Origin: an uncultured Alphaproteobacteria bacterium
GTDB taxonomy: Bacteria > Pseudomonadota > Alphaproteobacteria > UBA7985
NCBI GenBank assembly: GCA_905479265.1
Contig: CAJQLX010000001.1
Coordinates: forward strand, 1 to 64,000
DNA length: 64,000 nucleotides
Direction of reading: 5' to 3'
Below, one piece after another: positions 1-64,000 of this stretch. Below the pieces are notes generated by a model, which saw only the letters and a list, made by a program, of their open reading frames with translations, ran no database searches and was not told where the DNA came from. A program made the translations under genes and the position numbers. Every line of letters begins with the position of its first letter. Within the stretch, counting starts at the first letter, position 1.

Positions 1-77
1 CGGTCTACCCTTCCCACAGCAATCATCAAGAATACCGCGAGAGATCAGTGATTTAACCGTGAGATGCCGTGAAGAAG

Positions 78-153
<76 letters not shown>

Positions 154-240
154 ACACTTGTGCGCCTGCTGACCTTGGTGCGTCAGCCACGGCGCTTAAA
201 TAACCGAAAACCACAGTTTTGATCAAGCAACTGATTAAAC

Positions 241-1956
241 TTACGGTGAATCCGTCGCGCGCGGCAGGGTTACGACAAACTGGCAGCCGTCGGTGTGTTT
301 TGTCAATGTGATGGTGCCGCCGTGGGCTTCGAGCAAGGATTTGACCAGCGATAGACCGAGGCCGGTGCCGCCGCCTTCGCGGTCGGTGGTGAAGAACGGA
401 TCAAATATCCGCACCGCGTTGGCGGCCGATATACCCGGTCCATCATCCGAAACGGTTAGAACGGCGTAGCGGTCGTTTGCTTCCACGTCGACACGGGGGT
501 GAGACTGGCCGTGCAAGAGCGCGTTATCAATCAGGTTGCGAACAATTGACGCCAGCGTGTCCGCATCGATCGCGACCCACAGCGCGTCATCGTCAAACGC
601 CAAATGCCCGCGGTAAAAGGGCGATCCACGGTCTTCGTAGACATCGCTCAAGGCGCGCAGGAACCCAAGGAGATCACTGCTGACCCCATCGGGTTCGGGC
701 TGCATGACGTCGGCCCGCGCCAACTCCAACAACCGTGTCACCAGTCGAGAAAGGCGATCGCTGTCGTCTGCGATATTGGCCAGAAACCGCTCTCGGCTTG
801 CATCATCCATCGAGCCTGCGTGGTCTCGCAGCAGCTCCACAGCGCCTTGGATGGAGGTTAGCGGCGTTTTGAATTCGTGGCTGACTTTCGCGGCGAAGTC
901 ACTGATGTACTCTGCGCGGGCCAACAGGACAGCAGCCATGGCTGATACCGTTTCTGACAGCTCCGCAATTTCAGCCGTCACGGGGTTCTCAAGGGGCTCG
1001 ATGCCGCTGCGTCGCCCTTGAACCACCAGTTTCGACTGACGCACCAAACGCGATACAGGACCGGAAATTGTTGCCCCCATGAACAGGGAAACCAACGCAG
1101 CAACAAAAATAAGAAACGCCAGCGCCAAGAACAGCACACGGGTTTTGCTGCGCAAGGCTTCGCGCAGGGTGGCGGGGGTTTTGAACACCAGCACCGCGCC
1201 CACAACTTGGTTGTCGATCATAATCGGTGCCGCCACGTACACGCGAATGCCACTGGCGCGCTCAAACGCGTTAAAGCGGCGATTGCGCTCGTCCATTTCC
1301 TCTTTCTGGCGAAGGCTGGAGACACTCTCCCCCTGCAGGGCGCGTTGCACCTCCGGCAGGTGCCCAAGGCCCAAGCCTTCGTTGGCTTTGGTTGATGAAA
1401 CAATGACGCCTTGATGATCCACAACGCGAATAGCCGATAGCGTGACAAAGTGGGCTTCCATCAGGACCGTTCGAATGTCCGATCCAGCGTCCTTGGCCAA
1501 CCAGTGTGGCTGGGTTTCAGGCTTACGAGGGGGAGCGGGCGGTAGCTCTAGCGGGTCGCGGGCCAAATCCAGCCTTGGCGGACGGGGGCGCCACGGCACC
1601 TCTGGGTTGATATCAACCATAAACGCGTCTGCAACCGGGTGGGACAGCTCGGCGTAATCCAGACCGGGTGTTTTGTTGCGGAGCAAAGCTGCGCGGTAGG
1701 ATGCTGCGACAAAAACCGCTTGTGACTGAAGCGCGGTTTCCGTCTGACGGATCAGAGCAGACTCATAGAGCCGCATGGCAAAAATCCCGCTGAGGGGAGC
1801 CATCAGCAGGATCAAGTTCACCGCAAGCAGAAGCGTTGAGAGGCGAGGACGTCCAAACAATCGATGCCGCCAGCGCACGGGCACAGTGGAAGCACCAGCG
1901 ACCAAGGGCGTGGTGTCGTCATCAGGATCGGACGGGTTAGGCTTGTTGGTCAGCAT
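241..1956 (-). CDS. Membrane sensor histidine kinase
   Basis: A 571-residue sensor kinase that probably phosphorylates the response regulator encoded just upstream. It has a proline- and acid-rich cytoplasmic N-terminus, a membrane segment at about 41-61, a large periplasmic sensor region to about 270, a second membrane segment at about 274-297 and a HAMP linker. The catalytic core has an H box with the phosphorylated histidine at about 360 (VSHEFKTPLTS), an N box (NLIDNALLHG) and G boxes (DDGPGI, GGGTGLGLS). Its ATG lies inside the last codons of the regulator gene (7-nt overlap), so the two are translationally coupled. The overall plan resembles CreC- or ChvG-type kinases. The signal is unknown and no obvious target gene is adjacent. 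Confidence 0.9.
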   Translation of the reverse strand: MLTNKPNPSDPDDDTTPLVAGASTVPVRWRHRLFGRPRLSTLLLAVNLILLMAPLSGIFAMRLYESALIRQTETALQSQAVFVAASYRAALLRNKTPGLDYAELSHPVADAFMVDINPEVPWRPRPPRLDLARDPLELPPAPPRKPETQPHWLAKDAGSDIRTVLMEAHFVTLSAIRVVDHQGVIVSSTKANEGLGLGHLPEVQRALQGESVSSLRQKEEMDERNRRFNAFERASGIRVYVAAPIMIDNQVVGAVLVFKTPATLREALRSKTRVLFLALAFLIFVAALVSLFMGATISGPVSRLVRQSKLVVQGRRSGIEPLENPVTAEIAELSETVSAMAAVLLARAEYISDFAAKVSHEFKTPLTSIQGAVELLRDHAGSMDDASRERFLANIADDSDRLSRLVTRLLELARADVMQPEPDGVSSDLLGFLRALSDVYEDRGSPFYRGHLAFDDDALWVAIDADTLASIVRNLIDNALLHGQSHPRVDVEANDRYAVLTVSDDGPGISAANAVRIFDPFFTTDREGGGTGLGLSLVKSLLEAHGGTITLTKHTDGCQFVVTLPRATDSP

Positions 1957-2639
1957 GATCCCAGCTTGTACCCGATGCCGTGCACCGTCTCGACCGGCTC
2001 GGCACCAATATCGGCAAACTTCTTACGGACGCGTCGAACGTGGCTATCAATGGTTCTGTCGGACACGATGCGGGAAAGTTCATAGGCATTGCTCATCAAA
2101 TCATCGCGGGAATAAACCTTGCCGGGGCGCTGCATCAGCGTGCGGAGAATGCCAAATTCGGTCAGGGTCAGCACCACTTGGGTGCCGTCCCATTGACCGG
2201 TGAAGTCATCGAGATTGAGCGACAAACGACCATGTTCCATGACCGCGGTCCCTTCGTGCTCCCGGATCTCCTGGCTGTCATCCAACCGGCGGAGAACGGC
2301 CTTCACACGGGCCACCAGCTCACGCGGGGAAAAGGGTTTGGTGATGTAGTCATCGCCACCGAGTTCAAGTCCCAAAACGCGGTCGATTTCATCATCGCGC
2401 GACGAGAGAAAGATGATGGGCGTCTTGTCGGTCTGGCGGATCCGGCGACAAACCTCTGTGCCATCGAGTTCGGGCATCGTGATGTCGAGGACAATCAAAT
2501 CGGGCTTCTCAACCGCAAACCGTTCAAGCGCCTCGGCGCCGTCCCTGGCCTCGACCGTGCTAAAGCCTTCCTTATCCAAGGCGAACTGCACAACCTGACG
2601 AATATGAGGATCGTCATCGACAACAAGAATTCGGTTCAT
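1950..2639 (-). CDS. OmpR-family response regulator
   Basis: A 229-residue two-domain regulator. The receiver domain (about 1-115) has the acidic pair at 9-10, the phosphoacceptor aspartate at about 52 (DLIVLDITMPELDG) and the conserved lysine at about 101 (DYITKPF). The C-terminal winged-helix DNA-binding domain includes SRIVSDRTIDSHVRRVRKKF, the typical recognition-helix region of OmpR/PhoB proteins. It is the first gene of a two-gene operon with the sensor kinase. The 164-bp gap upstream separates it from a divergent HAD hydrolase gene and should hold its promoter. The regulon cannot be deduced from the sequence. Confidence 0.92.
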   Translation of the reverse strand: MNRILVVDDDPHIRQVVQFALDKEGFSTVEARDGAEALERFAVEKPDLIVLDITMPELDGTEVCRRIRQTDKTPIIFLSSRDDEIDRVLGLELGGDDYITKPFSPRELVARVKAVLRRLDDSQEIREHEGTAVMEHGRLSLNLDDFTGQWDGTQVVLTLTEFGILRTLMQRPGKVYSRDDLMSNAYELSRIVSDRTIDSHVRRVRKKFADIGAEPVETVHGIGYKLGSC

Positions 2640-2803
2640 AAGACCCCCAGCATCAAAATTACACAGCAGAGACTAAGCGGCCTTGGCAGGGAAAGGAAGA
2701 GACTGCACAACCTTTCCATTTCTACCTCAAAGGCGTGCAATTTTTGCGCAAGCTCTTCATTTTACAACCCAAATCACTATAAGAGGCGGGGAACGCAACG
2801 GCT

Positions 2804-3502
2804 TTGGTATTCAGCGCAGTGAACCCCCTCGAAATGGTCATTTTCGACAATGACGGCGTCTTGATCGACTCTGAAAAACTCGCAGCACGGTCGAATGCTG
2901 AGCTGCTGACGTCTCTGGGATACCCAACGACAGCCGAAGACTGCGAAGCACGATTCACCGGTATCTCAGACCGAGCCATGCAGCAGGAATTGCTTGATCA
3001 GGGCTACACCCTGCCCAAGGATTTCATCCAACAGATGTACGCTGTCTCAGAGCACGCCTTTGAAACGGAGCTGGAGCCGATCTATGGGGTGCGCGCGGTT
3101 ATCGAAAATCTGATCTCTCGGCGTGTCAAAGTTGCCGTCGCCTCGAACGCGCCGCGCGTGAACGTGCTAAAGAATTTGCGGACCACAGGTTACGACGACC
3201 TGCTGACGCCCGACCTTTGCTTTTCCGGCTTGGACGTTCCAAACCCCAAGCCCGCCCCAGACCTGCATCAACACATACTCGCCCACTTCGAACAGTCGCC
3301 TGAAACGGCGCTGGTGATCGAAGACTCTCCGGCCGGTGCCAAAGGTGCCTGTGCCGCCGGTGTGCGCTTTATCGGTGTGCTTTATGCCGTAGCGGACCAT
3401 ATGAAAGCCCGACGCATCGAAGAATTCCGCGACTTGGGCGCCCTCGCCATTCTTGAGAGTCCAGAAGAACTCGGCAAAACTCTCGATTCTTACATTTCCT
3501 AG
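2804..3502 (+). CDS. HAD-family phosphatase / phosphoglucomutase-like hydrolase
   Basis: A haloacid-dehalogenase superfamily hydrolase of about 230 residues. Motif I is IFDNDGVLIDSE, with the nucleophile Asp and the acid/base Asp; the usual DxD is DND here. Motif II is the serine/threonine region near VAVASNAPR, and motifs III/IV are NPKPAPD and VIEDSPAGAKGA. It belongs with the beta-phosphoglucomutase/Gph-like subgroup that acts on small sugar phosphates, but the substrate cannot be read from sequence. The start is uncertain: TTG at 2804 gives the longest form, GTG at 2819 and ATG at 2834 are alternatives, and only the first has a purine-rich stretch (about 2781-2790) at a tolerable distance. 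It may be cotranscribed with the membrane protein 11 bp downstream. Confidence 0.85.
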   Translation: MVFSAVNPLEMVIFDNDGVLIDSEKLAARSNAELLTSLGYPTTAEDCEARFTGISDRAMQQELLDQGYTLPKDFIQQMYAVSEHAFETELEPIYGVRAVIENLISRRVKVAVASNAPRVNVLKNLRTTGYDDLLTPDLCFSGLDVPNPKPAPDLHQHILAHFEQSPETALVIEDSPAGAKGACAAGVRFIGVLYAVADHMKARRIEEFRDLGALAILESPEELGKTLDSYIS

Positions 3503-3513
3503 GAAACGCCAAT

Positions 3514-4482
3514 ATGACTCAGCCTGACACCCAATCCTTTGAATTGCCCGTCGCCCAAATCTGGCGCGAGGCTTACGGCTTTGTCTTCTCAATGCCGATG
3601 CGCGTGCTCATCGCCGCTATCGTTCCTTTTGGGCTCTACTTTCTCATTTCCACGGCGATCCAGATCACCTTTTTAAACGCCACGGCCCTCGAATTTTTGG
3701 CGGCAAGTGCCGCACTCGAAACCATCGATTTTGAGTCTGCTGACACGGACTTCAGCGTATTTGGCAGTTTCTTTGGTGTGTCTCTGCAATATTTCGCATG
3801 GATTGCGGTGCTGCTCGTCTTTGGTGGATTGGCTGGCGCCTCCATGGCAGCCGCTTGGCACCGGACCACATTGATTGGTCTCGACGCGCCGCGAACCGGC
3901 TTTGGCTTGTTCCTTGGCGCGGCGGAGTTCCGCTACTTCTTCCGGGCTCTGACGATGGTCTTTATCACCGTGGCGCTTCTGTTCGTCTATGCGGTCGTGG
4001 CGATGATCCTCTACGCCATACTGATGGCCGTTGTGGGCTTTATCGCCCCCGTCATGGTCGGTTTGCTTGCCGTTGTTGTGCTGGCGCTTCTGGTCATCTT
4101 GGGCGCTCTGATCGGCCTTTATCTGTGGAGCAAATTGATCATGAGCCTGCCTGCTGCCGCGCTTGGCATCCAAACCTTTGGCTTGAATGCGGCTTGGTCT
4201 GCGACCCGAGGACACGTCGGACGGCTGATGCTGACGTATGCAGGTCTGATGCTGCCCATGTTGGTGCTGAGTTTTGCCGTTAGCTGGATTTTCGAATTGG
4301 TCAGCGGCGGTTCTGCGGACGTTGCATCAATCACCGAAGCCGATCTGACACAAAGCGTCCTGATAGCCATCATCCCCAACTTCGTCATCTCAGCCTTTTC
4401 AACGGCACTGGTGGCAAGCGGGATGTCCTACACCTACTACCGCCTCGGTCAGCCACCTGAGTGGGTTGAAAAGGTCTTCTAG
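3514..4482 (+). CDS. Multi-pass membrane protein of unknown function
   Basis: A 322-residue protein with about six hydrophobic segments: roughly 26-50, 85-110, 138-165, 166-200, 235-262 and 284-310. A short polar N-terminus precedes them. It has no recognisable catalytic motif, and the layout recalls the glycerophosphoryl-diester-phosphodiesterase-type membrane domains found as stand-alone proteins in alphaproteobacteria, although I cannot assign it. It follows the HAD gene by 11 bp and may share its transcript. Its stop codon overlaps the stop of the convergent minus-strand gene by four bases, so no terminator fits between them. Confidence 0.7.
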   Translation: MTQPDTQSFELPVAQIWREAYGFVFSMPMRVLIAAIVPFGLYFLISTAIQITFLNATALEFLAASAALETIDFESADTDFSVFGSFFGVSLQYFAWIAVLLVFGGLAGASMAAAWHRTTLIGLDAPRTGFGLFLGAAEFRYFFRALTMVFITVALLFVYAVVAMILYAILMAVVGFIAPVMVGLLAVVVLALLVILGALIGLYLWSKLIMSLPAAALGIQTFGLNAAWSATRGHVGRLMLTYAGLMLPMLVLSFAVSWIFELVSGGSADVASITEADLTQSVLIAIIPNFVISAFSTALVASGMSYTYYRLGQPPEWVEKVF

Positions 4483-4883
4483 TTGCCGTTATGAGGGCCG
4501 GGGAACCAATCCTCGTCCCTCAACTTCGCGGCATCGAACCGAATGTTGGAGCCGCCTTCGGCTTCCGTCGCCGCTTGCAGGTTAATCAAACTCCAACGCC
4601 CCAGACTTTCCACCGTCAAATCCGTTTCAGCCTCGATCTTGGTGCCTTGGTTAAAAGGCAAATGATGGGCCTGAGCGGAAACACCGTCGGCTGATGTTGT
4701 CAGCACAGCAATGTCGCCTTCCTCGATCCAAACCTCGACCGCAAACGGCCAACTCAGCCAAGGCAACCAGTCACCCGGTCCGAGCAAGATTTGCCCCAAG
4801 CCTGCCGTATCAAAGTCCCGCCAATGACCACTGGTCAGCGACGGCAACATCGACGCGCGAAGAGCGATGAGGCGCTCGTCCAT
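4479..4883 (-). CDS. Hypothetical protein, 134 aa
   Basis: A small soluble protein that I do not recognise. It is acidic, rich in tryptophan (about seven residues) and lacks a signal peptide, membrane segment or cysteine. It begins one base after the stop codon of the GST gene upstream on the same strand, so it is almost certainly expressed with it. The 3' end overlaps the stop of the convergent membrane-protein gene by four bases. The tight coupling and ordinary codon use support a real gene; the function is unknown. Confidence 0.6.
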   Translation of the reverse strand: MDERLIALRASMLPSLTSGHWRDFDTAGLGQILLGPGDWLPWLSWPFAVEVWIEEGDIAVLTTSADGVSAQAHHLPFNQGTKIEAETDLTVESLGRWSLINLQAATEAEGGSNIRFDAAKLRDEDWFPGPHNGN

Positions 4884-4884
4884 G

Positions 4885-5481
4885 TTAATCAGCCGGCTGT
4901 GTCGCTTGGAATGAAGGCCGTTGGCTCACGGCATCAACAAAGGCGGACAGGTTCGGACGCCCTTGACGCCAATCGCCAACCGGCCCCCGAAACGCTAAAT
5001 ACTCGACAAACACAATGATCTGAATTTCACCAAGGCTGGGCACACCATCGGTGCGGAAATCTGGCGCCATCGTTTCGAGCCGATCCAAAGCGCGGTTCAC
5101 CTTATCGGCTTGCCGCTGGAAATAGACGTCACCGCCACCCAGCTCAAAGCGCTTGCGGTACACAAGCAGCAGCGCAGATTCCAGTGCGCCATCACAGAGC
5201 GCTTCCAACTTCAACGCATCCCAATCGCCGCTCACCGCCGCGCCTGATCCCGCTTTTTCCAGCAAATACCGCGCGATGTGAGCCGAATTTGTGATGTCGC
5301 CATGATCTGGTGTTTTCAGCACGGGAATCTTTCCCAGCGGATTGGCGGCGAGCAGGAAATCAGGATCTTCGAGCGTGTTGGCCGCAACCACCTCAACTTG
5401 ATCTTCCATACCCAGCTCTTTGAGCAGCACTTTGATCTTCCGTCCAAACGGCGAAATTCTCACTGAATACAAAGTCATCAT
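4885..5481 (-). CDS. Glutathione S-transferase family protein
   Basis: A 198-residue thioredoxin-fold GST. The N-terminal domain has the beta-alpha-beta start LYSVRISPFGRKIKVLL, with Ser rather than Cys at the active-site position. The cis-proline loop NPLGKIPVL follows, and the glutathione gamma-glutamyl site is represented by DITNSAHIARYL. An all-helical C-terminal domain follows from about residue 85. Family members conjugate glutathione to electrophiles or reduce peroxides; the substrate is not predictable. The gene is 30 bp downstream of folP and 1 bp upstream of a small hypothetical gene on the same strand, so it is probably the middle of a three-gene unit. There are two adjacent ATG start codons. 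Confidence 0.88.
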   Translation of the reverse strand: MMTLYSVRISPFGRKIKVLLKELGMEDQVEVVAANTLEDPDFLLAANPLGKIPVLKTPDHGDITNSAHIARYLLEKAGSGAAVSGDWDALKLEALCDGALESALLLVYRKRFELGGGDVYFQRQADKVNRALDRLETMAPDFRTDGVPSLGEIQIIVFVEYLAFRGPVGDWRQGRPNLSAFVDAVSQRPSFQATQPAD

Positions 5482-5511
5482 AGCGGTTTGGTCCTACTCT
5501 ATCCGTCGTCG

Positions 5512-6354
5512 TTACAGGGCGTGAGAGATGGCGTCAGCCACAGCCAAAGCTTGCACTGTTTCCGCTACGTCATGCACGCGAAAAATACTCACGCCAGCGC
5601 CAAATCCAGCCATGACAGCCGCAAGCGAGCCACCCAGCCGCTGATCAACCTCAGCGCCCGTCAGCTTGCTGATGAACGACTTGCGTGAAGCGCCGAGCAA
5701 CACCGGCCAACCGGCATCAACCAGCTCATCCAACCGCGCCATGATTTGCAGATTATGGTCGAGGTTTTTGCCAAAGCCGATGCCGGGATCAAGGCAGATG
5801 TTGTCCGGCACCATACCGCCATCCATGAGCGCCTCAGCCTGCCCGGCCAGAAACTCAAACACTTCCGCCGGGGCATCGTCATAGGATGGGGCCGCCTGCA
5901 TGGTCTGTGGCTCGCCCTGCATGTGCATGACGCAGACAGCGAGGTTGAGATCCAACGCCGTCGCCATCGACGCCGGGTCGCCGGTCAAACCGGTAACGTC
6001 GTTGATGATCCCCGCTCCGGCCACTGCCGCCGCTTCCATAACTTTGGGTTTGCGGGTGTCGATTGAAACCAGAATACCCTCATTGCTCAGCGCTTCGATG
6101 ACCGGGCGCACACGGGCAATTTCGTCCTCGATGCTGACTTCGGTCGCGCCGGGCCGCGTGCTCTCGCCGCCAACGTCGATGATAGACGCCCCCTGTGCCA
6201 CCATCCGCCGTGCTTGTGCCAACGCAGCATCGATATGGTCAAATTTGCCGCCGTCGCTAAAGCTGTCCGGGGTGACGTTCAGGATGCCCATGACATGCGG
6301 ACCTTCAAGGTCCAAGCCTGCCCAGTGCGTTACGTGGAAGCCATCATCGCTCAC
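5512..6354 (-). CDS. folP: Dihydropteroate synthase
   Basis: FolP joins p-aminobenzoate to dihydropterin pyrophosphate to give dihydropteroate, the sulfonamide-sensitive step of folate synthesis. The TIM barrel has the signature GILNVTPDSFSDGG near the N-terminus, the second signature IIDVGGESTRPGA, then DPGIGFGK and GASRKSFI (pABA/pterin-binding lysine and serine region), all intact. I choose the GTG at 6354 as start because GAGGGG lies seven bases upstream. That gives 280 residues, the usual length. Longer forms would run into the ftsH terminator hairpin. In Rhodobacterales folP commonly follows ftsH, as here. Confidence 0.95.
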   Translation of the reverse strand: MSDDGFHVTHWAGLDLEGPHVMGILNVTPDSFSDGGKFDHIDAALAQARRMVAQGASIIDVGGESTRPGATEVSIEDEIARVRPVIEALSNEGILVSIDTRKPKVMEAAAVAGAGIINDVTGLTGDPASMATALDLNLAVCVMHMQGEPQTMQAAPSYDDAPAEVFEFLAGQAEALMDGGMVPDNICLDPGIGFGKNLDHNLQIMARLDELVDAGWPVLLGASRKSFISKLTGAEVDQRLGGSLAAVMAGFGAGVSIFRVHDVAETVQALAVADAISHAL

Positions 6355-6385
6355 GCTAAATCCCCTCAAAAAATACATCTCAACA

Positions 6386-6422
6386 GAAAAACGCCCGGCC
6401 TCCAACTGAGGAGGGACCGGGC
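6386..6422 (-). terminator. Rho-independent terminator after ftsH
   Basis: On the minus strand an 11-bp stem (GCCCGG and CCTCC paired with GGAGG and CCGGGC, with a 2-nt bulge and a 6-nt loop) is followed by GTTTTTC. It lies 30 bases past the ftsH stop codon and ends about 30 bases before the chosen folP start, so folP probably depends on its own promoter or on read-through. Confidence 0.75.
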
Positions 6423-6451
6423 GCAGGGTAGAAAAGGCTGGTTACGGCCTG

Positions 6452-8389
6452 TTAGCTGTCTGTAGCGGGGCCACCAATGCCGGGCAAGGCTGAGGTTCCA
6501 GACGCTGCCTTGGGTGCTGGTGCGGCGGGTGCTGGTGTTTCACCATCATCGCCCGCATGGCGTGTTGGCTCCACACGGCGGCTTTCCCGCGACAGCTCTT
6601 CACCACGGAGAACAGCTTCAACTTCCTCCCGGCTCAGCGTCTCGTATTCGATCAACGCCTCTTTCAGCCGCTGCAGTCCATCGAGATTGTCGCCGATGAT
6701 CTGGCGCGCGGTGTCTTCAGCGGTTTTCAGCAGTGTCTCAACTTCTTCGTCGATGATTTTGGCGTAATCATCCGAGTAGTTTTTGGTCATGCTGCCAAAC
6801 ATGCCATCGCTTTGATCCGCGCCAAAGGACCGGAGTCCAAGACGTTCAGAAAAGCCCAGACGCTCGACCATCACGCGTGCTTGCTGCGTTGCCATCTGAA
6901 TGTCAGAAATGGCGCCTGCGGTTACGTGCTCCGCGCCATAAATGAACTCTTCGGCAATCCGGCCACCGTAGGCCATGGCAAGTTCAGCTTTCCACTGTTC
7001 CTTACGCTTGAGCATCGCTGCATCATTTTCTGGCAAGAACTGCGCATAGCCGCCCGCGCCACCACGTGGAATGATTGTCACCTTGTTCAATTTATCGCGC
7101 AAAGGAACGTGAACACCGACCAGCGCGTGTCCGCCTTCGTGATAAGCGACCAATTCGATTTCTTCTTCGGTCCGAACCGCCGAACGACGTTCTGGGCCCA
7201 TCGTGACCTTGTCTTTGGCGTTTTCGAAGTCTTCCTGCGTCACCACGCGTTTATTCGCGCGAGCCGCCAAAAGCGCTGCTTCGTTCACAAGGTTGGCGAG
7301 GTCCGCACCGGAAAACGTCGGCGTACCCTTTGCGATCCGTGCCAAATCGATGTCTGGCCCCAAGGGAACGCCCTTGGTGTGAATGCGCAAGATTTTTTCA
7401 CGGCCAATGGAGTCCGGCAGATTGACCTGCACTTGGCGGTCAAAACGGCCCGGGCGCAGCAGTGCCTTGTCCAGAATGTCCGCTCGGTTCGTCGCAGCAA
7501 TCAGGATAATCCCCTCATTGGCTTCGAAGCCGTCCATTTCGACCAGCAACTGGTTCAGGGTCTGCTCGCGTTCTTCATGACCGCCCGACATCCCCGTCGA
7601 ACGCGCCCGGCCTACGGCATCAATTTCGTCGATGAAGATGATACAAGGCGCATTCTTCCGCGCTTGTTCAAACATGTCACGAACACGGCTAGCGCCCACA
7701 CCCACGAACATCTCAACAAAATCCGAACCGGAAATCGTGAAAAACGGGACATTGGCTTCGCCAGCGATAGCCTTGGCCAGCAGGGTCTTACCCGTGCCCG
7801 GAGGGCCAACCATCAGAACGCCCTTGGGGATTTTGCCGCCCAGACGCTGGAATTTCTGCGGGTCGCGCAGGAAATCCACGATCTCTTCCACGTCGGCCTT
7901 GGCCTCTTCGACACCCGCGACGTCAGTGAACATGGCGCGATGCATGTCTTGGGTCAGCAGCTTGGCCTTTGACTTGCCAAAGCCCATGCCGCCGCCGCCA
8001 CGACCCTGCATCTGCCGCATCATGAAGACCCAAAAGCCGACCAGCAGCAGAATGGGCAGCAAGTACGCGAACAGCTGTCCAAACGCGAAGCCACTGGGGG
8101 GCGAATACTCGTACGTGATGCCAGAAGAATCCATCTTGCTCAGGAACAGCTCCATCCCGCCCGGCGGGATTTCTGCGGTAAAGCGTCGCCCTGCGGCCGT
8201 GCCACCGCTGGCGGTTGTTCCTTGGATGACAACTTCTGTCACCTGTCCCTGATCCACCAAATCCTCAAACTGCGAAATCGCGATTTTTGAGCTGTTGCTG
8301 GTCATGCTGTTACCAAAGAGGCTTTGCAGTACCACCAGGCCGATGACGAGTATCACCAACCAAATCAAGACGTTGCGTCCGATATTCAT
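6452..8389 (-). CDS. ftsH: ATP-dependent zinc metalloprotease FtsH
   Basis: A 645-residue membrane-anchored AAA+ protease that degrades misfolded membrane proteins and regulatory substrates. It has a membrane segment at about 5-25, a periplasmic domain, a second membrane segment at about 105-124, Walker A GPPGTGKT at 195-202, Walker B IIFIDEID at about 250-257, and the second region of homology [18 protein letters not shown]. The zinc site is HEGGH at 417-421; it keeps HExxH although HEAGH is commoner. The C-terminus is Ala/Pro-rich. It follows tilS by 89 bp, an arrangement typical of alphaproteobacteria, and a terminator follows its stop. Confidence 0.98.
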
Positions 8390-8478
8390 GCCTAATCCTT
8401 ACCCATGCAGGGAGTTCCATACTCTTCAATGTAAGACCCAAGCTCGCCGATGCAACGCTTGAGACGTTACGGCGCATG

Positions 8479-9690
8479 CTAATCTGCTTTTTTCTTGTGT
8501 CCCAAGCCCCAAACCAGAGGCCGCCGGGGGCTGAAAATGGCACTGTTTCCGGGCCAAATCAGGCGCGCGCCCTCGACGTGCGGCAAACTGCCGTTCCACC
8601 GTAAGCAAGCTGCGGTGGCGCGCATAACCTCATCTTCTGCCCCGGCCATGACATCCTGCCCCACAAAGGACCAGTCGCCGTCGGGATGATCAACGACCCA
8701 CCGGTCATCAACGCGCCACTGGCCTGTTTCCATCTGTTTCGCCAACAGCCGATTCTGACGTCGCGCTTCTCTGGCAATCAGGATCCAATGCCCTGTCCGT
8801 TGCTCCACCACGCAGCCGAACAAGGCGGCGCGCCCCGATGCCTTTAGCCCCACCAGAGCGCGGGCTGTTCGGTCCCATGATGGGGCGTAGTGTCCACCGC
8901 GCACGAAGGCACAGGCGGACCGAAGCTCAGCCACCGACACCCCATCAAGGCGCACCCAAGCGTGGCCAAGGGCGTGGGCGACCATGGCGCTGATCTGGCT
9001 TGGGCTGCCCTCGTGCGGGGGGCTTGCGGCCTTGCTGCGGGGCAAATCGGCAGCTCGCAGGCTTCCTCGCCGCGTCGTGACATCCGTATTCGTTGGGTCT
9101 GAGACAAAGGGCAAAGCCTGATCTTCGCAAACACGCACCAAATCCTGTTTCAACCACGTCAGCAGCGGGCGTTCGAAGATAACCTGAGCTTCCCCCCGCA
9201 CAGCGTCCATGCCGCGCAGCCCCTCTCCCGCAGCCCCTTGCGCGTGTCGCATTGCGATGGTTTCCCGCTGATCGTCGGCGTGGTGCCCCAGCCAAATCCG
9301 GAGAATGCCGCTCGCTAACGCCCATTCCTGCAAATGATGGAAACGCGCCAAACGCGCCCACTCCATCTTGCGCGATTGCAGATTGGACGGGGGCACGCAG
9401 GTTAAGATTTCCGGTTCAATCCCCAGCGCTCTCAGTCGGTTTCGAACCAATACCGCTTCTGCGGCGCTTTCTGGACGCAGCCCGTGGTCCACAATCGCAA
9501 CACGCAGATCCACGCCGTCCAAAGCCTGCTGCGCCAACCAACACATCGCGGTGGAATCAGGACCGCCAGAGACCGCCAAACCCAACTTCGTCCCCGGTAA
9601 AACCGGCGGAAGCTGCTTTAGATCGAGCCTGAAGCGCTCAACATCCAAATTGGGCCGCACGAGCACTGGCGTCTGAGATGGCTTGAGCAT
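8479..9690 (-). CDS. tilS: tRNA(Ile)-lysidine synthase
   Basis: TilS uses ATP to attach lysine to C34 of tRNA-Ile(CAU), switching its identity from Met to Ile, and is essential. The PP-loop motif SGGPDS is at 41-46 of the chosen 403-residue form. The catalytic domain continues through WLGHHADDQRET and is followed by a C-terminal region of weaker similarity. The ATG at 9690 places the start inside the 3' end of cpoB (53-bp overlap, different frame). GTG codons at 9666 and 9660 are alternative starts, but all precede the cpoB stop. An upstream in-frame extension to 10158 is open but lies wholly within cpoB and is unlikely to be translated. Confidence 0.93.
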   Translation of the reverse strand: MLKPSQTPVLVRPNLDVERFRLDLKQLPPVLPGTKLGLAVSGGPDSTAMCWLAQQALDGVDLRVAIVDHGLRPESAAEAVLVRNRLRALGIEPEILTCVPPSNLQSRKMEWARLARFHHLQEWALASGILRIWLGHHADDQRETIAMRHAQGAAGEGLRGMDAVRGEAQVIFERPLLTWLKQDLVRVCEDQALPFVSDPTNTDVTTRRGSLRAADLPRSKAASPPHEGSPSQISAMVAHALGHAWVRLDGVSVAELRSACAFVRGGHYAPSWDRTARALVGLKASGRAALFGCVVEQRTGHWILIAREARRQNRLLAKQMETGQWRVDDRWVVDHPDGDWSFVGQDVMAGAEDEVMRATAACLRWNGSLPHVEGARLIWPGNSAIFSPRRPLVWGLGHKKKAD

Positions 9691-10855
9691 TGTTCGGATA
9701 TTCGATTGGAACAAATGACAGCAATCGGCAGCTTTCTGTGACCTGCTCATTGGCGTGCAACGCATCCGCCAAATTGACCAGCGACGCCCCGGCATAGTCA
9801 GACGTCGGATAGTTCCGCAAGCCCAACGCCAGGATTTGAATGGCCGAGGCGTATTGTTGTTCGCGCAGGTAGGACGTACCCAACATGTAGTACCCCTCCG
9901 GCGCGCGAGCCCCCATACCGCCCTCATCGACCAATCCCTGAAGGACGCGGATTGAGGCATCGAACGCGCCGGCTGCAAAAGACTGCTTTCCGGCATCAAA
10001 GCCCGAGGTGGTGTTCGAGGATCGCGTGCTGTTTGAGGCTGAAGCTGGCGTGAGGTCTGCGAAGGTGCTTCCAACCTCTGCCGTCTCGTCCGCCGCTGCT
10101 GCGCCGATCGAGCGGACGGGGGGCTCTGGACGCGCACTTGGGAACACAGGTAATTCACCCTCTAACCGCGTGGCGCCCTCGACCGCGACCAAACTCGGCA
10201 CCGACGTTTGCGGCACGATGATGACGTCTGCGGAAGAATCAGCAACGGCAACGTCCGCCGTCACCGCGCGGCTTGGTGGCGCGATAATGGTGCGATCCTT
10301 GGGCAGCGGCACGGGAACGCCATCGGCGTCCACAACCACTGGCACGGCGGCGTCATCCGCGCCGGGCGGGGTCTGCTCCGCCTCAGCCGTCAAGCTGCTG
10401 GCCGCGTCATCGGCGGGGTCGGCGGGGACTGCTGGCGCGTCATCCTGCGCCTGCGCGAAAACCGCATCGGCCTCCAAACCGGCCAAACGGGTTGCGATTT
10501 GGTCGATCGTGGCCTGCATCACCGCCATTTGCCCTTCGAGCTCATCAACCCGCTGAACCGCTGTTTCCGCCTGTCGCTGCGCTGTGCTTGCTTGGGTGGC
10601 AAGTGCGGCGGCGTCCTGCAGAACCTTATCGATGCGGCGCTGTAAGTCGTTGAATCGGACGTCAGCAACTCCGCCGCCTGTTTCGACTTGCGACCGCAGG
10701 AAATCGACCTCGGACCTCACCTGCCGGAGTTCGAGGATCAGCTGCTCCCCTGCCTCTGCATCTGCGTCTTGCGCCGCAGCCGTTTGCAGTGAGCAGCAGA
10801 GCAAGACCACTGTTGCTGCGAGTGTTTTCAAGCCGATTCCGAACCGCGAATGCAT
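9638..10855 (-). CDS. cpoB: Cell division coordinator CpoB (YbgF), Tol-Pal associated
   Basis: A periplasmic protein that links Tol-Pal constriction energy to peptidoglycan synthesis at the septum. It has a signal peptide (LAATVVLLCCSLQTAAA, residues about 12-28), an N-terminal coiled coil (about 35-125) that drives trimerisation, a long low-complexity Ala/Asp/Pro linker (about 130-275), and a C-terminal TPR domain with repeats such as GYYMLGTSYLREQQYASAI. The linker is much longer than in Escherichia coli (about 263 residues in total there, 405 here). It is last of the tol-pal genes and separated from pal by a terminator. ATG at 10855 is preferred over TTG at 10858. Confidence 0.92.
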   Translation of the reverse strand: MHSRFGIGLKTLAATVVLLCCSLQTAAAQDADAEAGEQLILELRQVRSEVDFLRSQVETGGGVADVRFNDLQRRIDKVLQDAAALATQASTAQRQAETAVQRVDELEGQMAVMQATIDQIATRLAGLEADAVFAQAQDDAPAVPADPADDAASSLTAEAEQTPPGADDAAVPVVVDADGVPVPLPKDRTIIAPPSRAVTADVAVADSSADVIIVPQTSVPSLVAVEGATRLEGELPVFPSARPEPPVRSIGAAAADETAEVGSTFADLTPASASNSTRSSNTTSGFDAGKQSFAAGAFDASIRVLQGLVDEGGMGARAPEGYYMLGTSYLREQQYASAIQILALGLRNYPTSDYAGASLVNLADALHANEQVTESCRLLSFVPIEYPNNAQAISDASARAAQFGC

Positions 10856-10951
10856 CAATGCAATGCCCTTAGATTTGTTTGCCTATTTATTACGGGATAA
10901 CGCGGTCAATGCCTATGGCTCACGAGCCGCAAAACGTCAGGAACAGAACAT

Positions 10952-10977
10952 AAAAAAGGCCCCCGAAGAGGCCTTTT
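10952..10977 (-). terminator. Rho-independent terminator after pal
   Basis: On the minus strand an 8-bp stem AAAAGGCC/GGCCTTTT with an 8-nt loop runs into six U residues. It is 33 bases past the pal stop and before cpoB, so it should end or attenuate the transcript coming from tolB-pal. Confidence 0.8.
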
Positions 10978-11010
10978 CCACGTGTCCGACTTTCTGGAGA
11001 AGAAAAGCCT

Positions 11011-11649
11011 TTAAAGAACAACAAAAACCGCACGGCGGTTTTGCGCCCAAACTGTCGGCGTAGACCCCGAGGCGACCGGACGTTCCTTGCCATAAGACAC
11101 GGTCGTCAGACGGTCTGCGGAGATACCAAGTTGCAACAGGCGATTGCGGATCGACGTTGCACGGCTGTCACCAAGCGCAATGTTGTAATCTCGCGTTCCG
11201 CGTTCGTCGGCGTGACCTTCAATCCGAATGCGCGTGGATGGGTACTGTCGCATCCATGCGCCCAACTGATCGATCACGCCCGTTCCGCGCGGGTCCAGCG
11301 TGCTGCTGTCTGTTGTGAAGAAAATCCGATCTCCCACATCCGCGCGAAGACCAGACTGTGAGGGTCCGTTCGAAAACTGGGTCGACGATACTGCCGATGC
11401 ACTGATTTGCGCGCCGTATGGGTTGGTCAAGCCATAGGCAGACTGACCCGTGACCGCAGCATACTGCTGGCCAGCAACACCAAGTTGGCCTTGTGACTGC
11501 CCGAGGACAGTTTGCTGCTGGTAATATGGAGTGGTCTGGGTCGTCGTCGTTTCGGCGACAACCAAATCTTGCTCTACGGCTTGGACTTCCGGGTCACAAG
11601 CTGCGAGGACCAAAGGCGCAAATATCGCTATAGCGGTCCGTTTCAACAT
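11011..11649 (-). CDS. pal: Peptidoglycan-associated lipoprotein Pal
   Basis: Pal is the outer-membrane lipoprotein that binds peptidoglycan and TolB and keeps the outer membrane attached during division. The lipobox LVLAAC places the lipidated cysteine at about residue 18. A Gln/Thr/Ser-rich tether follows to about 95, then the OmpA-like domain. The peptidoglycan-binding core is intact: IRIEGHADERGTRDYNIALGD, then SYGKERPV and QNRRAVFVVL at the C-terminus. The 212-residue length is normal for alphaproteobacteria. A 297-bp gap separates it from tolB, so it probably has its own promoter in addition to any tol transcript. Confidence 0.97.
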   Translation of the reverse strand: MLKRTAIAIFAPLVLAACDPEVQAVEQDLVVAETTTTQTTPYYQQQTVLGQSQGQLGVAGQQYAAVTGQSAYGLTNPYGAQISASAVSSTQFSNGPSQSGLRADVGDRIFFTTDSSTLDPRGTGVIDQLGAWMRQYPSTRIRIEGHADERGTRDYNIALGDSRATSIRNRLLQLGISADRLTTVSYGKERPVASGSTPTVWAQNRRAVFVVL

Positions 11650-11783
11650 TTTAATCCAAACTCCAAAATGTTCCGTCTGAACTCATTGGGTCACTACTCC
11701 CTTAAAAACGCTGGAGTCGGTACAACCCGTTCATTGACTGTTGCGGTTTTACACCACTCACCCCTTAAGGGCAAAGAAAAATG

Positions 11784-11812
11784 ATTATAAGACATACTTT
11801 TGAATGCAAAAA
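11784..11812 (-). promoter_or_regulatory. Candidate pal promoter
   Basis: On the minus strand a perfect TATAAT (11784-11789) is preceded by a 17-nt spacer and a poor -35 (TTTTTG, 11807-11812). It sits about 135 bases upstream of the pal ATG in a 297-bp AT-rich gap (11650-11946) that contains nothing else I can recognise. The support is the -10 match alone. Confidence 0.35.
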
Positions 11813-11946
11813 TAGAACAAACTCTCGCATTACGCGATTTTTGTCCTCAGAATCCCTAAATTTGTAGGATTAACGACGCGAATCATCTGCAAAAGTGGCC
11901 CGTTAAAAGCACAAATTTGGCAAAATGCAAAAAGAAAACCTAGCTT

Positions 11947-13269
11947 TTAGTTGCGGGCCAGCCTTGGGGACCACGCAGGGTCAGAGGCTTCGCTGGTTGT
12001 TGGCAGAGGCCACTCCCGACGCTCAAACAAATCAACCGCATAGATGCGTGTTTTGACCGTGCCGTCCCCCGTTTGCCGCTCTTGGCGCGCAAAGGCGAGT
12101 GCGGTGCTGTTTGGCGACCACGTGGGGCTTTCGACGACATAGCCGGTGGCTAGGATCTGCTCTGTGGTGCCATCGGGACGCATGATGCCAATGGCAAATT
12201 CGCCGTCCTTGATCCGCGTGAAGGCAATCCATTGACCATCGGGTGACCAAACCGGTGTCGCATAGCGCGCCCGATCCTGAATGGAGATGCGTTTCACTTT
12301 GCCCGTTTGCCGGTCCAGCACATAGATCTGCTGACCGCTGGTCCGATCACTTTCAAACGCCACCTTGCGACCATCGGGGGAGATCGACGGCGAGGTCTCG
12401 GCGCTCGCGTCCATGGTCAGCCTCTCCCGAGCCCGCGTCTGCAAGTCCATATAATAGATGTCGGTGTTGCCGTTCAGGGCGAGCGAATACACGATCCCGC
12501 GTCCATCGGGGGAGAACCGTGGCGAGAAGGTTGAGGTTCCTTCCGCGGTTTCCAACACTTCCTGCTGGCCCGTCACCAAGTGACGCAGGATCACCCGGAC
12601 GCGACCACTGTTGATTTCGGTGTAGGTGATCTCATCACCTTCGGGGGAAAACCGGGGGGTGAGTACAATGCTGCTGCCGTCGGACAGATAGCGAATGTTG
12701 TGGCCATCCTGATCCATGATCGCGAGACGCTTCACGCGAGACGTTGCACTGCCATCTTCGGCGATAAAGACAATCTGGCTGGCGTAGTGCCCGTCAATGC
12801 CCGCCACCTTCAAGTGAACGACATCAGAAACAAAGTGTGCCAGTTCCCGCCATTGCGACAGCCGGACTTCCGCCATTTCGCTCAGCTTATGGGTGCGGCT
12901 GTTGGCGTAGTAGATGTGGTAGGTCGCCTGAACTGTGCTGCCAGAAACAGACACGTCACCGGTCACAATCACCTTGGCATCAGATTTTCGCCAAGCGCGC
13001 CAATCGGGTTGGCTCAGGAACTCCGCCGACGTTTGCGGATAGTCCTTGCCGTTTACAACGGTGAAGGTGCCAGAGTGCTGCAGGTTCTGGCGCACGACTT
13101 TGGTAAAGTCTCGCGCGTGCTGCGCAGAAGCGCTGTTTGCCGGTTCAAACTCAAGCACCGCAATCGGCATGGTCGAACGCGCACCGCCGCCAATACCAAT
13201 TCGGAACTGGGCGCTTGCGGTCGCAGCGGTGACAAGGAACAGGACGAAGGCTAAGAAAATGGCTCGCAT
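11947..13269 (-). CDS. tolB: Tol-Pal system protein TolB
   Basis: Periplasmic beta-propeller that shuttles between Pal and the TolA/TolQR motor. The ATG at 13269 starts a clear signal peptide (MRAIFLAFVLFLVTAATASA), giving 440 residues, the family norm; the 64-residue upstream open frame is not part of the gene. The N-terminal alpha/beta domain (about 25-165) precedes six-bladed propeller repeats of the form SPDGxxIxFxS (SPDGRGIVYS, SPDGRKVAFES, SPDGQWIAFT). It sits 115 bp downstream of tolA in the conserved tolQRAB order. Confidence 0.97.
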   Translation of the reverse strand: MRAIFLAFVLFLVTAATASAQFRIGIGGGARSTMPIAVLEFEPANSASAQHARDFTKVVRQNLQHSGTFTVVNGKDYPQTSAEFLSQPDWRAWRKSDAKVIVTGDVSVSGSTVQATYHIYYANSRTHKLSEMAEVRLSQWRELAHFVSDVVHLKVAGIDGHYASQIVFIAEDGSATSRVKRLAIMDQDGHNIRYLSDGSSIVLTPRFSPEGDEITYTEINSGRVRVILRHLVTGQQEVLETAEGTSTFSPRFSPDGRGIVYSLALNGNTDIYYMDLQTRARERLTMDASAETSPSISPDGRKVAFESDRTSGQQIYVLDRQTGKVKRISIQDRARYATPVWSPDGQWIAFTRIKDGEFAIGIMRPDGTTEQILATGYVVESPTWSPNSTALAFARQERQTGDGTVKTRIYAVDLFERREWPLPTTSEASDPAWSPRLARN

Positions 13270-13384
13270 AACGGCAACGAGAACGCTGGTAGTTAGGCGG
13301 AAATGGGGCCAAATCTGCCCGGTATCGAGGTTTCGCAAAATTGTGTCTTGAGCGTCACATTTATGGTCAGAAATCGATGCTTTT

Positions 13385-14527
13385 TTAAGCACCGGGCTGG
13401 TAGACAATCTCAACCTCAAAGGGGACACCCTCGATCCCTTCAGGATTCTTAAAGCCATCACACGTATAGATGGTTTCTCTAATATTACTTACGAACGCCT
13501 CAACCATCGCCTTTGTAGCGCCGGATGGGTAGGCGATTTTACCTTCAACAGCGGAGATGGGTGTCCCCTCCGCATCGAAGCCAACGATGAAAGCAACCTG
13601 CCAAGCGTTGCTGAATCTGACAAAAGGATTGAGCGTTACATCCAGATCGAAACAGGTCTGTGCATAGCGCGTTGCCGCCTGCTCCGCGTCCGTTCGATCG
13701 GTCGAACTTCCCCCCGACGATGAATCGCCCGCACCGGTCGATGCGTCCGTCTCCGAGTCTCCCTCATCCGCTGTGGTCTCTGCCGCAAGCTGTGCTGCTT
13801 GTGCTTGCGCTTCGGCGGCCCGTTCCTCGGCATCAATGTCGCGATACGTTGGCGCGGCGCGTGGTCGGGGCTTGGGGATGAGGGGGTAGTTTATGGGCTC
13901 TTCACCCGCCGACGCATCCCCTTCTGAGGCTTGCGCCTGCTCCTTGTCCTCTGCTTCTGCTTCTGACACCTCTGGCTCCGCTACCAAAGCAGGGGCCGGT
14001 TCGTCGGTTATCGCCGCTTCAATTTCTGCTGGCGTCGGCGACTGATCGTTCGATGCGCCAGCGGCGTTTGTGGACAGCATTTCTTCGGTCACGTCGGCAT
14101 TGAGGTTTGAGGCAACGGGCGCGGTCTGTACAAACGCCTCTAGTCCGTCAGGCAAATCCTCAAACTCAGAAGAATCTGGCAGGAACAGCGGGTCAAAGTC
14201 TTCAGGCAGGGGCGCCGGCTCAAGAATGGGTAGATTTTCGGCCTTGGCTTGTTCTTCGATCGTCAGATCTTCCCCGAGGTCCAGATCTTCCAACACATGC
14301 GACAGGGAGTCCGGCAGCGGGGCATCATCCATGATCACAGCAACGCGCATGGGCAAGGTTTCGAGGGTTGCCCGGCCCTCGCTGGTCAAACCGCTCCCCA
14401 CCAGCGCGATGACTGTGCCATGAAACACCAGCGATACGATGCTTGCGGTTGAAAGACGAGCGGGTATCTTGAGCCCGAACACGCTGAACCGTGGTGGAAT
14501 AGAGGAAGCCGTACTTTGCTGCGCCAT
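13385..14527 (-). CDS. tolA: TolA-like energy-transducing protein
   Basis: Links the TolQR inner-membrane motor to TolB/Pal. It has a short cytoplasmic N-terminus, one membrane helix (about 27-47) with a histidine in it (SLVFHGTVIALVG), a long central region and a C-terminal TonB/TolA fold of about 90 residues (from FDLDVTLNPF to the end) with a cysteine near TIYTCDGF. The central region is unusual compared with enteric TolA: it is acidic and rich in Asp/Glu/Ala/Pro rather than a Lys/Ala helix, with only a short stretch (about 225-250, EERAAEAQAQAAQLAAE) likely to be helical. It lies 8 bp after tolR. Confidence 0.9.
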   Translation of the reverse strand: MAQQSTASSIPPRFSVFGLKIPARLSTASIVSLVFHGTVIALVGSGLTSEGRATLETLPMRVAVIMDDAPLPDSLSHVLEDLDLGEDLTIEEQAKAENLPILEPAPLPEDFDPLFLPDSSEFEDLPDGLEAFVQTAPVASNLNADVTEEMLSTNAAGASNDQSPTPAEIEAAITDEPAPALVAEPEVSEAEAEDKEQAQASEGDASAGEEPINYPLIPKPRPRAAPTYRDIDAEERAAEAQAQAAQLAAETTADEGDSETDASTGAGDSSSGGSSTDRTDAEQAATRYAQTCFDLDVTLNPFVRFSNAWQVAFIVGFDAEGTPISAVEGKIAYPSGATKAMVEAFVSNIRETIYTCDGFKNPEGIEGVPFEVEIVYQPGA

Positions 14528-14535
14528 GGCAAACC

Positions 14536-14994
14536 TCAGCGAGCGTCGCTCGCGTGCCTCCCTAGCAGACTCAAGCGAGAATACCCGGCAACATGCAGGT
14601 CATTCATGACCTTCCAGACAAGGCCATAATCTGCGCCTTGGGCACCGCGAACGTGAATGTCGACATCTCGATTGTCGCCTGTCTGTGCAATGACTTCATC
14701 AATGATGGTGTCAAAGGTTGTTGGTTCTTCGGCCAAGAAAAGGTTGCCATCGACATCGATGGTAATCGTAACGGCTTCAACGGTATCGTTCAGGGCAAGG
14801 GAATCGCTGGACGAAGACTGATCGCTCTTGGGCAAATCCAGCGGAATACCAATGGTGAGCAAGGGTGCCGTCACCATGAAGACAACGAGCAACACCAACA
14901 TCACGTCCACAAAAGGTGTGACGTTGATTTCAGACAGGGGACGATAGCGCCGACGTCTGATGCGGGATGATGCCTGTTTTGACGAAAAGGCCAT
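14536..14994 (-). CDS. tolR: Biopolymer transporter TolR (ExbD family)
   Basis: A component of the TolQR proton channel. Its single N-terminal membrane helix (about 22-45, FVDVMLVLLVVFMVTAPLL) carries the conserved proton-carrying aspartate in NVTPFVDVML, and a periplasmic ExbD domain follows. The length of 152 residues is normal. It lies between tolQ (3-bp gap) and tolA (8-bp gap), so translation is coupled. Confidence 0.97.
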   Translation of the reverse strand: MAFSSKQASSRIRRRRYRPLSEINVTPFVDVMLVLLVVFMVTAPLLTIGIPLDLPKSDQSSSSDSLALNDTVEAVTITIDVDGNLFLAEEPTTFDTIIDEVIAQTGDNRDVDIHVRGAQGADYGLVWKVMNDLHVAGYSRLSLLGRHASDAR

Positions 14995-14997
14995 GGG

Positions 14998-15690
14998 CTA
15001 GCCCTTGCTTTCCAAATGATCGCTCAGCAAGGCGCTGAACTCTTCGGCGAAGTCTTCGAGCTTGTTGGCCAGTATGCCCAGATCATTGGCAAATTTGTTG
15101 TAGGCAATGGACGCCGGAATGGCCGCGACCAGACCCAAGGCGGTGGCAAGCAGCGCTTCCGCGATGCCCGGCGCAACAACGGCCAGTGTTGTGTTACCCG
15201 TGGCAGCAATGCCCATAAAGGCGTTCATCACGCCCCAAACGGTACCGAACAAACCGATAAACGGCGCAGCGGTTCCGATGCTGGCGAGAACAATCATGCC
15301 GCGTTCCAAATTCTCAACTTGGCGGACAAGTTCCGCATTCATGCTGCGATCAATTTTGCGGACCGACGACATTGCGGCCAAGTCCCATGATCCTTTTGAC
15401 ATTTTTTGCCATTGCATCATGCCTGCGCGGAAGACCACGAACATGGCGCTCTTTTGATAACCCGCCCCGCCGTCGAGCAATTCATTGAGATAACGGCTTT
15501 CGGCATAGGCCGCTCGAAAGGCCTCGAAGCGCTGGTTTTCCCGCCAGAGCCGAAGCCCTTTCTCAAAGATCAACGTCCAGGACCAGCAGGACAAAAAGAG
15601 CAAAAGAGCCATAACCAATTGAACGGCCAACGGCGCGGCACGTACAATGCTCCAAAGCGTCATGTTATCGAGGTTCGTGGTGAGTTCCAT
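14998..15690 (-). CDS. tolQ: Proton channel protein TolQ
   Basis: The MotA/TolQ/ExbB component that with TolR converts proton flow into mechanical energy for outer-membrane constriction. The 230 residues contain three membrane segments: about 16-37, 135-160 (IVLASIGTAAPFIGLFGTVWG) and 168-195 (LAVVAPGIAEALLATALGLVAAIPA). Both family motifs are intact. It starts 5 bp after ybgC and is the first structural tol gene. Confidence 0.97.
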   Translation of the reverse strand: MELTTNLDNMTLWSIVRAAPLAVQLVMALLLFLSCWSWTLIFEKGLRLWRENQRFEAFRAAYAESRYLNELLDGGAGYQKSAMFVVFRAGMMQWQKMSKGSWDLAAMSSVRKIDRSMNAELVRQVENLERGMIVLASIGTAAPFIGLFGTVWGVMNAFMGIAATGNTTLAVVAPGIAEALLATALGLVAAIPASIAYNKFANDLGILANKLEDFAEEFSALLSDHLESKG

Positions 15691-15695
15691 CGAAA

Positions 15696-16163
15696 TTACT
15701 CGTCGATTTCTTCTGGTTGCAGATAGGGTGCCATAGCGTCGATTACCTGTTGCGGCAGGCGCGCCGGGCGACCGTTTTCGCGAATCTGCGATACGGTAAT
15801 ACGCAAAGAAGTGCAGACTTTGTCATTCACACTCATTTGTTGATCCAACACCATGCGCGCGGCGGTGGTCTTCAGATACTGCGTTCGGATCGTGACGACA
15901 TCATCATGAACCGCCGGGCTTTGAAACTTCATATCCGCCGAGACGATGACAAAGCGCAAACGGTGTTCTTGCCACAGCCAATCAGGATCAACCTTTAAGT
16001 GCCGCAGCATCTCCGTCCGGGCGCGCTCAGCGAAGTGCAGATAGGTGCCGTGATAGACAATGCCGGCGGCGTCGGTGTCGTGAAAGTAAACACGGGTGTG
16101 CATCACGAAGGTTTTGTCGTCGAAGAACCCGAGCGGCTTGTGTGGATCTGCGTGCTCACTCAT
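15696..16163 (-). CDS. ybgC: Acyl-CoA thioesterase YbgC
   Basis: A hot-dog-fold thioesterase of 155 residues, nearly always first in tol-pal operons. The motif YFHDTDAAGIVYHGTYLHFAERARTE contains the catalytic aspartate (HDTDAAG) and tyrosine/histidine positions of the 4-hydroxybenzoyl-CoA thioesterase family. It probably hydrolyses short acyl-CoA or acyl-ACP species connected with phospholipid synthesis. Gaps are 9 bp to ruvB upstream and 5 bp to tolQ downstream, so ruvCAB and tol probably form one long transcript. Confidence 0.94.
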   Translation of the reverse strand: MSEHADPHKPLGFFDDKTFVMHTRVYFHDTDAAGIVYHGTYLHFAERARTEMLRHLKVDPDWLWQEHRLRFVIVSADMKFQSPAVHDDVVTIRTQYLKTTAARMVLDQQMSVNDKVCTSLRITVSQIRENGRPARLPQQVIDAMAPYLQPEEIDE

Positions 16164-16172
16164 AGCGATAAA

Positions 16173-17240
16173 TCATTTCCCGAAGAGAGGACCGGCGGCT
16201 TTGTCCTCATTGTCTTTTGGTAGCGGCTTTAAGCCCAGATGTTCCCATCCGAACCGTTCCAGCACACGCCCGCGCGATGTCCGCTGAATCAAAGCGCGCT
16301 GGATCAAATAGGGCTCCACCACGTGTTCCAGCGTGTCGCGTTGCTCGGACAAGGCAACAGCCAGCGTTTCAACCCCAACCGGCCCCCCGCGATAGGTCGT
16401 CGCCAAGGCGCGGAGGTAACGCTGGTCCATGTCGTCAAGGCCCAGCGGATCCACGTCCAACTCGTCCAAAGCCGATTGCGCCAACCCCAGAGTGATGTGT
16501 CCATCGCCCATAACGATGGCAAAATCTCGAACCCGTCGCAGCAAACGACCCGCGATCCGAGGCGTTCCCCGCGCCCGGCGCGCAATTTCGATACGAGCCC
16601 TGTCATCAATGCCAACATCCAGAACCCGCGCCCCGCGCGTTACGATCTTCTCCAAGTCAGCTTCACCATAGAAATCCAAGCGCTGCACGATTCCAAAGCG
16701 GTCTTGCAACGGCTTGGTGAGCAGCCCGATCCGCGTCGTGGCACCGACCAGTGTAAAGGGCGCGAGGTCTACGCGGACAGACCGCGCTGCCGGGCCTTCA
16801 CCGATGATCAGGTCAAGCTGGAAGTCTTCCATCGCCGAATAGAGCACTTCCTCAACCGCCGTCGAAAGGCGGTGAATTTCATCGATAAACAGCACGTCGC
16901 GTGGCTGCAAATTGGTCAGGATCGCCGCAAGATCGCCGGCCTTGGTAATCATGGGCCCAGAGGTCTGCCGGAAGCCAACGCCCAGCTCGGAGGCGACAAT
17001 CTGCGCAAGGGTGGTTTTGCCCAAACCGGGCGGACCATGAAACAGAACATGATCGACGGCTTCACTGCGCTGCTTTGCGGCTTCAACACCGACGCGAAGG
17101 TTCCGGCGCAGGCGTTCTTGACCCACGAAATCTTCGAGCAGCAAAGGGCGCAGCCCTTGATCAGCGCCTGTATCACCGGAATTCAAGGCCTCAACCAAAC
17201 GCGTATGCGTGCCGTCCGTGTTTAGGGGATCATCCACCAT
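16173..17240 (-). CDS. ruvB: Holliday junction branch-migration helicase RuvB
   Basis: AAA+ motor of the RuvAB complex, which drives branch migration of Holliday junctions. Walker A is GPPGLGKT at about 69-76 and Walker B is [10 protein letters not shown]. Sensor 1 [10 protein letters not shown] is intact, as is the C-terminal winged helix with [12 protein letters not shown]. The 355-residue length is typical. It is 3 bp downstream of ruvA. Confidence 0.98.
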
Positions 17241-17243
17241 CGC

Positions 17244-17870
17244 CTAGGCCCCGGACAGCTTCTTGAGTGCCAGACGGATTAGGGTCGAGACGTCAGCTTG
17301 GGCCTCGTCCTGCAGAACGCTTGCGACGGCACGAGCCGCTTCAGGCTGGCCGTAGCCGAGGTTGGTCAGGGCGGAAACGGCATCTTGGGCTGCGACGCCT
17401 TCTGGTGTCGCGCCAGTAGCACCGGCGGGCATGCCAGCGCCCGTTGCGCTGCCCGCCAAGCCCGCGAAGGCGCCAACCTTGTCGCGCAAGTCGGTGATGA
17501 TGCGCGCGGCCGCCTTTGCGCCGACGCCCTTTGCAGCTTGGATCGCTTTAGCGTCGCCGTTGGCAATTGCAGCGAACAGCATATCGGGCGCGTGGACAGA
17601 CAAGATCGCCAAAGCAGCCTTTGGACCCACGCCGTTTACAGTGACCAGCAAGCGAAAGGCTTCCAACTCAGCCAGCGTGCCGAAACCGATGAGGGTTGGG
17701 ACGTCTTGAATAACCAGATACTCCGTCTCCAACACTGTCGCCTGACCTTTGGCCGGCAAACCGCCCAGCGTGCGAGACGAGCAAAGCGCGCGATAGACCA
17801 CGCCGTTGACGTCGATCAGTGCGGCGCTGTCTTCCTGCCCTTCGACCAGTCCTTTGAGCTTTGCAATCAT
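17244..17870 (-). CDS. ruvA: Holliday junction-binding protein RuvA
   Basis: The DNA-binding partner of RuvB. The N-terminal OB fold ([11 protein letters not shown]) is followed by helix-hairpin-helix motifs ([13 protein letters not shown] and [20 protein letters not shown]). An Ala/Gly-rich flexible linker leads to the C-terminal RuvB-contacting three-helix domain ([20 protein letters not shown]). The start codon overlaps the ruvC stop as ATGA. Confidence 0.97.
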
Positions 17871-18370
17871 GCTGACACCTTCGATGCCGCCAATCGGCGG
17901 TCTGCTTCAGCGTAATGGGCGTGGCAAATGGCGATGGCCAGCGCATCGGCTTCGTCGGCTGAGGTGACATTCACACCGGGCAGCAGTCGTCGTACCATCA
18001 TCTGCACCTGTTCCTTTGCGGCCTTACCCGCCCCCACAACAGCCTTTTTCACACGATTAGGCGGATACTCGCCAACCGGCAGGCCCAGACTGGCCGGCGC
18101 AAGCAGCACCACGCCGCGCGCCATCCCCAGCTTGAGCGTTGAAGTAGGATTCTGGTTAACGAAAGTCTCTTCGACCGCCGCCTCGTCGGGACCGTATTCG
18201 GCAATAACTTTCACCAAACCTTTCTCAAGCTGAACCAACCGCTGCGCCAGAGGCAAAGAGGCTGTGGTCTTGACGGTTCCGTGAGCGATGGGGGTCAGGC
18301 GGTTTCCCGTCTGGTCGATAATCCCCCAGCCCGTGACCCTAAGGCCGGGATCGAGTCCGATAATGCGCAT
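17867..18370 (-). CDS. ruvC: Crossover junction endonuclease RuvC
   Basis: Resolves Holliday junctions by paired nicking. The RNase-H fold starts with [16 protein letters not shown], holding the first catalytic Asp. The second acidic residue is in [11 protein letters not shown] and the final pair is in [13 protein letters not shown] place the start at the ATG at 18370 (167 residues), because this gives the standard N-terminus; the in-frame extension to 18418 has no family support. It is the first gene of ruvCAB and overlaps ruvA by four bases. Confidence 0.97.
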
Positions 18371-18526
18371 GGTCGCATAGAGTCGCAGTCCGCCCCCCGC
18401 GTCAAGTCTGGCCTGCACTCCAAACCGGAATTTTCGCTCTTTCTCCGTGGCTTATGCCCGATCCAATCGTAAAGGGAGAACTTAAGCACTGTTGTTCTGG
18501 GAAAACCTCTGAGCTATGCCCTTCCT

Positions 18527-19477
18527 ATGATTCAAGATTTACTCTCTCAACTTCAAAGTACCGGTTTAGGCCTGCTGCAAGTGCTTCAGAACCAGTGGCT
18601 GATTTTGGCCGCGAGCAGTCTTGTTTTTAGCTTTGTCGTGCGTGTCCTGCTTGGCCCGGTGCGCGGACAGGAAATGGCCGGCTTTGCCATTGCCCCGATC
18701 TTCTGTGGAATCATGGTGATTGTCGTTGGGCAAACCCTGTTCATGCAACCTGCGCCCGGCAATACGTGGGCGTTCGTTTGGTCATGGCGGATTGACCAAA
18801 TTATTCTGCTGTTTGCTGCTGTGGGTTGGGCGCTTGGGCTGCTGCTGGACGTCATGCGTCGGCCCTTTGTTTTGGCCCTGTTCTTTGGCCTGCTGATCGG
18901 CCTTGGCCTGTGTATTTCCTTTGTCATCCTGTTGCAGGATCAGTCCGCAACCTTGCCGGAGGCGTTCTCAAAAACCGTCGCATTCGCGCTGGTGAGCCTC
19001 TTCGTGGTGTGGCGGCATGCACAGGCTGAAACCGGATACAGCGTTTTGCGGCTCGGACAATTGGCATTGGCGAGCCTTGGCTTAATGGTCGTTGGCCTCA
19101 TCACAGACTGGTCTGAGATCGAGGCGACCTTGCCCAAGCTGTTCACGCTGGTTCTGGTTCCCGCCTTCGCCGTTGCTTGGGTCATGTGGACCAGCGTGGG
19201 TCGCGGTTCAAACTTGGGCGCGGTTGGTCTGTTTGGTGGTTTAGCACCGTTTTTGTTGCTGGTCGGGCATCAAACCTTTGTCTCGGAAAACCTAAGCCTC
19301 ACCGCTGCGGTACTGGTGATCATCATCCTCGTTGGACCTGATTTTGTCAGTGGGTTCGAGCGACGGCGGAACGTCTCAGACCGCGTCCCGTTCTTCAGCG
19401 GCCTGTTTTATCTCATGCTGCTGTTCGTGCTTTACGTCGCGTTGATCTTTACCGCCGGGCTGGACGCACGCAGCTAA
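18527..19477 (+). CDS. Multi-pass membrane protein of unknown function
   Basis: A 316-residue, very hydrophobic protein with about nine predicted membrane segments spread over its whole length (about 25-45, 52-72, 88-107, 112-135, 145-162, 172-192, 202-222, 232-252, 255-275 and 288-308). No transporter signature or catalytic motif is recognisable. It is divergent from ruvC across a 156-bp gap, and its stop overlaps the gluQ stop by four bases. Ordinary codon use and a clear reading frame make it a real gene. A transporter, flippase or polymer-export component are all possible. Confidence 0.7.
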   Translation: MIQDLLSQLQSTGLGLLQVLQNQWLILAASSLVFSFVVRVLLGPVRGQEMAGFAIAPIFCGIMVIVVGQTLFMQPAPGNTWAFVWSWRIDQIILLFAAVGWALGLLLDVMRRPFVLALFFGLLIGLGLCISFVILLQDQSATLPEAFSKTVAFALVSLFVVWRHAQAETGYSVLRLGQLALASLGLMVVGLITDWSEIEATLPKLFTLVLVPAFAVAWVMWTSVGRGSNLGAVGLFGGLAPFLLLVGHQTFVSENLSLTAAVLVIIILVGPDFVSGFERRRNVSDRVPFFSGLFYLMLLFVLYVALIFTAGLDARS

Positions 19478-20307
19478 GCCAGGCTCCAGTGGGCCGTCGC
19501 CAAAGCCCTGATTTCCGCTGCCGAACGTCCCTGCGCCCGCAGCATCCGCACCCCATCCGCCCCGTCCCGCTTGGCCAGCTTACGGCCATCTGACTCCGTC
19601 AGCAGCGGATGAAAATGGTAGATCGGCACAGGCAATCCCAGCAGGCTTTGCAACACCCGATGAACGGCTGTTGCGTCTCGCATATCCTCGCCCCGGATGA
19701 CGTGCGTGATGTTCTGTTCAGCATCGTCGATGGTCGCGGACAGGTGATAACTGGACCCGATGTCCTTGCGCAGCAGAACCACGTCGCCGGTGGCCTCTGC
19801 TAGCGGACGAAAATCGATGGTGCCGTGCTCCACCGTTTGCACCGCCAGCGGCCCCATGCGCTGCAAAGCCGCTTGCATATCCAGTCGCCAAGCAAGCGGC
19901 TGGTTCATGTCCAAACTTTTGCCTTTGCACGTTCCCCGATATCGCATCCCCTCCGGGCCGAATTCCGGCGTGCCGGCCCACGACGCCTCGATATCCTTTC
20001 GCGTACACAGGCAGGGGTAGAGCAAGCCCATGCGCTTCAATTCTTCTGCCGCACGATCATAGAGCGGTTTTCGTTCCGACTGACGCACGACCTCGCCCGT
20101 CCAAGAAAAGCCCAACCAATCGAGGTCTTCGATGATCGCAGCGTCGAACTCAGGCCGGCAGCGGGTGAAATCGGTGTCTTCGATGCGCAACAGGACGCCT
20201 GCGCCCAGCTGATTCGCCCTATTCCACACCACGTGCGCAGCAAAAACGTGCCCCAGATGGAGCAAGCCATTGGGCGAAGGCGCAAAACGGGTGAGCGTGC
20301 AAGTCAT
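19474..20307 (-). CDS. gluQ: Glutamyl-Q tRNA(Asp) synthetase
   Basis: A truncated GluRS paralogue that attaches glutamate to queuosine at position 34 of tRNA-Asp. It has the class I signatures: FAPSPNGLLHLGHVFAA (HIGH motif as HLGH), RIEDTD, and the KMSKS equivalent KLAKRDGADGVR. It lacks the anticodon-binding domain, as expected at 277 residues. The zinc-site pattern CLCTRKDI with downstream Tyr/Cys (YRGTCKG) is visible. The 3' end overlaps the convergent membrane-protein stop by four bases. The promoter region abuts the 6S RNA promoter on the opposite strand. Confidence 0.95.
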   Translation of the reverse strand: MTCTLTRFAPSPNGLLHLGHVFAAHVVWNRANQLGAGVLLRIEDTDFTRCRPEFDAAIIEDLDWLGFSWTGEVVRQSERKPLYDRAAEELKRMGLLYPCLCTRKDIEASWAGTPEFGPEGMRYRGTCKGKSLDMNQPLAWRLDMQAALQRMGPLAVQTVEHGTIDFRPLAEATGDVVLLRKDIGSSYHLSATIDDAEQNITHVIRGEDMRDATAVHRVLQSLLGLPVPIYHFHPLLTESDGRKLAKRDGADGVRMLRAQGRSAAEIRALATAHWSLA

Positions 20308-20324
20308 GGTGTTCTTTATGCCGG

Positions 20325-20353
20325 TTGACAGTGCGAAGGCAAAGCACCACTCC
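20325..20353 (+). promoter_or_regulatory. Candidate promoter of the 6S RNA
   Basis: A perfect TTGACA at 20325-20330 lies about 30 bases before the inferred 5' end of the 6S-like RNA. The -10 region at 17-nt spacing (CACTCC, 20348-20353) is a poor match. Confidence 0.35.
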
Positions 20354-20357
20354 TGTG

Positions 20358-20516
20358 CACAGAGCTGGGCGATGCGTCAGATCATATTGTCCCCGGGGCC
20401 GATGCACACTGCTAGGGAGCTGCCTCTGTCAGAGCCGAGGTTTTGTTACGCGGCGCCCACCTGACTAATGTCGGGCCGCAGGTGGACTACTCGATCAACG
20501 GTCGTCTGGCTCCCCA
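20358..20516 (+). ncRNA. ssrS: Candidate 6S RNA
   Basis: 6S RNA sequesters sigma-70 RNA polymerase in stationary phase and in alphaproteobacteria usually lies just before the 5-formyl-THF cyclo-ligase gene, as here. The segment 20363-20383 pairs with 20493-20511 to form a closing helix of about 18 bp with one small bulge. This is the expected architecture at the expected size of about 150-160 nt. Inside, CCACCTG and CAGGTGG form a perfect 7-bp hairpin, and the rest can form the large central bubble. I recognised it from structure and position, not from an alignment; exact ends are approximate. Confidence 0.55.
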
Positions 20517-20553
20517 TCACTCATCATTTTCCTGTGCGGGCGGAGGCGTGCGC

Positions 20554-21135
20554 GTGTCCATCACTGACCAAAAAGCCGCCCTGCGCAAAGGGCTGATTGG
20601 CGCCCGTCCTGCTGAGCCGCCAACGGCAGCGCAGTATGACCATATGGCGCAGGCGCTGCGTCAAAAACTGCCCGCCGACGCGTTCCAGATGACGGCTTAT
20701 CTCCCCATCCGGCGCGAACTTGACCCCCTGCCCCTGATCAACCGTCTTTCCGCTTTTCCCGTTGCTTTGCCGCGCACACCCAGCGCGCCCGGACCGCTGG
20801 ACTTCCGTCTTTGGTCTGTGGGCGAGCCGCTGGACGAAGGTCTATTCAAGACGCTGGAACCAACCGAAGCCGCGCCGAAGCTTGCGGCTCAAACCGTGGT
20901 CGTGCTGCTGCCTTTGGTTGGCTTTGACGACCGCCTTTTTCGGCTCGGGTATGGCGGTGGATTTTATGACCGCACCCTCGACTTGTTCCGCCAGCAAGGC
21001 CGCAGCGTCGTCGCCATCGGGCTCGCCTATGACAGCCAGCGGGTCGCCGCGGCGCTGCCCGTCGAACCGACGGACGAAAGGCTGAATGCCGTCATCACGC
21101 CAACAGCGGTTTACGACGGCGATACCAAGGACTAG
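20554..21135 (+). CDS. 5-formyltetrahydrofolate cyclo-ligase
   Basis: Converts 5-formyl-THF to 5,10-methenyl-THF with ATP, recycling folate. The family motifs include the N-terminal LRKGLIGAR and the C-terminal RLGYGGGFYDRTLD, which contains the nucleotide/Mg loop. I choose GTG at 20554 because GGAGG at 20542-20546 is seven bases upstream, giving 193 residues. The open frame extends back to 20443 but those codons lie inside the 6S RNA helix. It is 9 bp upstream of the YmdB-type gene and likely cotranscribed with it. Confidence 0.9.
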   Translation: MSITDQKAALRKGLIGARPAEPPTAAQYDHMAQALRQKLPADAFQMTAYLPIRRELDPLPLINRLSAFPVALPRTPSAPGPLDFRLWSVGEPLDEGLFKTLEPTEAAPKLAAQTVVVLLPLVGFDDRLFRLGYGGGFYDRTLDLFRQQGRSVVAIGLAYDSQRVAAALPVEPTDERLNAVITPTAVYDGDTKD

Positions 21136-21144
21136 ATCATCAGC

Positions 21145-21957
21145 ATGCGCACTTTAATCATTGGTGATGTCGTAGGACGCGCAGGCCGCCACGCGGTCGC
21201 GGAGTACCTACCCGGTTTGATCGACGATCTGACACTCGATTTCGTGATCCTGAACGGCGAAAACGCCACCCACGGCTTCGGGCTATCCCCTGAACATGCA
21301 AACGGATTCTTCGAGGCTGGGGTGGATTGCATCATTTTGGGCAACCACTCGTTTGACCGCAAAGAAATCATCCCAATGCTGGACGAGGACGCGCGGATCA
21401 TCCGCCCCATCAACTACCCCAAAGGCACGCCGGGACGCGGAAAAACGCTGCTAACCGGGCGCAATGGCCACCGTGTGGGTGTCATTCAAACGCTGGGTCG
21501 GCTGTTCATGAATCCTGATGCCGACAATCCCTTTCTTGCCGCTGATACGGCTCTGGAAGCATGGAAAGACGAACCCCGAGATGCAACGTTTGTCGATGTA
21601 CACGCCGAAGCCACGTCTGAGAAAATGGCCTTTGGACATTATCTCGACGGGCGCGTGACGGCGGTGGAGGGAACCCACACTCACGCCCCGACCGCTGATA
21701 CGCAAATCCTGCCCGGCGGGACAGCCTTTCAGACCGATCTGGGCATGACCGGTGACTATGATTCCGTGATTGGCATGCTGAAAGACAGCTCTATCCCCCG
21801 GTTTACCCAAGTGGGATCACGGGGAAAATTTGGTCCAGCAGATGGGGAAGCAACGCTTTGTGGCCTCTTCGTCGAAAGCAACCAGAACGGCCTCGCCACC
21901 CGCGCCGAGCCGGTCCGTGTCGGCGGTCGGCTTCAGGCGTTTATGCCTGCCCCCTAG
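21145..21957 (+). CDS. YmdB-type metallophosphoesterase
   Basis: A 270-residue member of the TIGR00282/YmdB family, which hydrolyses 2',3'-cyclic nucleotides in Bacillus subtilis. Metal-binding motifs are in order: IIGDVVGRAGR (Asp), NGENATHGFG (Asn/Glu), GNHSFDRKEI (His), VDVHAEATSEK (His) and EGTHTHAPTAD (His-x-His). The usual GNHxWD is GNHSFD here, a conservative change. In bacteria it affects RNA turnover and biofilm/motility choices, and its role in alphaproteobacteria is unknown. Its 3' end is 3 bp from the convergent galU stop. Confidence 0.9.
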   Translation: MRTLIIGDVVGRAGRHAVAEYLPGLIDDLTLDFVILNGENATHGFGLSPEHANGFFEAGVDCIILGNHSFDRKEIIPMLDEDARIIRPINYPKGTPGRGKTLLTGRNGHRVGVIQTLGRLFMNPDADNPFLAADTALEAWKDEPRDATFVDVHAEATSEKMAFGHYLDGRVTAVEGTHTHAPTADTQILPGGTAFQTDLGMTGDYDSVIGMLKDSSIPRFTQVGSRGKFGPADGEATLCGLFVESNQNGLATRAEPVRVGGRLQAFMPAP

Positions 21958-21960
21958 TCG

Positions 21961-22851
21961 CTACTGACGCGCCATGATTTCCGTGGCTGACTTCAGCACT
22001 TTGTCGCTGATCTCAGGATGCTGCAGCGCGAAATGCAGGTTTGCGGATACAAACCCTTCTTTAGAGCCACAATCAAAGCGTCGCCCGCTGAACTTTACCC
22101 CGTGGATGGGCAACTTCTGCAGGTTCGCAGCAATTGCGTCCGTCAACTGGATTTCATTTCCGGCACCGCGCACCCCTTTATCGAGATAATCAAAAATCTC
22201 GGTGGAAAGGATATAGCGACCCGTGATGCAGAGGTTTGAGGGCGCGTCTTCAGCCCGTGGCTTCTCCACCATTCCTTTGATCTCAACATGCGCGCCGCGC
22301 ACGTCGCCCGGATCGATGATGCCATAGGACGAAACCCGCTCGCGCGGCACTTCTTCAACGGCCAGCACCATGCCGCCGTATTGCGAGTGAGCATCGACGA
22401 GCTGTTTCAGACAGCCATCACCACCATTGACGGGATCAATGATGATGTCCGGCAACAAAACGGCAAAGGCTTCATCCTTGAGCATGTGTCGTGCACACCA
22501 GATCGCGTGCCCCAGACCCAGCGGATCCTGCTGCCTGACATAGGCAATCTGCCCCGGCTCGGGCATCATCGAGCGCATCATCTCAACATAATGGCTCTTG
22601 CCCCGCTCGGCGAGCGTATGCTCCAGCTCGAAGGAGTGATCAAAGTGATCCTCAATCGCCGTCTTGCCCCGTCCGGTGACAAAAATGAAGTTCTCGATCC
22701 CAGCGGCTCTCGCTTCGTCGATGGCGTATTGCACCAAAGGCTTGTCGACAACGGTCAGCATTTCCTTCGGCATCGCCTTGGTCGCCGGCAAGAACCGCGA
22801 GCCCAATCCACCGACAGGCAGAATTGCTGTTTTGACTGCCCCAGATGTCAT
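21961..22851 (-). CDS. galU: UTP--glucose-1-phosphate uridylyltransferase
   Basis: Makes UDP-glucose for polysaccharide, lipid and envelope synthesis. The nucleotidyltransferase signature GGLGSRFLPATKAMPKEML is at the N-terminus. Further hallmarks are VDKPLVQYAIDEA, QQDPLGLGHAI, VLLPDIII (metal-binding Asp), VEKP and RFDCGSKEGF near the C-terminus. Its 296 residues are the normal bacterial length. It is monocistronic as far as can be seen: divergent lipoprotein gene upstream across 232 bp and convergent neighbour downstream. Confidence 0.96.
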   Translation of the reverse strand: MTSGAVKTAILPVGGLGSRFLPATKAMPKEMLTVVDKPLVQYAIDEARAAGIENFIFVTGRGKTAIEDHFDHSFELEHTLAERGKSHYVEMMRSMMPEPGQIAYVRQQDPLGLGHAIWCARHMLKDEAFAVLLPDIIIDPVNGGDGCLKQLVDAHSQYGGMVLAVEEVPRERVSSYGIIDPGDVRGAHVEIKGMVEKPRAEDAPSNLCITGRYILSTEIFDYLDKGVRGAGNEIQLTDAIAANLQKLPIHGVKFSGRRFDCGSKEGFVSANLHFALQHPEISDKVLKSATEIMARQ

Positions 22852-23083
22852 ATGTCGAGCCCCTTGATAAAAACAGCCTACTGATTAGCCAGATGACCGG
22901 TGCGGCGCAAGTCTAATTTTACACTGTCTACATAAAGTTTCCCTAGATCGTGTTGCTGAACACTCGTAATCCTACCTTCCCACAACATTATTCGACCTCG
23001 GGGTTGCGGCCAAAGTAAAGATACAGCACAACCGGAGGGTAAAACGCCGGCGCCGAAAAGCGCGCCGCATGAGGGGTAGACTT

Positions 23084-23641
23084 TTGAAGCACGTTATCAT
23101 CAGCGCCGTGGCTGTTTGCACCACCATTCTGTTGAGCGCCTGTGGGCCCGCCACCATTGGTGGCGAATTCACTGAGCCTGCCTATGGTTGGCAGCGCAAT
23201 GGCACCTACATTCTCACGCCTGCAGAAATGGAAATGGGCTGCGACAGCCTGCGGGTTGAGCAGGGCAAAGCCGCCAAAGCGATCGCCTACGTGGACTCCG
23301 TGCGCGGTCAAAAGTTTGGCCAAAGCCTGATGATCAGCGGCGTCGCTGCGATGTTTGGCATGGTTCGCCTGCCGAACATGGGCTTTGAGGAGCAGAAAGC
23401 GCAGGAGCAACTGCGACAGGGCGCAAACGCGTTCAACGTCCGGCTCCAGGAAAAGGGCTGTGAGCTTACCGATATTGATGGCCTGATTTCCGAAGCCAAG
23501 CGGGAATTCAGAGAAGAGCGCATGGCCGAAGAACGGGCCGCTGAAGCCGCGGCGCAGGCGCCTGCGTCCACCCAAAGCTTTAACAAGAAAGACGATGATG
23601 TCGCCGATAGCGCTGAGCCGGTAGAGCTTGAACAGGAATAG
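23084..23641 (+). CDS. Putative lipoprotein, hypothetical
   Basis: An exported protein of 185 residues. Using TTG at 23084, which has GAGGGG seven bases upstream, the protein begins with a compact lipoprotein signal (KHVIISAVAVCTTILLSAC), with the lipidated cysteine in LLSAC. ATG at 23069 is an alternative but would add five residues including two arginines and has no ribosome-binding site. The mature part contains a cysteine-bearing region (MEMGCDSLRVEQGK, EKGCELTDIDG), a hydrophobic patch around GQSLMISGVAAMFGM, and a charged C-terminal coiled coil. I do not recognise a family. A terminator follows. Confidence 0.75.
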   Translation: MKHVIISAVAVCTTILLSACGPATIGGEFTEPAYGWQRNGTYILTPAEMEMGCDSLRVEQGKAAKAIAYVDSVRGQKFGQSLMISGVAAMFGMVRLPNMGFEEQKAQEQLRQGANAFNVRLQEKGCELTDIDGLISEAKREFREERMAEERAAEAAAQAPASTQSFNKKDDDVADSAEPVELEQE

Positions 23642-23670
23642 CGCCGCGCAAACCTTCGTCCGTTCGTGGG

Positions 23671-23700
23671 GTCGCGCTGGTCACTGGCGCGGCCTTTTTT
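23671..23700 (+). terminator. Rho-independent terminator
   Basis: GTCGCGC (23671-23677) pairs with GCGCGGC (23687-23693) around a 9-nt loop and is followed by CTTTTTT. It closes the lipoprotein gene 30 bases after its stop codon. Confidence 0.85.
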
Positions 23701-23806
23701 AATGCGCGCTTGACGCACCTATACCACGGCATCGATTGCCCTATGCGTTGCCAAGGTTTAAGAAAACGACCCATACCAAAGACATTGTTACAAAGAGTTC
23801 TGAACC

Positions 23807-24559
23807 ATGGCAGGCCACAGTAAATTCAAGAACATCATGCACCGCAAAGGCGCGCAAGACGCGAAGCGGGCGAAGATTTTCACCAAGGTGGGACGTGAAA
23901 TCACCGTGGCGGTGAAATCCAGTGGTGAACCAGACCCAGAGAAAAACCCGCGTCTGCGCGGTGCAATTTCCGCAGCACGGGCCGTCAACATGCCCAACGA
24001 TCGCATCAAAAAGGCCATTCAATCGGCCTTGGGTGGCGGCGACGGCGCGGATTACATCGAAATGCGCTATGAAGGCTATGGCCCCGCTGGTGTCGCGGTC
24101 ATCGTGGAAGCCCTGACGGATAACCGCAACCGAACCGCTGCTGACGTTCGTTCTTACTTCAACAAATTTGGCGGAAACCTCGGCGAAACCGGCTCGGTAT
24201 CCTACAACTTCACGCGCGGGGGCTTGATCTCCTACGCGGTTGAGGCCGGCGATGCTGATACGGTGATGGAAGCCGCACTCGAAGCCGGCGCAGATGACGT
24301 TGAAAGCTCAGAGGACGGGCACGAAATCCTGACCACGACCGAGGATTTCCTCGCCGTGAGCGAAGCGTTAGAAGCCGCGCTTGGGACACCGCAAGAAGCC
24401 AAAATCGGCTGGAAGCCCAACCTCACGGTTGATCTGGCCGAAGACAAAGCCTCAACGATGCTGAAGCTCATCGACACGCTGGAAGACCACGACGACGTGC
24501 AGGCTGTTTTCTACAACGCCGAAATTTCCGACGAAGTGATGGAAAAGCTCGCGGGCTAA
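23807..24559 (+). CDS. yebC: YebC/TACO1-family translation or transcription factor
   Basis: A 250-residue YebC protein. The N-terminus [27 protein letters not shown] matches the family signature, then [17 protein letters not shown] and the acidic C-terminal domain. Bacterial homologues were first described as transcription regulators (PmpR), and members of the family help ribosomes through proline-rich stretches. In many proteobacteria it neighbours ruvC; here it lies about 5 kb away beside dapB. Confidence 0.95.
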
Positions 24560-24590
24560 ACCTGCTTGCTGTGTTCCTTGAAAGGCTGAC

Positions 24591-25400
24591 ATGACCTTGA
24601 ACATCGCCATAGCCGGCGCCGGTGGGCGTATGGGGCGGATGCTGATGAGTGCTGTTGCAGACAGCGACCTGTGCACGCTTTCCGGTGCGCTGGAATACGA
24701 CGGCTCGCCTTTGGTCGGCCAGGACGCTGGTTTCCTCGTTGGTAACAAGACTACCGGTGTGCTCGTTTCAGCCGAACGCGCAGACGCGTTTTCCGGTGCT
24801 GACGTCATCATCGACTTCACCCTGCCCGCCGCCACGCTGGACAACATGCAGGCTGCGCGCGACATGGGCGCGGCAGTGGTCTTGGGCACGACGGGACATA
24901 GCCAAGCGCAGGAAGACGTCATCCTCGGCTTTGCTGAAGCGGTCCCGATGATCTGGGCGGCAAACTACTCTCTGGGCGTTAATTTGCTGCTCAATCTCGT
25001 GGAGCGGGCTTCGGCGGCACTGCCCATGAACTTCGACATCGATATTCTGGAAATGCATCACCGCGAAAAGGTAGATGCGCCCTCAGGAACAGCGCTTGTC
25101 ATGGGCAAGGCCGCTGCAAAAGGGCGTGGGCAGGACTTTGATGGCGTGAAGAACCTGAGCCGTGAAGGGCAAACCGGAAAGCGCCCCAGCGGTGAAATCG
25201 GTTTTGCAACCTTGCGCGGCGGGACGGTTCCCGGTGAGCACGTGGTGGTTTTTGCCGGTGACGATGAACGCATCGAGATTGGCCATCGGGCGGGAGATCG
25301 ACACATCTTTGCGCGCGGCGCGGTTCAAGCTGCGACGTGGTTGGCGGGCAAGCAGCCAGCACTTTACACGATGAACGACGTTCTGGGTCTAAACGACTAG
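24591..25400 (+). CDS. dapB: 4-hydroxy-tetrahydrodipicolinate reductase
   Basis: NAD(P)H-dependent step of lysine and diaminopimelate synthesis. The Rossmann motif IAIAGAGGRMGRML is at the N-terminus. The substrate/catalytic signature is ILEMHHREKVDAPSGTAL with the active-site His and Lys, and the nucleotide-binding GTTGHS is intact. It has 269 residues. It follows yebC by 31 bp and ends in a four-base stop overlap with the convergent DUF2244 gene. Confidence 0.97.
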   Translation: MTLNIAIAGAGGRMGRMLMSAVADSDLCTLSGALEYDGSPLVGQDAGFLVGNKTTGVLVSAERADAFSGADVIIDFTLPAATLDNMQAARDMGAAVVLGTTGHSQAQEDVILGFAEAVPMIWAANYSLGVNLLLNLVERASAALPMNFDIDILEMHHREKVDAPSGTALVMGKAAAKGRGQDFDGVKNLSREGQTGKRPSGEIGFATLRGGTVPGEHVVVFAGDDERIEIGHRAGDRHIFARGAVQAATWLAGKQPALYTMNDVLGLND

Positions 25401-25870
25401 CTGCGCGCGCGTCTGGCCTCGGTCAGGGCTCGCAGCAGTCGGTTGGCGACGTCACGCCGTTGATCGGGGTTAAGATCGCCACCAAAGGGTATGCGGCGAT
25501 TACCGGCCCTCAGCACCACAGGATCATCCCACGTCGTCGGCGTGTTGATCGAAACGGCACATTCTTCGGTCGGAAAGCTTTGCCGCTGCAAGTGGCCTTT
25601 GGGGTCGCGAAGATGCAGGCTGAGGGTTGAGGGCGTGAGAATGACTTCTTCTTGCCGCTTCCCCCGAGCAATCATCACGCGATAGCCCAAATACAGCGCG
25701 CCGATCTCGATCCCGAGAAAGCCGATGACGGGCCATGCGCCTTTGACGAACATCACCAAGCCAAAGCTGCTGAAGAACACACCTAAAGCAACAAAAACAA
25801 TCGCCCAGCCTCGTTGGGACAGCGCTTGATGCTGTTGCAGGATTTCGCGGAAAAGAATGGGTTCGCTCAT
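25397..25870 (-). CDS. DUF2244-family membrane protein
   Basis: A 157-residue protein with two adjacent membrane helices (about 22-42 and 45-65, separated by a short loop) and a soluble C-terminal domain. The order of features, including the FREILQQHQALSQRGW N-terminus and the downstream PTEECAVSIN region, fits DUF2244, a family common in alphaproteobacteria and of unknown function. The stop overlaps that of dapB by four bases. It is probably a single-gene unit; the gene beyond is 85 bp away on the same strand. Confidence 0.7.
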   Translation of the reverse strand: MSEPILFREILQQHQALSQRGWAIVFVALGVFFSSFGLVMFVKGAWPVIGFLGIEIGALYLGYRVMIARGKRQEEVILTPSTLSLHLRDPKGHLQRQSFPTEECAVSINTPTTWDDPVVLRAGNRRIPFGGDLNPDQRRDVANRLLRALTEARRARS

Positions 25871-25955
25871 AGCACCAACGTAGTGACGCCTCCGGGCGGG
25901 TCAATTGCCGGCGCGGCGACAAATCTGCGGCAAATTAGCTCGAATGCCGTTTGGC

Positions 25956-26201
25956 TTAGAAAAGCGGCTCGGCGGCGTCTTCACCGGGGGTCCGGCAGGC
26001 AACTTTCGCATCGGTCAGCGTCGCATGCGCGGCCTCTGCGTCGTCGTCATTGACGATCAAGCGTCGGCCTTGGACACCAGCGAGACCAGAAAAGGCCTGA
26101 CTCGCGTCGTCCAGCACGGCGTTCCAGATGCCCGCTTCATTCAAGCAGTGCTGGGCAAAACTGATTTCAACCGGGTTGTCAGATTGCAGGGCGACCCACA
26201 T
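25956..26201 (-). CDS. DUF2007 putative signal-transducing protein
   Basis: A compact 81-residue protein matching the DUF2007 pattern: an N-terminal strand with SDNPVEISFAQHCLNEAGI, then VLDDASQAFSGLAGVQGRRLIV and DDDAEAAHATL. Structural relatives are small ferredoxin-like PII-type domains, and the function is unknown. In alphaproteobacteria this gene commonly stands divergent to the polyprenyl diphosphate synthase gene, and that is the arrangement here (127 bp apart). Confidence 0.8.
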   Translation of the reverse strand: MWVALQSDNPVEISFAQHCLNEAGIWNAVLDDASQAFSGLAGVQGRRLIVNDDDAEAAHATLTDAKVACRTPGEDAAEPLF

Positions 26202-26328
26202 GGCATTGATCCTTCGTTCCGCTCAACGGTCCTGTGACCAGCCGGCGCTTTTCCTTTGTCCCTGCTTATTCTACACAGGCCGGTAGGGTGACAACCTTTT
26301 GTCGCCAACGTGGATTTTGGAGAGGCAT

Positions 26329-27399
26329 GTGTCGGCACAGGCATCACGGGTACAGGACATTGACGATTTGGACGTCACCAAGAGCGTTAAGAGCCGTGAC
26401 GTTACCCAAGCCGTCAACCGCTTAACGGCACTGGTCGCCGATGATATGGAGCGCGTGAACGCGACGATCATCGAAAACATGCAGTCGGATGTCGCGCTGA
26501 TACCGCAACTGGCGGGGTATCTGATCGCATCAGGCGGAAAGCGCCTACGTCCCCTGCTGACCCTCGCTTCGGCGCGATTGTGCGGTTTGCACGACGGGGA
26601 CGAGGCTGTGCGCCTCGCCGCATCAGTCGAGTTCATCCATACCGCCACGCTGCTGCACGATGACGTGGTCGATGACAGCTCTTTGCGGCGTGGGGCCGCT
26701 TCCGCGAATGCGGTTTGGGGCAACAAGGCCTCCGTTTTGGTTGGCGACTTCCTCTATTCCCGCGCCTTTCAGTTGATGGTTGCGGACAAGAACCTCGCCA
26801 CCCTGAAAACGCTGGCGGATGCCTCGGCTGTCATTGCTTCGGGCGAAGTGGCGCAGTTGACGACAGCCAACGACCTGAACACCAACCACCAAGACTATCT
26901 GGACGTCATCGAAGCCAAAACCGCCGCCCTGTTCGCAGCGGCCTGTCAAGTTGGCGGTGAAGCTGCTCAGGCGCCGTTGCCGCAGGTGGAGGCGGTGAGA
27001 GACTACGGCCACAACCTCGGCATGGCCTTCCAGTTGATTGATGACGCTTTGGATTACAGCGCGGATCAGGAAAAGTTGGGCAAAGCCGTCGGTGATGACT
27101 TCGCCGAGGGTAAAGTGACGCTGCCTGTCCTTCTGGCCTTTGAGGCTGGAAACGAGGACGAGCAGACTTTCTGGCGTCGTACGATCGAAGAATTGGATCA
27201 ACACGATGGCGACCTTGATCGCGCCAAAGACCTCATTGCCAAATATGACGCTTTAGCCGGAACCGTCGAAGCGGCCGAGCGCTATGGCAAAAGGGCTTTC
27301 GACGCCCTCGCCCGCTTGGAGACAACGTCAGGGGTCGCACAGGACATCCGAGAAGCGCTGGAAGACGTCATCGAGTTTTGCATCGTCCGAGGCCACTAG
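26329..27399 (+). CDS. Polyprenyl (decaprenyl) diphosphate synthase
   Basis: Makes the long isoprenoid side chain of ubiquinone by adding isopentenyl units to an allylic diphosphate. First aspartate-rich motif: LLHDDVVDDSSLRRG. Second: FQLIDDALDYS. The GGKRLRPLL motif binds the pyrophosphate. Chain length cannot be proven from sequence, but alphaproteobacteria usually carry a decaprenyl (Q10) enzyme, so DdsA/IspB is the likely identity. I choose GTG at 26329 because GGAG lies six bases upstream, giving 356 residues. Its stop codon TAG lies inside the loop of the first of three tandem hairpins. Confidence 0.93.
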   Translation: MSAQASRVQDIDDLDVTKSVKSRDVTQAVNRLTALVADDMERVNATIIENMQSDVALIPQLAGYLIASGGKRLRPLLTLASARLCGLHDGDEAVRLAASVEFIHTATLLHDDVVDDSSLRRGAASANAVWGNKASVLVGDFLYSRAFQLMVADKNLATLKTLADASAVIASGEVAQLTTANDLNTNHQDYLDVIEAKTAALFAAACQVGGEAAQAPLPQVEAVRDYGHNLGMAFQLIDDALDYSADQEKLGKAVGDDFAEGKVTLPVLLAFEAGNEDEQTFWRRTIEELDQHDGDLDRAKDLIAKYDALAGTVEAAERYGKRAFDALARLETTSGVAQDIREALEDVIEFCIVRGH

Positions 27400-27462
27400 G
27401 CCTCGGTTTTCTGCTTAGAGGCCACTAGGCCTCGGTTGTTTCCTTAGAGGCCATCAGGCCTC
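27387..27462. repeat. Three tandem 29-bp terminator-like palindromes
   Basis: Three hairpins recur with exact 29-bp spacing: CCGAGGCC-ACTA-GGCCTCGG (27387-27406) followed by TTTT, GAGGCC-ACTA-GGCCTC (27418-27433) followed by GGTTGTTT, and GAGGCC-ATCA-GGCCTC (27447-27462). Between copies the sequence CTTA is conserved just before GAGGCC. The first contains the stop codon of the plus-strand synthase gene and the third contains the stop codon of the minus-strand DMT gene. They are best read as a duplicated intrinsic terminator serving a convergent gene pair. Confidence 0.85.
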
Positions 27463-28422
27463 GGGATGCTTTTCCGCTGGCTTTGCGCTCAGCCATGGCA
27501 CCCCGATCCGGAAAGACCGGGTCCGCGTAACCGGTGTCCGCGTGCTGTTGGAGCCACTGCTTTCGCGCCAAACCACAAAGACACCACTGCTGATGATCAG
27601 CAACGACCCGATCGCCACCCACATATCTGGAATTTCGGCAAAGAACACGAACCCGAACAAGGCCGCCCAGATGATTTGGGAGTACTGCATGGGTGCGATC
27701 AAGGCTGCTGGTGCATTGCGGTAGGCGTTCAGCACCATCATCTGGCCCCCAATGAGCAACAGCCCCATCAGCGCAAGTGTGCCAACGTCCAAAATAGGCA
27801 TGGGCTTGTACGTCCCCGGCAAAACCACCGCCATGATCAGCAAAACCGCCACCATTGGAAACAGGATGAGCGTCTGCGAGCGTTCTTCGCGGCCCACTTT
27901 GCGAACGACAATCGCGCCGATGCTGTTGGCCACCGCTGCGGCAAGGCCCGCCGCGTGCCCCAATGAAAGGGGCTGCAAGCCCGGACGCAGGACGATCATC
28001 ACCCCAATGAGCCCCAAGACCACAGCCGCCCACCGGCGTTTTCCAACTTTTTCACCCAGAAACGGCACCGACAGCGCGGTGATGAGCAGGGGCGAGGCAA
28101 ACAGCAGCGCGTAAGCCTCAGCCAACGTCAGCACGGTAAACGCATAGAACCCGCAAATCATCCCGATGATGACGGTGCAGGTGCGTAAGAGCAGATAGAG
28201 CGGCTTGTGCGGAATAAAGCTCGCCTCGGTCCGATCGGTGGCCATGATCAGTGTCATGGGGACAAACGAGAACAGCACGGAAAAGAACACGATCTGAAAG
28301 ACCTCGTAACTTCCGCCCAAGCTTTTGATCAGAACGTCGTGACTGGAAAACACAACAAAGCCCACCAGGGCAAAAAGGACGCCGGTGATGGGGCGACTCA
28401 TAGGGGCGGCACGATCCGTCAT
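27454..28422 (-). CDS. DMT-superfamily (EamA) transporter
   Basis: A 322-residue membrane protein with about ten helices in two EamA halves, each beginning with a helix pair (first half from about 12, second half from about 155). Motifs such as AEAYALLFASPLLITALSVPFLGE and PAALIAPMQYSQIIWAALFGFVFF are typical of drug/metabolite exporters. The substrate is unknown. The C-terminal tail (about 290-322) is polar. It lies downstream of the LysR gene on the same strand (105-bp gap), so joint transcription is possible but not shown. Confidence 0.88.
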   Translation of the reverse strand: MTDRAAPMSRPITGVLFALVGFVVFSSHDVLIKSLGGSYEVFQIVFFSVLFSFVPMTLIMATDRTEASFIPHKPLYLLLRTCTVIIGMICGFYAFTVLTLAEAYALLFASPLLITALSVPFLGEKVGKRRWAAVVLGLIGVMIVLRPGLQPLSLGHAAGLAAAVANSIGAIVVRKVGREERSQTLILFPMVAVLLIMAVVLPGTYKPMPILDVGTLALMGLLLIGGQMMVLNAYRNAPAALIAPMQYSQIIWAALFGFVFFAEIPDMWVAIGSLLIISSGVFVVWRESSGSNSTRTPVTRTRSFRIGVPWLSAKPAEKHPEA

Positions 28423-28527
28423 AACGGGAGACCTTCAAAAGGAGCTGAACAAGGCTACTAGATCATGCTTCTTCAAGGCGATGGTAGGGCACAAGCCCCT
28501 ACGGTTTTGCGATGCAGAACCGCACCT

Positions 28528-29406
28528 CTATGGGTAAAGGGTGGGGTCTTGGGTGCTGCCGGCGACGTCACGAACCACTTTCAGACCCGCAGCCACCAGC
28601 TGGCGGTGACGCCGCCGCACGTGCGCCGCGACATAGAGCGGCTGTTGGATCAACGGCGCGTCCTCTACCACCCGCAAAGTTGGCATCTCGGCTTGCAACT
28701 TCGGGATCTGAGCTTCGGGCAGATAGGCCGTTCCGCCGCGATGGCGCAGCAGTTCAATCGAAAGCCCCTCATAACCCACGGTCATCGCGCCCTGCGTCAG
28801 GCCGGGCAGAAGGTCTCGGTGAAACCGCTCAAACAAGGGCGAGTAGCTGGCGTAGATGTAACCATCTTTGCCGACGTGCTCCATGGTATCGGTTTGCGTC
28901 GAGACCATGCGAAAGCTGAATGCGGAGAGCGGCTCGATATAGAGGTCCGGGGACCACGAAGGCGAGAACAGAATACCAATGTCGATTTCACCAGCCGATA
29001 AATCACGCATGATTTGCGCGGAATAATCGGCTTCCAGCTTCAAAAATAGTTTGGGCATGCGCTGATCGAAGGCTTCGATGAGATCGAAGAAGACCGAGCT
29101 GACCAAACTGAGCTGCGCACTGATATAGAGGCTGGCTTCGAAGCCCTCTGCTTCGCTGACGTCACGCATGGCGCGGGTCCAAGCGTTATAGAGTTCATGA
29201 GCATGAGCCCGAAAGCGCTCCCCCGCCGGTGTGAGCTTTGCCCCTGAGCGCCCTCGGGTGAATAAGGCCGCGCCCATCTGTTCCTCCAAAACGCGGATCC
29301 GACTGCTGATCGTTGACTGAGACACGTTCAGCCGGTCAGCGGTCTGGTTGAAGTTCATCGTTTTTGTGAGGTCGAGAAAGGTTTCGACGAGTTCGTTGCT
29401 AAGCAT
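28528..29406 (-). CDS. LysR-family transcriptional regulator
   Basis: A 292-residue LTTR. The N-terminal winged helix-turn-helix covers about 1-60 (ETFLDLTKTMNFNQTADRL, NVSQSTISSRIRVLEE). The linker helix follows, and from about 90 the periplasmic-binding-like effector domain (ISAQLSLVSSVFFDLIEAF, AGEIDIGILFSP). It is divergent from the first of two flavin dehydrogenase genes. A near-perfect inverted repeat lies 18-40 bp upstream of its start codon. It therefore probably controls both itself and the methylated-amine locus, with a metabolite of that locus as the likely effector. Confidence 0.92.
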   Translation of the reverse strand: MLSNELVETFLDLTKTMNFNQTADRLNVSQSTISSRIRVLEEQMGAALFTRGRSGAKLTPAGERFRAHAHELYNAWTRAMRDVSEAEGFEASLYISAQLSLVSSVFFDLIEAFDQRMPKLFLKLEADYSAQIMRDLSAGEIDIGILFSPSWSPDLYIEPLSAFSFRMVSTQTDTMEHVGKDGYIYASYSPLFERFHRDLLPGLTQGAMTVGYEGLSIELLRHRGGTAYLPEAQIPKLQAEMPTLRVVEDAPLIQQPLYVAAHVRRRHRQLVAAGLKVVRDVAGSTQDPTLYP

Positions 29407-29423
29407 TGGGGATGTCGTTTTAA

Positions 29424-29446
29424 ATCAATCGAATATTCCGATTGAT
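29424..29446. promoter_or_regulatory. Candidate LysR operator
   Basis: A perfect inverted repeat ATCAATCG (29424-29431) and CGATTGAT (29439-29446) with a 7-nt AT-rich spacer. It has the T-N11-A-type dyad expected of LTTR sites and sits in the 164-bp divergent region, close to the regulator start. The transcript towards the dehydrogenases would start downstream of it; TATAGT at 29532-29537 could be a -10 but has no good -35. Confidence 0.6.
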
Positions 29447-29570
29447 AACGTCAGAAGCCAAGGCCCTTTTCTGCTCAAAATGCGCCGTCGAAGGGCGTAA
29501 AAGGTCGGTAATTCAGGTTGATAACAGGTTCTATAGTGCTGCTGTGGAACCGTCGAAAAAGGATTCTATC

Positions 29571-32009
29571 GTGGCTGATATTCCTAGCACTGCGCGCGTG
29601 GTCATCATTGGCGGAGGTGTCGTTGGCGTCTCTGCGCTCTATCATCTGGCGAAGATGGGCTGGAGCGATTGTGTCCTGCTTGAGAAAAACGAGCTGACGT
29701 CCGGTTCGACGTGGCACGCTGCGGGCAACTGCCCAACATTCTCGGCGTCTTGGTCCGTTATGAACATGCAGCGCTACTCGACGGAGCTTTACCGGGGATT
29801 GGCTGACGAGGTCGATTACCCGATGAACTACCACGTCACCGGCTCGATCCGACTGGCCCACAACAAAGACCGCATGCTTGAGTTTGAGCGTGTGATGGGC
29901 ATGGGCCGGTATCAGGACATTCCGATGGAGATGTGCTCGAACGACGACCTGAAGCGACACTACCCCTTCCTTGAGACCCACGATCTCGAAGGCGGCCTGT
30001 ACGATCCAACCGATGGCGATATTGACCCCGCCCAGCTGACTCAAGCGCTCGCCAAGGGCGCGCGGGCCATGGGTGGCAAGATCCTTCGCTTCTGCCCCGC
30101 GACGGGCGCGCGGCGTGAGAACGACGAGTGGGTTATTGAAACCGAAAAGGGCGAAATTCGCTGTGAGTACGTGGTCAACGCTGCGGGCTACCGGGCGCAA
30201 GAAGTCGGCCAATGGTTTGGCCGCTACGTGCCGATGGTATCCATGTCCCACCAATACGTGCTGACCGAGCCCGTGCCGGAGCTGGAGGCGTGGAGCAAGG
30301 AAACGGGCGGAAAGCTGCCGCTGCTGCGCGATGTTGATAGCTCTTACTACCTGCGTCAGGAGAAAATGGGCTTTAACATTGGTCCTTATGAGCGCAACTG
30401 TAAGGCCCATTGGGTGACGCCAGATGACCCGATGCCAGACGACTTCTCGTTCCAGCTTTGGGCCGACGATCTGGATCGGATTGAATGGTACGTCACCGAC
30501 GCGATGGAGCGTGTTCCCTTGGTGGGCACGTCCGGCGTTTCCAAGATCATCAACGGCCCCATTCCCTACACCCCCGATGGCCTGCCACTGATCGGCCCCA
30601 TGCCGGGCGTGCCGAATGCCTTTGAAGCCTGTGTTTTCACCTTTGGCATCACCCAAGGCGGTGGCGCCGGTAAAGTGCTGGCGGAATGGATCGTCGAAGG
30701 CGGGACAGAGTGGGATATGTGGTCCTGTGACCCGCGCCGCTTCACCGGCTTTATCGGTCAGGACTACGCGACCGCCAAGGGCATGGAAGTCTACGGCCAC
30801 GAATACGCCATGCACTACCCCCGCCACTTCTGGCCCGCCGCGCGCGACCAACGTCTGTCCGCACTGCACGATCGCATCAAGGGTCTGGGCGGTCAGATGG
30901 GCGACTATAACGGCTGGGAGCGCGCCGCTTGGTTCGCACAGGACGGCGATGACACATCGCTGGAAGCCACAGAGACATGGGAACGCGAAGGCCCGTGGCA
31001 GCAGCGCGTCGCCGAAGAAGTTGGCGCGGTGCGCGACGACGCTGGCATGCTCGATCTGCCCGGTTTCTCCCGTTTTCACGTGAAGGGCGAAGGGGCTTCG
31101 GCATGGCTGCGGACCCTCGTTTCTGGCGCCATCACCAAGCCGGGCCGTATTGGCCTGCTGTACTTCGCCGATGCGAAAGGCCGCACGGTGACGGAAATGT
31201 CGATCATCCGTTTCGACGAAGACGACTTCATGCTGATCACCGCAGCCTCCGCCGAGTGGCACGACAAGGGCTGGCTGGAACGACACATGCCAAAGGACGC
31301 TGGCTTTACGCTCACCGACCGGACCGAAGAGCTCGGGACGCTGATCGTTGCCGGTCCAAAGAGCCGTGAGAAGCTGGCTGGTTTGACCGATGCTGACTTG
31401 TCCCAAGGCTGGCTGACCCACCAAAACGCCACCGTTGCAGGCAAATCTGCGCTGCTGGTTCGGGTCTCCTTCACCGGCGAACTGGGCTGGGAAATCCACG
31501 CGGCACCCGCCGATCAGCCTGCGATCTACGACGCATTGCTCGACGCTGGTGTGAAGCCCTTCGGCATGTTCGCGCTGGACAGCATGCGGATCGAAAAAGG
31601 CTATCGCGCGTGGAAAGGCGACCTTTCCACAGATTACACCCTGCTCGAAGCCGGTCTCGACCGCTTCGTCAAGCTGGAGCGCAATGACGACTTTTTGGGC
31701 AAGGACGCGCTGATTGCACAGCGGGACGAAGGCTTGAAGAAGCGATTTGCCATGATGACCATCGACATTGGCGCTTACGATGCGCCGTACATGTCCACGG
31801 TTTGGAAAGGCGACGAAATCGTTGGCGAAATCACCTCTGGCGCGATGGGCTATCGCACCAACAAGTTTATCGCCCTGTCCGTTGTCCGGACCGATTGCCT
31901 GGCACCGGGAACCGCCCTGGAAGTCGAAATCTTTGGCGAGCGTCGCGCGGCGACGGTAACCGGTGATGACGCCGCGTGGGATCCACAAAACGAAAGGCTG
32001 CGGGCATGA
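29571..32009 (+). CDS. FAD-dependent dimethylglycine/sarcosine dehydrogenase-like protein
   Basis: A 812-residue protein of the DMGDH family. Members oxidatively remove N-methyl groups and pass the C1 unit to tetrahydrofolate. The N-terminal FAD domain starts ARVVIIGGGVVGVSALYHLAKMGW, and the family motif TSGSTWHAAGNCPTFSAS marks the region where flavin attaches in characterised enzymes. From about residue 440 the aminomethyltransferase (GCV_T) fold follows, with GFSRFHVKG, FTGELGWEIHA and FGMFALDSMRIEKGYRAWKGDL as THF-binding features. GTG at 29571 has AAGGA seven bases upstream and is preferred over the TTG at 29442. The stop overlaps the next gene (ATGA). The true substrate, glycine derivative or other methylated amine, is unknown. 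Confidence 0.88.
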   Translation: MADIPSTARVVIIGGGVVGVSALYHLAKMGWSDCVLLEKNELTSGSTWHAAGNCPTFSASWSVMNMQRYSTELYRGLADEVDYPMNYHVTGSIRLAHNKDRMLEFERVMGMGRYQDIPMEMCSNDDLKRHYPFLETHDLEGGLYDPTDGDIDPAQLTQALAKGARAMGGKILRFCPATGARRENDEWVIETEKGEIRCEYVVNAAGYRAQEVGQWFGRYVPMVSMSHQYVLTEPVPELEAWSKETGGKLPLLRDVDSSYYLRQEKMGFNIGPYERNCKAHWVTPDDPMPDDFSFQLWADDLDRIEWYVTDAMERVPLVGTSGVSKIINGPIPYTPDGLPLIGPMPGVPNAFEACVFTFGITQGGGAGKVLAEWIVEGGTEWDMWSCDPRRFTGFIGQDYATAKGMEVYGHEYAMHYPRHFWPAARDQRLSALHDRIKGLGGQMGDYNGWERAAWFAQDGDDTSLEATETWEREGPWQQRVAEEVGAVRDDAGMLDLPGFSRFHVKGEGASAWLRTLVSGAITKPGRIGLLYFADAKGRTVTEMSIIRFDEDDFMLITAASAEWHDKGWLERHMPKDAGFTLTDRTEELGTLIVAGPKSREKLAGLTDADLSQGWLTHQNATVAGKSALLVRVSFTGELGWEIHAAPADQPAIYDALLDAGVKPFGMFALDSMRIEKGYRAWKGDLSTDYTLLEAGLDRFVKLERNDDFLGKDALIAQRDEGLKKRFAMMTIDIGAYDAPYMSTVWKGDEIVGEITSGAMGYRTNKFIALSVVRTDCLAPGTALEVEIFGERRAATVTGDDAAWDPQNERLRA

Positions 32010-34477
32010 GCGCAAAAACCATTCCGAGCAAAGCCCGCGCCGTCGTCGTTGGCGGCGGGGTCAGCGGTTGTTCCGTGGCCTACCACCTCGCTAAAATGGG
32101 GTGGAAAGACATCGTGTTGCTGGAGCGTAAACAGCTTACGTGCGGCACAACCTGGCACGCGGCGGGGCTGATTGGTCAGCTTCGCCCGAACCAGAATATG
32201 ACCCGTCTGGCCAAGTATTCCGCCGAACTCTACGTGAAGCTCGAAGAGGAAACCGGCCTGTCGACGGGGATGAAGCAAAACGGCTCCATCACTGTGGCCC
32301 TGACCGAAGCCCGCAAAGAAGAGATTTACCGTCAGGCCTCTCTCGCGCGGGCTTTTGACGTTGATGTCAACGAAATCAGCCCCGAAGAAGCGCTAGCCAT
32401 GTACCCGCACCTGAACATCGATGGTGTGAAAGCAGCGGTTCACCTGCCGCTCGACGGGCAATGCGACCCCGCCAATATTGCTTTAGCGCTGGCCAAAGGC
32501 GCGCGGCAGATGGGCGCGACGATTATCGAAGGCGTCAAAGTCACCGGCGTCAATCAAGCCAACGGTGCCGTCACTGGCGTCACCTACGAGCGCGACGGCG
32601 AGCCGGGTCAGATCGATGCAGATGTGGTCGTGAACTGCGGCGGCATGTGGGCGCGCGACTTTGCCGCGATGGCCGGCGTCACCGTACCGCTCCACGCGTG
32701 CGAGCACTTTTACATTGTCACCGAACCCGTTCAGGGGCTGACCCAAATGCCCGTGCTGCGCGTCCCCGACGAGTGCGCGTATTACAAGGAAGACGCGGGC
32801 AAGATGATGCTCGGCGCGTTTGAGCCCAAAGCTAAGCCATGGGGCATGAACGGCATTTCCGAAGACTTCTGCTTCGACCAATTGCCGGAAGATTTCGACC
32901 ACTTTGAGCCAATCCTTGAAATGGGCGTGAACCGCATGCCGCTGCTGGGCGAAGCGGGGATCCATACGTTCTTCAATGGCCCTGAAAGCTTCACCCCAGA
33001 CGACAAATACTACCTCGGCGAAGCGCCTGAACTGCGCGGCTTTTGGGTCGCCGCGGGCTATAACTCCATCGGCATCGTATCGTCAGGCGGCGCCGGCTAC
33101 GCGCTGGCACAGTGGATCGTGGACGGTGAGCCGCCGTTTGACCTGTGGGACGTGGATATTCGCCGCGCCCAGCCCTTCCAGAAGAACCGCGTGTATCTGC
33201 GCGAGCGGGTGTCGGAAAGCCTCGGCCTGCTGTACGCCGATCATTGGCCTTATCGGCAGCCGGAAACCGCGCGCGGCGTGCGCCGGACACCGCTGCACGA
33301 GCACTTGAAGGCCAAGGGTGCGGTCTTTGGTGAAACCGCCGGTTGGGAACGGGCAAACTGGTTTGCCCGCGACGGGCAAGAGCGCGAATACCGCTATGAC
33401 TGGGGGCCGCAAAACTGGTTCGACAATGCCCGCGAAGAGCACCAGTCGGTGCGCGAAGGCGTTGGCCTGTTTGACCTTTCGACCTTTGGCAAAATCCGTG
33501 TTGAAGGCGCAGATGCCCTGCCCTTCCTCCAGCATGTTTGCGCCAACGATATGAACGTTGAACCGGGCAAGATCGTCTACACGCAGATGCTCAACGGTCG
33601 CGGCGGGATCGAAAGCGACCTGACCGTCACCCGACTTGGCGATACATCGTTCCTGCTGGTCGTTCCAGCGGCCACAATCCGCCGCGATATGGCGTGGCTT
33701 CAGCGCCATGTGCCGGCTGGGGCGCATGTTACTGTGTTTGACAACACCTCTGGTGAGGCCGTTATCGCACTGATGGGGCCGCAATCGCGAGAGCTGCTCA
33801 ACCGCGTATCACCCGACGGGTTCACCAACGACGTGCACCCCTTTGGCACAGCGCGGGAGATTGAAATCGGCATGGGCTTGGCCCGTGCGCACCGGATTTC
33901 CTATGTCGGCGAGCTGGGGTGGGAGCTGTACGTCAGCGCCGATATGGCGGGTCACGTGTTCGAAAGCATCGACGAAGCGGGCCAAGACCTTGGCCTCAAG
34001 ATGTGCGGACTGCACGTGCTTGATTCCTGTCGGATCGAAAAGGCATTCCGTCACTTCGGTCACGACATCACCGACGAGGACAACGTGCTCGAAGCCGGGC
34101 TTGGCTTTGCCGTCAAGCGCGACAAAGACAGCGGCAAGTTTGGGGATTTCATCGGGCGCAAAGCGGTCATGGAGACCCGCGAGCGCGGTCTGCAGCGGCG
34201 AATGCTGCAGTTCAAGCTCTCTGACCCAAAGTCCATGGTTTACCACAACGAGCCGATCATTCGGGACGGTAAGATTGTCAGCTTCCTGACCTCCGGCAAC
34301 TACGGCCACACCCTCGGCGCGTCGATCGGCTTGGGTTACGTGCCTGTCATCGATGGCGAAAAAGGCGCGGAGCAGTTGCAGTCCTCCTACGAAATCGAAA
34401 TTGCCGGTCAGCGCGTCGCGGCCGAAGTTTCTCTCAAGCCCATGTACGATCCAACCTCTGAGCGCGTCCGCGCCTAA
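32006..34477 (+). CDS. Second DMGDH-like FAD-dependent oxidoreductase
   Basis: A 823-residue paralogue of the gene before it, with the same domain order: FAD domain (ARAVVVGGGVSGCSVAYHLAKMGW, then LTCGTTWHAAGLIGQLRP), central oxidase region, and C-terminal GCV_T fold from about 430 (FDLSTFGKIRVEGADA, YVGELGWELYVSAD, LHVLDSCRIEKAFRHFGHD). The two proteins are clearly homologous but well diverged, so they probably handle different substrates or successive N-methyl groups. Translation is coupled to the first gene by ATGA, and the mttB-like gene follows by 15 bp. The start at 32006 is fixed by that overlap. Confidence 0.88.
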   Translation: MSAKTIPSKARAVVVGGGVSGCSVAYHLAKMGWKDIVLLERKQLTCGTTWHAAGLIGQLRPNQNMTRLAKYSAELYVKLEEETGLSTGMKQNGSITVALTEARKEEIYRQASLARAFDVDVNEISPEEALAMYPHLNIDGVKAAVHLPLDGQCDPANIALALAKGARQMGATIIEGVKVTGVNQANGAVTGVTYERDGEPGQIDADVVVNCGGMWARDFAAMAGVTVPLHACEHFYIVTEPVQGLTQMPVLRVPDECAYYKEDAGKMMLGAFEPKAKPWGMNGISEDFCFDQLPEDFDHFEPILEMGVNRMPLLGEAGIHTFFNGPESFTPDDKYYLGEAPELRGFWVAAGYNSIGIVSSGGAGYALAQWIVDGEPPFDLWDVDIRRAQPFQKNRVYLRERVSESLGLLYADHWPYRQPETARGVRRTPLHEHLKAKGAVFGETAGWERANWFARDGQEREYRYDWGPQNWFDNAREEHQSVREGVGLFDLSTFGKIRVEGADALPFLQHVCANDMNVEPGKIVYTQMLNGRGGIESDLTVTRLGDTSFLLVVPAATIRRDMAWLQRHVPAGAHVTVFDNTSGEAVIALMGPQSRELLNRVSPDGFTNDVHPFGTAREIEIGMGLARAHRISYVGELGWELYVSADMAGHVFESIDEAGQDLGLKMCGLHVLDSCRIEKAFRHFGHDITDEDNVLEAGLGFAVKRDKDSGKFGDFIGRKAVMETRERGLQRRMLQFKLSDPKSMVYHNEPIIRDGKIVSFLTSGNYGHTLGASIGLGYVPVIDGEKGAEQLQSSYEIEIAGQRVAAEVSLKPMYDPTSERVRA

Positions 34478-34492
34478 CAGGAGACTCTTTCC

Positions 34493-36034
34493 ATGAACGC
34501 TGAAGCACCAAGAAAGGGCCGCGCCGGTGGCCGTTCTGCCCGAGTTGCCCTCCGTGCAGCACCGTTGGCTGAAGATATTCGCCCGGTGCGCCCGGGTATG
34601 GAAGGCGGCACGTACAAGCCCCTTTCCGATGCTGAGATGAGCACGATTTACGAGGCTGCCTTAACAGCCTTGGAAACCATCGGGATGGCAGACGCCCCAC
34701 AGTCCGGCGTTGAGTCGATGGTCGCCGCCGGGGCGATTTTAGGCGAAGACAATCGCCTGCGCTTTCCCCGCGCGCTGGTGGAGCACACGCTCTCAATCGC
34801 GAATAAAAATCTGACGCTTCACGCCCAAGATCCAGCCTTTGATCTGGATCTCAGCGGGAATCGGGTGCACTTCGGCACTGCTGGCGCTGCCGTTCATCTG
34901 GTGAATGTCGATACCAAGGAATACGAAGATTCCACCATCGACCACCTCTACAGTGCCGCGCGCATTGTGGACCAGATGGACAACATCCACTTCTTCCAGC
35001 GTCCGATGGTTGCGCGCGATATTCTCGACAACCGCGAGATGGACCTCAACACCGTTTACGCATCGATCTCGGGCACGAAAAAGCACGTTGGCACGTCGTT
35101 CGTTGACACAACACACATGGAAGACGGGCTTGAGCTGCTCCGCATGGTTGCCGGTTCAGAAGAAGCGTGGCGGGCGCGTCCGTTTGTGTCCCTGTCGGTG
35201 ACCTTTGTGGTCCCGCCGATGAAGTATGCAACAGAATCCTGTGAAATCATGGAAGTGGCGATCCGGGGCGGTATGCCCGTGCTGCTGCTGTCTGCCGGGC
35301 AAGCGGGCGCAACCGCCCCTGCGGCCATTGCTGGCGCTGTTGTGCAGGCTGTTGCCGAGTGCTTAAGCGGTCTGGTGTACGTCAACTCGATCTCACCGGG
35401 TCACCCCGCGATTTTCGGCCCTTGGCCTTTTGTCTCTGACCTGCGCTCTGGCGCCATGTCTGGCGGCTCGGGTGAGCAAGCGATCCTCACCGCCGCGGTG
35501 GGTCAGATGGGCAAGTTCCTTGGCCTGCCAACCGGTTCCGCGGCGGGCATGGCGGACGCCAAAATGCCGGACGCTCAGTCGGGGTATGAAAAGGGTATCA
35601 CGAACGTGATGGCTGGCTTGGCCGGGATCAACATGGTCTATGAATCTGCCGGCATGCATGCATCGCTGTTGGGCTTTTGTCTGGAATCACTGATCATCGA
35701 TAATGACATGCTGGGTCAGGCCATGCGCTGTGTACGCGGGCTGGAAGTCACGCCGGACAAGCTCTCGCTGGATGTCATGGCCAAGACCTGTTTGGAGGGT
35801 CCGGGGCATTATCTGGGGTCAGATCAGACGCTTAGCTTGATGCAGTCTGAGTACATTTACCCCACCATTGGGGATCGCACCTCGCCCAAGGAATGGGCGG
35901 AAGTGGGGAAGCCCGTCTTACTGGAAGCCGCGCAGAAGACGCTGCGCACGATCTTGCAAGGCCCAAAGCCTACGCATATTCCGCCAGAAATCGATGCGGC
36001 CATCCGTGAAAGGTTCCGCATTCACTTCGGCTGA
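34493..36034 (+). CDS. Trimethylamine methyltransferase (MttB) family protein, non-pyrrolysine
   Basis: A 513-residue protein of the MttB/COG5598 family. True trimethylamine methyltransferases carry an in-frame UAG for pyrrolysine; this frame has none, so it belongs with the non-pyrrolysine branch. That branch includes the glycine betaine methyltransferase MtgB of Desulfitobacterium, which passes a methyl to a corrinoid protein. Visible features are GGTYKPLSDAEMSTIYEAAL, VHFGTAGAAVHLV, GTKKHVGTSFVD, GLPTGSAAGMADAKMPDAQSG and GPGHYLGSDQT near the C-terminus. The N-terminus is Arg/Ala-rich. It ends the three-gene operon. No corrinoid protein or reactivase gene lies in this window. Confidence 0.88.
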   Translation: MNAEAPRKGRAGGRSARVALRAAPLAEDIRPVRPGMEGGTYKPLSDAEMSTIYEAALTALETIGMADAPQSGVESMVAAGAILGEDNRLRFPRALVEHTLSIANKNLTLHAQDPAFDLDLSGNRVHFGTAGAAVHLVNVDTKEYEDSTIDHLYSAARIVDQMDNIHFFQRPMVARDILDNREMDLNTVYASISGTKKHVGTSFVDTTHMEDGLELLRMVAGSEEAWRARPFVSLSVTFVVPPMKYATESCEIMEVAIRGGMPVLLLSAGQAGATAPAAIAGAVVQAVAECLSGLVYVNSISPGHPAIFGPWPFVSDLRSGAMSGGSGEQAILTAAVGQMGKFLGLPTGSAAGMADAKMPDAQSGYEKGITNVMAGLAGINMVYESAGMHASLLGFCLESLIIDNDMLGQAMRCVRGLEVTPDKLSLDVMAKTCLEGPGHYLGSDQTLSLMQSEYIYPTIGDRTSPKEWAEVGKPVLLEAAQKTLRTILQGPKPTHIPPEIDAAIRERFRIHFG

Positions 36035-36072
36035 TTGGTAAGCCGACACGCACCGTTTCAGATACGAAAAAG

Positions 36073-36106
36073 GACCTCGCCGGTTAACGCCGACGAGGTC
36101 TTTTTT
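36073..36106. terminator. Bidirectional terminator after the MttB-like gene
   Basis: GACCTCG (36073-36079) pairs with CGAGGTC (36094-36100), with inner CGG/CCG pairs. It is followed by TTTTTT on the plus strand and preceded by AAAAA, so it can stop both the methylated-amine operon and the convergent outer-membrane gene. Confidence 0.85.
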
Positions 36107-36141
36107 ACGGTGGGCTGTGCTTAGGGTCTGTTGACCGCGCT

Positions 36142-36906
36142 TTAGAAGGTAATGCGCAGGCCTACGGTACCCGTTGCAATCCAACGACCGGAGGTGTGGA
36201 AGCCGCGAACACTCGGTTCGGAGAACTCACGGAGCCCCTTCAAGGAGAAGTCCAGCGCAACACCCGGAGCAATCTCGGTCTGTGAGCCGAACTCAAGACC
36301 GGCATAGGGCAACGCGTAAGAGTAATCCGTGTCGGTGTTGATACCCACAATGGCGCTGAGCCAAGAGTTACCTTCAACGATACCCAAGCCGATGTCAGTC
36401 GACACTTGCGTGTAATCCGTCACGCTTGGGGTCGAACGACGCGTTAAGTATGGCGCATCGTTAATGCCATCCCACACGTCTTCAATCTCCCACTTGGTCG
36501 CCGTCATGCTGCTCGAAACCCGCAGGTTGGAAAGCGGGTCATTCCACGCGATGCGCGCACCAAGGCCCAAAGACGGGCCAAACTCAAATGTGCCTGCCAA
36601 CGGAATCGAATGCTCTGTGGAAACGGACATCGCGCTGTAGAAGGATACTTCAGCATTGCCAGCCGGGTTGCCCAATGTCACCGGCGCGCCCAAAGCCCAG
36701 ATCGGCTTCATTGTGCGACGCACGACATACTGTGGCTGACCATAGTAATAGTTCGGGCGGTAACCAACGTTGCCGGTGTAGCCCAGAGAAATGGGACCGC
36801 CTTGGCTGAAAACAGGTGCCGAGTAATAGCCCTGTGCCTGCGCGGTACCGACGAAGGACGCAGCAGCCAAAACAAGCGCGCCCAAGGTAGCGGTAATAAA
36901 CTTCAT
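36142..36906 (-). CDS. Putative outer-membrane beta-barrel protein
   Basis: A 254-residue exported protein. A clear signal peptide (KFITATLGALVLAAASFVGTAQAQ) is followed by a Tyr/Gly/Pro/Gln-rich stretch (about 25-65) and then alternating-hydrophobic strands. The C-terminus is GLRITF, with the terminal phenylalanine typical of BAM-inserted barrels. I do not recognise a family. ATG at 36906 has GGAG seven bases upstream. It is convergent with the MttB-like operon and monocistronic. The distance and orientation give no indication that it serves the methylamine genes. Confidence 0.75.
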   Translation of the reverse strand: MKFITATLGALVLAAASFVGTAQAQGYYSAPVFSQGGPISLGYTGNVGYRPNYYYGQPQYVVRRTMKPIWALGAPVTLGNPAGNAEVSFYSAMSVSTEHSIPLAGTFEFGPSLGLGARIAWNDPLSNLRVSSSMTATKWEIEDVWDGINDAPYLTRRSTPSVTDYTQVSTDIGLGIVEGNSWLSAIVGINTDTDYSYALPYAGLEFGSQTEIAPGVALDFSLKGLREFSEPSVRGFHTSGRWIATGTVGLRITF

Positions 36907-37270
36907 GAAATAACTCCAAGTATAAAGCCCACCTGTCAGCCAGCAGCAGACAAGTTCATCACCATGGTTCGCCTACCCCGGCAGGTATTCCTTGAGTTTT
37001 TTCAGTTATGCGAGCTGATTCAGAGATCGGAAAAAACCCTGTTGCATCAATGCTTCAGTCGTTTTCGAAACGCGTTGCGAATGGAAAATGAAGGGCTTGT
37101 TATGCGCGACCCCTGCGCATCTTGAGAATCAGCCCGAATGCCAAAACGAATCGGAAATCACCTGAGTCTCCAAACTTAGCGTCTTTGAGCCCCAAATTGA
37201 GTTTGCTTGAAACCCATTTGTCATTTCTATTGTCCAGGAATTTGACGGCTGAATTTTGAAGGAATGTCCG
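36907..37270. other. Intergenic region without recognisable gene
   Basis: A 364-bp gap between the divergent outer-membrane and isomerase genes. It should contain both promoters. I see no RNA gene, convincing promoter match or open frame of coding character. Confidence 0.6.
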
Positions 37271-38089
37271 ATGGCTGACTTACCCGTCCTTGGGTGTGCG
37301 ATGGAGTTGCACAATCTCGAACACATGGCGCCTTGGGTGCTTGAGAAAAACCGGGATTTGGAAATCCAAGATGGCTATCACGCCTTTGTTCTGGAAAAGA
37401 CAGCCGACAAGGTTGCTGACCGGGTGAAGGCGCTGCTGGGGTCGTCCTACACTGGACGATTGGGACTTCACGGCCCCTTTTACGGCTTTGACCTCGACAG
37501 CATCGACCCGGCCATCCGGAAAGTCGTTCGCATGCGACTGGAGCAGGCTTTGCGAATGGCGCACCGCATGGGCGCGACCCAAATGGTGCTGCACTCGCCA
37601 CTGACGCTGTGGGATCGGGATAACATGGTTCATATGGGGTACGAGGCTGGGAAGATTGGCTTGATCCAAGACACCTTGTCAGACGCCATCAAGATGGCCG
37701 AAGATTTTGGCATCACCATCGTGCTGGAAAATATTCAGGACATCGACCCGACGTGGCGCGTTCGCCTGATCGAGGTTCTTGGCTCTGATCATATCCGCAC
37801 GTCCATCGATACGGGGCACGCCCATTACATGCACGGACGCTTCGGTGCGCCACACGTGGTGGACTTCATCAAAACAGCCGGCAACATGCTCGAACATGTG
37901 CACCTGCAAGACACAGACGGCTCAGCCGATCGACACTGGGGCATTGGCGAAGGCCAATTGCCGTGGTTCCCAATCTTCGAAGCCTTGGGCAAGCTCACCA
38001 GTAACCCTCGGCTGATCATGGAGCCTATGGACGTGCCTGCGGCACCGCGTCACGCGGCTTGGGCAGAAGCGAACGGCTTAGCGCAGTAG
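37271..38089 (+). CDS. Sugar phosphate isomerase/epimerase-family TIM-barrel protein
   Basis: A 272-residue AP-endonuclease-2-like TIM barrel. Metal-ligand regions of the family are present: LGLHGPFYGF, TQMVLHSPL, IVLENIQDID (Glu), TSIDTGHAHYM (Asp, His), LEHVHLQDTDG (His), and MEPMDVP (Glu). Such proteins isomerise or epimerise sugars, inositols or hydroxypyruvate; the substrate is not predictable. ATG at 37271 has AAGGA upstream at eight bases and is preferred over TTG at 37256. It leads a three-gene unit with a 1-bp gap to the next gene. Confidence 0.85.
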   Translation: MADLPVLGCAMELHNLEHMAPWVLEKNRDLEIQDGYHAFVLEKTADKVADRVKALLGSSYTGRLGLHGPFYGFDLDSIDPAIRKVVRMRLEQALRMAHRMGATQMVLHSPLTLWDRDNMVHMGYEAGKIGLIQDTLSDAIKMAEDFGITIVLENIQDIDPTWRVRLIEVLGSDHIRTSIDTGHAHYMHGRFGAPHVVDFIKTAGNMLEHVHLQDTDGSADRHWGIGEGQLPWFPIFEALGKLTSNPRLIMEPMDVPAAPRHAAWAEANGLAQ

Positions 38090-38090
38090 A

Positions 38091-38516
38091 ATGTCCAAAG
38101 CGGCCAACAAGACCCGCCCGTCCCCCGCTAGCGTTGACGAATTCCTGCGGGCGGTTGAGCACGACCGGCGGCGCGAAGACAGTTTTGAAATGCTCGAAAT
38201 CATGACGCGGCTCAGCGGCCATCCGCCTGTGCTTTGGGGCAATATCGTCGGCTTTGGTCATTATCACTACACGTACGAAAGCGGCCGCGAAGGCGAGATG
38301 TTCCTGACTGGTTTTTCGCCCCGGAAAACCGCACTAACCGCTTACATCATGGGGGGGTTTTCAGCCTATGACGACCTTATGAGTCGCTTGGGCCAATTCA
38401 AGATTGGCAAAACCTGCCTCTACATCACGCGGTTATCCAACATCGACCGGTCCGTCCTCGAAGACTTGATCGGGCAATCTCTCGCCTATATGCGCGACAA
38501 GTACAGCGTGGAATAA
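38091..38516 (+). CDS. DUF1801 domain protein
   Basis: A 141-residue soluble protein of the DUF1801 (YdhG-like) family: SVDEFLRAVEHDRRREDSFEMLEIM, then PPVLWGNIVGFGHYHYTY, GFSPRKTALTAYIM, and the C-terminal LSNIDRSVLEDLI. The fold is known from structural genomics but the biochemical role is not. It is tightly coupled to the isomerase (1-bp gap) and the DUF1045 gene (4-bp gap), so it is probably made with them. Confidence 0.85.
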   Translation: MSKAANKTRPSPASVDEFLRAVEHDRRREDSFEMLEIMTRLSGHPPVLWGNIVGFGHYHYTYESGREGEMFLTGFSPRKTALTAYIMGGFSAYDDLMSRLGQFKIGKTCLYITRLSNIDRSVLEDLIGQSLAYMRDKYSVE

Positions 38517-38520
38517 GGCC

Positions 38521-39216
38521 GTGTCCGTTCGCTATGCCGTCTATTACAGTCCAGAAAACACAGCGCTTGGCCGGTTTGGTGCGCGCGTCTTGGGCACCGA
38601 CATTCACCGGGACGCCGCAGCCGTCGAACAATTCCCGCTCAAGGCGCTTGCCGCGGAAGACTTTAAGGCACTGACCGCCACAGCTCGAAATTACGGCTTT
38701 CACGCCACCATGAAAGCGCCGTTTCGCCTCTCAGACGGTCATACGGAAGCAGACCTGATTGCAGTCTTTAGGGAATTTTGCAGCGCAGCCGCGCCGGCGG
38801 ACCTGCCAAAGACATCGGTTCAAAATCTTCACGGATTTCTGGCGGTCATGCCCGCCTCACAGCCCGGCGCCCTGCTGCATTTGGAGCATCGGGTCGTCAC
38901 CGAATTTGACCGCTTCCGAGCGCCTTTAAGCCCGGCTGAGATTGAGCGCAGGCGGCCTGATCAACTCAGCGAGCGACAGCGCCAACATCTGAGCCGGTAT
39001 GGTTACCCGTTCATCATGGACGACTTTCGCTTCCATATGACATTGACGGGCCGCCTGACGCGTGGGCCGGTGGACATGGCATTGCACGCCGAGCTGCAAG
39101 ATCTCTATGCGCGCTTGGTTCCCGACGCGGACCAAACCCTCGACAGCCTGACGCTCACAACCCAAAAATCTCCCTCCCTGCCCTTCACAGCACTGGCGAC
39201 ATGCTCACTGGGATGA
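38521..39216 (+). CDS. DUF1045 / 2H-phosphoesterase-like protein
   Basis: A 231-residue DUF1045 protein (TIGR03223, often labelled phosphonate metabolism protein). It carries two HxT/S motifs of the 2H phosphoesterase superfamily, YGFHATMKAPF and FRFHMTLTGRL, so it could hydrolyse cyclic phosphates. Homologues are common in C-P lyase (phn) operons, where a cyclic phosphoribosyl intermediate exists, but no phn gene is seen here. GTG at 38521 is the start. It is last in the three-gene unit, before a long gap. Confidence 0.85.
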   Translation: MSVRYAVYYSPENTALGRFGARVLGTDIHRDAAAVEQFPLKALAAEDFKALTATARNYGFHATMKAPFRLSDGHTEADLIAVFREFCSAAAPADLPKTSVQNLHGFLAVMPASQPGALLHLEHRVVTEFDRFRAPLSPAEIERRRPDQLSERQRQHLSRYGYPFIMDDFRFHMTLTGRLTRGPVDMALHAELQDLYARLVPDADQTLDSLTLTTQKSPSLPFTALATCSLG

Positions 39217-39873
39217 ACGCAGATGATCCATCCGGAATACGTCGTTATGTAATGTTTTTGCATTATAAAAATCAATTTTAGGTATACACACATATTGCAA
39301 ATGGCTATTTCCAGCGAACGTGCGCGGTTTTAGGGAATTTTCTAAGGCAACTGGAAAACGTCTCGCCAGTTTTTCCTTGGCGTTGGATTGGCGCGAAGGG
39401 CGTTTGGGCCAAGCCGTGGGCGCGCTTTAAGGGCGTTGAACGCCAGCTTTTTCGAGGGTGCGTAACGCTATTTTTCAACGTCGATTGCCCGCAAAAACCG
39501 AACGATGACAGCGCACATTTTTTGTTTTTTATCAGTTTGTTAAGGGGCGATGAGCTGAGCTTCCCGCCCAAAAAGGTGAATGCCATTCTGTCTGTGCTTG
39601 GTACAGAAACCGCACGCGGGTAAGCGCGCCGTTGAACGCCAAAACATCTCTACTGTGCAATGCTGCTCCTCATTGAATAATTCATCTGCAATGCACGCAT
39701 TATAAAAAATGGATTACCATTTGCTCTCCTCCCTCTGCCGATCTTCTGAGTTCAGTGCTCTTTGCCCCTCCAGCCCCGTCTGAAAGGGTGCTTGCACCGC
39801 TCTGAAGCCTACGAAGGATTGAGTTTATCGCTCAAGCCTCCGGCGCAGATGAAAGTCTTTTTTGGAGCGAACG
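39217..39873. other. Long AT-rich intergenic region upstream of the surface locus
   Basis: A 657-bp gap of lower GC content, the longest in the window, with no convincing gene. Two 12-mers are each present twice: GCATTATAAAAA (39258-39269 and 39697-39708) and CGTTGAACGCCA (39434-39445 and 39630-39641). A 93-codon frame on the minus strand (39305-39586) has no coding character. It probably holds the promoter and control elements of the surface locus; the second GCATTATAAAAA lies about 165 bp before the first gene. Confidence 0.6.
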
Positions 39874-42192
39874 ATGAAAACGAAATTGTTACTGGCCGGT
39901 GCGTCTGCGCTGGCTTTGACGTGGGCGTCTACGGCCCACGCGGAAAACGTGGGTATTGGTGTCCTAGAACCCCAAGCCGTCCTGCACGTCGCAGGTGAGA
40001 CAACAAACTCAAATGACGTAATTTTCCAGAATCTTGATGCTTATGATGGCACGGCCAACACGGAAAACGTGCTGTTGGTTGACGAAGACGACGGCCAACG
40101 CGTCAAAACGGTGCCGCTTACTGACCTTTTGGTCGATGACAGTTTCGTAAACACGAGCTTTGACTTCGACTCTGCAACCAATTTGCTGTCCATCTCAGAA
40201 GGCGGCCTGACCCTGATCGCGGATCTATCTACGCTGTCAGACACGCTGAGCAACACCGACACCAACACCACCATTGCCTCGGTAAGCTATCTCAATGGTG
40301 TGGTCACGATCACGGATTCCGATGGCAACACCTTCCCCGTCGATATTTCGGCGGTTGATACCACTGTTTCCAACAGCGACGTGGCCTATGATCCGATCAC
40401 GAACCTCCTGACCATTGAAGAAGACGGGCTGACGTTCATCACGGACCTGTCTGACTTGCAGGATACAGACACGGACACTGTGATCGTCGACGTTACCTAC
40501 GACGGTGTAGCCAACACGCTCTCGGTTTTGGATAGCGGCCTGAACCAATTCGATGTGGATTTGACTGATCTGCAAGATACTTTCACGGACCTCAATCTTG
40601 GCAACTCGAACCTCACACAGACCGCAGGTGACGCTGTCCGCACCTACGATGCTGGCAATCAGGAGCTCCACTTTGTCAACGGTAGCTTTGTGCTGGGTAA
40701 TTCCACGCGCGTCGACGAAGGCGAATCAGACTCCCAAGCTGCGGGAACGCAAGCGGGCAACGGTTACACCGAAACCCCGGCTCTTTACACGCAGATCATT
40801 GAGGCCATCAATGAGACCGGCCCGCAATCTACCGGCATCGCATTCAGCAACGATGGTACCTATAATTCGACCACAGACGTGGTCTCCCTCTTTACGAACG
40901 GACAAAATCGGCTTGTCGCTCATGGCAACGGCCATGTGCAGCTTAACGAGTACGGCCAGAACATTGCTAGATTCCCAGGCGACGCGGCCTTAGACAAATA
41001 TCTGACCGTTGGCATTCAAGGATACATCCGAGAGGTCCCTGCCCCGGTAGACACGACGATTTCCAACACCGGTGCCAGCCTCGATGGGCAAAACGTTCTA
41101 ACCATCACTGACGAAACCGGCGATATCAGTGTCGATCTGTCAGGCTTGGCCGTTACCTTGAGCGACACGACTGTTTCCAACACTGCGGCAACGCTTGATG
41201 GCCTGACAAACGTGCTGACCATCACCGATGAGACGGGCGATGTGACCGTTGATCTTTCGGCACTGTCAGACACTGACACCACTATCTCCAACACCGCAGC
41301 GACGCTCGATGGGCTGACAAACGTGCTGACCATCACTGACGAAACCGGTGATGTGACGGTCGACTTGTCTTCGCTGTCAGATGCGCTGAACGACACCACC
41401 GTATCAAACACGGCGGCGACATTCGACGGGGCAACCAACGTGCTGACCATCACCGATGAAACCGGCGATGTTGCTGTCGATATTTCTGCTGTTGATACCG
41501 ACACCACTGATCTGGACTGGGCGGTTTCTGGAACCGCGTCTGACCTGTCCACCGGCATTGGCGACAACATCTACACCAACGGAAACGTTGGCATTAACAC
41601 CGACGCGCCTTTGTATCCGTTGGTGGTCGATACAGCCGCGACCCAAAACGCTTTGGTGGTTCGTGAAGCAACCGAAGGCGCAGAGACCTTGGGCCGTGTG
41701 GGCGTTGGAACGGACACGCCGGGCTACTCGCTGGACGTGAGCGGAGACATTCGCGCGACGGGCAGCATTTATTCCGGTGATCAGTTCCTCGCATCGAACT
41801 TTTTCCAAACCTCAGATCGTCGCCTGAAAACGGAAATTGAAGGCTTCAACCGCGGTCTGGAAATCCTGCGTCAAATGCGTCTGGTCTCCTACCGCTACAA
41901 CGGTCTCGGCCTGCCGACCAATACCGAGCGGCTGCACTATGGCGTGATCGCCCAAGAGCTACAGGCGATTGATCCTGAGCTGGTTGGTTCGTTCTACTCA
42001 CCAGAAGATCGCATGGATTACATGACCGTTAACGTCCAATCCATGACCTACGTGCTCGCCAATGCTCTGCAGCAGTTGGATGCAGAAAATGCGCGGATCA
42101 CAGCGGTCCTGCTGGACTCCGAGGCGCGCATCAGCCGTCTCGAAGAAAGCATGCGCCTCATGGCGGCACGCCTCGGCGTCTCTGATCAGTAG
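39874..42192 (+). CDS. Secreted fibre-like protein with C-terminal S74 chaperone domain
   Basis: A 772-residue exported protein. ATG at 39874 has GGAG six bases upstream and starts a signal peptide (KTKLLLAGASALALTWASTAHAE). The body is built from about eight repeats of 30-39 residues with a core like TNVLTITDETGDVTVDLS, four degenerate then four nearly identical. A head-like segment follows (about 560-645, with VGINTDAPLYPL and GVGTDTPGYSLDVSGDIRATGSIYS). The C-terminus, from Ser 647 (SDRRLKTEIEGFNRGLEIL, then HYGVIAQELQAIDPEL), is a Peptidase_S74 intramolecular chaperone, which trimerises fibres and self-cleaves before the serine in phage proteins. It ends in a coiled coil. A trimeric surface fibre is the likely product; the ligand is unknown. 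Confidence 0.85.
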   Translation: MKTKLLLAGASALALTWASTAHAENVGIGVLEPQAVLHVAGETTNSNDVIFQNLDAYDGTANTENVLLVDEDDGQRVKTVPLTDLLVDDSFVNTSFDFDSATNLLSISEGGLTLIADLSTLSDTLSNTDTNTTIASVSYLNGVVTITDSDGNTFPVDISAVDTTVSNSDVAYDPITNLLTIEEDGLTFITDLSDLQDTDTDTVIVDVTYDGVANTLSVLDSGLNQFDVDLTDLQDTFTDLNLGNSNLTQTAGDAVRTYDAGNQELHFVNGSFVLGNSTRVDEGESDSQAAGTQAGNGYTETPALYTQIIEAINETGPQSTGIAFSNDGTYNSTTDVVSLFTNGQNRLVAHGNGHVQLNEYGQNIARFPGDAALDKYLTVGIQGYIREVPAPVDTTISNTGASLDGQNVLTITDETGDISVDLSGLAVTLSDTTVSNTAATLDGLTNVLTITDETGDVTVDLSALSDTDTTISNTAATLDGLTNVLTITDETGDVTVDLSSLSDALNDTTVSNTAATFDGATNVLTITDETGDVAVDISAVDTDTTDLDWAVSGTASDLSTGIGDNIYTNGNVGINTDAPLYPLVVDTAATQNALVVREATEGAETLGRVGVGTDTPGYSLDVSGDIRATGSIYSGDQFLASNFFQTSDRRLKTEIEGFNRGLEILRQMRLVSYRYNGLGLPTNTERLHYGVIAQELQAIDPELVGSFYSPEDRMDYMTVNVQSMTYVLANALQQLDAENARITAVLLDSEARISRLEESMRLMAARLGVSDQ
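41050..41508 (+). repeat. In-gene tandem repeats, four near-identical units
   Basis: Units begin at about 41050, 41164, 41275 and 41392 and are 111-117 bp long, encoding 37-39 residues each that share NVLTITDETGD. Nucleotide identity between units two and three is high, so copy number could vary by recombination. Four older, diverged units occupy about 40150-40590. Confidence 0.85.
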
Positions 42193-42206
42193 CCCCCCCC
42201 GCGTAG

Positions 42207-42283
42207 CTGGCTCTCCCCAGTCCCCCGACCGAGCCAGATGCTGATCAGCGCAAACCGGACAGGCCCCCAAAGCCTGTCCGGTT
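42207..42283 (+). terminator. Two hairpins between the two S74 genes
   Basis: CTGGCTC (42207-42213) can pair with GAGCCAG (42231-42237). A perfect 12-bp stem AACCGGACAGGC (42253-42264) with GCCTGTCCGGTT (42272-42283) follows, with a 7-nt loop. The stem ends in CCCCTTCGTTTT, a weak U tract, so it could be a partial terminator, or a barrier that sets the 3' end of the first gene's mRNA. Confidence 0.5.
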
Positions 42284-42317
42284 CCCCTTCGTTTTCACGC
42301 GACCAGAGTGATCCAGA

Positions 42318-43262
42318 ATGAAACCCTTTTGCGTTCCCGTTGACCGAGCTGCTCTCGCCTTTACCGCGCTTGCCGCTGCGCTGATGACAGCGTCGCTGGG
42401 CCACGGAGATGTGGGCATTGGCACGGACATGCCGACGGCCAAGCTGCATGTCGTGGGGGAAAGCAATCAAGATGGAAGCGACCTTCGCATTGAAAATCTC
42501 GACCCACCTCAAGCCGGCGAAGCGCTGCGGGTTATTGTGACGGACGACGCGGGGTATTTCCACGCGCTTGCCCCCGACGACCTGCCGCTGTCTGGTGCCG
42601 AAACCACGACCGGAACGACCGCCAGCGATGATGATTGGCGTGTGTCGATCCCGGGAAGTGCACTGACCATCGACAGTACGATTTACACCAACAATCGCGT
42701 CGGCATTGGCGTGACAATTCCAGCTTACGAACTGGACATTCAAGGCGACATTCGGGCGACAGGGTCGCTCTTTGCCTCCAACCACGTCATCACCCACGCG
42801 ACGTTTGCAACGTCTGACCGGCGCTTCAAGCGAGACATCGAGAGCTATGACAACGGCCTCGACCACGTCCGCGCCATGCAGCCGAAACAGTTTCGATACA
42901 CCGACAATGCCCCCGGTGGGCCCAGCGAGCGCCTGTATTATGGCTTGATCGCTCAAGACGCCGCCAGCATTGACGCGAACCTCGTCCAATCCTTTCCCCT
43001 GCCCACCAGCGCGCACGACGCAACGCCCGAAACCTACTTAGGCGTGGACAGTCAGCGCCTGGTCTTCACCCTGATTTCAGCGGTAAAGGCACTGGACGCC
43101 AAAGACCGCGAAATCGACGAACTGCGCACACGGCTTGAAGAGCTCGAAGCGTTGGTCACCCCTCGATCTCCAAACGGGGAATACCTCAGCGTCCGCAGAT
43201 TCCCTGCCGACGCTTTCCTTAACCATACAAACCCTCATTTACAGCCCAAGGAATATTTTTGA
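42318..43262 (+). CDS. Second exported S74-domain protein
   Basis: A 314-residue relative of the fibre protein without the repeat shaft. The N-terminus is a plausible signal sequence (AALAFTALAAALMTASLGHG). The mature start DVGIGTDMPTAKLHVVGES resembles that of the larger protein (NVGIGVLEPQAVLHVAGET), and DIQGDIRATGSLFAS repeats its head segment. The S74 domain begins at Ser 166 (SDRRFKRDIESYDNGLDHV, then YYGLIAQDAASID) and a C-terminal coiled coil follows (about 255-280). It may be a short fibre, a cap, or a partner that forms mixed trimers. Its stop overlaps the next gene by one base. Confidence 0.82.
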   Translation: MKPFCVPVDRAALAFTALAAALMTASLGHGDVGIGTDMPTAKLHVVGESNQDGSDLRIENLDPPQAGEALRVIVTDDAGYFHALAPDDLPLSGAETTTGTTASDDDWRVSIPGSALTIDSTIYTNNRVGIGVTIPAYELDIQGDIRATGSLFASNHVITHATFATSDRRFKRDIESYDNGLDHVRAMQPKQFRYTDNAPGGPSERLYYGLIAQDAASIDANLVQSFPLPTSAHDATPETYLGVDSQRLVFTLISAVKALDAKDREIDELRTRLEELEALVTPRSPNGEYLSVRRFPADAFLNHTNPHLQPKEYF

Positions 43263-44323
43263 TGAAAATGCTGTCGTTGGCCGTCGTGGCCATGGGAGCT
43301 TTGGCACTGCCGTTCGGTGCACAGGCTCTCTCCGTGTCTGTTGTTTTTGACGCCTCCCGCGAGGCAGATTTGAACTGGTCTGAACACGTCCAAGCTGGTT
43401 TGGCCCTCTCACTCGGAAGCGTGGGCGATATTCAGGTTTTGGACCCCGTCGGCTATTCGGGGCCGGATGATTTTGCGGCGCTGGTTTCTGATCTCGCCAC
43501 GGATGTTGTCATCACCAATTTCCCCCAAGCCAGCACCGTTTTGAGCGATGAGGCGAGCCGTCCGCTGCTGATGAATCTCAGCCCGGCGATGACCAACACG
43601 TGCGATAAGAGCACCCTGCACCTTGCCGGTGATGTCGCGCTTGGGCGCTTGGCGGCTCTCTATATGAACGATTTGAACGCCCAGCGTACGTTCGCGTTTG
43701 TAAAGGAAAACGAAGAAGGTCAGCAAAATCTCGCAGACTTTCGGCGTGCCTTCACGGGCGGATTGGGCGGCGCAGCCTTTGCCGAGCCGGATCAATCAAA
43801 CTTTGACAATGAAATCGCTATTCTGCGCGTGACCAAAGCCGATGGTGCTTACTTCGATCTCGAAGGCGATGCCCTGTATCGCTACCTCGACGCCTTTGCC
43901 CAAGGCGTGGTCTCGGACACCCTGAACACCGTCACCACGTCGGAAATTGACTACGATCGTTTGCCCGAAGATACCCGGGCGGCTCTGTCGTCGATGACGC
44001 TGGTTTCAGCATGGAACCCCGACACCGTAGACGCGGCTGAATTCAAGGCGGCCTTTAACGCGCAACTTGGCGAAGACCCGAGCTTTGCGGGTTTGATGGG
44101 GTTTGAGGCTGGCGATCTGTTGCTCAAGGCGATGAAAGGGACAGAAGACACACTGTTCGACAATGTCGTTTCCCTGTCATGGCAATCGCCGCGCGGGCCG
44201 GTTTCCTTTGATGCCTATGGCTACGCAATCGTTCCCGTCGGCGCGTACGGTTTCACCGATACCGCCCTTTCGCTCAAAGGGCGGATTTCGGTCCAGACCA
44301 ACCATGGTTGCAGCGAAAGCTAA
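43262..44323 (+). CDS. Periplasmic-binding-fold protein in the surface locus
   Basis: A 353-residue exported protein with a signal peptide (KMLSLAVVAMGALALPFGAQA). The mature part looks like a type I periplasmic binding fold of the branched-chain amino-acid class: SVSVVFDASREADLNW, then DVVITNFPQA, RPLLMNLSPAMTNTC, AALYMNDLNAQRTFAFV, and a C-terminal lobe with FAGLMGFEAGDLLLKAM. It contains only two cysteines, one in TNTCDKST and one near the C-terminus. No permease or ATPase gene is near. ATG at 43262 overlaps the previous stop (TGATG) and has AAGGA upstream. A ligand-binding component of a surface structure is possible; this is inference. Confidence 0.7.
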   Translation: MKMLSLAVVAMGALALPFGAQALSVSVVFDASREADLNWSEHVQAGLALSLGSVGDIQVLDPVGYSGPDDFAALVSDLATDVVITNFPQASTVLSDEASRPLLMNLSPAMTNTCDKSTLHLAGDVALGRLAALYMNDLNAQRTFAFVKENEEGQQNLADFRRAFTGGLGGAAFAEPDQSNFDNEIAILRVTKADGAYFDLEGDALYRYLDAFAQGVVSDTLNTVTTSEIDYDRLPEDTRAALSSMTLVSAWNPDTVDAAEFKAAFNAQLGEDPSFAGLMGFEAGDLLLKAMKGTEDTLFDNVVSLSWQSPRGPVSFDAYGYAIVPVGAYGFTDTALSLKGRISVQTNHGCSES

Positions 44324-44349
44324 GCGCTTTACAGGGGCAGAACACGGCA

Positions 44350-46629
44350 ATGAGAGATTGGCTTGCTCTGCCCCGGATGTTGGCAGTGACGCTGCTGGTT
44401 GCGATGACGGTGGCCACGCGACCCGCGCACGCGCAAATGATCAACACCGGCGGCCTCTTCATCTCAACCGATGAAGTTGTCATGGTGGACGACGACTTTA
44501 TTCAGGCTGACGCCACGCAAAGCACCATCAATCAAGGCACGCTGATGATTTCCGGCACGCTGCGTTTTATCGACGGCGTGATTGACGAAACCGGTGGCGC
44601 GCTGGTGAACCGATTGACCGGCCAGGGCGGAGTGCGCCTCAGCCAGCCTGATTTTCACACACTCTTTTTAGCGTCGGCCCAGTCACAAGACGCGAGCGCT
44701 GTTCTGGACGACGGCGGCACGAATGCTGTCATCGACGGTCCCGTTCGGCGGATTGGCGGCGGTGAGTTTGTCTTTCCAACCGGCGATAACCGCAGCGGTG
44801 AGGTCTATCGCGGATTGGTGGGACTGAGCGCGCCAGACACGGCGGGTGAGGTTGACGTCCACTACCACTGGCGAGACGGCCTGTCTGATTTTGGCGTCCA
44901 GCGGGAGAGCCTCCTGATCGCGGTAACAGACCGCGAATACTGGCAAGTTTGGGGAGATTCCGCGATCGATATATCCCCCATGTATGAGTCCACCAGCCGG
45001 ATCAACGCGTTGATCCAAGAGAACCCGGGGGCAACGCTGGACAACCTCACGCTGGCCGGGTGGACCGGGGCGCAGTGGGTGGATCTGGACGGTCAAGCCG
45101 GCACACGTTCCAACAGCACCAGCGGCTTTGTCACTGCGCGCCTTGCGCTGCCGAACACCATAGCGGCCGTAACCTTTGCGCTGCGGTTGGCGGGCGAGGA
45201 AGACAGCGACAACGACAGTGTGCCCAACGACAAGGAATGGGACAGCAACGGCGACGGGCAAGGTCCGGATGATACGGACAACGACGGCACGCCCGACTAT
45301 TTGGACCCCGATGACGACGGCGACGGTTTTCTGACACGCGACGAGGATTGGGACCAGTCCGGCACGCCGTGCGATGATGATCGTGATGGCGATGGTCGGC
45401 CCGACTATCTGGATCCCGATGCTGGTGACAGAATCCAGCTCTGGGTAACGAAATCCGCCAGCCAAGCGCGGTTTTCCATCGGTGATATCGTCAGCTGGAC
45501 CCTGTCGGTGGAGAACCGATCGCGCACGGCGGTTACCGTGACCTTGCTGGACATCCTCCCCCTTGGTCTGGCGGTGGATCGACGGCGCCTGAGCCTAAGC
45601 TCTGCAGGACGCTTTGGCCCGCCACCCACAGCGGCACAGAGCGCGCCCCTGCACCACCCGGACATGGATCCCGATGGTGTTGGCCTTGTCTTGCATTGGC
45701 CGGACCTGATGCTTCAGCCGGGGGAAACCCGGTACATGGAGTTTCTGACCGAGGCGACCATTGGGCTCGATGCTGGCGAATACATAAACCGGGCTTTCGC
45801 CGTCACCGAAACCGCAGCGCAGCCGGCATTCTCCAACCTTGCCGCGTTTCCTTTTGAGCTGCGCCAAGATGTGGACTTGGGTTGCACGACCGTGATTGGG
45901 CGGGTGTTCAACGATGTGAATGTCGATGGTATCCACGATCCGAACGAGCCGGGCATCGCAGCGGCGAGGATTGGGGAGCACAGCGGCCTGATCATCCGCA
46001 CGGACGAATATGGCCGCTTCCATCTTCCCTGCGCTTTGGTTCCCCACGGTTCAGGCAAAAATCTGGTGCTCAAACTGGATGAGCGCACCTTGCCCGCAGG
46101 CTACAAGATGACCAGCGAAAACCCCCGCGTGGTGCGCGTCACGCGTGGTAAAATCGCCAAGGCGAACTTTGGCGCGGCGCTATCGCGCGAAGTCACGCTG
46201 AATATCAGCGACTGCACCTTCGCCCCCGGCGCCCAACTCTCGCGCTTTCACCCCGCTTGGACAGAGACGCTCGCGCGCTTGATGCAGGTACTTGATCAAG
46301 GTCCGGCGCGGTTGGTCATCGATTACACGGGCGTTGTGAAACTCGACGGCGCGCTGCTGCAGGATCGGTTTGACCGCGCCGAGACCGATGTTCGGAACCT
46401 TTGGAAGTCTCGCCCCCGACGCTACGATCTGGACCTGAGCTTCCGCTCTCGTCGCCTGATCGGGACCGAAAAATTGCCATGCCAGCGCTTTGCGTTCGAC
46501 GACCACCGTTTTGACCTCCCAACATCGTCCCAAAAACCTCAACCCAGCGGATCTCGTTGGTCCCCACGCGTCATCAAGCCACCGCGAGGGAACCGCTTTT
46601 TTGCAGCGACGGGCGGCAAATCACGCTAA
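44350..46629 (+). CDS. Large multi-domain surface protein (Ca-binding repeats, DUF11, SdrD-like)
   Basis: A 759-residue exported protein; ATG at 44350 starts a signal peptide ending in RPAHAQ. The N-terminal half (about 30-280) contains VDGPVRRIGGGEFVFPTGD-like and YRGLVGLSAP segments reminiscent of Bacteroidetes surface proteins. Residues about 284-360 carry DxDxDG-type repeats (DSDNDSVPND, DTDNDGTPDYLDPDDDGDG) that should bind calcium. A DUF11-like domain follows (about 364-500, VTKSASQARFSIGDIVSWTLSVENRS), then an SdrD B-like domain (about 515-610, IGRVFNDVNVDGIHDPNEPG). The last 150 residues include an OmpA-like stretch (RLVIDYTGVV, FDRAETDVRNLW) and a basic tail. It is probably last in the locus operon, with a 26-bp gap from the binding-fold gene. 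Confidence 0.8.
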   Translation: MRDWLALPRMLAVTLLVAMTVATRPAHAQMINTGGLFISTDEVVMVDDDFIQADATQSTINQGTLMISGTLRFIDGVIDETGGALVNRLTGQGGVRLSQPDFHTLFLASAQSQDASAVLDDGGTNAVIDGPVRRIGGGEFVFPTGDNRSGEVYRGLVGLSAPDTAGEVDVHYHWRDGLSDFGVQRESLLIAVTDREYWQVWGDSAIDISPMYESTSRINALIQENPGATLDNLTLAGWTGAQWVDLDGQAGTRSNSTSGFVTARLALPNTIAAVTFALRLAGEEDSDNDSVPNDKEWDSNGDGQGPDDTDNDGTPDYLDPDDDGDGFLTRDEDWDQSGTPCDDDRDGDGRPDYLDPDAGDRIQLWVTKSASQARFSIGDIVSWTLSVENRSRTAVTVTLLDILPLGLAVDRRRLSLSSAGRFGPPPTAAQSAPLHHPDMDPDGVGLVLHWPDLMLQPGETRYMEFLTEATIGLDAGEYINRAFAVTETAAQPAFSNLAAFPFELRQDVDLGCTTVIGRVFNDVNVDGIHDPNEPGIAAARIGEHSGLIIRTDEYGRFHLPCALVPHGSGKNLVLKLDERTLPAGYKMTSENPRVVRVTRGKIAKANFGAALSREVTLNISDCTFAPGAQLSRFHPAWTETLARLMQVLDQGPARLVIDYTGVVKLDGALLQDRFDRAETDVRNLWKSRPRRYDLDLSFRSRRLIGTEKLPCQRFAFDDHRFDLPTSSQKPQPSGSRWSPRVIKPPRGNRFFAATGGKSR

Positions 46630-46702
46630 GGAAAGCCGCGCCGGTGTGTTCATGAGAAACGACCCGGCACCCAAATTTGCTGCATATGCGGAGTGAGCTT
46701 CC

Positions 46703-47206
46703 ATGACACGTTTTTCATCGCTGTTTTTGCCGGGCCTGATCCATCTCGGCTCGCTTGCCGTTGTGGGGTCAGCCTGGGCCTATCAGTGGGCTGGATTGCT
46801 GCCGTGTATTCTGTGTTTGCAACAACGCGTCCCGCACTACGTGCTGCTGTTTTTTCTGGTCCCGACTGTCGTGATGTTCTTCGTCGGTCAGTTTCTGCCA
46901 AGCCTCTACGCGATCTATCGCAAGGCGTTTTATGCTGTTGCAACCTTAACCATGGGGGCAGCGGTATTCCTTGCGGCCAAGCACATCGGCGTTGAATACG
47001 GCTGGTGGAAAGGGCCAATGGCCTGTGGTGGTTTGGTGGAAAAAATGGCTTCTCCTGACCAACTCTTCGCATTAGAGCGACCAGACTGCTCAAAACCCAC
47101 AATTATTTGGCCCGGATTGTCCATGGCGACGTGGCATCTGCTTGCTGTCTTGCCGCTCTTGGGTTTGAGTCTGTTCGGCCTACGTCGGAATGTACTGCCA
47201 CGCTAA
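46703..47206 (+). CDS. dsbB: Disulfide bond formation protein B family
   Basis: A 167-residue four-helix membrane protein that re-oxidises DsbA and passes electrons to quinone. The first redox pair is Cys 35/Cys 38 in PCILCLQQR and the second is Cys 108 and Cys 129 in the second periplasmic loop (MACGGL, PDCSKP). Membrane helices are about 10-30, 44-63, 70-92 and 142-162. All four cysteines are present, so it should be functional. It starts 73 bp after the last surface gene on the same strand and may share its transcript, which would fit oxidation of cysteines in the exported proteins. Confidence 0.92.
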   Translation: MTRFSSLFLPGLIHLGSLAVVGSAWAYQWAGLLPCILCLQQRVPHYVLLFFLVPTVVMFFVGQFLPSLYAIYRKAFYAVATLTMGAAVFLAAKHIGVEYGWWKGPMACGGLVEKMASPDQLFALERPDCSKPTIIWPGLSMATWHLLAVLPLLGLSLFGLRRNVLPR

Positions 47207-47232
47207 TGCGGCGATGGGCGTGATGCTACTGA

Positions 47233-50114
<2,882 letters not shown>

Positions 50115-50122
50115 CACTGCAT

Positions 50123-51160
50123 TTAACCCTTGCGGCGGCGGTTGCCACCACTGCGACGGGTTGAGTTCTTCAGCGCGTCTTGGCCAATGGCGATTTGGCG
50201 AGCGCCATCGGACATTTTGCCCAAAGCCAGCTCAATCGCCAGCACGCGGAAATCCGGTTGATCGTTTTCATCCAGAGCCTCCCGCATGGCGGCAACATGC
50301 TCGGGCTTTGTCCCACAACAGCCGCCGATAATCTTCGCCCCTGCTGCACGCGCCAGTTGGGCATAGGCTGCCATTTGCTCGACTGTACCGCTGTAGACAA
50401 TCTCGCCATCGTCATAGTGCGGGATACCGCAATTCGCTTTGGCGATAACCGGCGCGGTTGGTTGGGCGTCGGCAAAGCCGAGCACGGAGCTCATCAAATC
50501 AGACGCACCAACGCCGCAGTTTGCCCCAAAACCATCGAGGTTGAAGTCTTCGGCGAGGCCAGCAAAGGCACGGGGGGTCAGGCCCATCATGGTCCGGCCC
50601 GCGCTGTCAAAACTCATCGTCGCGCATACGGGTATGTCAAAGGAGCGCGCCGCTTCTGCTGCGGCTTCCAATTCATCGGGGGCGGAAATGGTTTCGATCC
50701 AGACAAGATCAATGCCGCCCTCAACCAACCCTTCGATTTGTTCTTTAAAACTGGCTACAGCGTCGGCTTTTTCGAGGCCACCCAGCGGGGTCAGCAGCTC
50801 CCCTGTTGGCCCTACTGAACCCGCAACCAAAACCCGCCGATCCGCCTTGTCAGCCACGTCGCGGGCCAGCATCGCTGCGGTGCGGTTCAGGGACGTAACC
50901 TGCCCCTCTAGGCCGTGCAGCTTGAGCCGGTGCCGGGTGCCACCAAATGTATTCGTCAGGAAAAGATCGCTGCCCGCATCGACAAAGGATTTATGCAAGG
51001 CTTGGACCCGATCGGGGTGCTCCAACAGCCATGCTTCCGGCGCTTCACCACTTTCCAAACCCATGGCAAACAGGTTGGTTCCCGTTGCGCCATCGGCGAG
51101 CAATACGCCGCGTTCTTCGAGCAGGGTGCTAAAAGCCGAGTTTGATGCCTGCGTATCCAC
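50123..51160 (-). CDS. bmt: Betaine--homocysteine S-methyltransferase
   Basis: A 345-residue homocysteine S-methyltransferase of the barrel family. It moves a methyl from glycine betaine to homocysteine, producing methionine and dimethylglycine. The motifs are LLADGATGTNLFAMG, LFLTNTFGGTRHRLKLHG, GSVGPTGELLTPLG, and the zinc ligands FGANCGVG and IIGGCCGTKPEHV. Bacterial genes of this type are named bmt. GTG at 51160 has GGGAG seven bases upstream and is preferred over the ATG at 51202; it overlaps the end of the upstream gene by 32 bp. The dimethylglycine it releases is the presumed substrate type of the DMGDH-like proteins elsewhere in the window. Confidence 0.88.
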   Translation of the reverse strand: MDTQASNSAFSTLLEERGVLLADGATGTNLFAMGLESGEAPEAWLLEHPDRVQALHKSFVDAGSDLFLTNTFGGTRHRLKLHGLEGQVTSLNRTAAMLARDVADKADRRVLVAGSVGPTGELLTPLGGLEKADAVASFKEQIEGLVEGGIDLVWIETISAPDELEAAAEAARSFDIPVCATMSFDSAGRTMMGLTPRAFAGLAEDFNLDGFGANCGVGASDLMSSVLGFADAQPTAPVIAKANCGIPHYDDGEIVYSGTVEQMAAYAQLARAAGAKIIGGCCGTKPEHVAAMREALDENDQPDFRVLAIELALGKMSDGARQIAIGQDALKNSTRRSGGNRRRKG

Positions 51161-51602
51161 GTAATTCTCCCAAGCCCAGTTCACCCCGGCTGAAGAAAGC
51201 AAAGTGACGCGTCAGCTCAAACTCTGCTTCGACACCGGAAATGAAGTATGGCGTCCAATCATATTCTTGGCTTGGGTCATCGATATCGACGTAAGAGATA
51301 ACGCCTGCGCCGCCGCCAAGCCCAAGGCTAACGGGGCCAACCCCCATTACCGTGAGCCAACCTGTCGCATCCAAGGCGATAGAACAACAGGCTTGGTCAT
51401 GACCTGAGGCGAAGGCAGCCCCCTCCACTTTGATCCAATCAAGCGGTGCTGCGCCGAGTGCGAAACGCCCGGTCAAGCCGTTGCTTTCCAAATTGCTGTA
51501 AACGCCTCCGGCACCGCTCATGTAGAGTTGTGCCGTAGCAGTGCCGGGTAGGATCAAAGCCGCCAGCGTCGAAAAGAAGAAACCAAAGAGACGAAGGCGC
51601 AT
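51129..51602 (-). CDS. Putative small outer-membrane protein
   Basis: A 157-residue exported protein. The signal peptide is RLRLFGFFFSTLAALILPGTATA, and the mature part has alternating polar/non-polar strands with Gly-rich turns (GLGGGAGVISYV, GYAGIKLGF) and ends in Phe, as expected of an eight-strand barrel. Two adjacent cysteines (QACCSIAL) are unusual for a barrel. The family is not recognised. It is third in a five-gene minus-strand operon, 11 bp after the DUF2799 lipoprotein, and its 3' end overlaps the start of bmt. Confidence 0.7.
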   Translation of the reverse strand: MRLRLFGFFFSTLAALILPGTATAQLYMSGAGGVYSNLESNGLTGRFALGAAPLDWIKVEGAAFASGHDQACCSIALDATGWLTVMGVGPVSLGLGGGAGVISYVDIDDPSQEYDWTPYFISGVEAEFELTRHFAFFSRGELGLGELRGYAGIKLGF

Positions 51603-51613
51603 GATCTGAGCTC

Positions 51614-51874
51614 CTAGAGTTGTAAGCGCGGCAATGTCGGCCCCGCCGCATATCCGCGGGTGTATTCCGATGCCTGCGGCGTGATGCCAATGTCGGCGCA
51701 GATGCTTTGGAGTTTTGCCAAACGGTTCTCATATCCCTGCTGGGCATGATAGACGCCTGTTTGGTACCAGTTTGCCTCGGTGCACAATCGCTGATCGCCA
51801 CCACCGCACGCGGCGAGTGCCAGAATGGCCGAGGCCGCTGCGCCAATCGCTAACCGGTTTGCTACTTTGTTCAT
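51614..51874 (-). CDS. DUF2799-like small lipoprotein
   Basis: An 86-residue lipoprotein. The signal is NKVANRLAIGAAASAILALAAC, with the lipidated Cys at about residue 23. The mature part has the DUF2799-type arrangement: a Trp/Gly region (NWYQTGVYHAQQG), LQSICADIGITPQASEYTRGYAAG. Homologues are small envelope proteins of unknown function. The ATG at 51874 has AAGGAC seven bases upstream; the longer frame to 52000 would lack a signal at its N-terminus. It follows the SH3 gene by 22 bp. Confidence 0.72.
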   Translation of the reverse strand: MNKVANRLAIGAAASAILALAACGGGDQRLCTEANWYQTGVYHAQQGYENRLAKLQSICADIGITPQASEYTRGYAAGPTLPRLQL

Positions 51875-51896
51875 CGTGTCGTCCTTTCCAAAACCG

Positions 51897-52685
51897 CTAG
51901 CTTGGACAATCGCCAAGCAGTGTATAGTAAATCCAGCCTTGACGGCCAAATTGTGTGCGTACCCGATTCCAGGTGCCGTCCCCTGTCCGTTTTTCGACAA
52001 AGACCGCCATCCCGGGTTCGAGTATCGTTACGATATTGAATTCGGTGCCCGGGCCCGTCCGCAAGTTCGAGGCTCGCGCGATACAGCCACGCTCCAAGCT
52101 GTTCAAACCCGACGCGACCGGCGCTTCGGCAACCGCCGCGCCCGGCAGTCGTGACGAGACCCCTAAGGCAACCTCTAACGGCTCAAAGTCCCGTGTCGAA
52201 ACAGCCTGACGTTCAAACAGGTTTACTGTCAGGGGCGCAGTTATGCCGGGGCTTTCAAAGGAGCCAACAGCCTCGACAATGCGAATACCATCGAGGCGAC
52301 AAGGTCCGTCAAAAGCGAACTCTCGAATCCGCTTCGAGACACGGTTTCCGTCCAGATCGGAGACGGTCGCATTGGTCTTGCCGAGGATACGCCCCTGCAA
52401 AGCCAGCTCGATATCAAAGCGAACTTCGGCCAGGGGGCTGGACCCCAAAGCATCGACAAAAAACTGGTAATAACAACGCTGCGCGGTGAGCGGGAATTTC
52501 ACAGAATGGATAACTTGCAGCGAAAACTCGATGTTATCGCTGAGCAACTGCGTGTCACCCTGTACGCTTCGGAGGCTGCTCAAGGCCAAACTGCTGTCGT
52601 TTAGCTGTGCCAGTGCCTTTGCGGATGCGCCCAACGCACCAAGGGCAAAAAGCCAAGCCACTGCCAATCTCATAAGATGCGGCAC
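51897..52685 (-). CDS. Exported protein with C-terminal SH3 domain
   Basis: A 262-residue protein with a signal peptide (about 5-25), a large middle domain (about 30-175) with two cysteines that could form a disulfide (QRCYYQF and DGPCRLDGI), and a bacterial SH3_3 domain at about 195-262 (IARASNLRTGPGTEFNIVTILEPGMAVFV). Such SH3 domains often bind peptidoglycan. I do not recognise the middle domain. The GTG at 52685 has AGGAG seven bases upstream and is a better start than the ATG at 52673. It is first in the five-gene operon SH3 - DUF2799 - barrel - bmt - hypothetical. Confidence 0.78.
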   Translation of the reverse strand: MPHLMRLAVAWLFALGALGASAKALAQLNDSSLALSSLRSVQGDTQLLSDNIEFSLQVIHSVKFPLTAQRCYYQFFVDALGSSPLAEVRFDIELALQGRILGKTNATVSDLDGNRVSKRIREFAFDGPCRLDGIRIVEAVGSFESPGITAPLTVNLFERQAVSTRDFEPLEVALGVSSRLPGAAVAEAPVASGLNSLERGCIARASNLRTGPGTEFNIVTILEPGMAVFVEKRTGDGTWNRVRTQFGRQGWIYYTLLGDCPS

Positions 52686-52922
52686 TTACGTGCTCCTCAT
52701 AACTCTCAACCCCGAAAGCTGACGCATAATGGCAAATTTTTCGCGCATAATCTAGACAGAATCAGGGAGTTATGCGGGAATATCACAATCAGAGAGTTTA
52801 GTCGCGTTGCGTATGGAACGCCGCTGGCCATCCGCAAAGACAAGGCTGCACCCGTGGACACTCTTCCCCCATAGCAATACACCAAAAGGAACGATTTAGG
52901 TTTTCACGTAAGGACCAAAGAC

Positions 52923-54035
52923 ATGGCTCACAACATCCTCGTTCTCCCCGGTGACGGTATCGGTCAGGAGGTGATGACACAGGTTCGCCGCACCATCGAT
53001 TGGTTTGGCGATCATCGTGGTCTCGACGTGAACATCACCGAAGACAAGGTTGGCGGCTCGGCCTACGACACCTACGGTGCACCCATCACTGACGCCATCA
53101 TGGACAAAGCCTTCGCGGCTGACTGTGTTCTGTTCGGTGCTGTTGGTGGTCCACAGTACGACACACTCGACTTCTCCCTCCGCCCGGAGCGCGGTTTGCT
53201 GCGGTTGCGCAAAGACCTTGAGCTGTTTGCCAACCTGCGCCCGGCGATTTGTTTCGACGCACTCGCTGAAGCATCCTCGCTGAAGAAAGAGCTGGTCGCA
53301 GGCTTGGACATCATGATTGTCCGAGAGCTGACCGGTGGGGTGTACTTTGGCGAGCCTCGTGGGGTCAGCGACCTGCCAAATGGCGAACGTCGCGGCATCA
53401 ACACACAGGTTTATGATACCTACGAAATCCGTCGCGTGGCCCGCGTTGCTTTCGATTTGGCGCGCAAGCGTGGAAACCGCGTGCATTCGTCGGAAAAGAA
53501 CAACGTCATGGAATCCGGCATCCTCTGGAAAGAAGAAGTGCAGTGGGTCCGCGATAACGAATTTGCCGACGTCCAGCTTGACCATATTCTGGCCGACAAC
53601 TGCGGCATGCAGCTGGTTCGCGCGCCAAAGCAGTTCGACGTGATCGTCACGGACAACCTGTTCGGTGACATGCTGTCCGACGTTGCGGCGATGCTGACAG
53701 GCTCACTGGGCATGCTGCCTTCCGCGTCCTTGGGTGCCAAAGACGAAACCACGGGCAAATCCCATGCGCTGTACGAGCCGGTACACGGCTCTGCGCCGGA
53801 CATTGCTGGTGAAAACAAGGCCAACCCGCTGGCGTGCATCCTGTCCTTCGCGATGGCGCTGCGTTACTCGCTGGATCGCGGTGACGACGCCGATTTGCTC
53901 GAAGCCGCGGTTGATCGCGTTCTCGGCTCTGGCGTGCGCACCGGTGACATCATGTCCGCAGACTCTACGCTCACGAGCTGCACGGGCATGGGCGACGCCG
54001 TACTGGCTGAGCTTTCCAAGTCAATCTCAGGTTAA
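52923..54035 (+). CDS. leuB: 3-isopropylmalate dehydrogenase
   Basis: Third step of leucine synthesis, oxidising and decarboxylating 3-isopropylmalate with NAD. The nucleotide and substrate motifs are complete: [46 protein letters not shown], the metal-binding [26 protein letters not shown], and [13 protein letters not shown]. It has 370 residues. The 237-bp gap upstream has nothing I recognise; no leader peptide with leucine codons is evident. It precedes asd by 17 bp, a pairing common in alphaproteobacteria. Confidence 0.97.
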
Positions 54036-54052
54036 TCGAGGAACTACGCATC

Positions 54053-55081
54053 ATGGGTTACACGGTTGCAGTCGTCGGCGCGTCCGGCAATGTGGGTCGC
54101 GAGATCCTGTCTATCCTCGACGAACGCCAGTTTCCGGTGGACAAAGTTCACGCGGTTGCTTCTAGCCGTTCAGCGGGTCAGGAAGTCAGCTTTGGCGAAG
54201 ACAAGATCCTCAAGATTGAAGATCTCTCAACCTTCGACTTTAGCGGCGTGGACATCGCGCTGTTTTCGCCGGGCGGCGCCGTATCGGCCCAATTTGCACC
54301 AAAAGCGGCTGCAGCGGGCTGTATTGTTATCGACAACACATCGCACTTCCGCATGGACCCCGACTGCCCCCTGATCGTGCCAGAGGTCAACGCCGAAGCG
54401 CTCGAACCTTGGGCGGCACAGGCCAACCGGAAAAACATCATCGCAAACCCGAACTGCTCGACGATCCAATTGATGGTCGCGCTCAAGCCCTTGCATGACA
54501 AAGCCAAGATCACGCGGGTGGTGTGTTCGACCTACCAATCCGTTTCTGGCGCGGGCAAAGAAGCGATGGACGAGCTGTTCCGCCAAACGCGGGGCGTATA
54601 CGTGAACGAGCCCGTGATGCCCGAGCAGTTGACCAAGGAAATCGCCTTTAACTGCATCCCGCACATTGATGCATTCATGGATGATGGCTCCACCAAAGAA
54701 GAGTGGAAGATGACCGCGGAGACGAAAAAGATCCTCGATCCGAAGATCAAATTGGCCGCGACGTGTGTCCGCGTGCCCGTGTTTATCTCTCACGCTGTTT
54801 CCGCCAACGTCGAATTCGAAAACCCCATCACGACCGCCGAAGCCCGTGAAGCGTTCTCCGCTCAAGAAGGCTGCATCGTTGTCGATCATCGCCAAGATGA
54901 AGGCTACGTCACGCCCAAAGAGGCGGCTGGCGAAGATGCTGTTTACGTGTCTCGGATCCGCGAAGACGCAACCATCGACAACGGTTTGGCGTTCTGGTGT
55001 GTGGCCGACAACCTGCGGAAGGGCGCAGCCCTGAACGCGGTTCAGATCGCTGAAAAACTGGTCGAAATGAAGATCATCTGA
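54053..55081 (+). CDS. asd: Aspartate-semialdehyde dehydrogenase
   Basis: Makes aspartate semialdehyde for lysine/DAP, threonine and methionine synthesis. The 342-residue protein has the Rossmann motif VAVVGASGNVGREIL, the catalytic cysteine at about 135 in NPNCSTIQL, the substrate Arg/Gln region STYQSVSGAGKEAMDEL, and RVPVFISHAVSANVEFE near the C-terminus with the active-site His. It is cotranscribed with leuB and ended by a strong terminator. Confidence 0.97.
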   Translation: MGYTVAVVGASGNVGREILSILDERQFPVDKVHAVASSRSAGQEVSFGEDKILKIEDLSTFDFSGVDIALFSPGGAVSAQFAPKAAAAGCIVIDNTSHFRMDPDCPLIVPEVNAEALEPWAAQANRKNIIANPNCSTIQLMVALKPLHDKAKITRVVCSTYQSVSGAGKEAMDELFRQTRGVYVNEPVMPEQLTKEIAFNCIPHIDAFMDDGSTKEEWKMTAETKKILDPKIKLAATCVRVPVFISHAVSANVEFENPITTAEAREAFSAQEGCIVVDHRQDEGYVTPKEAAGEDAVYVSRIREDATIDNGLAFWCVADNLRKGAALNAVQIAEKLVEMKII

Positions 55082-55104
55082 GGGGCAAAGACCCTTACAC
55101 GCAC

Positions 55105-55140
55105 AAAAGGCTCCCATCGTCCTGACGGGAGCCTTTTTTT
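55105..55140. terminator. Terminator after asd
   Basis: AAAAGGCTCCC (55105-55115) pairs with GGGAGCCTTTT around a 12-nt segment, followed by TTTT. It begins 23 bases past the asd stop and, with its A-run, could also stop the convergent gene at 55174. Confidence 0.88.
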
Positions 55141-55173
55141 GTGGGTGGCGTCTGTCTGGTGAGATGGCGCGTG

Positions 55174-55728
55174 CTAAAGCGCTGCTTCTGCCGCGCTTGC
55201 CAGCGACGTAATGGCCTTCATCTCGTTCTTCACACCGCTATCGATGCCCAAAACCCCCATCCACATGCGCAATTGGCGGTCTTTGACCACCAAATCATCC
55301 GTGATCCGTACTTCAGTCGAACCATTGCCCAGATCCCGCATTTGAATGGCCCGGGCCGTTTGAACCGGCACGTCTTCGGGTGTGATGCTGTAGGCATAAA
55401 CCCACGCGGAACCATCCGCAGGCTGGTCCGCTTGGGTTCGCGTGAATTGGGTGTAGTAGTTGCGGTCTTCGTGCCGGGCGGTCCAGCTGACCAAACCAAA
55501 ATCATCCTCGACGACGTTTTCGAACTCCACTTCGTCAAAGCGCTCTTCAAGCACGCCAGCGGTATTCAAAACCATCCAAACCGCCGCAACAGGCGATTCA
55601 ACCGTTTCGGTCACTGACGCGCTGATGTCCTCGGGCAATTGCCACGCTCTGAAAAATGCGCTGCCGATAAAGAACGCAACAGCGACGAGAAAAGCGATAA
55701 TAGCCCAAGGCAGGAGACGACGGATCAT
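55174..55728 (-). CDS. SRPBCC-like membrane-anchored protein
   Basis: A 184-residue protein with one N-terminal membrane anchor (about 7-28, LPWAIIAFLVAVAFFIGSAFF) and a soluble domain that looks like an SRPBCC/polyketide-cyclase fold (ESPVAAVWMVLNTAGVLEERFDEVEFENVV, GSTEVRITDDLVVKDRQLRMWM). Members bind lipids or small hydrophobic ligands. It lies 20 bp downstream of the DUF962 gene on the same strand and may share its function in membrane lipid handling; this is inference. Confidence 0.68.
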   Translation of the reverse strand: MIRRLLPWAIIAFLVAVAFFIGSAFFRAWQLPEDISASVTETVESPVAAVWMVLNTAGVLEERFDEVEFENVVEDDFGLVSWTARHEDRNYYTQFTRTQADQPADGSAWVYAYSITPEDVPVQTARAIQMRDLGNGSTEVRITDDLVVKDRQLRMWMGVLGIDSGVKNEMKAITSLASAAEAAL

Positions 55729-55748
55729 GGTTTTCGGAACGACCTCAA

Positions 55749-56255
55749 CTAAGACTGAATTATCCGGGCCAGTTCAGCGTCAACATCTTGTTTGAGTTTT
55801 TGCTTGAGGCCGAAGCGGTGAACGACTTCATAGACCAAAAACGTAGGCCCGAGCAGCCCCTGAAACAAATTGTCCAACAGCGCCGGACGCTTGCCTTCGA
55901 AAACATGGCCCACCAACTGAAAACCCCAGCCCACAACCTGCAAGCCGATGGCCAGAATGATCTTCCACATCACCGATAGGGTTGGGTCGTACCACGTGAT
56001 TCCAAGCCAAAGAAACGGCAGCGCGAGCAAAACCACGATGCCGCCAATCAGCAGGTCCATCGACATCCAAAGCACCGCAAAAGCCACAAAGACATAAAGC
56101 GACAGAGGCTGCCCCAAGAGCTTTGGCCAAGACGCCACGAACAGGACGCCGATGACGATCAGCGGTATGCCAATGAAGTGTGTTGCTTCATTTCGTTCAT
56201 CTTGGTGGTAACTGGCGTACCCGGCCAGCTGCTTGGTGTAGAGCTCCGTAAACAT
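55749..56255 (-). CDS. DUF962 / Mpo1-like membrane protein
   Basis: A 168-residue integral membrane protein with the DUF962 signatures YHQDERNEATHFIGIP at the N-terminus (His, Asp and His near the first helix) and GHVFEGKRPALLDNLFQ. Four to five helices are predicted. Yeast Mpo1, the characterised member, is an iron-dependent dioxygenase that removes one carbon from 2-hydroxy fatty acids; the conserved histidines are present here, so the same chemistry is possible. The native substrate in alphaproteobacteria is unknown. Confidence 0.85.
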   Translation of the reverse strand: MFTELYTKQLAGYASYHQDERNEATHFIGIPLIVIGVLFVASWPKLLGQPLSLYVFVAFAVLWMSMDLLIGGIVVLLALPFLWLGITWYDPTLSVMWKIILAIGLQVVGWGFQLVGHVFEGKRPALLDNLFQGLLGPTFLVYEVVHRFGLKQKLKQDVDAELARIIQS

Positions 56256-56321
56256 CGATTTCCTCCGGTTGAGTCGATTAAATCGGAGCTATATCACAAG
56301 CGAGACAAAAATTGCACCGGG

Positions 56322-57458
56322 CTACTCGGCGCTAAAGAAGCCCTTAACCTTGTTGAGGAATTTGGCGGCGAGAGGCGAGTGGGCGTTGCCCTCTTTCTCG
56401 AACTCCTCGAGTAATTCTCTTTGTCGCTTACTGAGGTTTGTTGGCGTCTCGACATCCACGCGCACGTACAAATCACCGCGTTCTTGGCGGCGATAAATCG
56501 ACATGCCTTTGCCGCGCAACCGCAGTTGCTGGCCAGACTGCGCTCCCGCAGGGATCTTAACCCGCACCCGCGCCCCATCGATACTCGGCACCTCGATCTC
56601 GCCACCCAGCGCCGCCGTCGTTACCGCAATCGGCATCGAAATGAACAGGTGCTGCGCTTCTCTCTCAAAAAGATCGTGATCTTTGATGGTCAGGAAGATG
56701 TAAAGATCGCCCGAAGGCCCGCCACGTTGGCCCAATTCACCTTCACCAGAAAGGCGGATCCGCGTGCCGTCTTCGACGCCAGCGGGAATGTTGACGGAAA
56801 GCTGCTTGTCCTTGGCAACCTTGCCCGCGCCACCACAAGGGCGGCAAGGATCGCTGATCACCTGCCCCTGTCCCGAACAGGTCGGACAGGCGCGTTCCAT
56901 GGCGAAAATACCGTTCTGCGTCCGCACACGTCCACGGCCACCGCAGGTTCCACAGGTCGTCGGGCTCGTCCCCGGCTTCGCGCCAGAGCCTGAGCACGTC
57001 GAGCAGGACTCAGCCGATGGCACTTTGATTTGCGTTGTTTTGCCTTCAAAGGCCTCATCGAGCGAAATCGACATGTTGTATTGAAGATCGGAGCCTCGCC
57101 CCGGCTGGCTGCGCCCTCCGCCGCCTCGGCGCCCGCCAAAAGCGGACCCAAACATCTCTTCAAAGATGTCGCCAAAACCATCAAAACCAGCCGCGCCAGC
57201 GCCCCCGCCGAAGGGATTACCGCCGCCACCTTGCTCAAAGGCTGCGTGACCATATTGATCATAGGCCGCGCGCTTTTGCGGATCTTTCAGCGCATCGTAA
57301 GCCTCGTTGACCTCCTTAAAGGTCTTTTCGGCCACTTCATCGCCAGGGTTGCGGTCCGGATGGTGCTCCATCGCCAGCTTACGAAATGCCGACTTGAGTT
57401 CCTTCTCGGTCGCTGACTTAGATACGCCCAGAACGTCGTAGTAATCGCGTTTTGACAT
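56322..57458 (-). CDS. dnaJ: Chaperone protein DnaJ
   Basis: Hsp40 that stimulates DnaK ATPase and delivers substrates. The J domain carries the HPD motif at about 33-35, followed by a G/F-rich region. Four zinc repeats follow: [24 protein letters not shown] and [10 protein letters not shown]-terminal substrate-binding region completes the 378 residues. It is 106 bp downstream of dnaK. Confidence 0.98.
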
Positions 57459-57483
57459 GGGACTGCACTCCAGACTTAAGAGA

Positions 57484-57542
57484 GGCCGAAAATCGGCCCC
57501 CCATCGTCACTCCGCTGCACGACCCACGCGGATCGATCCGCG
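57484..57542. repeat. Inverted repeats between dnaK and dnaJ
   Basis: The 106-bp gap holds a hairpin GGCCGA/TCGGCC with a 3-nt loop (57484-57498) and a perfect 16-bp palindrome CGCGGATCGATCCGCG (57527-57542). Neither is followed by a U-run. They may slow transcription or protect the dnaK mRNA, giving more DnaK than DnaJ. Confidence 0.6.
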
Positions 57543-57564
57543 CGCGTCATGCGGTGGCAGTTGA

Positions 57565-59487
57565 TTATTTGTCGTCGTCGTTGACTTCTTCGAAGTCAGC
57601 GTCAACCACGTCGTCATCGCCGCCCATACCTGCGCCGCCGGCCATGTCTTCAGGATTGAAGCCAGCACCGCCTTCTGCAGCATTTGGGTCACCGTAGATC
57701 GCGGAACCAATCGCCATCATGGCTTCAGACAGCGATTCGGTCTTGGCCCGGATGTCATCCAGATCTTCAGTCGAAGACGCAACTTTCAGCGCATCGGCCT
57801 TTTCCTGAATGTCAGCTTTGGCCGCATCGTCGATCTTGTCGGCATTGTCCTTAATGGTCTTTTCCGCCTGATAGGCGAGACTATCAGCGGAGTTGCGGGC
57901 TTCGATCAGATCCTTGCGCTTCTGGTCATCCGCTGCGTTTGCCTCTGCGTCCTTGACCATGCGGTCAATGTCATCATCGGACAAACCGCCAGATGCCTGA
58001 ATGGTGATCTTTTGCTCGTGGCCCGTGCCTTTGTCTTTGGCCTGAACCGAAACAATGCCGTTGGCGTCGATATCAAAAGTCACTTCGATCTGCGGCACAC
58101 CACGCGGTGCTGGCGGAATGCCTTCGAGGTTGAACTGACCCAACATCTTGTTATCGGCTGCAATCGGACGCTCGCCTTGGAAAACCCGGATGGTCACGGC
58201 GGACTGGTTGTCCGCTGCCGTCGAGAACGTCTGTCCCTTAGAGGTCGGGATGGTCGTATTCCGGTCGATCAAGCGTGTCATCTGACCGCCCAGCGTTTCA
58301 ATACCCAGCGAAAGCGGGGTTACGTCGAGCAGCAGAACGTCTTTTACGTCGCCCTGGAAGATACCACCCTGAACCGCTGCGCCGATCGCAACAACTTCAT
58401 CAGGGTTCACGCCTTGGTTCGGCTCCTTGCCAAAGAAGCTCTTCACCAGCTCTTTGACTTTCGGCATGCGGGTCATGCCGCCCACCATCACGATCTCATC
58501 GATATCACCAGCCGCGAGGCCAGCATCTTTGAGCGCGTTCTTGACCGGGTCCATTGTACGCTGCAGCAGATCGTCAACCAACGCTTCGAGTTTCGCGCGG
58601 GAAATCTTGAGCATCAGGTGCTTTGGGCCCGTAGCGTCTGCGGTAATAAACGGCAGGTTCACTTCGGTTTCCATGGAAGAGGAAAGCTCGATTTTCGCTT
58701 TCTCAGCCGCTTCCTTGAGGCGCTGCAGGGCGTCGGTCTGCTTGCGCAGGTCAATGCCGTTTTCCTTTTGGAACTCGTCCGCGAGGTAATCCATGATGCG
58801 AATGTCGAAGTCTTCACCGCCGAGGAAGGTGTCACCGTTGGTGGCCTTAACCTCAATCACACCGTCGCCGACTTCCAACACGGATACGTCGAACGTACCG
58901 CCGCCAAGGTCATAGACGATAATCGTGCCTTCGCCCTTTTTCTCAAGACCGTAGGCCATCGCCGCTGCGGTTGGCTCGTTGATGATCCGCTTGACTTCCA
59001 AACCAGCGATTTTGCCGGCGTCTTTGGTCGCCTGGCGCTGTGCATCGTTGAAGTACGCAGGAACTGTAATCACAGCCTCGGTGACGTTTTCGCCCAGGTA
59101 CGCTTCTGCGGTTTCTTTCATCTTACCGAGGATGAAAGCCGAAACTTGGCTGGGGGAATACTTCTCACCGTCGACTTCGACCCAAGCATCGCCGTTGTCA
59201 GCCTTAACAACTTTGAAAGGCGCCATTTCGGCGTGCTTGGCGGTCTGCGCATCTTCAAACCGACGGCCAACAAGGCGCTTGATCGCGTAAAGCGTGCGCT
59301 CTGGATTGGTGACCGCTTGACGCTTGGCTGATTGGCCAACAAGCCGCTCGCCGCCGTCACTGAATGCAACCATCGAGGGCGTGGTACGCGCGCCTTCTGC
59401 GTTTTCGATAACCTTCGTGTTGGAGCCTTCCATGATGGCCACACACGAGTTGGTTGTACCCAAGTCAATACCGATGACTTTGCTCAT
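57565..59487 (-). CDS. dnaK: Molecular chaperone DnaK
   Basis: Hsp70 of 640 residues. The ATPase signatures are [29 protein letters not shown] and [13 protein letters not shown], and the linker [16 protein letters not shown] is intact. The substrate-binding domain and lid end in the acidic EEVNDDDK tail that contacts co-chaperones. It follows a 260-bp leader region containing a candidate promoter and a hairpin, and forms an operon with dnaJ. Confidence 0.99.
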
Positions 59488-59613
59488 ACTACTTCTATTC
59501 CTTTCTTCAGCGGACGCTCGAACCAGTCTTCAGTCGAAGCCCCAGTTTCCGGCCCCCTCCAGGTGTTTTCCTCTTTGCCCAGTGGCATTTGAGCGAAAAC
59601 GAACATGAACGGC

Positions 59614-59633
59614 GGAACGGATCGCTCCGTTCC
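59614..59633 (-). promoter_or_regulatory. dnaK leader hairpin with GNRA loop
   Basis: A perfect 8-bp stem GGAACGGA/TCCGTTCC; read on the minus strand (the mRNA sense) the loop is GCGA, a stable GNRA tetraloop. It sits about 130 bases upstream of the dnaK start and close to the likely transcription start. There is no U-run, so it is not a terminator. Confidence 0.6.
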
Positions 59634-59646
59634 TGTTTCATGTGGA

Positions 59647-59674
59647 GATATAGGGACTGGAAATCCTGTCGCAA
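59647..59674 (-). promoter_or_regulatory. Candidate dnaK promoter
   Basis: On the minus strand TTGCGA (59669-59674) and TATATC (59647-59652) are 16 bases apart, overlapping CCCTATAT, which resembles the CCCATNT box of sigma-32 promoters. No CIRCE element is visible here. Confidence 0.4.
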
Positions 59675-59747
59675 TGGCTGTGGCGTGCGCGTAGCGGTGT
59701 CTTACGCGCATACCGAACCGTCCATAAATTCAAATGAGGGTGTTGTT

Positions 59748-60395
59748 CTATTCCGCGCTTTCTTCGTCACTGCTCTCCTCAGAGACCTGAGGCGCTTGTG
59801 CGACGACGACGGTCGCGGGCTTAATCAAGCGATCGTGCAGGCGGTAACCCGCGCCAATCATTTGCACAATTTGCCCCGGTTCGATGCCTTCGGGGGCATC
59901 CACCCGCGAAATGGCTTCGTGGGCATTGTGGTCATAGGGTTCGCCAGCCTTTGCCGTGATTTGCTTGACGTTGTTCCGCGCAAAAGCATCCAGCAGCGTC
60001 TTTTCGGTCATGGCAACGCCCACCCGCAAATTCTTCAACAGCGGATCTGCATCAGCCTGCTCTTCGCTAACGCTCTGCAGCGCCATGCGAATAAATTCGG
60101 ACACCTGCAGGAAGTCACGCGCCAGCGGTTCAGCGGCATACTTGCGCACGTTTGCAATTTCCCGCTCTGCGCGCTTGCGGGTGTTTTCCGCTTCGGCCAC
60201 AGCACGCAGCCGGTCGGCCTTGGCTTCAGCCAGTTGGGCTTCAAGCTCAATGACCAAATCGTCGGCAGTTTGCTCTTCAGGGGAGGTCTCAGGGGGCAGT
60301 TCGTCTTCGTCAGGTACGGTCTCAATGCCTGCAGCGCGTTCTGCAGCTTTGATGTCTTCTGGATCGATGTCTGGCGCGGTCTTTTGGTCGGACAC
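59748..60395 (-). CDS. grpE: Nucleotide exchange factor GrpE
   Basis: Exchange factor for DnaK. A disordered acidic N-terminus (about 1-55) is followed by the long paired coiled coil (IELEAQLAEAKADRLRAVAEAENTRKR) and the C-terminal beta domain (HEAISRVDAPEGIEPGQIVQMIGAGYRLHDRLIKPATVVVA), which is the family signature. GTG at 60395 has GAGGA upstream and gives 215 residues; TTG at 60410 is less likely. It lies 55 bp after hrcA, with the heat-shock genes on the same strand. Confidence 0.96.
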   Translation of the reverse strand: MSDQKTAPDIDPEDIKAAERAAGIETVPDEDELPPETSPEEQTADDLVIELEAQLAEAKADRLRAVAEAENTRKRAEREIANVRKYAAEPLARDFLQVSEFIRMALQSVSEEQADADPLLKNLRVGVAMTEKTLLDAFARNNVKQITAKAGEPYDHNAHEAISRVDAPEGIEPGQIVQMIGAGYRLHDRLIKPATVVVAQAPQVSEESSDEESAE

Positions 60396-60450
60396 GAAGG
60401 TCTTCCTCAATCAACGTTTCATAGGGGTAGCGCTGCGGCAGGATCCTTGC

Positions 60451-61530
60451 TTAGGCGGATGCATTGCCAAGCGCACGGCTTACAATCTGGGCGGTATAAT
60501 CCACCATGGGAATAATACGCCCGTAATTCATATGCATGGGGCCTATGACGCCAACGGCACCCACGACTTGATTGGACTGGTTTTGGTAAGGCGCAAGGAT
60601 CATTGAACAGCCAGACAGCCCAAAAAGTTCGGTTTGCTCGCCAATAAAGATCTGAATGCCCTCGGCGGTATCCGTGCTTTCCAGCAGCTTGAGCATGGTC
60701 TCTTTGGTCTCCAGCGCTTGAAACAGCGTTTGGACCTTGTGCAGTTCTTCGAGCTGGCGCACGTCTTTGAGCAAGTTGGACTGCCCCCGCACGATCAGAA
60801 CGCCGTCTTTAACGTCCTTCCCCTGTGTCGCTAATCCCGCTTCGACGATGGAGGCGGTTAGGCGGTCGATCTCGGCGCGGTTCGAATTCACCTCCGCAGA
60901 AATCGACGCCCGAGCCTGATCCAGCGTCTTCCCGGCAAGCCGGGCGGACAAAAAGTTGCCTGCGCGGATGAGTGCGTCGCTGCCGACGCCAACCGGCAGT
61001 TCCAACAGTCGATTTTCGACGTGACCGCCCTCGAACACCAACACCACCAGCGCCCGCCCCGGTGATAGAGGGACAAACTCAATATGCCGAATGGGTTCTT
61101 CGACGGTTGGCGCGACAACAAGACCGACACAGGACGACAGGCCACTGAGCACACCAGAGGCATCTGCCAGCACAGCATCAACGGAACGGCCCGCAACCTG
61201 ACACTGGCCTTCGATATCCGAACGATCATCGGCGCTGAGGTTGTTTTGCTCCAGCAGCCCTTCGACGAAAAGCCGTAACCCAGCCTCCGTCGGCATCCGA
61301 CCGGCGGACGTGTGCGGCGCGTACAGCAAGCCGGCTTCTTCGAGGTCGAGCATGACCGAGCGGATGGACGCTGATGACAGGCCAAAGCCGGGAAGCTTGG
61401 AAATGAAGCGAGAGGAAACCGTTGAACCGGTTTCCATATACTGCGCGACCACGCTCCGCATCACGCTCTGTGCGCGTTCGGAAAGCGAGGTCATGGCGGA
61501 ATGCGCAGCATTGGCATCGTTTAAGTTCAT
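60451..61530 (-). CDS. hrcA: Heat-inducible transcription repressor HrcA
   Basis: Repressor of chaperonin genes that binds CIRCE elements. The N-terminal winged helix (SERAQSVMRSVVAQYMETGSTVSSRFI, ASIRSVMLDLEEAGLL) precedes TSAGRMPTEAGLRLFVEGLL and the GAF-like and inserted dimerisation domains, ending in GAVGVIGPMHMNYGRIIPMVDYTAQIVS. It has 359 residues. No CIRCE (TTAGCACTC-N9-GAGTGCTAA) was found in this window, so its targets, typically groESL, must be elsewhere. Confidence 0.97.
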   Translation of the reverse strand: MNLNDANAAHSAMTSLSERAQSVMRSVVAQYMETGSTVSSRFISKLPGFGLSSASIRSVMLDLEEAGLLYAPHTSAGRMPTEAGLRLFVEGLLEQNNLSADDRSDIEGQCQVAGRSVDAVLADASGVLSGLSSCVGLVVAPTVEEPIRHIEFVPLSPGRALVVLVFEGGHVENRLLELPVGVGSDALIRAGNFLSARLAGKTLDQARASISAEVNSNRAEIDRLTASIVEAGLATQGKDVKDGVLIVRGQSNLLKDVRQLEELHKVQTLFQALETKETMLKLLESTDTAEGIQIFIGEQTELFGLSGCSMILAPYQNQSNQVVGAVGVIGPMHMNYGRIIPMVDYTAQIVSRALGNASA

Positions 61531-61705
61531 CCAGCTTATGTATGAACGCCAGCAGAGGAGGTCAACGCCAGCGACCCATCTGGCTCAAGCGATCCTGCGC
61601 AAAGGTCGGTTTTAGCGTGCTCACGACAATGGTGACCCAATTGAGCTCATGCAGAGGGTCGAGACCGCGTAGGGTCAGTGCATAAGAGACAGGAAAGAGC
61701 TTTGG

Positions 61706-62539
61706 ATGTTTAAAGAACAGAGACTGACGCCGGCTTTGGGCGCTGTTTTGCAAGGTGTGAAATGGGACGAGAGCGGGATCGAAACCCTGTCTGATGCCGT
61801 CTACCAATCCCTGATGGACAACTCGGTAATTTTCATCCGGCACGCCGACATTCAACCGGAGCAGCATTTGGCGTTTGCCCAGGCGTTCGGGCAATTGGAC
61901 GAACCGCATCCACTCTACCCCCACGTCGAGGGGTTTGACCGCATCGTCAAGCTCGAAAACGACAGCGGCGCACCGCCGGATACGAACAGCTGGCACACCG
62001 ACCTAACCTTCAAGCGTCAGCAACCGTTCGCGAGCATTTTGGTGGCTCGGACAGTGCCAAGCGTCGGCGGTGATACGCTGTGGTCCAGCCTTTACGCCGC
62101 CTATGATCGCTTGCCAGAGGGCATGAAAACAGACCTTCGAGGCCTAGAAGCGATCCACGACATGGGCGATTTCCGGAATACCTTTGCAGACAATTCAGAC
62201 CCCGATCAAAGCCTGAATGACGCCGTGAGCCGCTTTGGGCATCGCGTCCGACCGCTGATCGACCACCACCCGGTGACCCAGCGCCCGTTCCTCAATTTCA
62301 ATGAGGCCTTCGTCACCCACATCAAAGGTCTGACCACGAACGAGGCCAACAGCCTCAAGACTTGGCTCGCCAATCACATGAATCGACCAGAGCTGCAGGT
62401 TAGATGGCGCTGGCAGGCAGGGGATCTGGCCATGTGGGACAATCGCGTCACTATGCATTACGCCGTTGCCGACTACCTCCCTGCTTATCGCTGCATGAAC
62501 CGGGTGACAGTCGTTCATGATCGGAGAGTTCCGAATTAA
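61706..62539 (+). CDS. TauD/TfdA-family 2-oxoglutarate-dependent dioxygenase
   Basis: A 277-residue Fe(II)/2-oxoglutarate dioxygenase. The metal-binding triad is His 97 and Asp 99 in WHTDLTF and the distal His 251 in NRVTMHYAV, and a C-terminal arginine (YRCMNRVTV) for 2-oxoglutarate. TauD takes taurine, TfdA 2,4-D, and AtsK alkylsulfates, so oxidation of a sulfonate, sulfate ester or other carboxylate is likely here, with substrate unknown. It lies between the divergent hrcA and rph, with no sulfonate transporter nearby. Confidence 0.9.
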
Positions 62540-62616
62540 GCCATTATCTGCGACAACAAAGGCACACGAGGTTCCCAAAACCGATCCCTCCCCCAACCGA
62601 AACAGGAAGTTTTTCC

Positions 62617-63342
62617 ATGTCCTATACCCGTCCTTCTGGCCGCGCTGTTGACCAGATGCGTGAAATCACCATCGAAACCGACGTCAACAAGTACGCGGAA
62701 GGCTCCTGCCTGATCAGCTTTGGCGATACCAAAGTTTTGGTCACCGCCACTGTCGAAGATTCTGTTCCGGGCTGGATGCGCAATACCGGTAAGGGCTGGA
62801 TTACCGCTGAGTACGGCATGCTGCCACGATCGACAGATCAGCGCATGGGCCGAGAAGCGGCGCGGGGGAAACAGTCCGGCCGGACGCAGGAGATCCAGCG
62901 CTTGATTGGTCGCTCCCTGCGGGCTGTGGTTGACCTGAGCAAACTGCCTGAAGTCCAAATCAAGGTTGATTGTGATGTCCTACAAGCCGATGGCGGCACG
63001 CGGACAGCCTCGATTTCGGGCGCTTACGTGGCGCTGCAGATGGCGTTCAAGCACCTGATGAAAATCGGCATGCTCAAGGAAAGCCCCATGTCTGGCCAAC
63101 TGGCTGCGATTTCCTGCGGCATTTGCGAAGGCACAGCGCTTCTGGATCTTGATTATGCCGAAGACAGCACGGCTGAAACCGACGCGAATTTCGTGATGGT
63201 CGCAGATGGCGGCATTGTTGAGATTCAGGCAACAGCCGAAGAAACACCCTTTGCACAGACGGAGTTCATGGCGCTGCTGGCGCTGGCGAAAAAGGGCGTG
63301 AGCGAGATTGCCGACGCTCAGAACAAAGCATTGGAAGGCTAG
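62617..63342 (+). CDS. rph: Ribonuclease PH
   Basis: Phosphorolytic 3' exoribonuclease that trims tRNA 3' ends. The 241-residue protein begins [21 protein letters not shown] and includes [24 protein letters not shown], and [17 protein letters not shown], all standard for the family, including the phosphate-binding arginine region. AGGAAG precedes the ATG. It starts the rph-rdgB-hemW operon. Confidence 0.98.
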
Positions 63343-63350
63343 CAACACAG

Positions 63351-63950
63351 ATGGCGCGTCTTTTCAAAGAGCCTAAACTCGTCCTTGCCACCCACAATCC
63401 CGGCAAAGTCGTCGAAATCGCCGCCTTGGTGAAGCCCTTCGGCATTGAGGTCGTATCGGCTGGTGAGTTGGATTTGCCCGAGCCGGAAGAAACCGAAACC
63501 ACGTTCGAGGGCAACGCGCGGCTCAAAGCTCATGCCGCGGCAAAGGCCTCTGGGCTGCCAGCGCTGGCCGATGATAGCGGATTGTCGGTCGGAGCACTGG
63601 ACGGCGCGCCCGGGATTTACTCGGCGCGGTGGGCAGGACCAACCAAGGACTTTGGCATTGCCATGGATCGCGTGCGGGCGGAGTTGGGTGACAACCCCTC
63701 GCGCGATGCCATGTTCATCTGCGCGCTCACGCTGGCGTGGCCAGATGGCCATGACGAGACCTTTCTGGGAACCATCACCGGCGCGCTGACGTTCCCAGCC
63801 AAAGGCGAGCATGGCTTTGGCTATGATCCCATCTTTGTACCAACGGGCTTTAGCCAAACCTTTGGTGAAATGGACCCGGCGAAGAAGCACGCGATGAGCC
63901 ATCGCGCTCATGCTTTCGAGCAGCTTGTCGCCGCATGCTTTGCTGAATGA
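63351..63950 (+). CDS. rdgB: Non-canonical purine NTP pyrophosphatase
   Basis: House-cleaning enzyme of the RdgB/HAM1 family that hydrolyses ITP, dITP and XTP. Hallmarks are [15 protein letters not shown] at the N-terminus, [54 protein letters not shown] and the C-terminal [12 protein letters not shown]. It is 8 bp after rph. Its stop overlaps the start of hemW as ATGA. Confidence 0.98.
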
Positions 63951-64000
63951 TCGCGGCAGAAGATTTCAAGCTCGGTCTTTACGTTCACTGGCCCTTTTGC
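63947..64000 (+). CDS. hemW: HemW-like radical SAM protein, cut by the window edge
   Basis: Only 18 codons are present: an ATG overlapping the rdgB stop, then [16 protein letters not shown], which matches the start of HemW (a heme chaperone once annotated as coproporphyrinogen III oxidase), where the first Fe-S cysteine follows VHWPFC. Order after rph and rdgB supports this. Confidence 0.85.

Follow-up and report, generated by a model that had tools for sequence, protein, structure and literature searches.

A variable accessory locus with two predicted exported S74 fibre proteins in an uncultured alphaproteobacterium

The window, i.e., the whole stretch of 64,000 nt analysed here, belongs to the 2.89 Mb assembly of an uncultured alphaproteobacterium. 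An ORF check of positions 39874-46629 revealed four genes on the plus strand, all coding for exported proteins and preceded by an AT-richer leader. The best start codon of the first gene is the ATG at 39874, with ggag upstream. The locus contains the following features:

39217..39873, plus strand: AT-richer leader before the first fibre gene (GC 0.47-0.49)
39874..42192, plus strand: S74a, exported fibre protein of 772 aa
39874-39942, plus strand: signal peptide of S74a, with a VGIG...P...L motif directly after it
40150..40581, plus strand: first shaft block of S74a, four divergent repeats of ~35 aa (residues 93-236)
40582..41052, plus strand: unique middle segment of S74a between the repeat blocks (residues 237-393)
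41053..41499, plus strand: second shaft block of S74a, four near-identical repeats (residues 394-542)
41812..41985, plus strand: Peptidase_S74 domain of S74a, C-terminal chaperone/protease, with SDRRLK and the predicted cleavage serine S647
42253..42283, plus strand: perfect 12-bp hairpin in the gap between the two fibre genes
42318..43262, plus strand: S74b, exported S74 protein of 314 aa, no repeat shaft
42813..42986, plus strand: Peptidase_S74 domain of S74b, with SDRRFK at residues 166-171
43262..44323, plus strand: orphan LivK-type (type 1) solute-binding protein, exported, 353 aa
44350..46629, plus strand: DUF11 protein, exported, 759 aa
N-terminal domain of the DUF11 protein, plus strand: no detectable relatives
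about 45196-45429, plus strand: Asp-rich TSP_3-like (Ca-type) repeats
from about 45439, plus strand: DUF11
about 45868-46449, plus strand: SdrD_B-like and conserved C-terminal region

In each of the four proteins, a brief N-terminal segment precedes a hydrophobic stretch, and a plausible signal-peptidase site follows, as judged by inspection and not by a trained predictor. The 12-residue Kyte-Doolittle mean of the signal regions is 2.0-2.5, and a scan of the four proteins beyond this region revealed no comparable hydrophobic segment. These results agree with an earlier note on this DNA, which had assigned signal peptides to all four proteins. Its spacing of the last three genes (-1 and 26 bp) is also correct: the stop codon of S74b and the start codon of the binding-protein gene share one base (TGATG at 43260-43264), and the ATG of the DUF11 gene at 44350 follows 26 bp after the stop codon of the binding-protein gene. 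These three genes are probably co-transcribed. Between S74a and S74b there is a gap of 125 bp containing the perfect 12-bp hairpin (42253-42283), which has a folding energy of -27.6 kcal/mol compared to -14.2 kcal/mol in shuffled sequences (z -5.4) and resembles a terminator or attenuator, although its T run is weak. Because this gap and the hairpin split S74a from S74b, the four genes do not form one tight operon, and the hairpin suggests that S74a is transcribed apart from S74b. Likely transcription units are therefore S74a alone and S74b together with the genes for the binding protein and the DUF11 protein, with read-through being possible. A promoter and terminator scan gave scores no better than those of shuffled sequences. 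The place and the domains of the gene set described in the earlier note were borne out.

Within the leader, the sequence GCATTATAAAAA is present twice, at 39260 and at 39697 (39697-39708). In addition, a 40-bp block at 39245-39284 is 80% identical (E 8e-5) to the end of a contig of a species of the same genus (G003:C65). The block and the GCATTATAAAAA copies might represent a regulatory site.

The Peptidase_S74 domain was detected above the Pfam cut-off in both S74a (E 2e-16) and S74b (E 2.3e-13), and no further S74 domain was found elsewhere in the 2.89 Mb assembly. The SDxxxK self-cleavage motif is intact in both proteins (SDRRLK at 647 in S74a, SDRRFK at 166 in S74b). The two proteins share 40% identity across the C-terminal 166 residues and also resemble each other in a stretch behind the signal peptide, and by these sequence criteria they are paralogues. 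The shaft of S74a comprises eight units of ~35 aa in two blocks; at the DNA level, the repeats appear as 171-nt copies with 74% identity and as four 40-nt copies with 60% identity or more. The Pfam E-values and the repeat analysis thus confirm the two S74 fibre proteins of the earlier note, one with a repeat shaft and one without, and a trimeric fibre, as proposed there, is what an S74 protein would be expected to form. An AlphaFold model of the S74 C-terminal region, calculated with a two-sequence input, was unusable (mean pLDDT 39).

The third protein, for which a ligand-binding fold had been proposed, could be placed in the LivK type. It matched PDB 4ey3 with an E-value of 8e-8, is about 19-24% identical to LivK-type proteins, and was recognized with an E-value of 2e-19 by a profile of seven LivK relatives from which it was itself excluded; a search in Pfam gave no significant match. 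Two cysteine residues that are invariant among the LivK relatives, Cys 114 and Cys 350, are kept. By sequence, the protein is a degenerate member of the LivK-type family and is shorter than the proteins represented by 4ey3. Since no permease or ATPase gene was present among the neighbouring genes scanned, unlike in LivK-type systems, it probably does not serve a transporter at this locus. The AlphaFold model obtained from single-sequence input was unusable (pLDDT 32).

The DUF11 protein shows the order DUF11, SdrD_B and conserved C-terminal region, as found in a DUF11/SdrD_B family that is common in Alphaproteobacteria and occurs without S74 genes. In the window protein itself, DUF11, TSP_3 and SdrD_B all remain below the Pfam cut-offs, but relatives of the same region score clearly, with E-values reaching 2e-11 (DUF11) and 5e-6 (SdrD_B). 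For the N-terminal 269 residues no relatives were found in Pfam or plasmids, and a comparison of the protein with genome contigs gave only two short matches, both in Flavobacteriales. DUF11/SdrD_B proteins encoded on plasmids of Sulfitobacter, Sinorhizobium, and Nitratireductor align to residues about 364-699 with roughly 28-39% identity. Those inspected comprise thousands of residues, in contrast to the 759 aa of the window protein, and the gene directly downstream of theirs is large and either of outer-membrane type or hypothetical. Directly downstream of the window gene no such large outer-membrane-type partner gene was found; dsbB is located there instead. The genome itself also harbours a giant DUF11/SdrD_B relative of over 3780 aa, whose gene is cut by a contig end (L028:1-11352, G000:C37), and giant DUF11 proteins are present elsewhere in the genomes of relatives. 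A LivK gene near a giant DUF11 gene in G009 and G010 was considered as a parallel set and rejected, since an ordinary LIV-type transporter operon adjoins.

Co-occurrence of the four families, which the earlier note had put forward as a check, was searched for in 10 other genomes of the order and in a sample of 385 genomes of the class, which is thin per family. No other genome examined has them together: the four-gene set was found in none of the 10 order genomes, of which G002 and G003 have contigs ending at the locus, and in none of the others in the class sample. Among the 11 genomes of the order, S74 is confined to the genome studied here. Across the 385 class genomes, its own included, S74 is present in 30, LivK-type matches in 100, and the DUF11 protein in 10, and none of the 20 S74 regions read has a DUF11 or binding-protein neighbour. 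In two genomes of the same genus, G004 and G005, a sugar-epimerase-like gene and dsbB occur in the same order with the four-gene locus absent between them. The spacer measures about 300 bp in G005 and about 950 bp in G004; in the latter, only a DUF1801 remnant was recognized, and a decayed DUF11 trace was searched for but not established. The G003 contig ends after DUF1801 and the 40-bp block resembling window positions 39245-39284. In G002, a third member of the genus, one contig ends 95 bp past the epimerase gene, and the beginning of another lies shortly ahead of the C-terminal third of a DUF11 gene, followed by dsbB. This remnant is 56% identical to the window gene. Both contig ends carry an 83-bp direct repeat (97.6% identity; L146:1-83 and L029:63-145, G002:C59 and C95). 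Since the contig begins just before the C-terminal third, beside this repeat, we consider the DUF11 gene truncated in G002. The absence of the set elsewhere, the joined site without it in two species of the genus and the truncated DUF11 gene in a third identify the locus as a variable accessory chromosomal block, partly eroded in one relative, and not as a conserved system. The 83-bp repeats may be the sign of a site that is mobile or undergoes recombination.

Exported S74 proteins of cellular function have been described in Bdellovibrio bacteriovorus, whose MAT (mosaic adhesive trimer) fibres are displayed on the cell surface; the statement of the earlier note that it knew of no described system with this set was thus too strong. 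The S74 MAT proteins of this organism possess a signal peptide and include 13 S74 members (PMC10769870). Proteins with S74 domains form trimers and undergo self-cleavage at the SDxxxK serine, which is required for cleavage of the MAT fibre Bd3182 (PMC10769870). S74a and S74b resemble this S74 subgroup in the signal peptide, the long shaft (of S74a) and the C-terminal S74 domain with SDxxxK, and in being cellular and not viral. Their VGIxxxxP...L motif, with three copies in S74a and two in S74b, recalls the capping-loop motif VG..P...L of MAT proteins, which has one residue fewer before the proline. They differ in that there are two genes instead of 13 S74 members, in their neighbours and in the lack of any sign of a predator lifestyle. 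MAT proteins carry a conserved β-rich domain of ~130 aa directly after the signal peptide (PMC10769870); in S74a, only ~70 aa separate the signal peptide from the shaft repeats. By analogy, S74a and S74b probably belong with the exported S74 fibres and would work as MAT proteins do, on a comparison that covered the signal peptide, the S74 domain and the capping-loop motif.

From the domains, motifs, signal peptides and gene order established by sequence, together with the empty site in relatives, we arrive at a reading that we favour slightly, namely a chromosomal accessory surface locus for a MAT-like trimeric adhesion fibre and a short relative, located beside co-transcribed genes for exported proteins. 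Both S74 proteins would use the Sec route for export and assemble into homotrimers, assisted by the C-terminal S74 domain, which would then cleave itself off at the serine of SDxxxK. The product of S74a would be a long trimeric fibre with the repeat shaft (residues 24-646) and that of S74b a short fibre (about residues 31-165). Both would be located on the cell surface and serve in attachment, as do the S74 MAT fibres of Bdellovibrio; trimerization, cleavage, surface display and adhesion are all deduced by analogy. The two remaining proteins, LivK-type and DUF11, would be exported as well, their genes sharing a transcript with S74b. For the DUF11 protein, a location in the envelope or at the surface is probable, and these two proteins may cooperate with the fibres.

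S74 domains match the tail-fibre families of phages, and the locus might therefore be a prophage or tail-derived remnant, which we regard as very improbable. The genes flanking the locus belong to methylated-amine catabolism, one-carbon metabolism and housekeeping functions; their products include two FAD/GcvT-type proteins, MttB, an Oxidored_FMN protein, a homocysteine methyltransferase, and isocitrate/isopropylmalate-type and semialdehyde dehydrogenases. None of the ten flanking proteins tested matched a phage structural, lysis or integration protein, as the earlier note had stated. The C-terminal chaperone/protease domain also occurs in the S74 tail fibres and tailspikes of phages (tail-fibre families of PHROG), but S74a and S74b carry signal peptides and the similarity is confined to their C-terminal part (residues about 569-765 of S74a, and likewise in S74b). 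No relatives were found in viral contigs (IMG/VR). GC content and codon usage of the four genes lie inside the normal range of the window, so that codon usage appears native and gives no support for a recent transfer. A cellular role of the S74 domains, as proposed before, is supported by export and by a location outside of any prophage. The locus splits a methylated-amine/one-carbon neighbourhood (29442-36034 and 47245-51202) whose parts lie closer together in two species of the genus.

A serious competitor, whose chances we place somewhat below even, is that the fibre pair, the orphan binding protein and the DUF11 protein were gathered independently in a hotspot for surface genes and have no joint function. 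It fits the empty site in G004 and G005, the lack of co-occurrence across the 385 class genomes, the pairing of the DUF11 family elsewhere with a large outer-membrane-type protein instead of S74, and the giant DUF11 proteins in the own genome and in relatives. However, the overlap and short gaps in S74b, binding-protein and DUF11 genes imply shared expression, and all four proteins are exported. Such independent gathering would leave the fibres of the MAT-like explanation standing and denies the functional link only. The same gene order, common export and tight spacing, together with the DUF11 orthologue at the same place in G002, could also speak for one attachment or capture appendage of four proteins, with the binding protein providing ligand specificity and the DUF11 protein the anchor, as proposed in the earlier note. 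We consider this unlikely, because the set is not conserved, only the C-terminal third of DUF11 is retained in G002, cut by the 83-bp repeat, and a hairpin follows the first gene. That note had named missing co-occurrence and a position in a prophage or decaying island as observations against its proposal; co-occurrence was not found in any other genome examined and DUF11 is truncated in G002, both of which speak at least in part against it, while no prophage was seen. Also unlikely is a new cellular appendage in which a self-cleaving trimeric S74 fibre, the short S74 protein, the transporter-free LivK protein and the calcium-repeat DUF11 protein couple a sensor for soluble ligands to an adhesive fibre. 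The four-gene system as such would gain importance only through evidence of co-occurrence or interaction.

The MAT-like fibre pair adds a lineage outside Bdellovibrio, from a poorly sampled alphaproteobacterial order, to the apparent users of phage-type S74 fibres as exported surface proteins. In the 20 alphaproteobacterial S74 regions, about nine S74 proteins have a Sec-type signal by inspection and four a prepilin N-terminus. Because of these N-termini in other Alphaproteobacteria, exported cellular S74 proteins can be regarded as a recurring kind, and the survey suggests that S74 exported fibres recur in this class, sometimes on type IV prepilins. The closest S74 matches in the plasmid collection were 'tail fiber domain-containing' proteins of Bacteroidota (Hymenobacter and Aureispira plasmids; 37% identity over 135 aa), one of them near a gene with a T9SS sorting domain; they belong to another phylum and align only partially. 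The four prepilin-like proteins (L117:7736-9265, L120:7161-8549, L121:7967-9358, and L130:7660-9036 in G228, G125, G391, and G316, respectively) combine N_methyl with a C-terminal Peptidase_S74 domain, have 459-510 aa and are preceded by a gene for a small membrane-type protein. They are apparently S74-tipped and type IV pilin-like. In another alphaproteobacterium, an S74 domain (G110:C34:140793-140945) is part of an open reading frame about 25,189 codons long.
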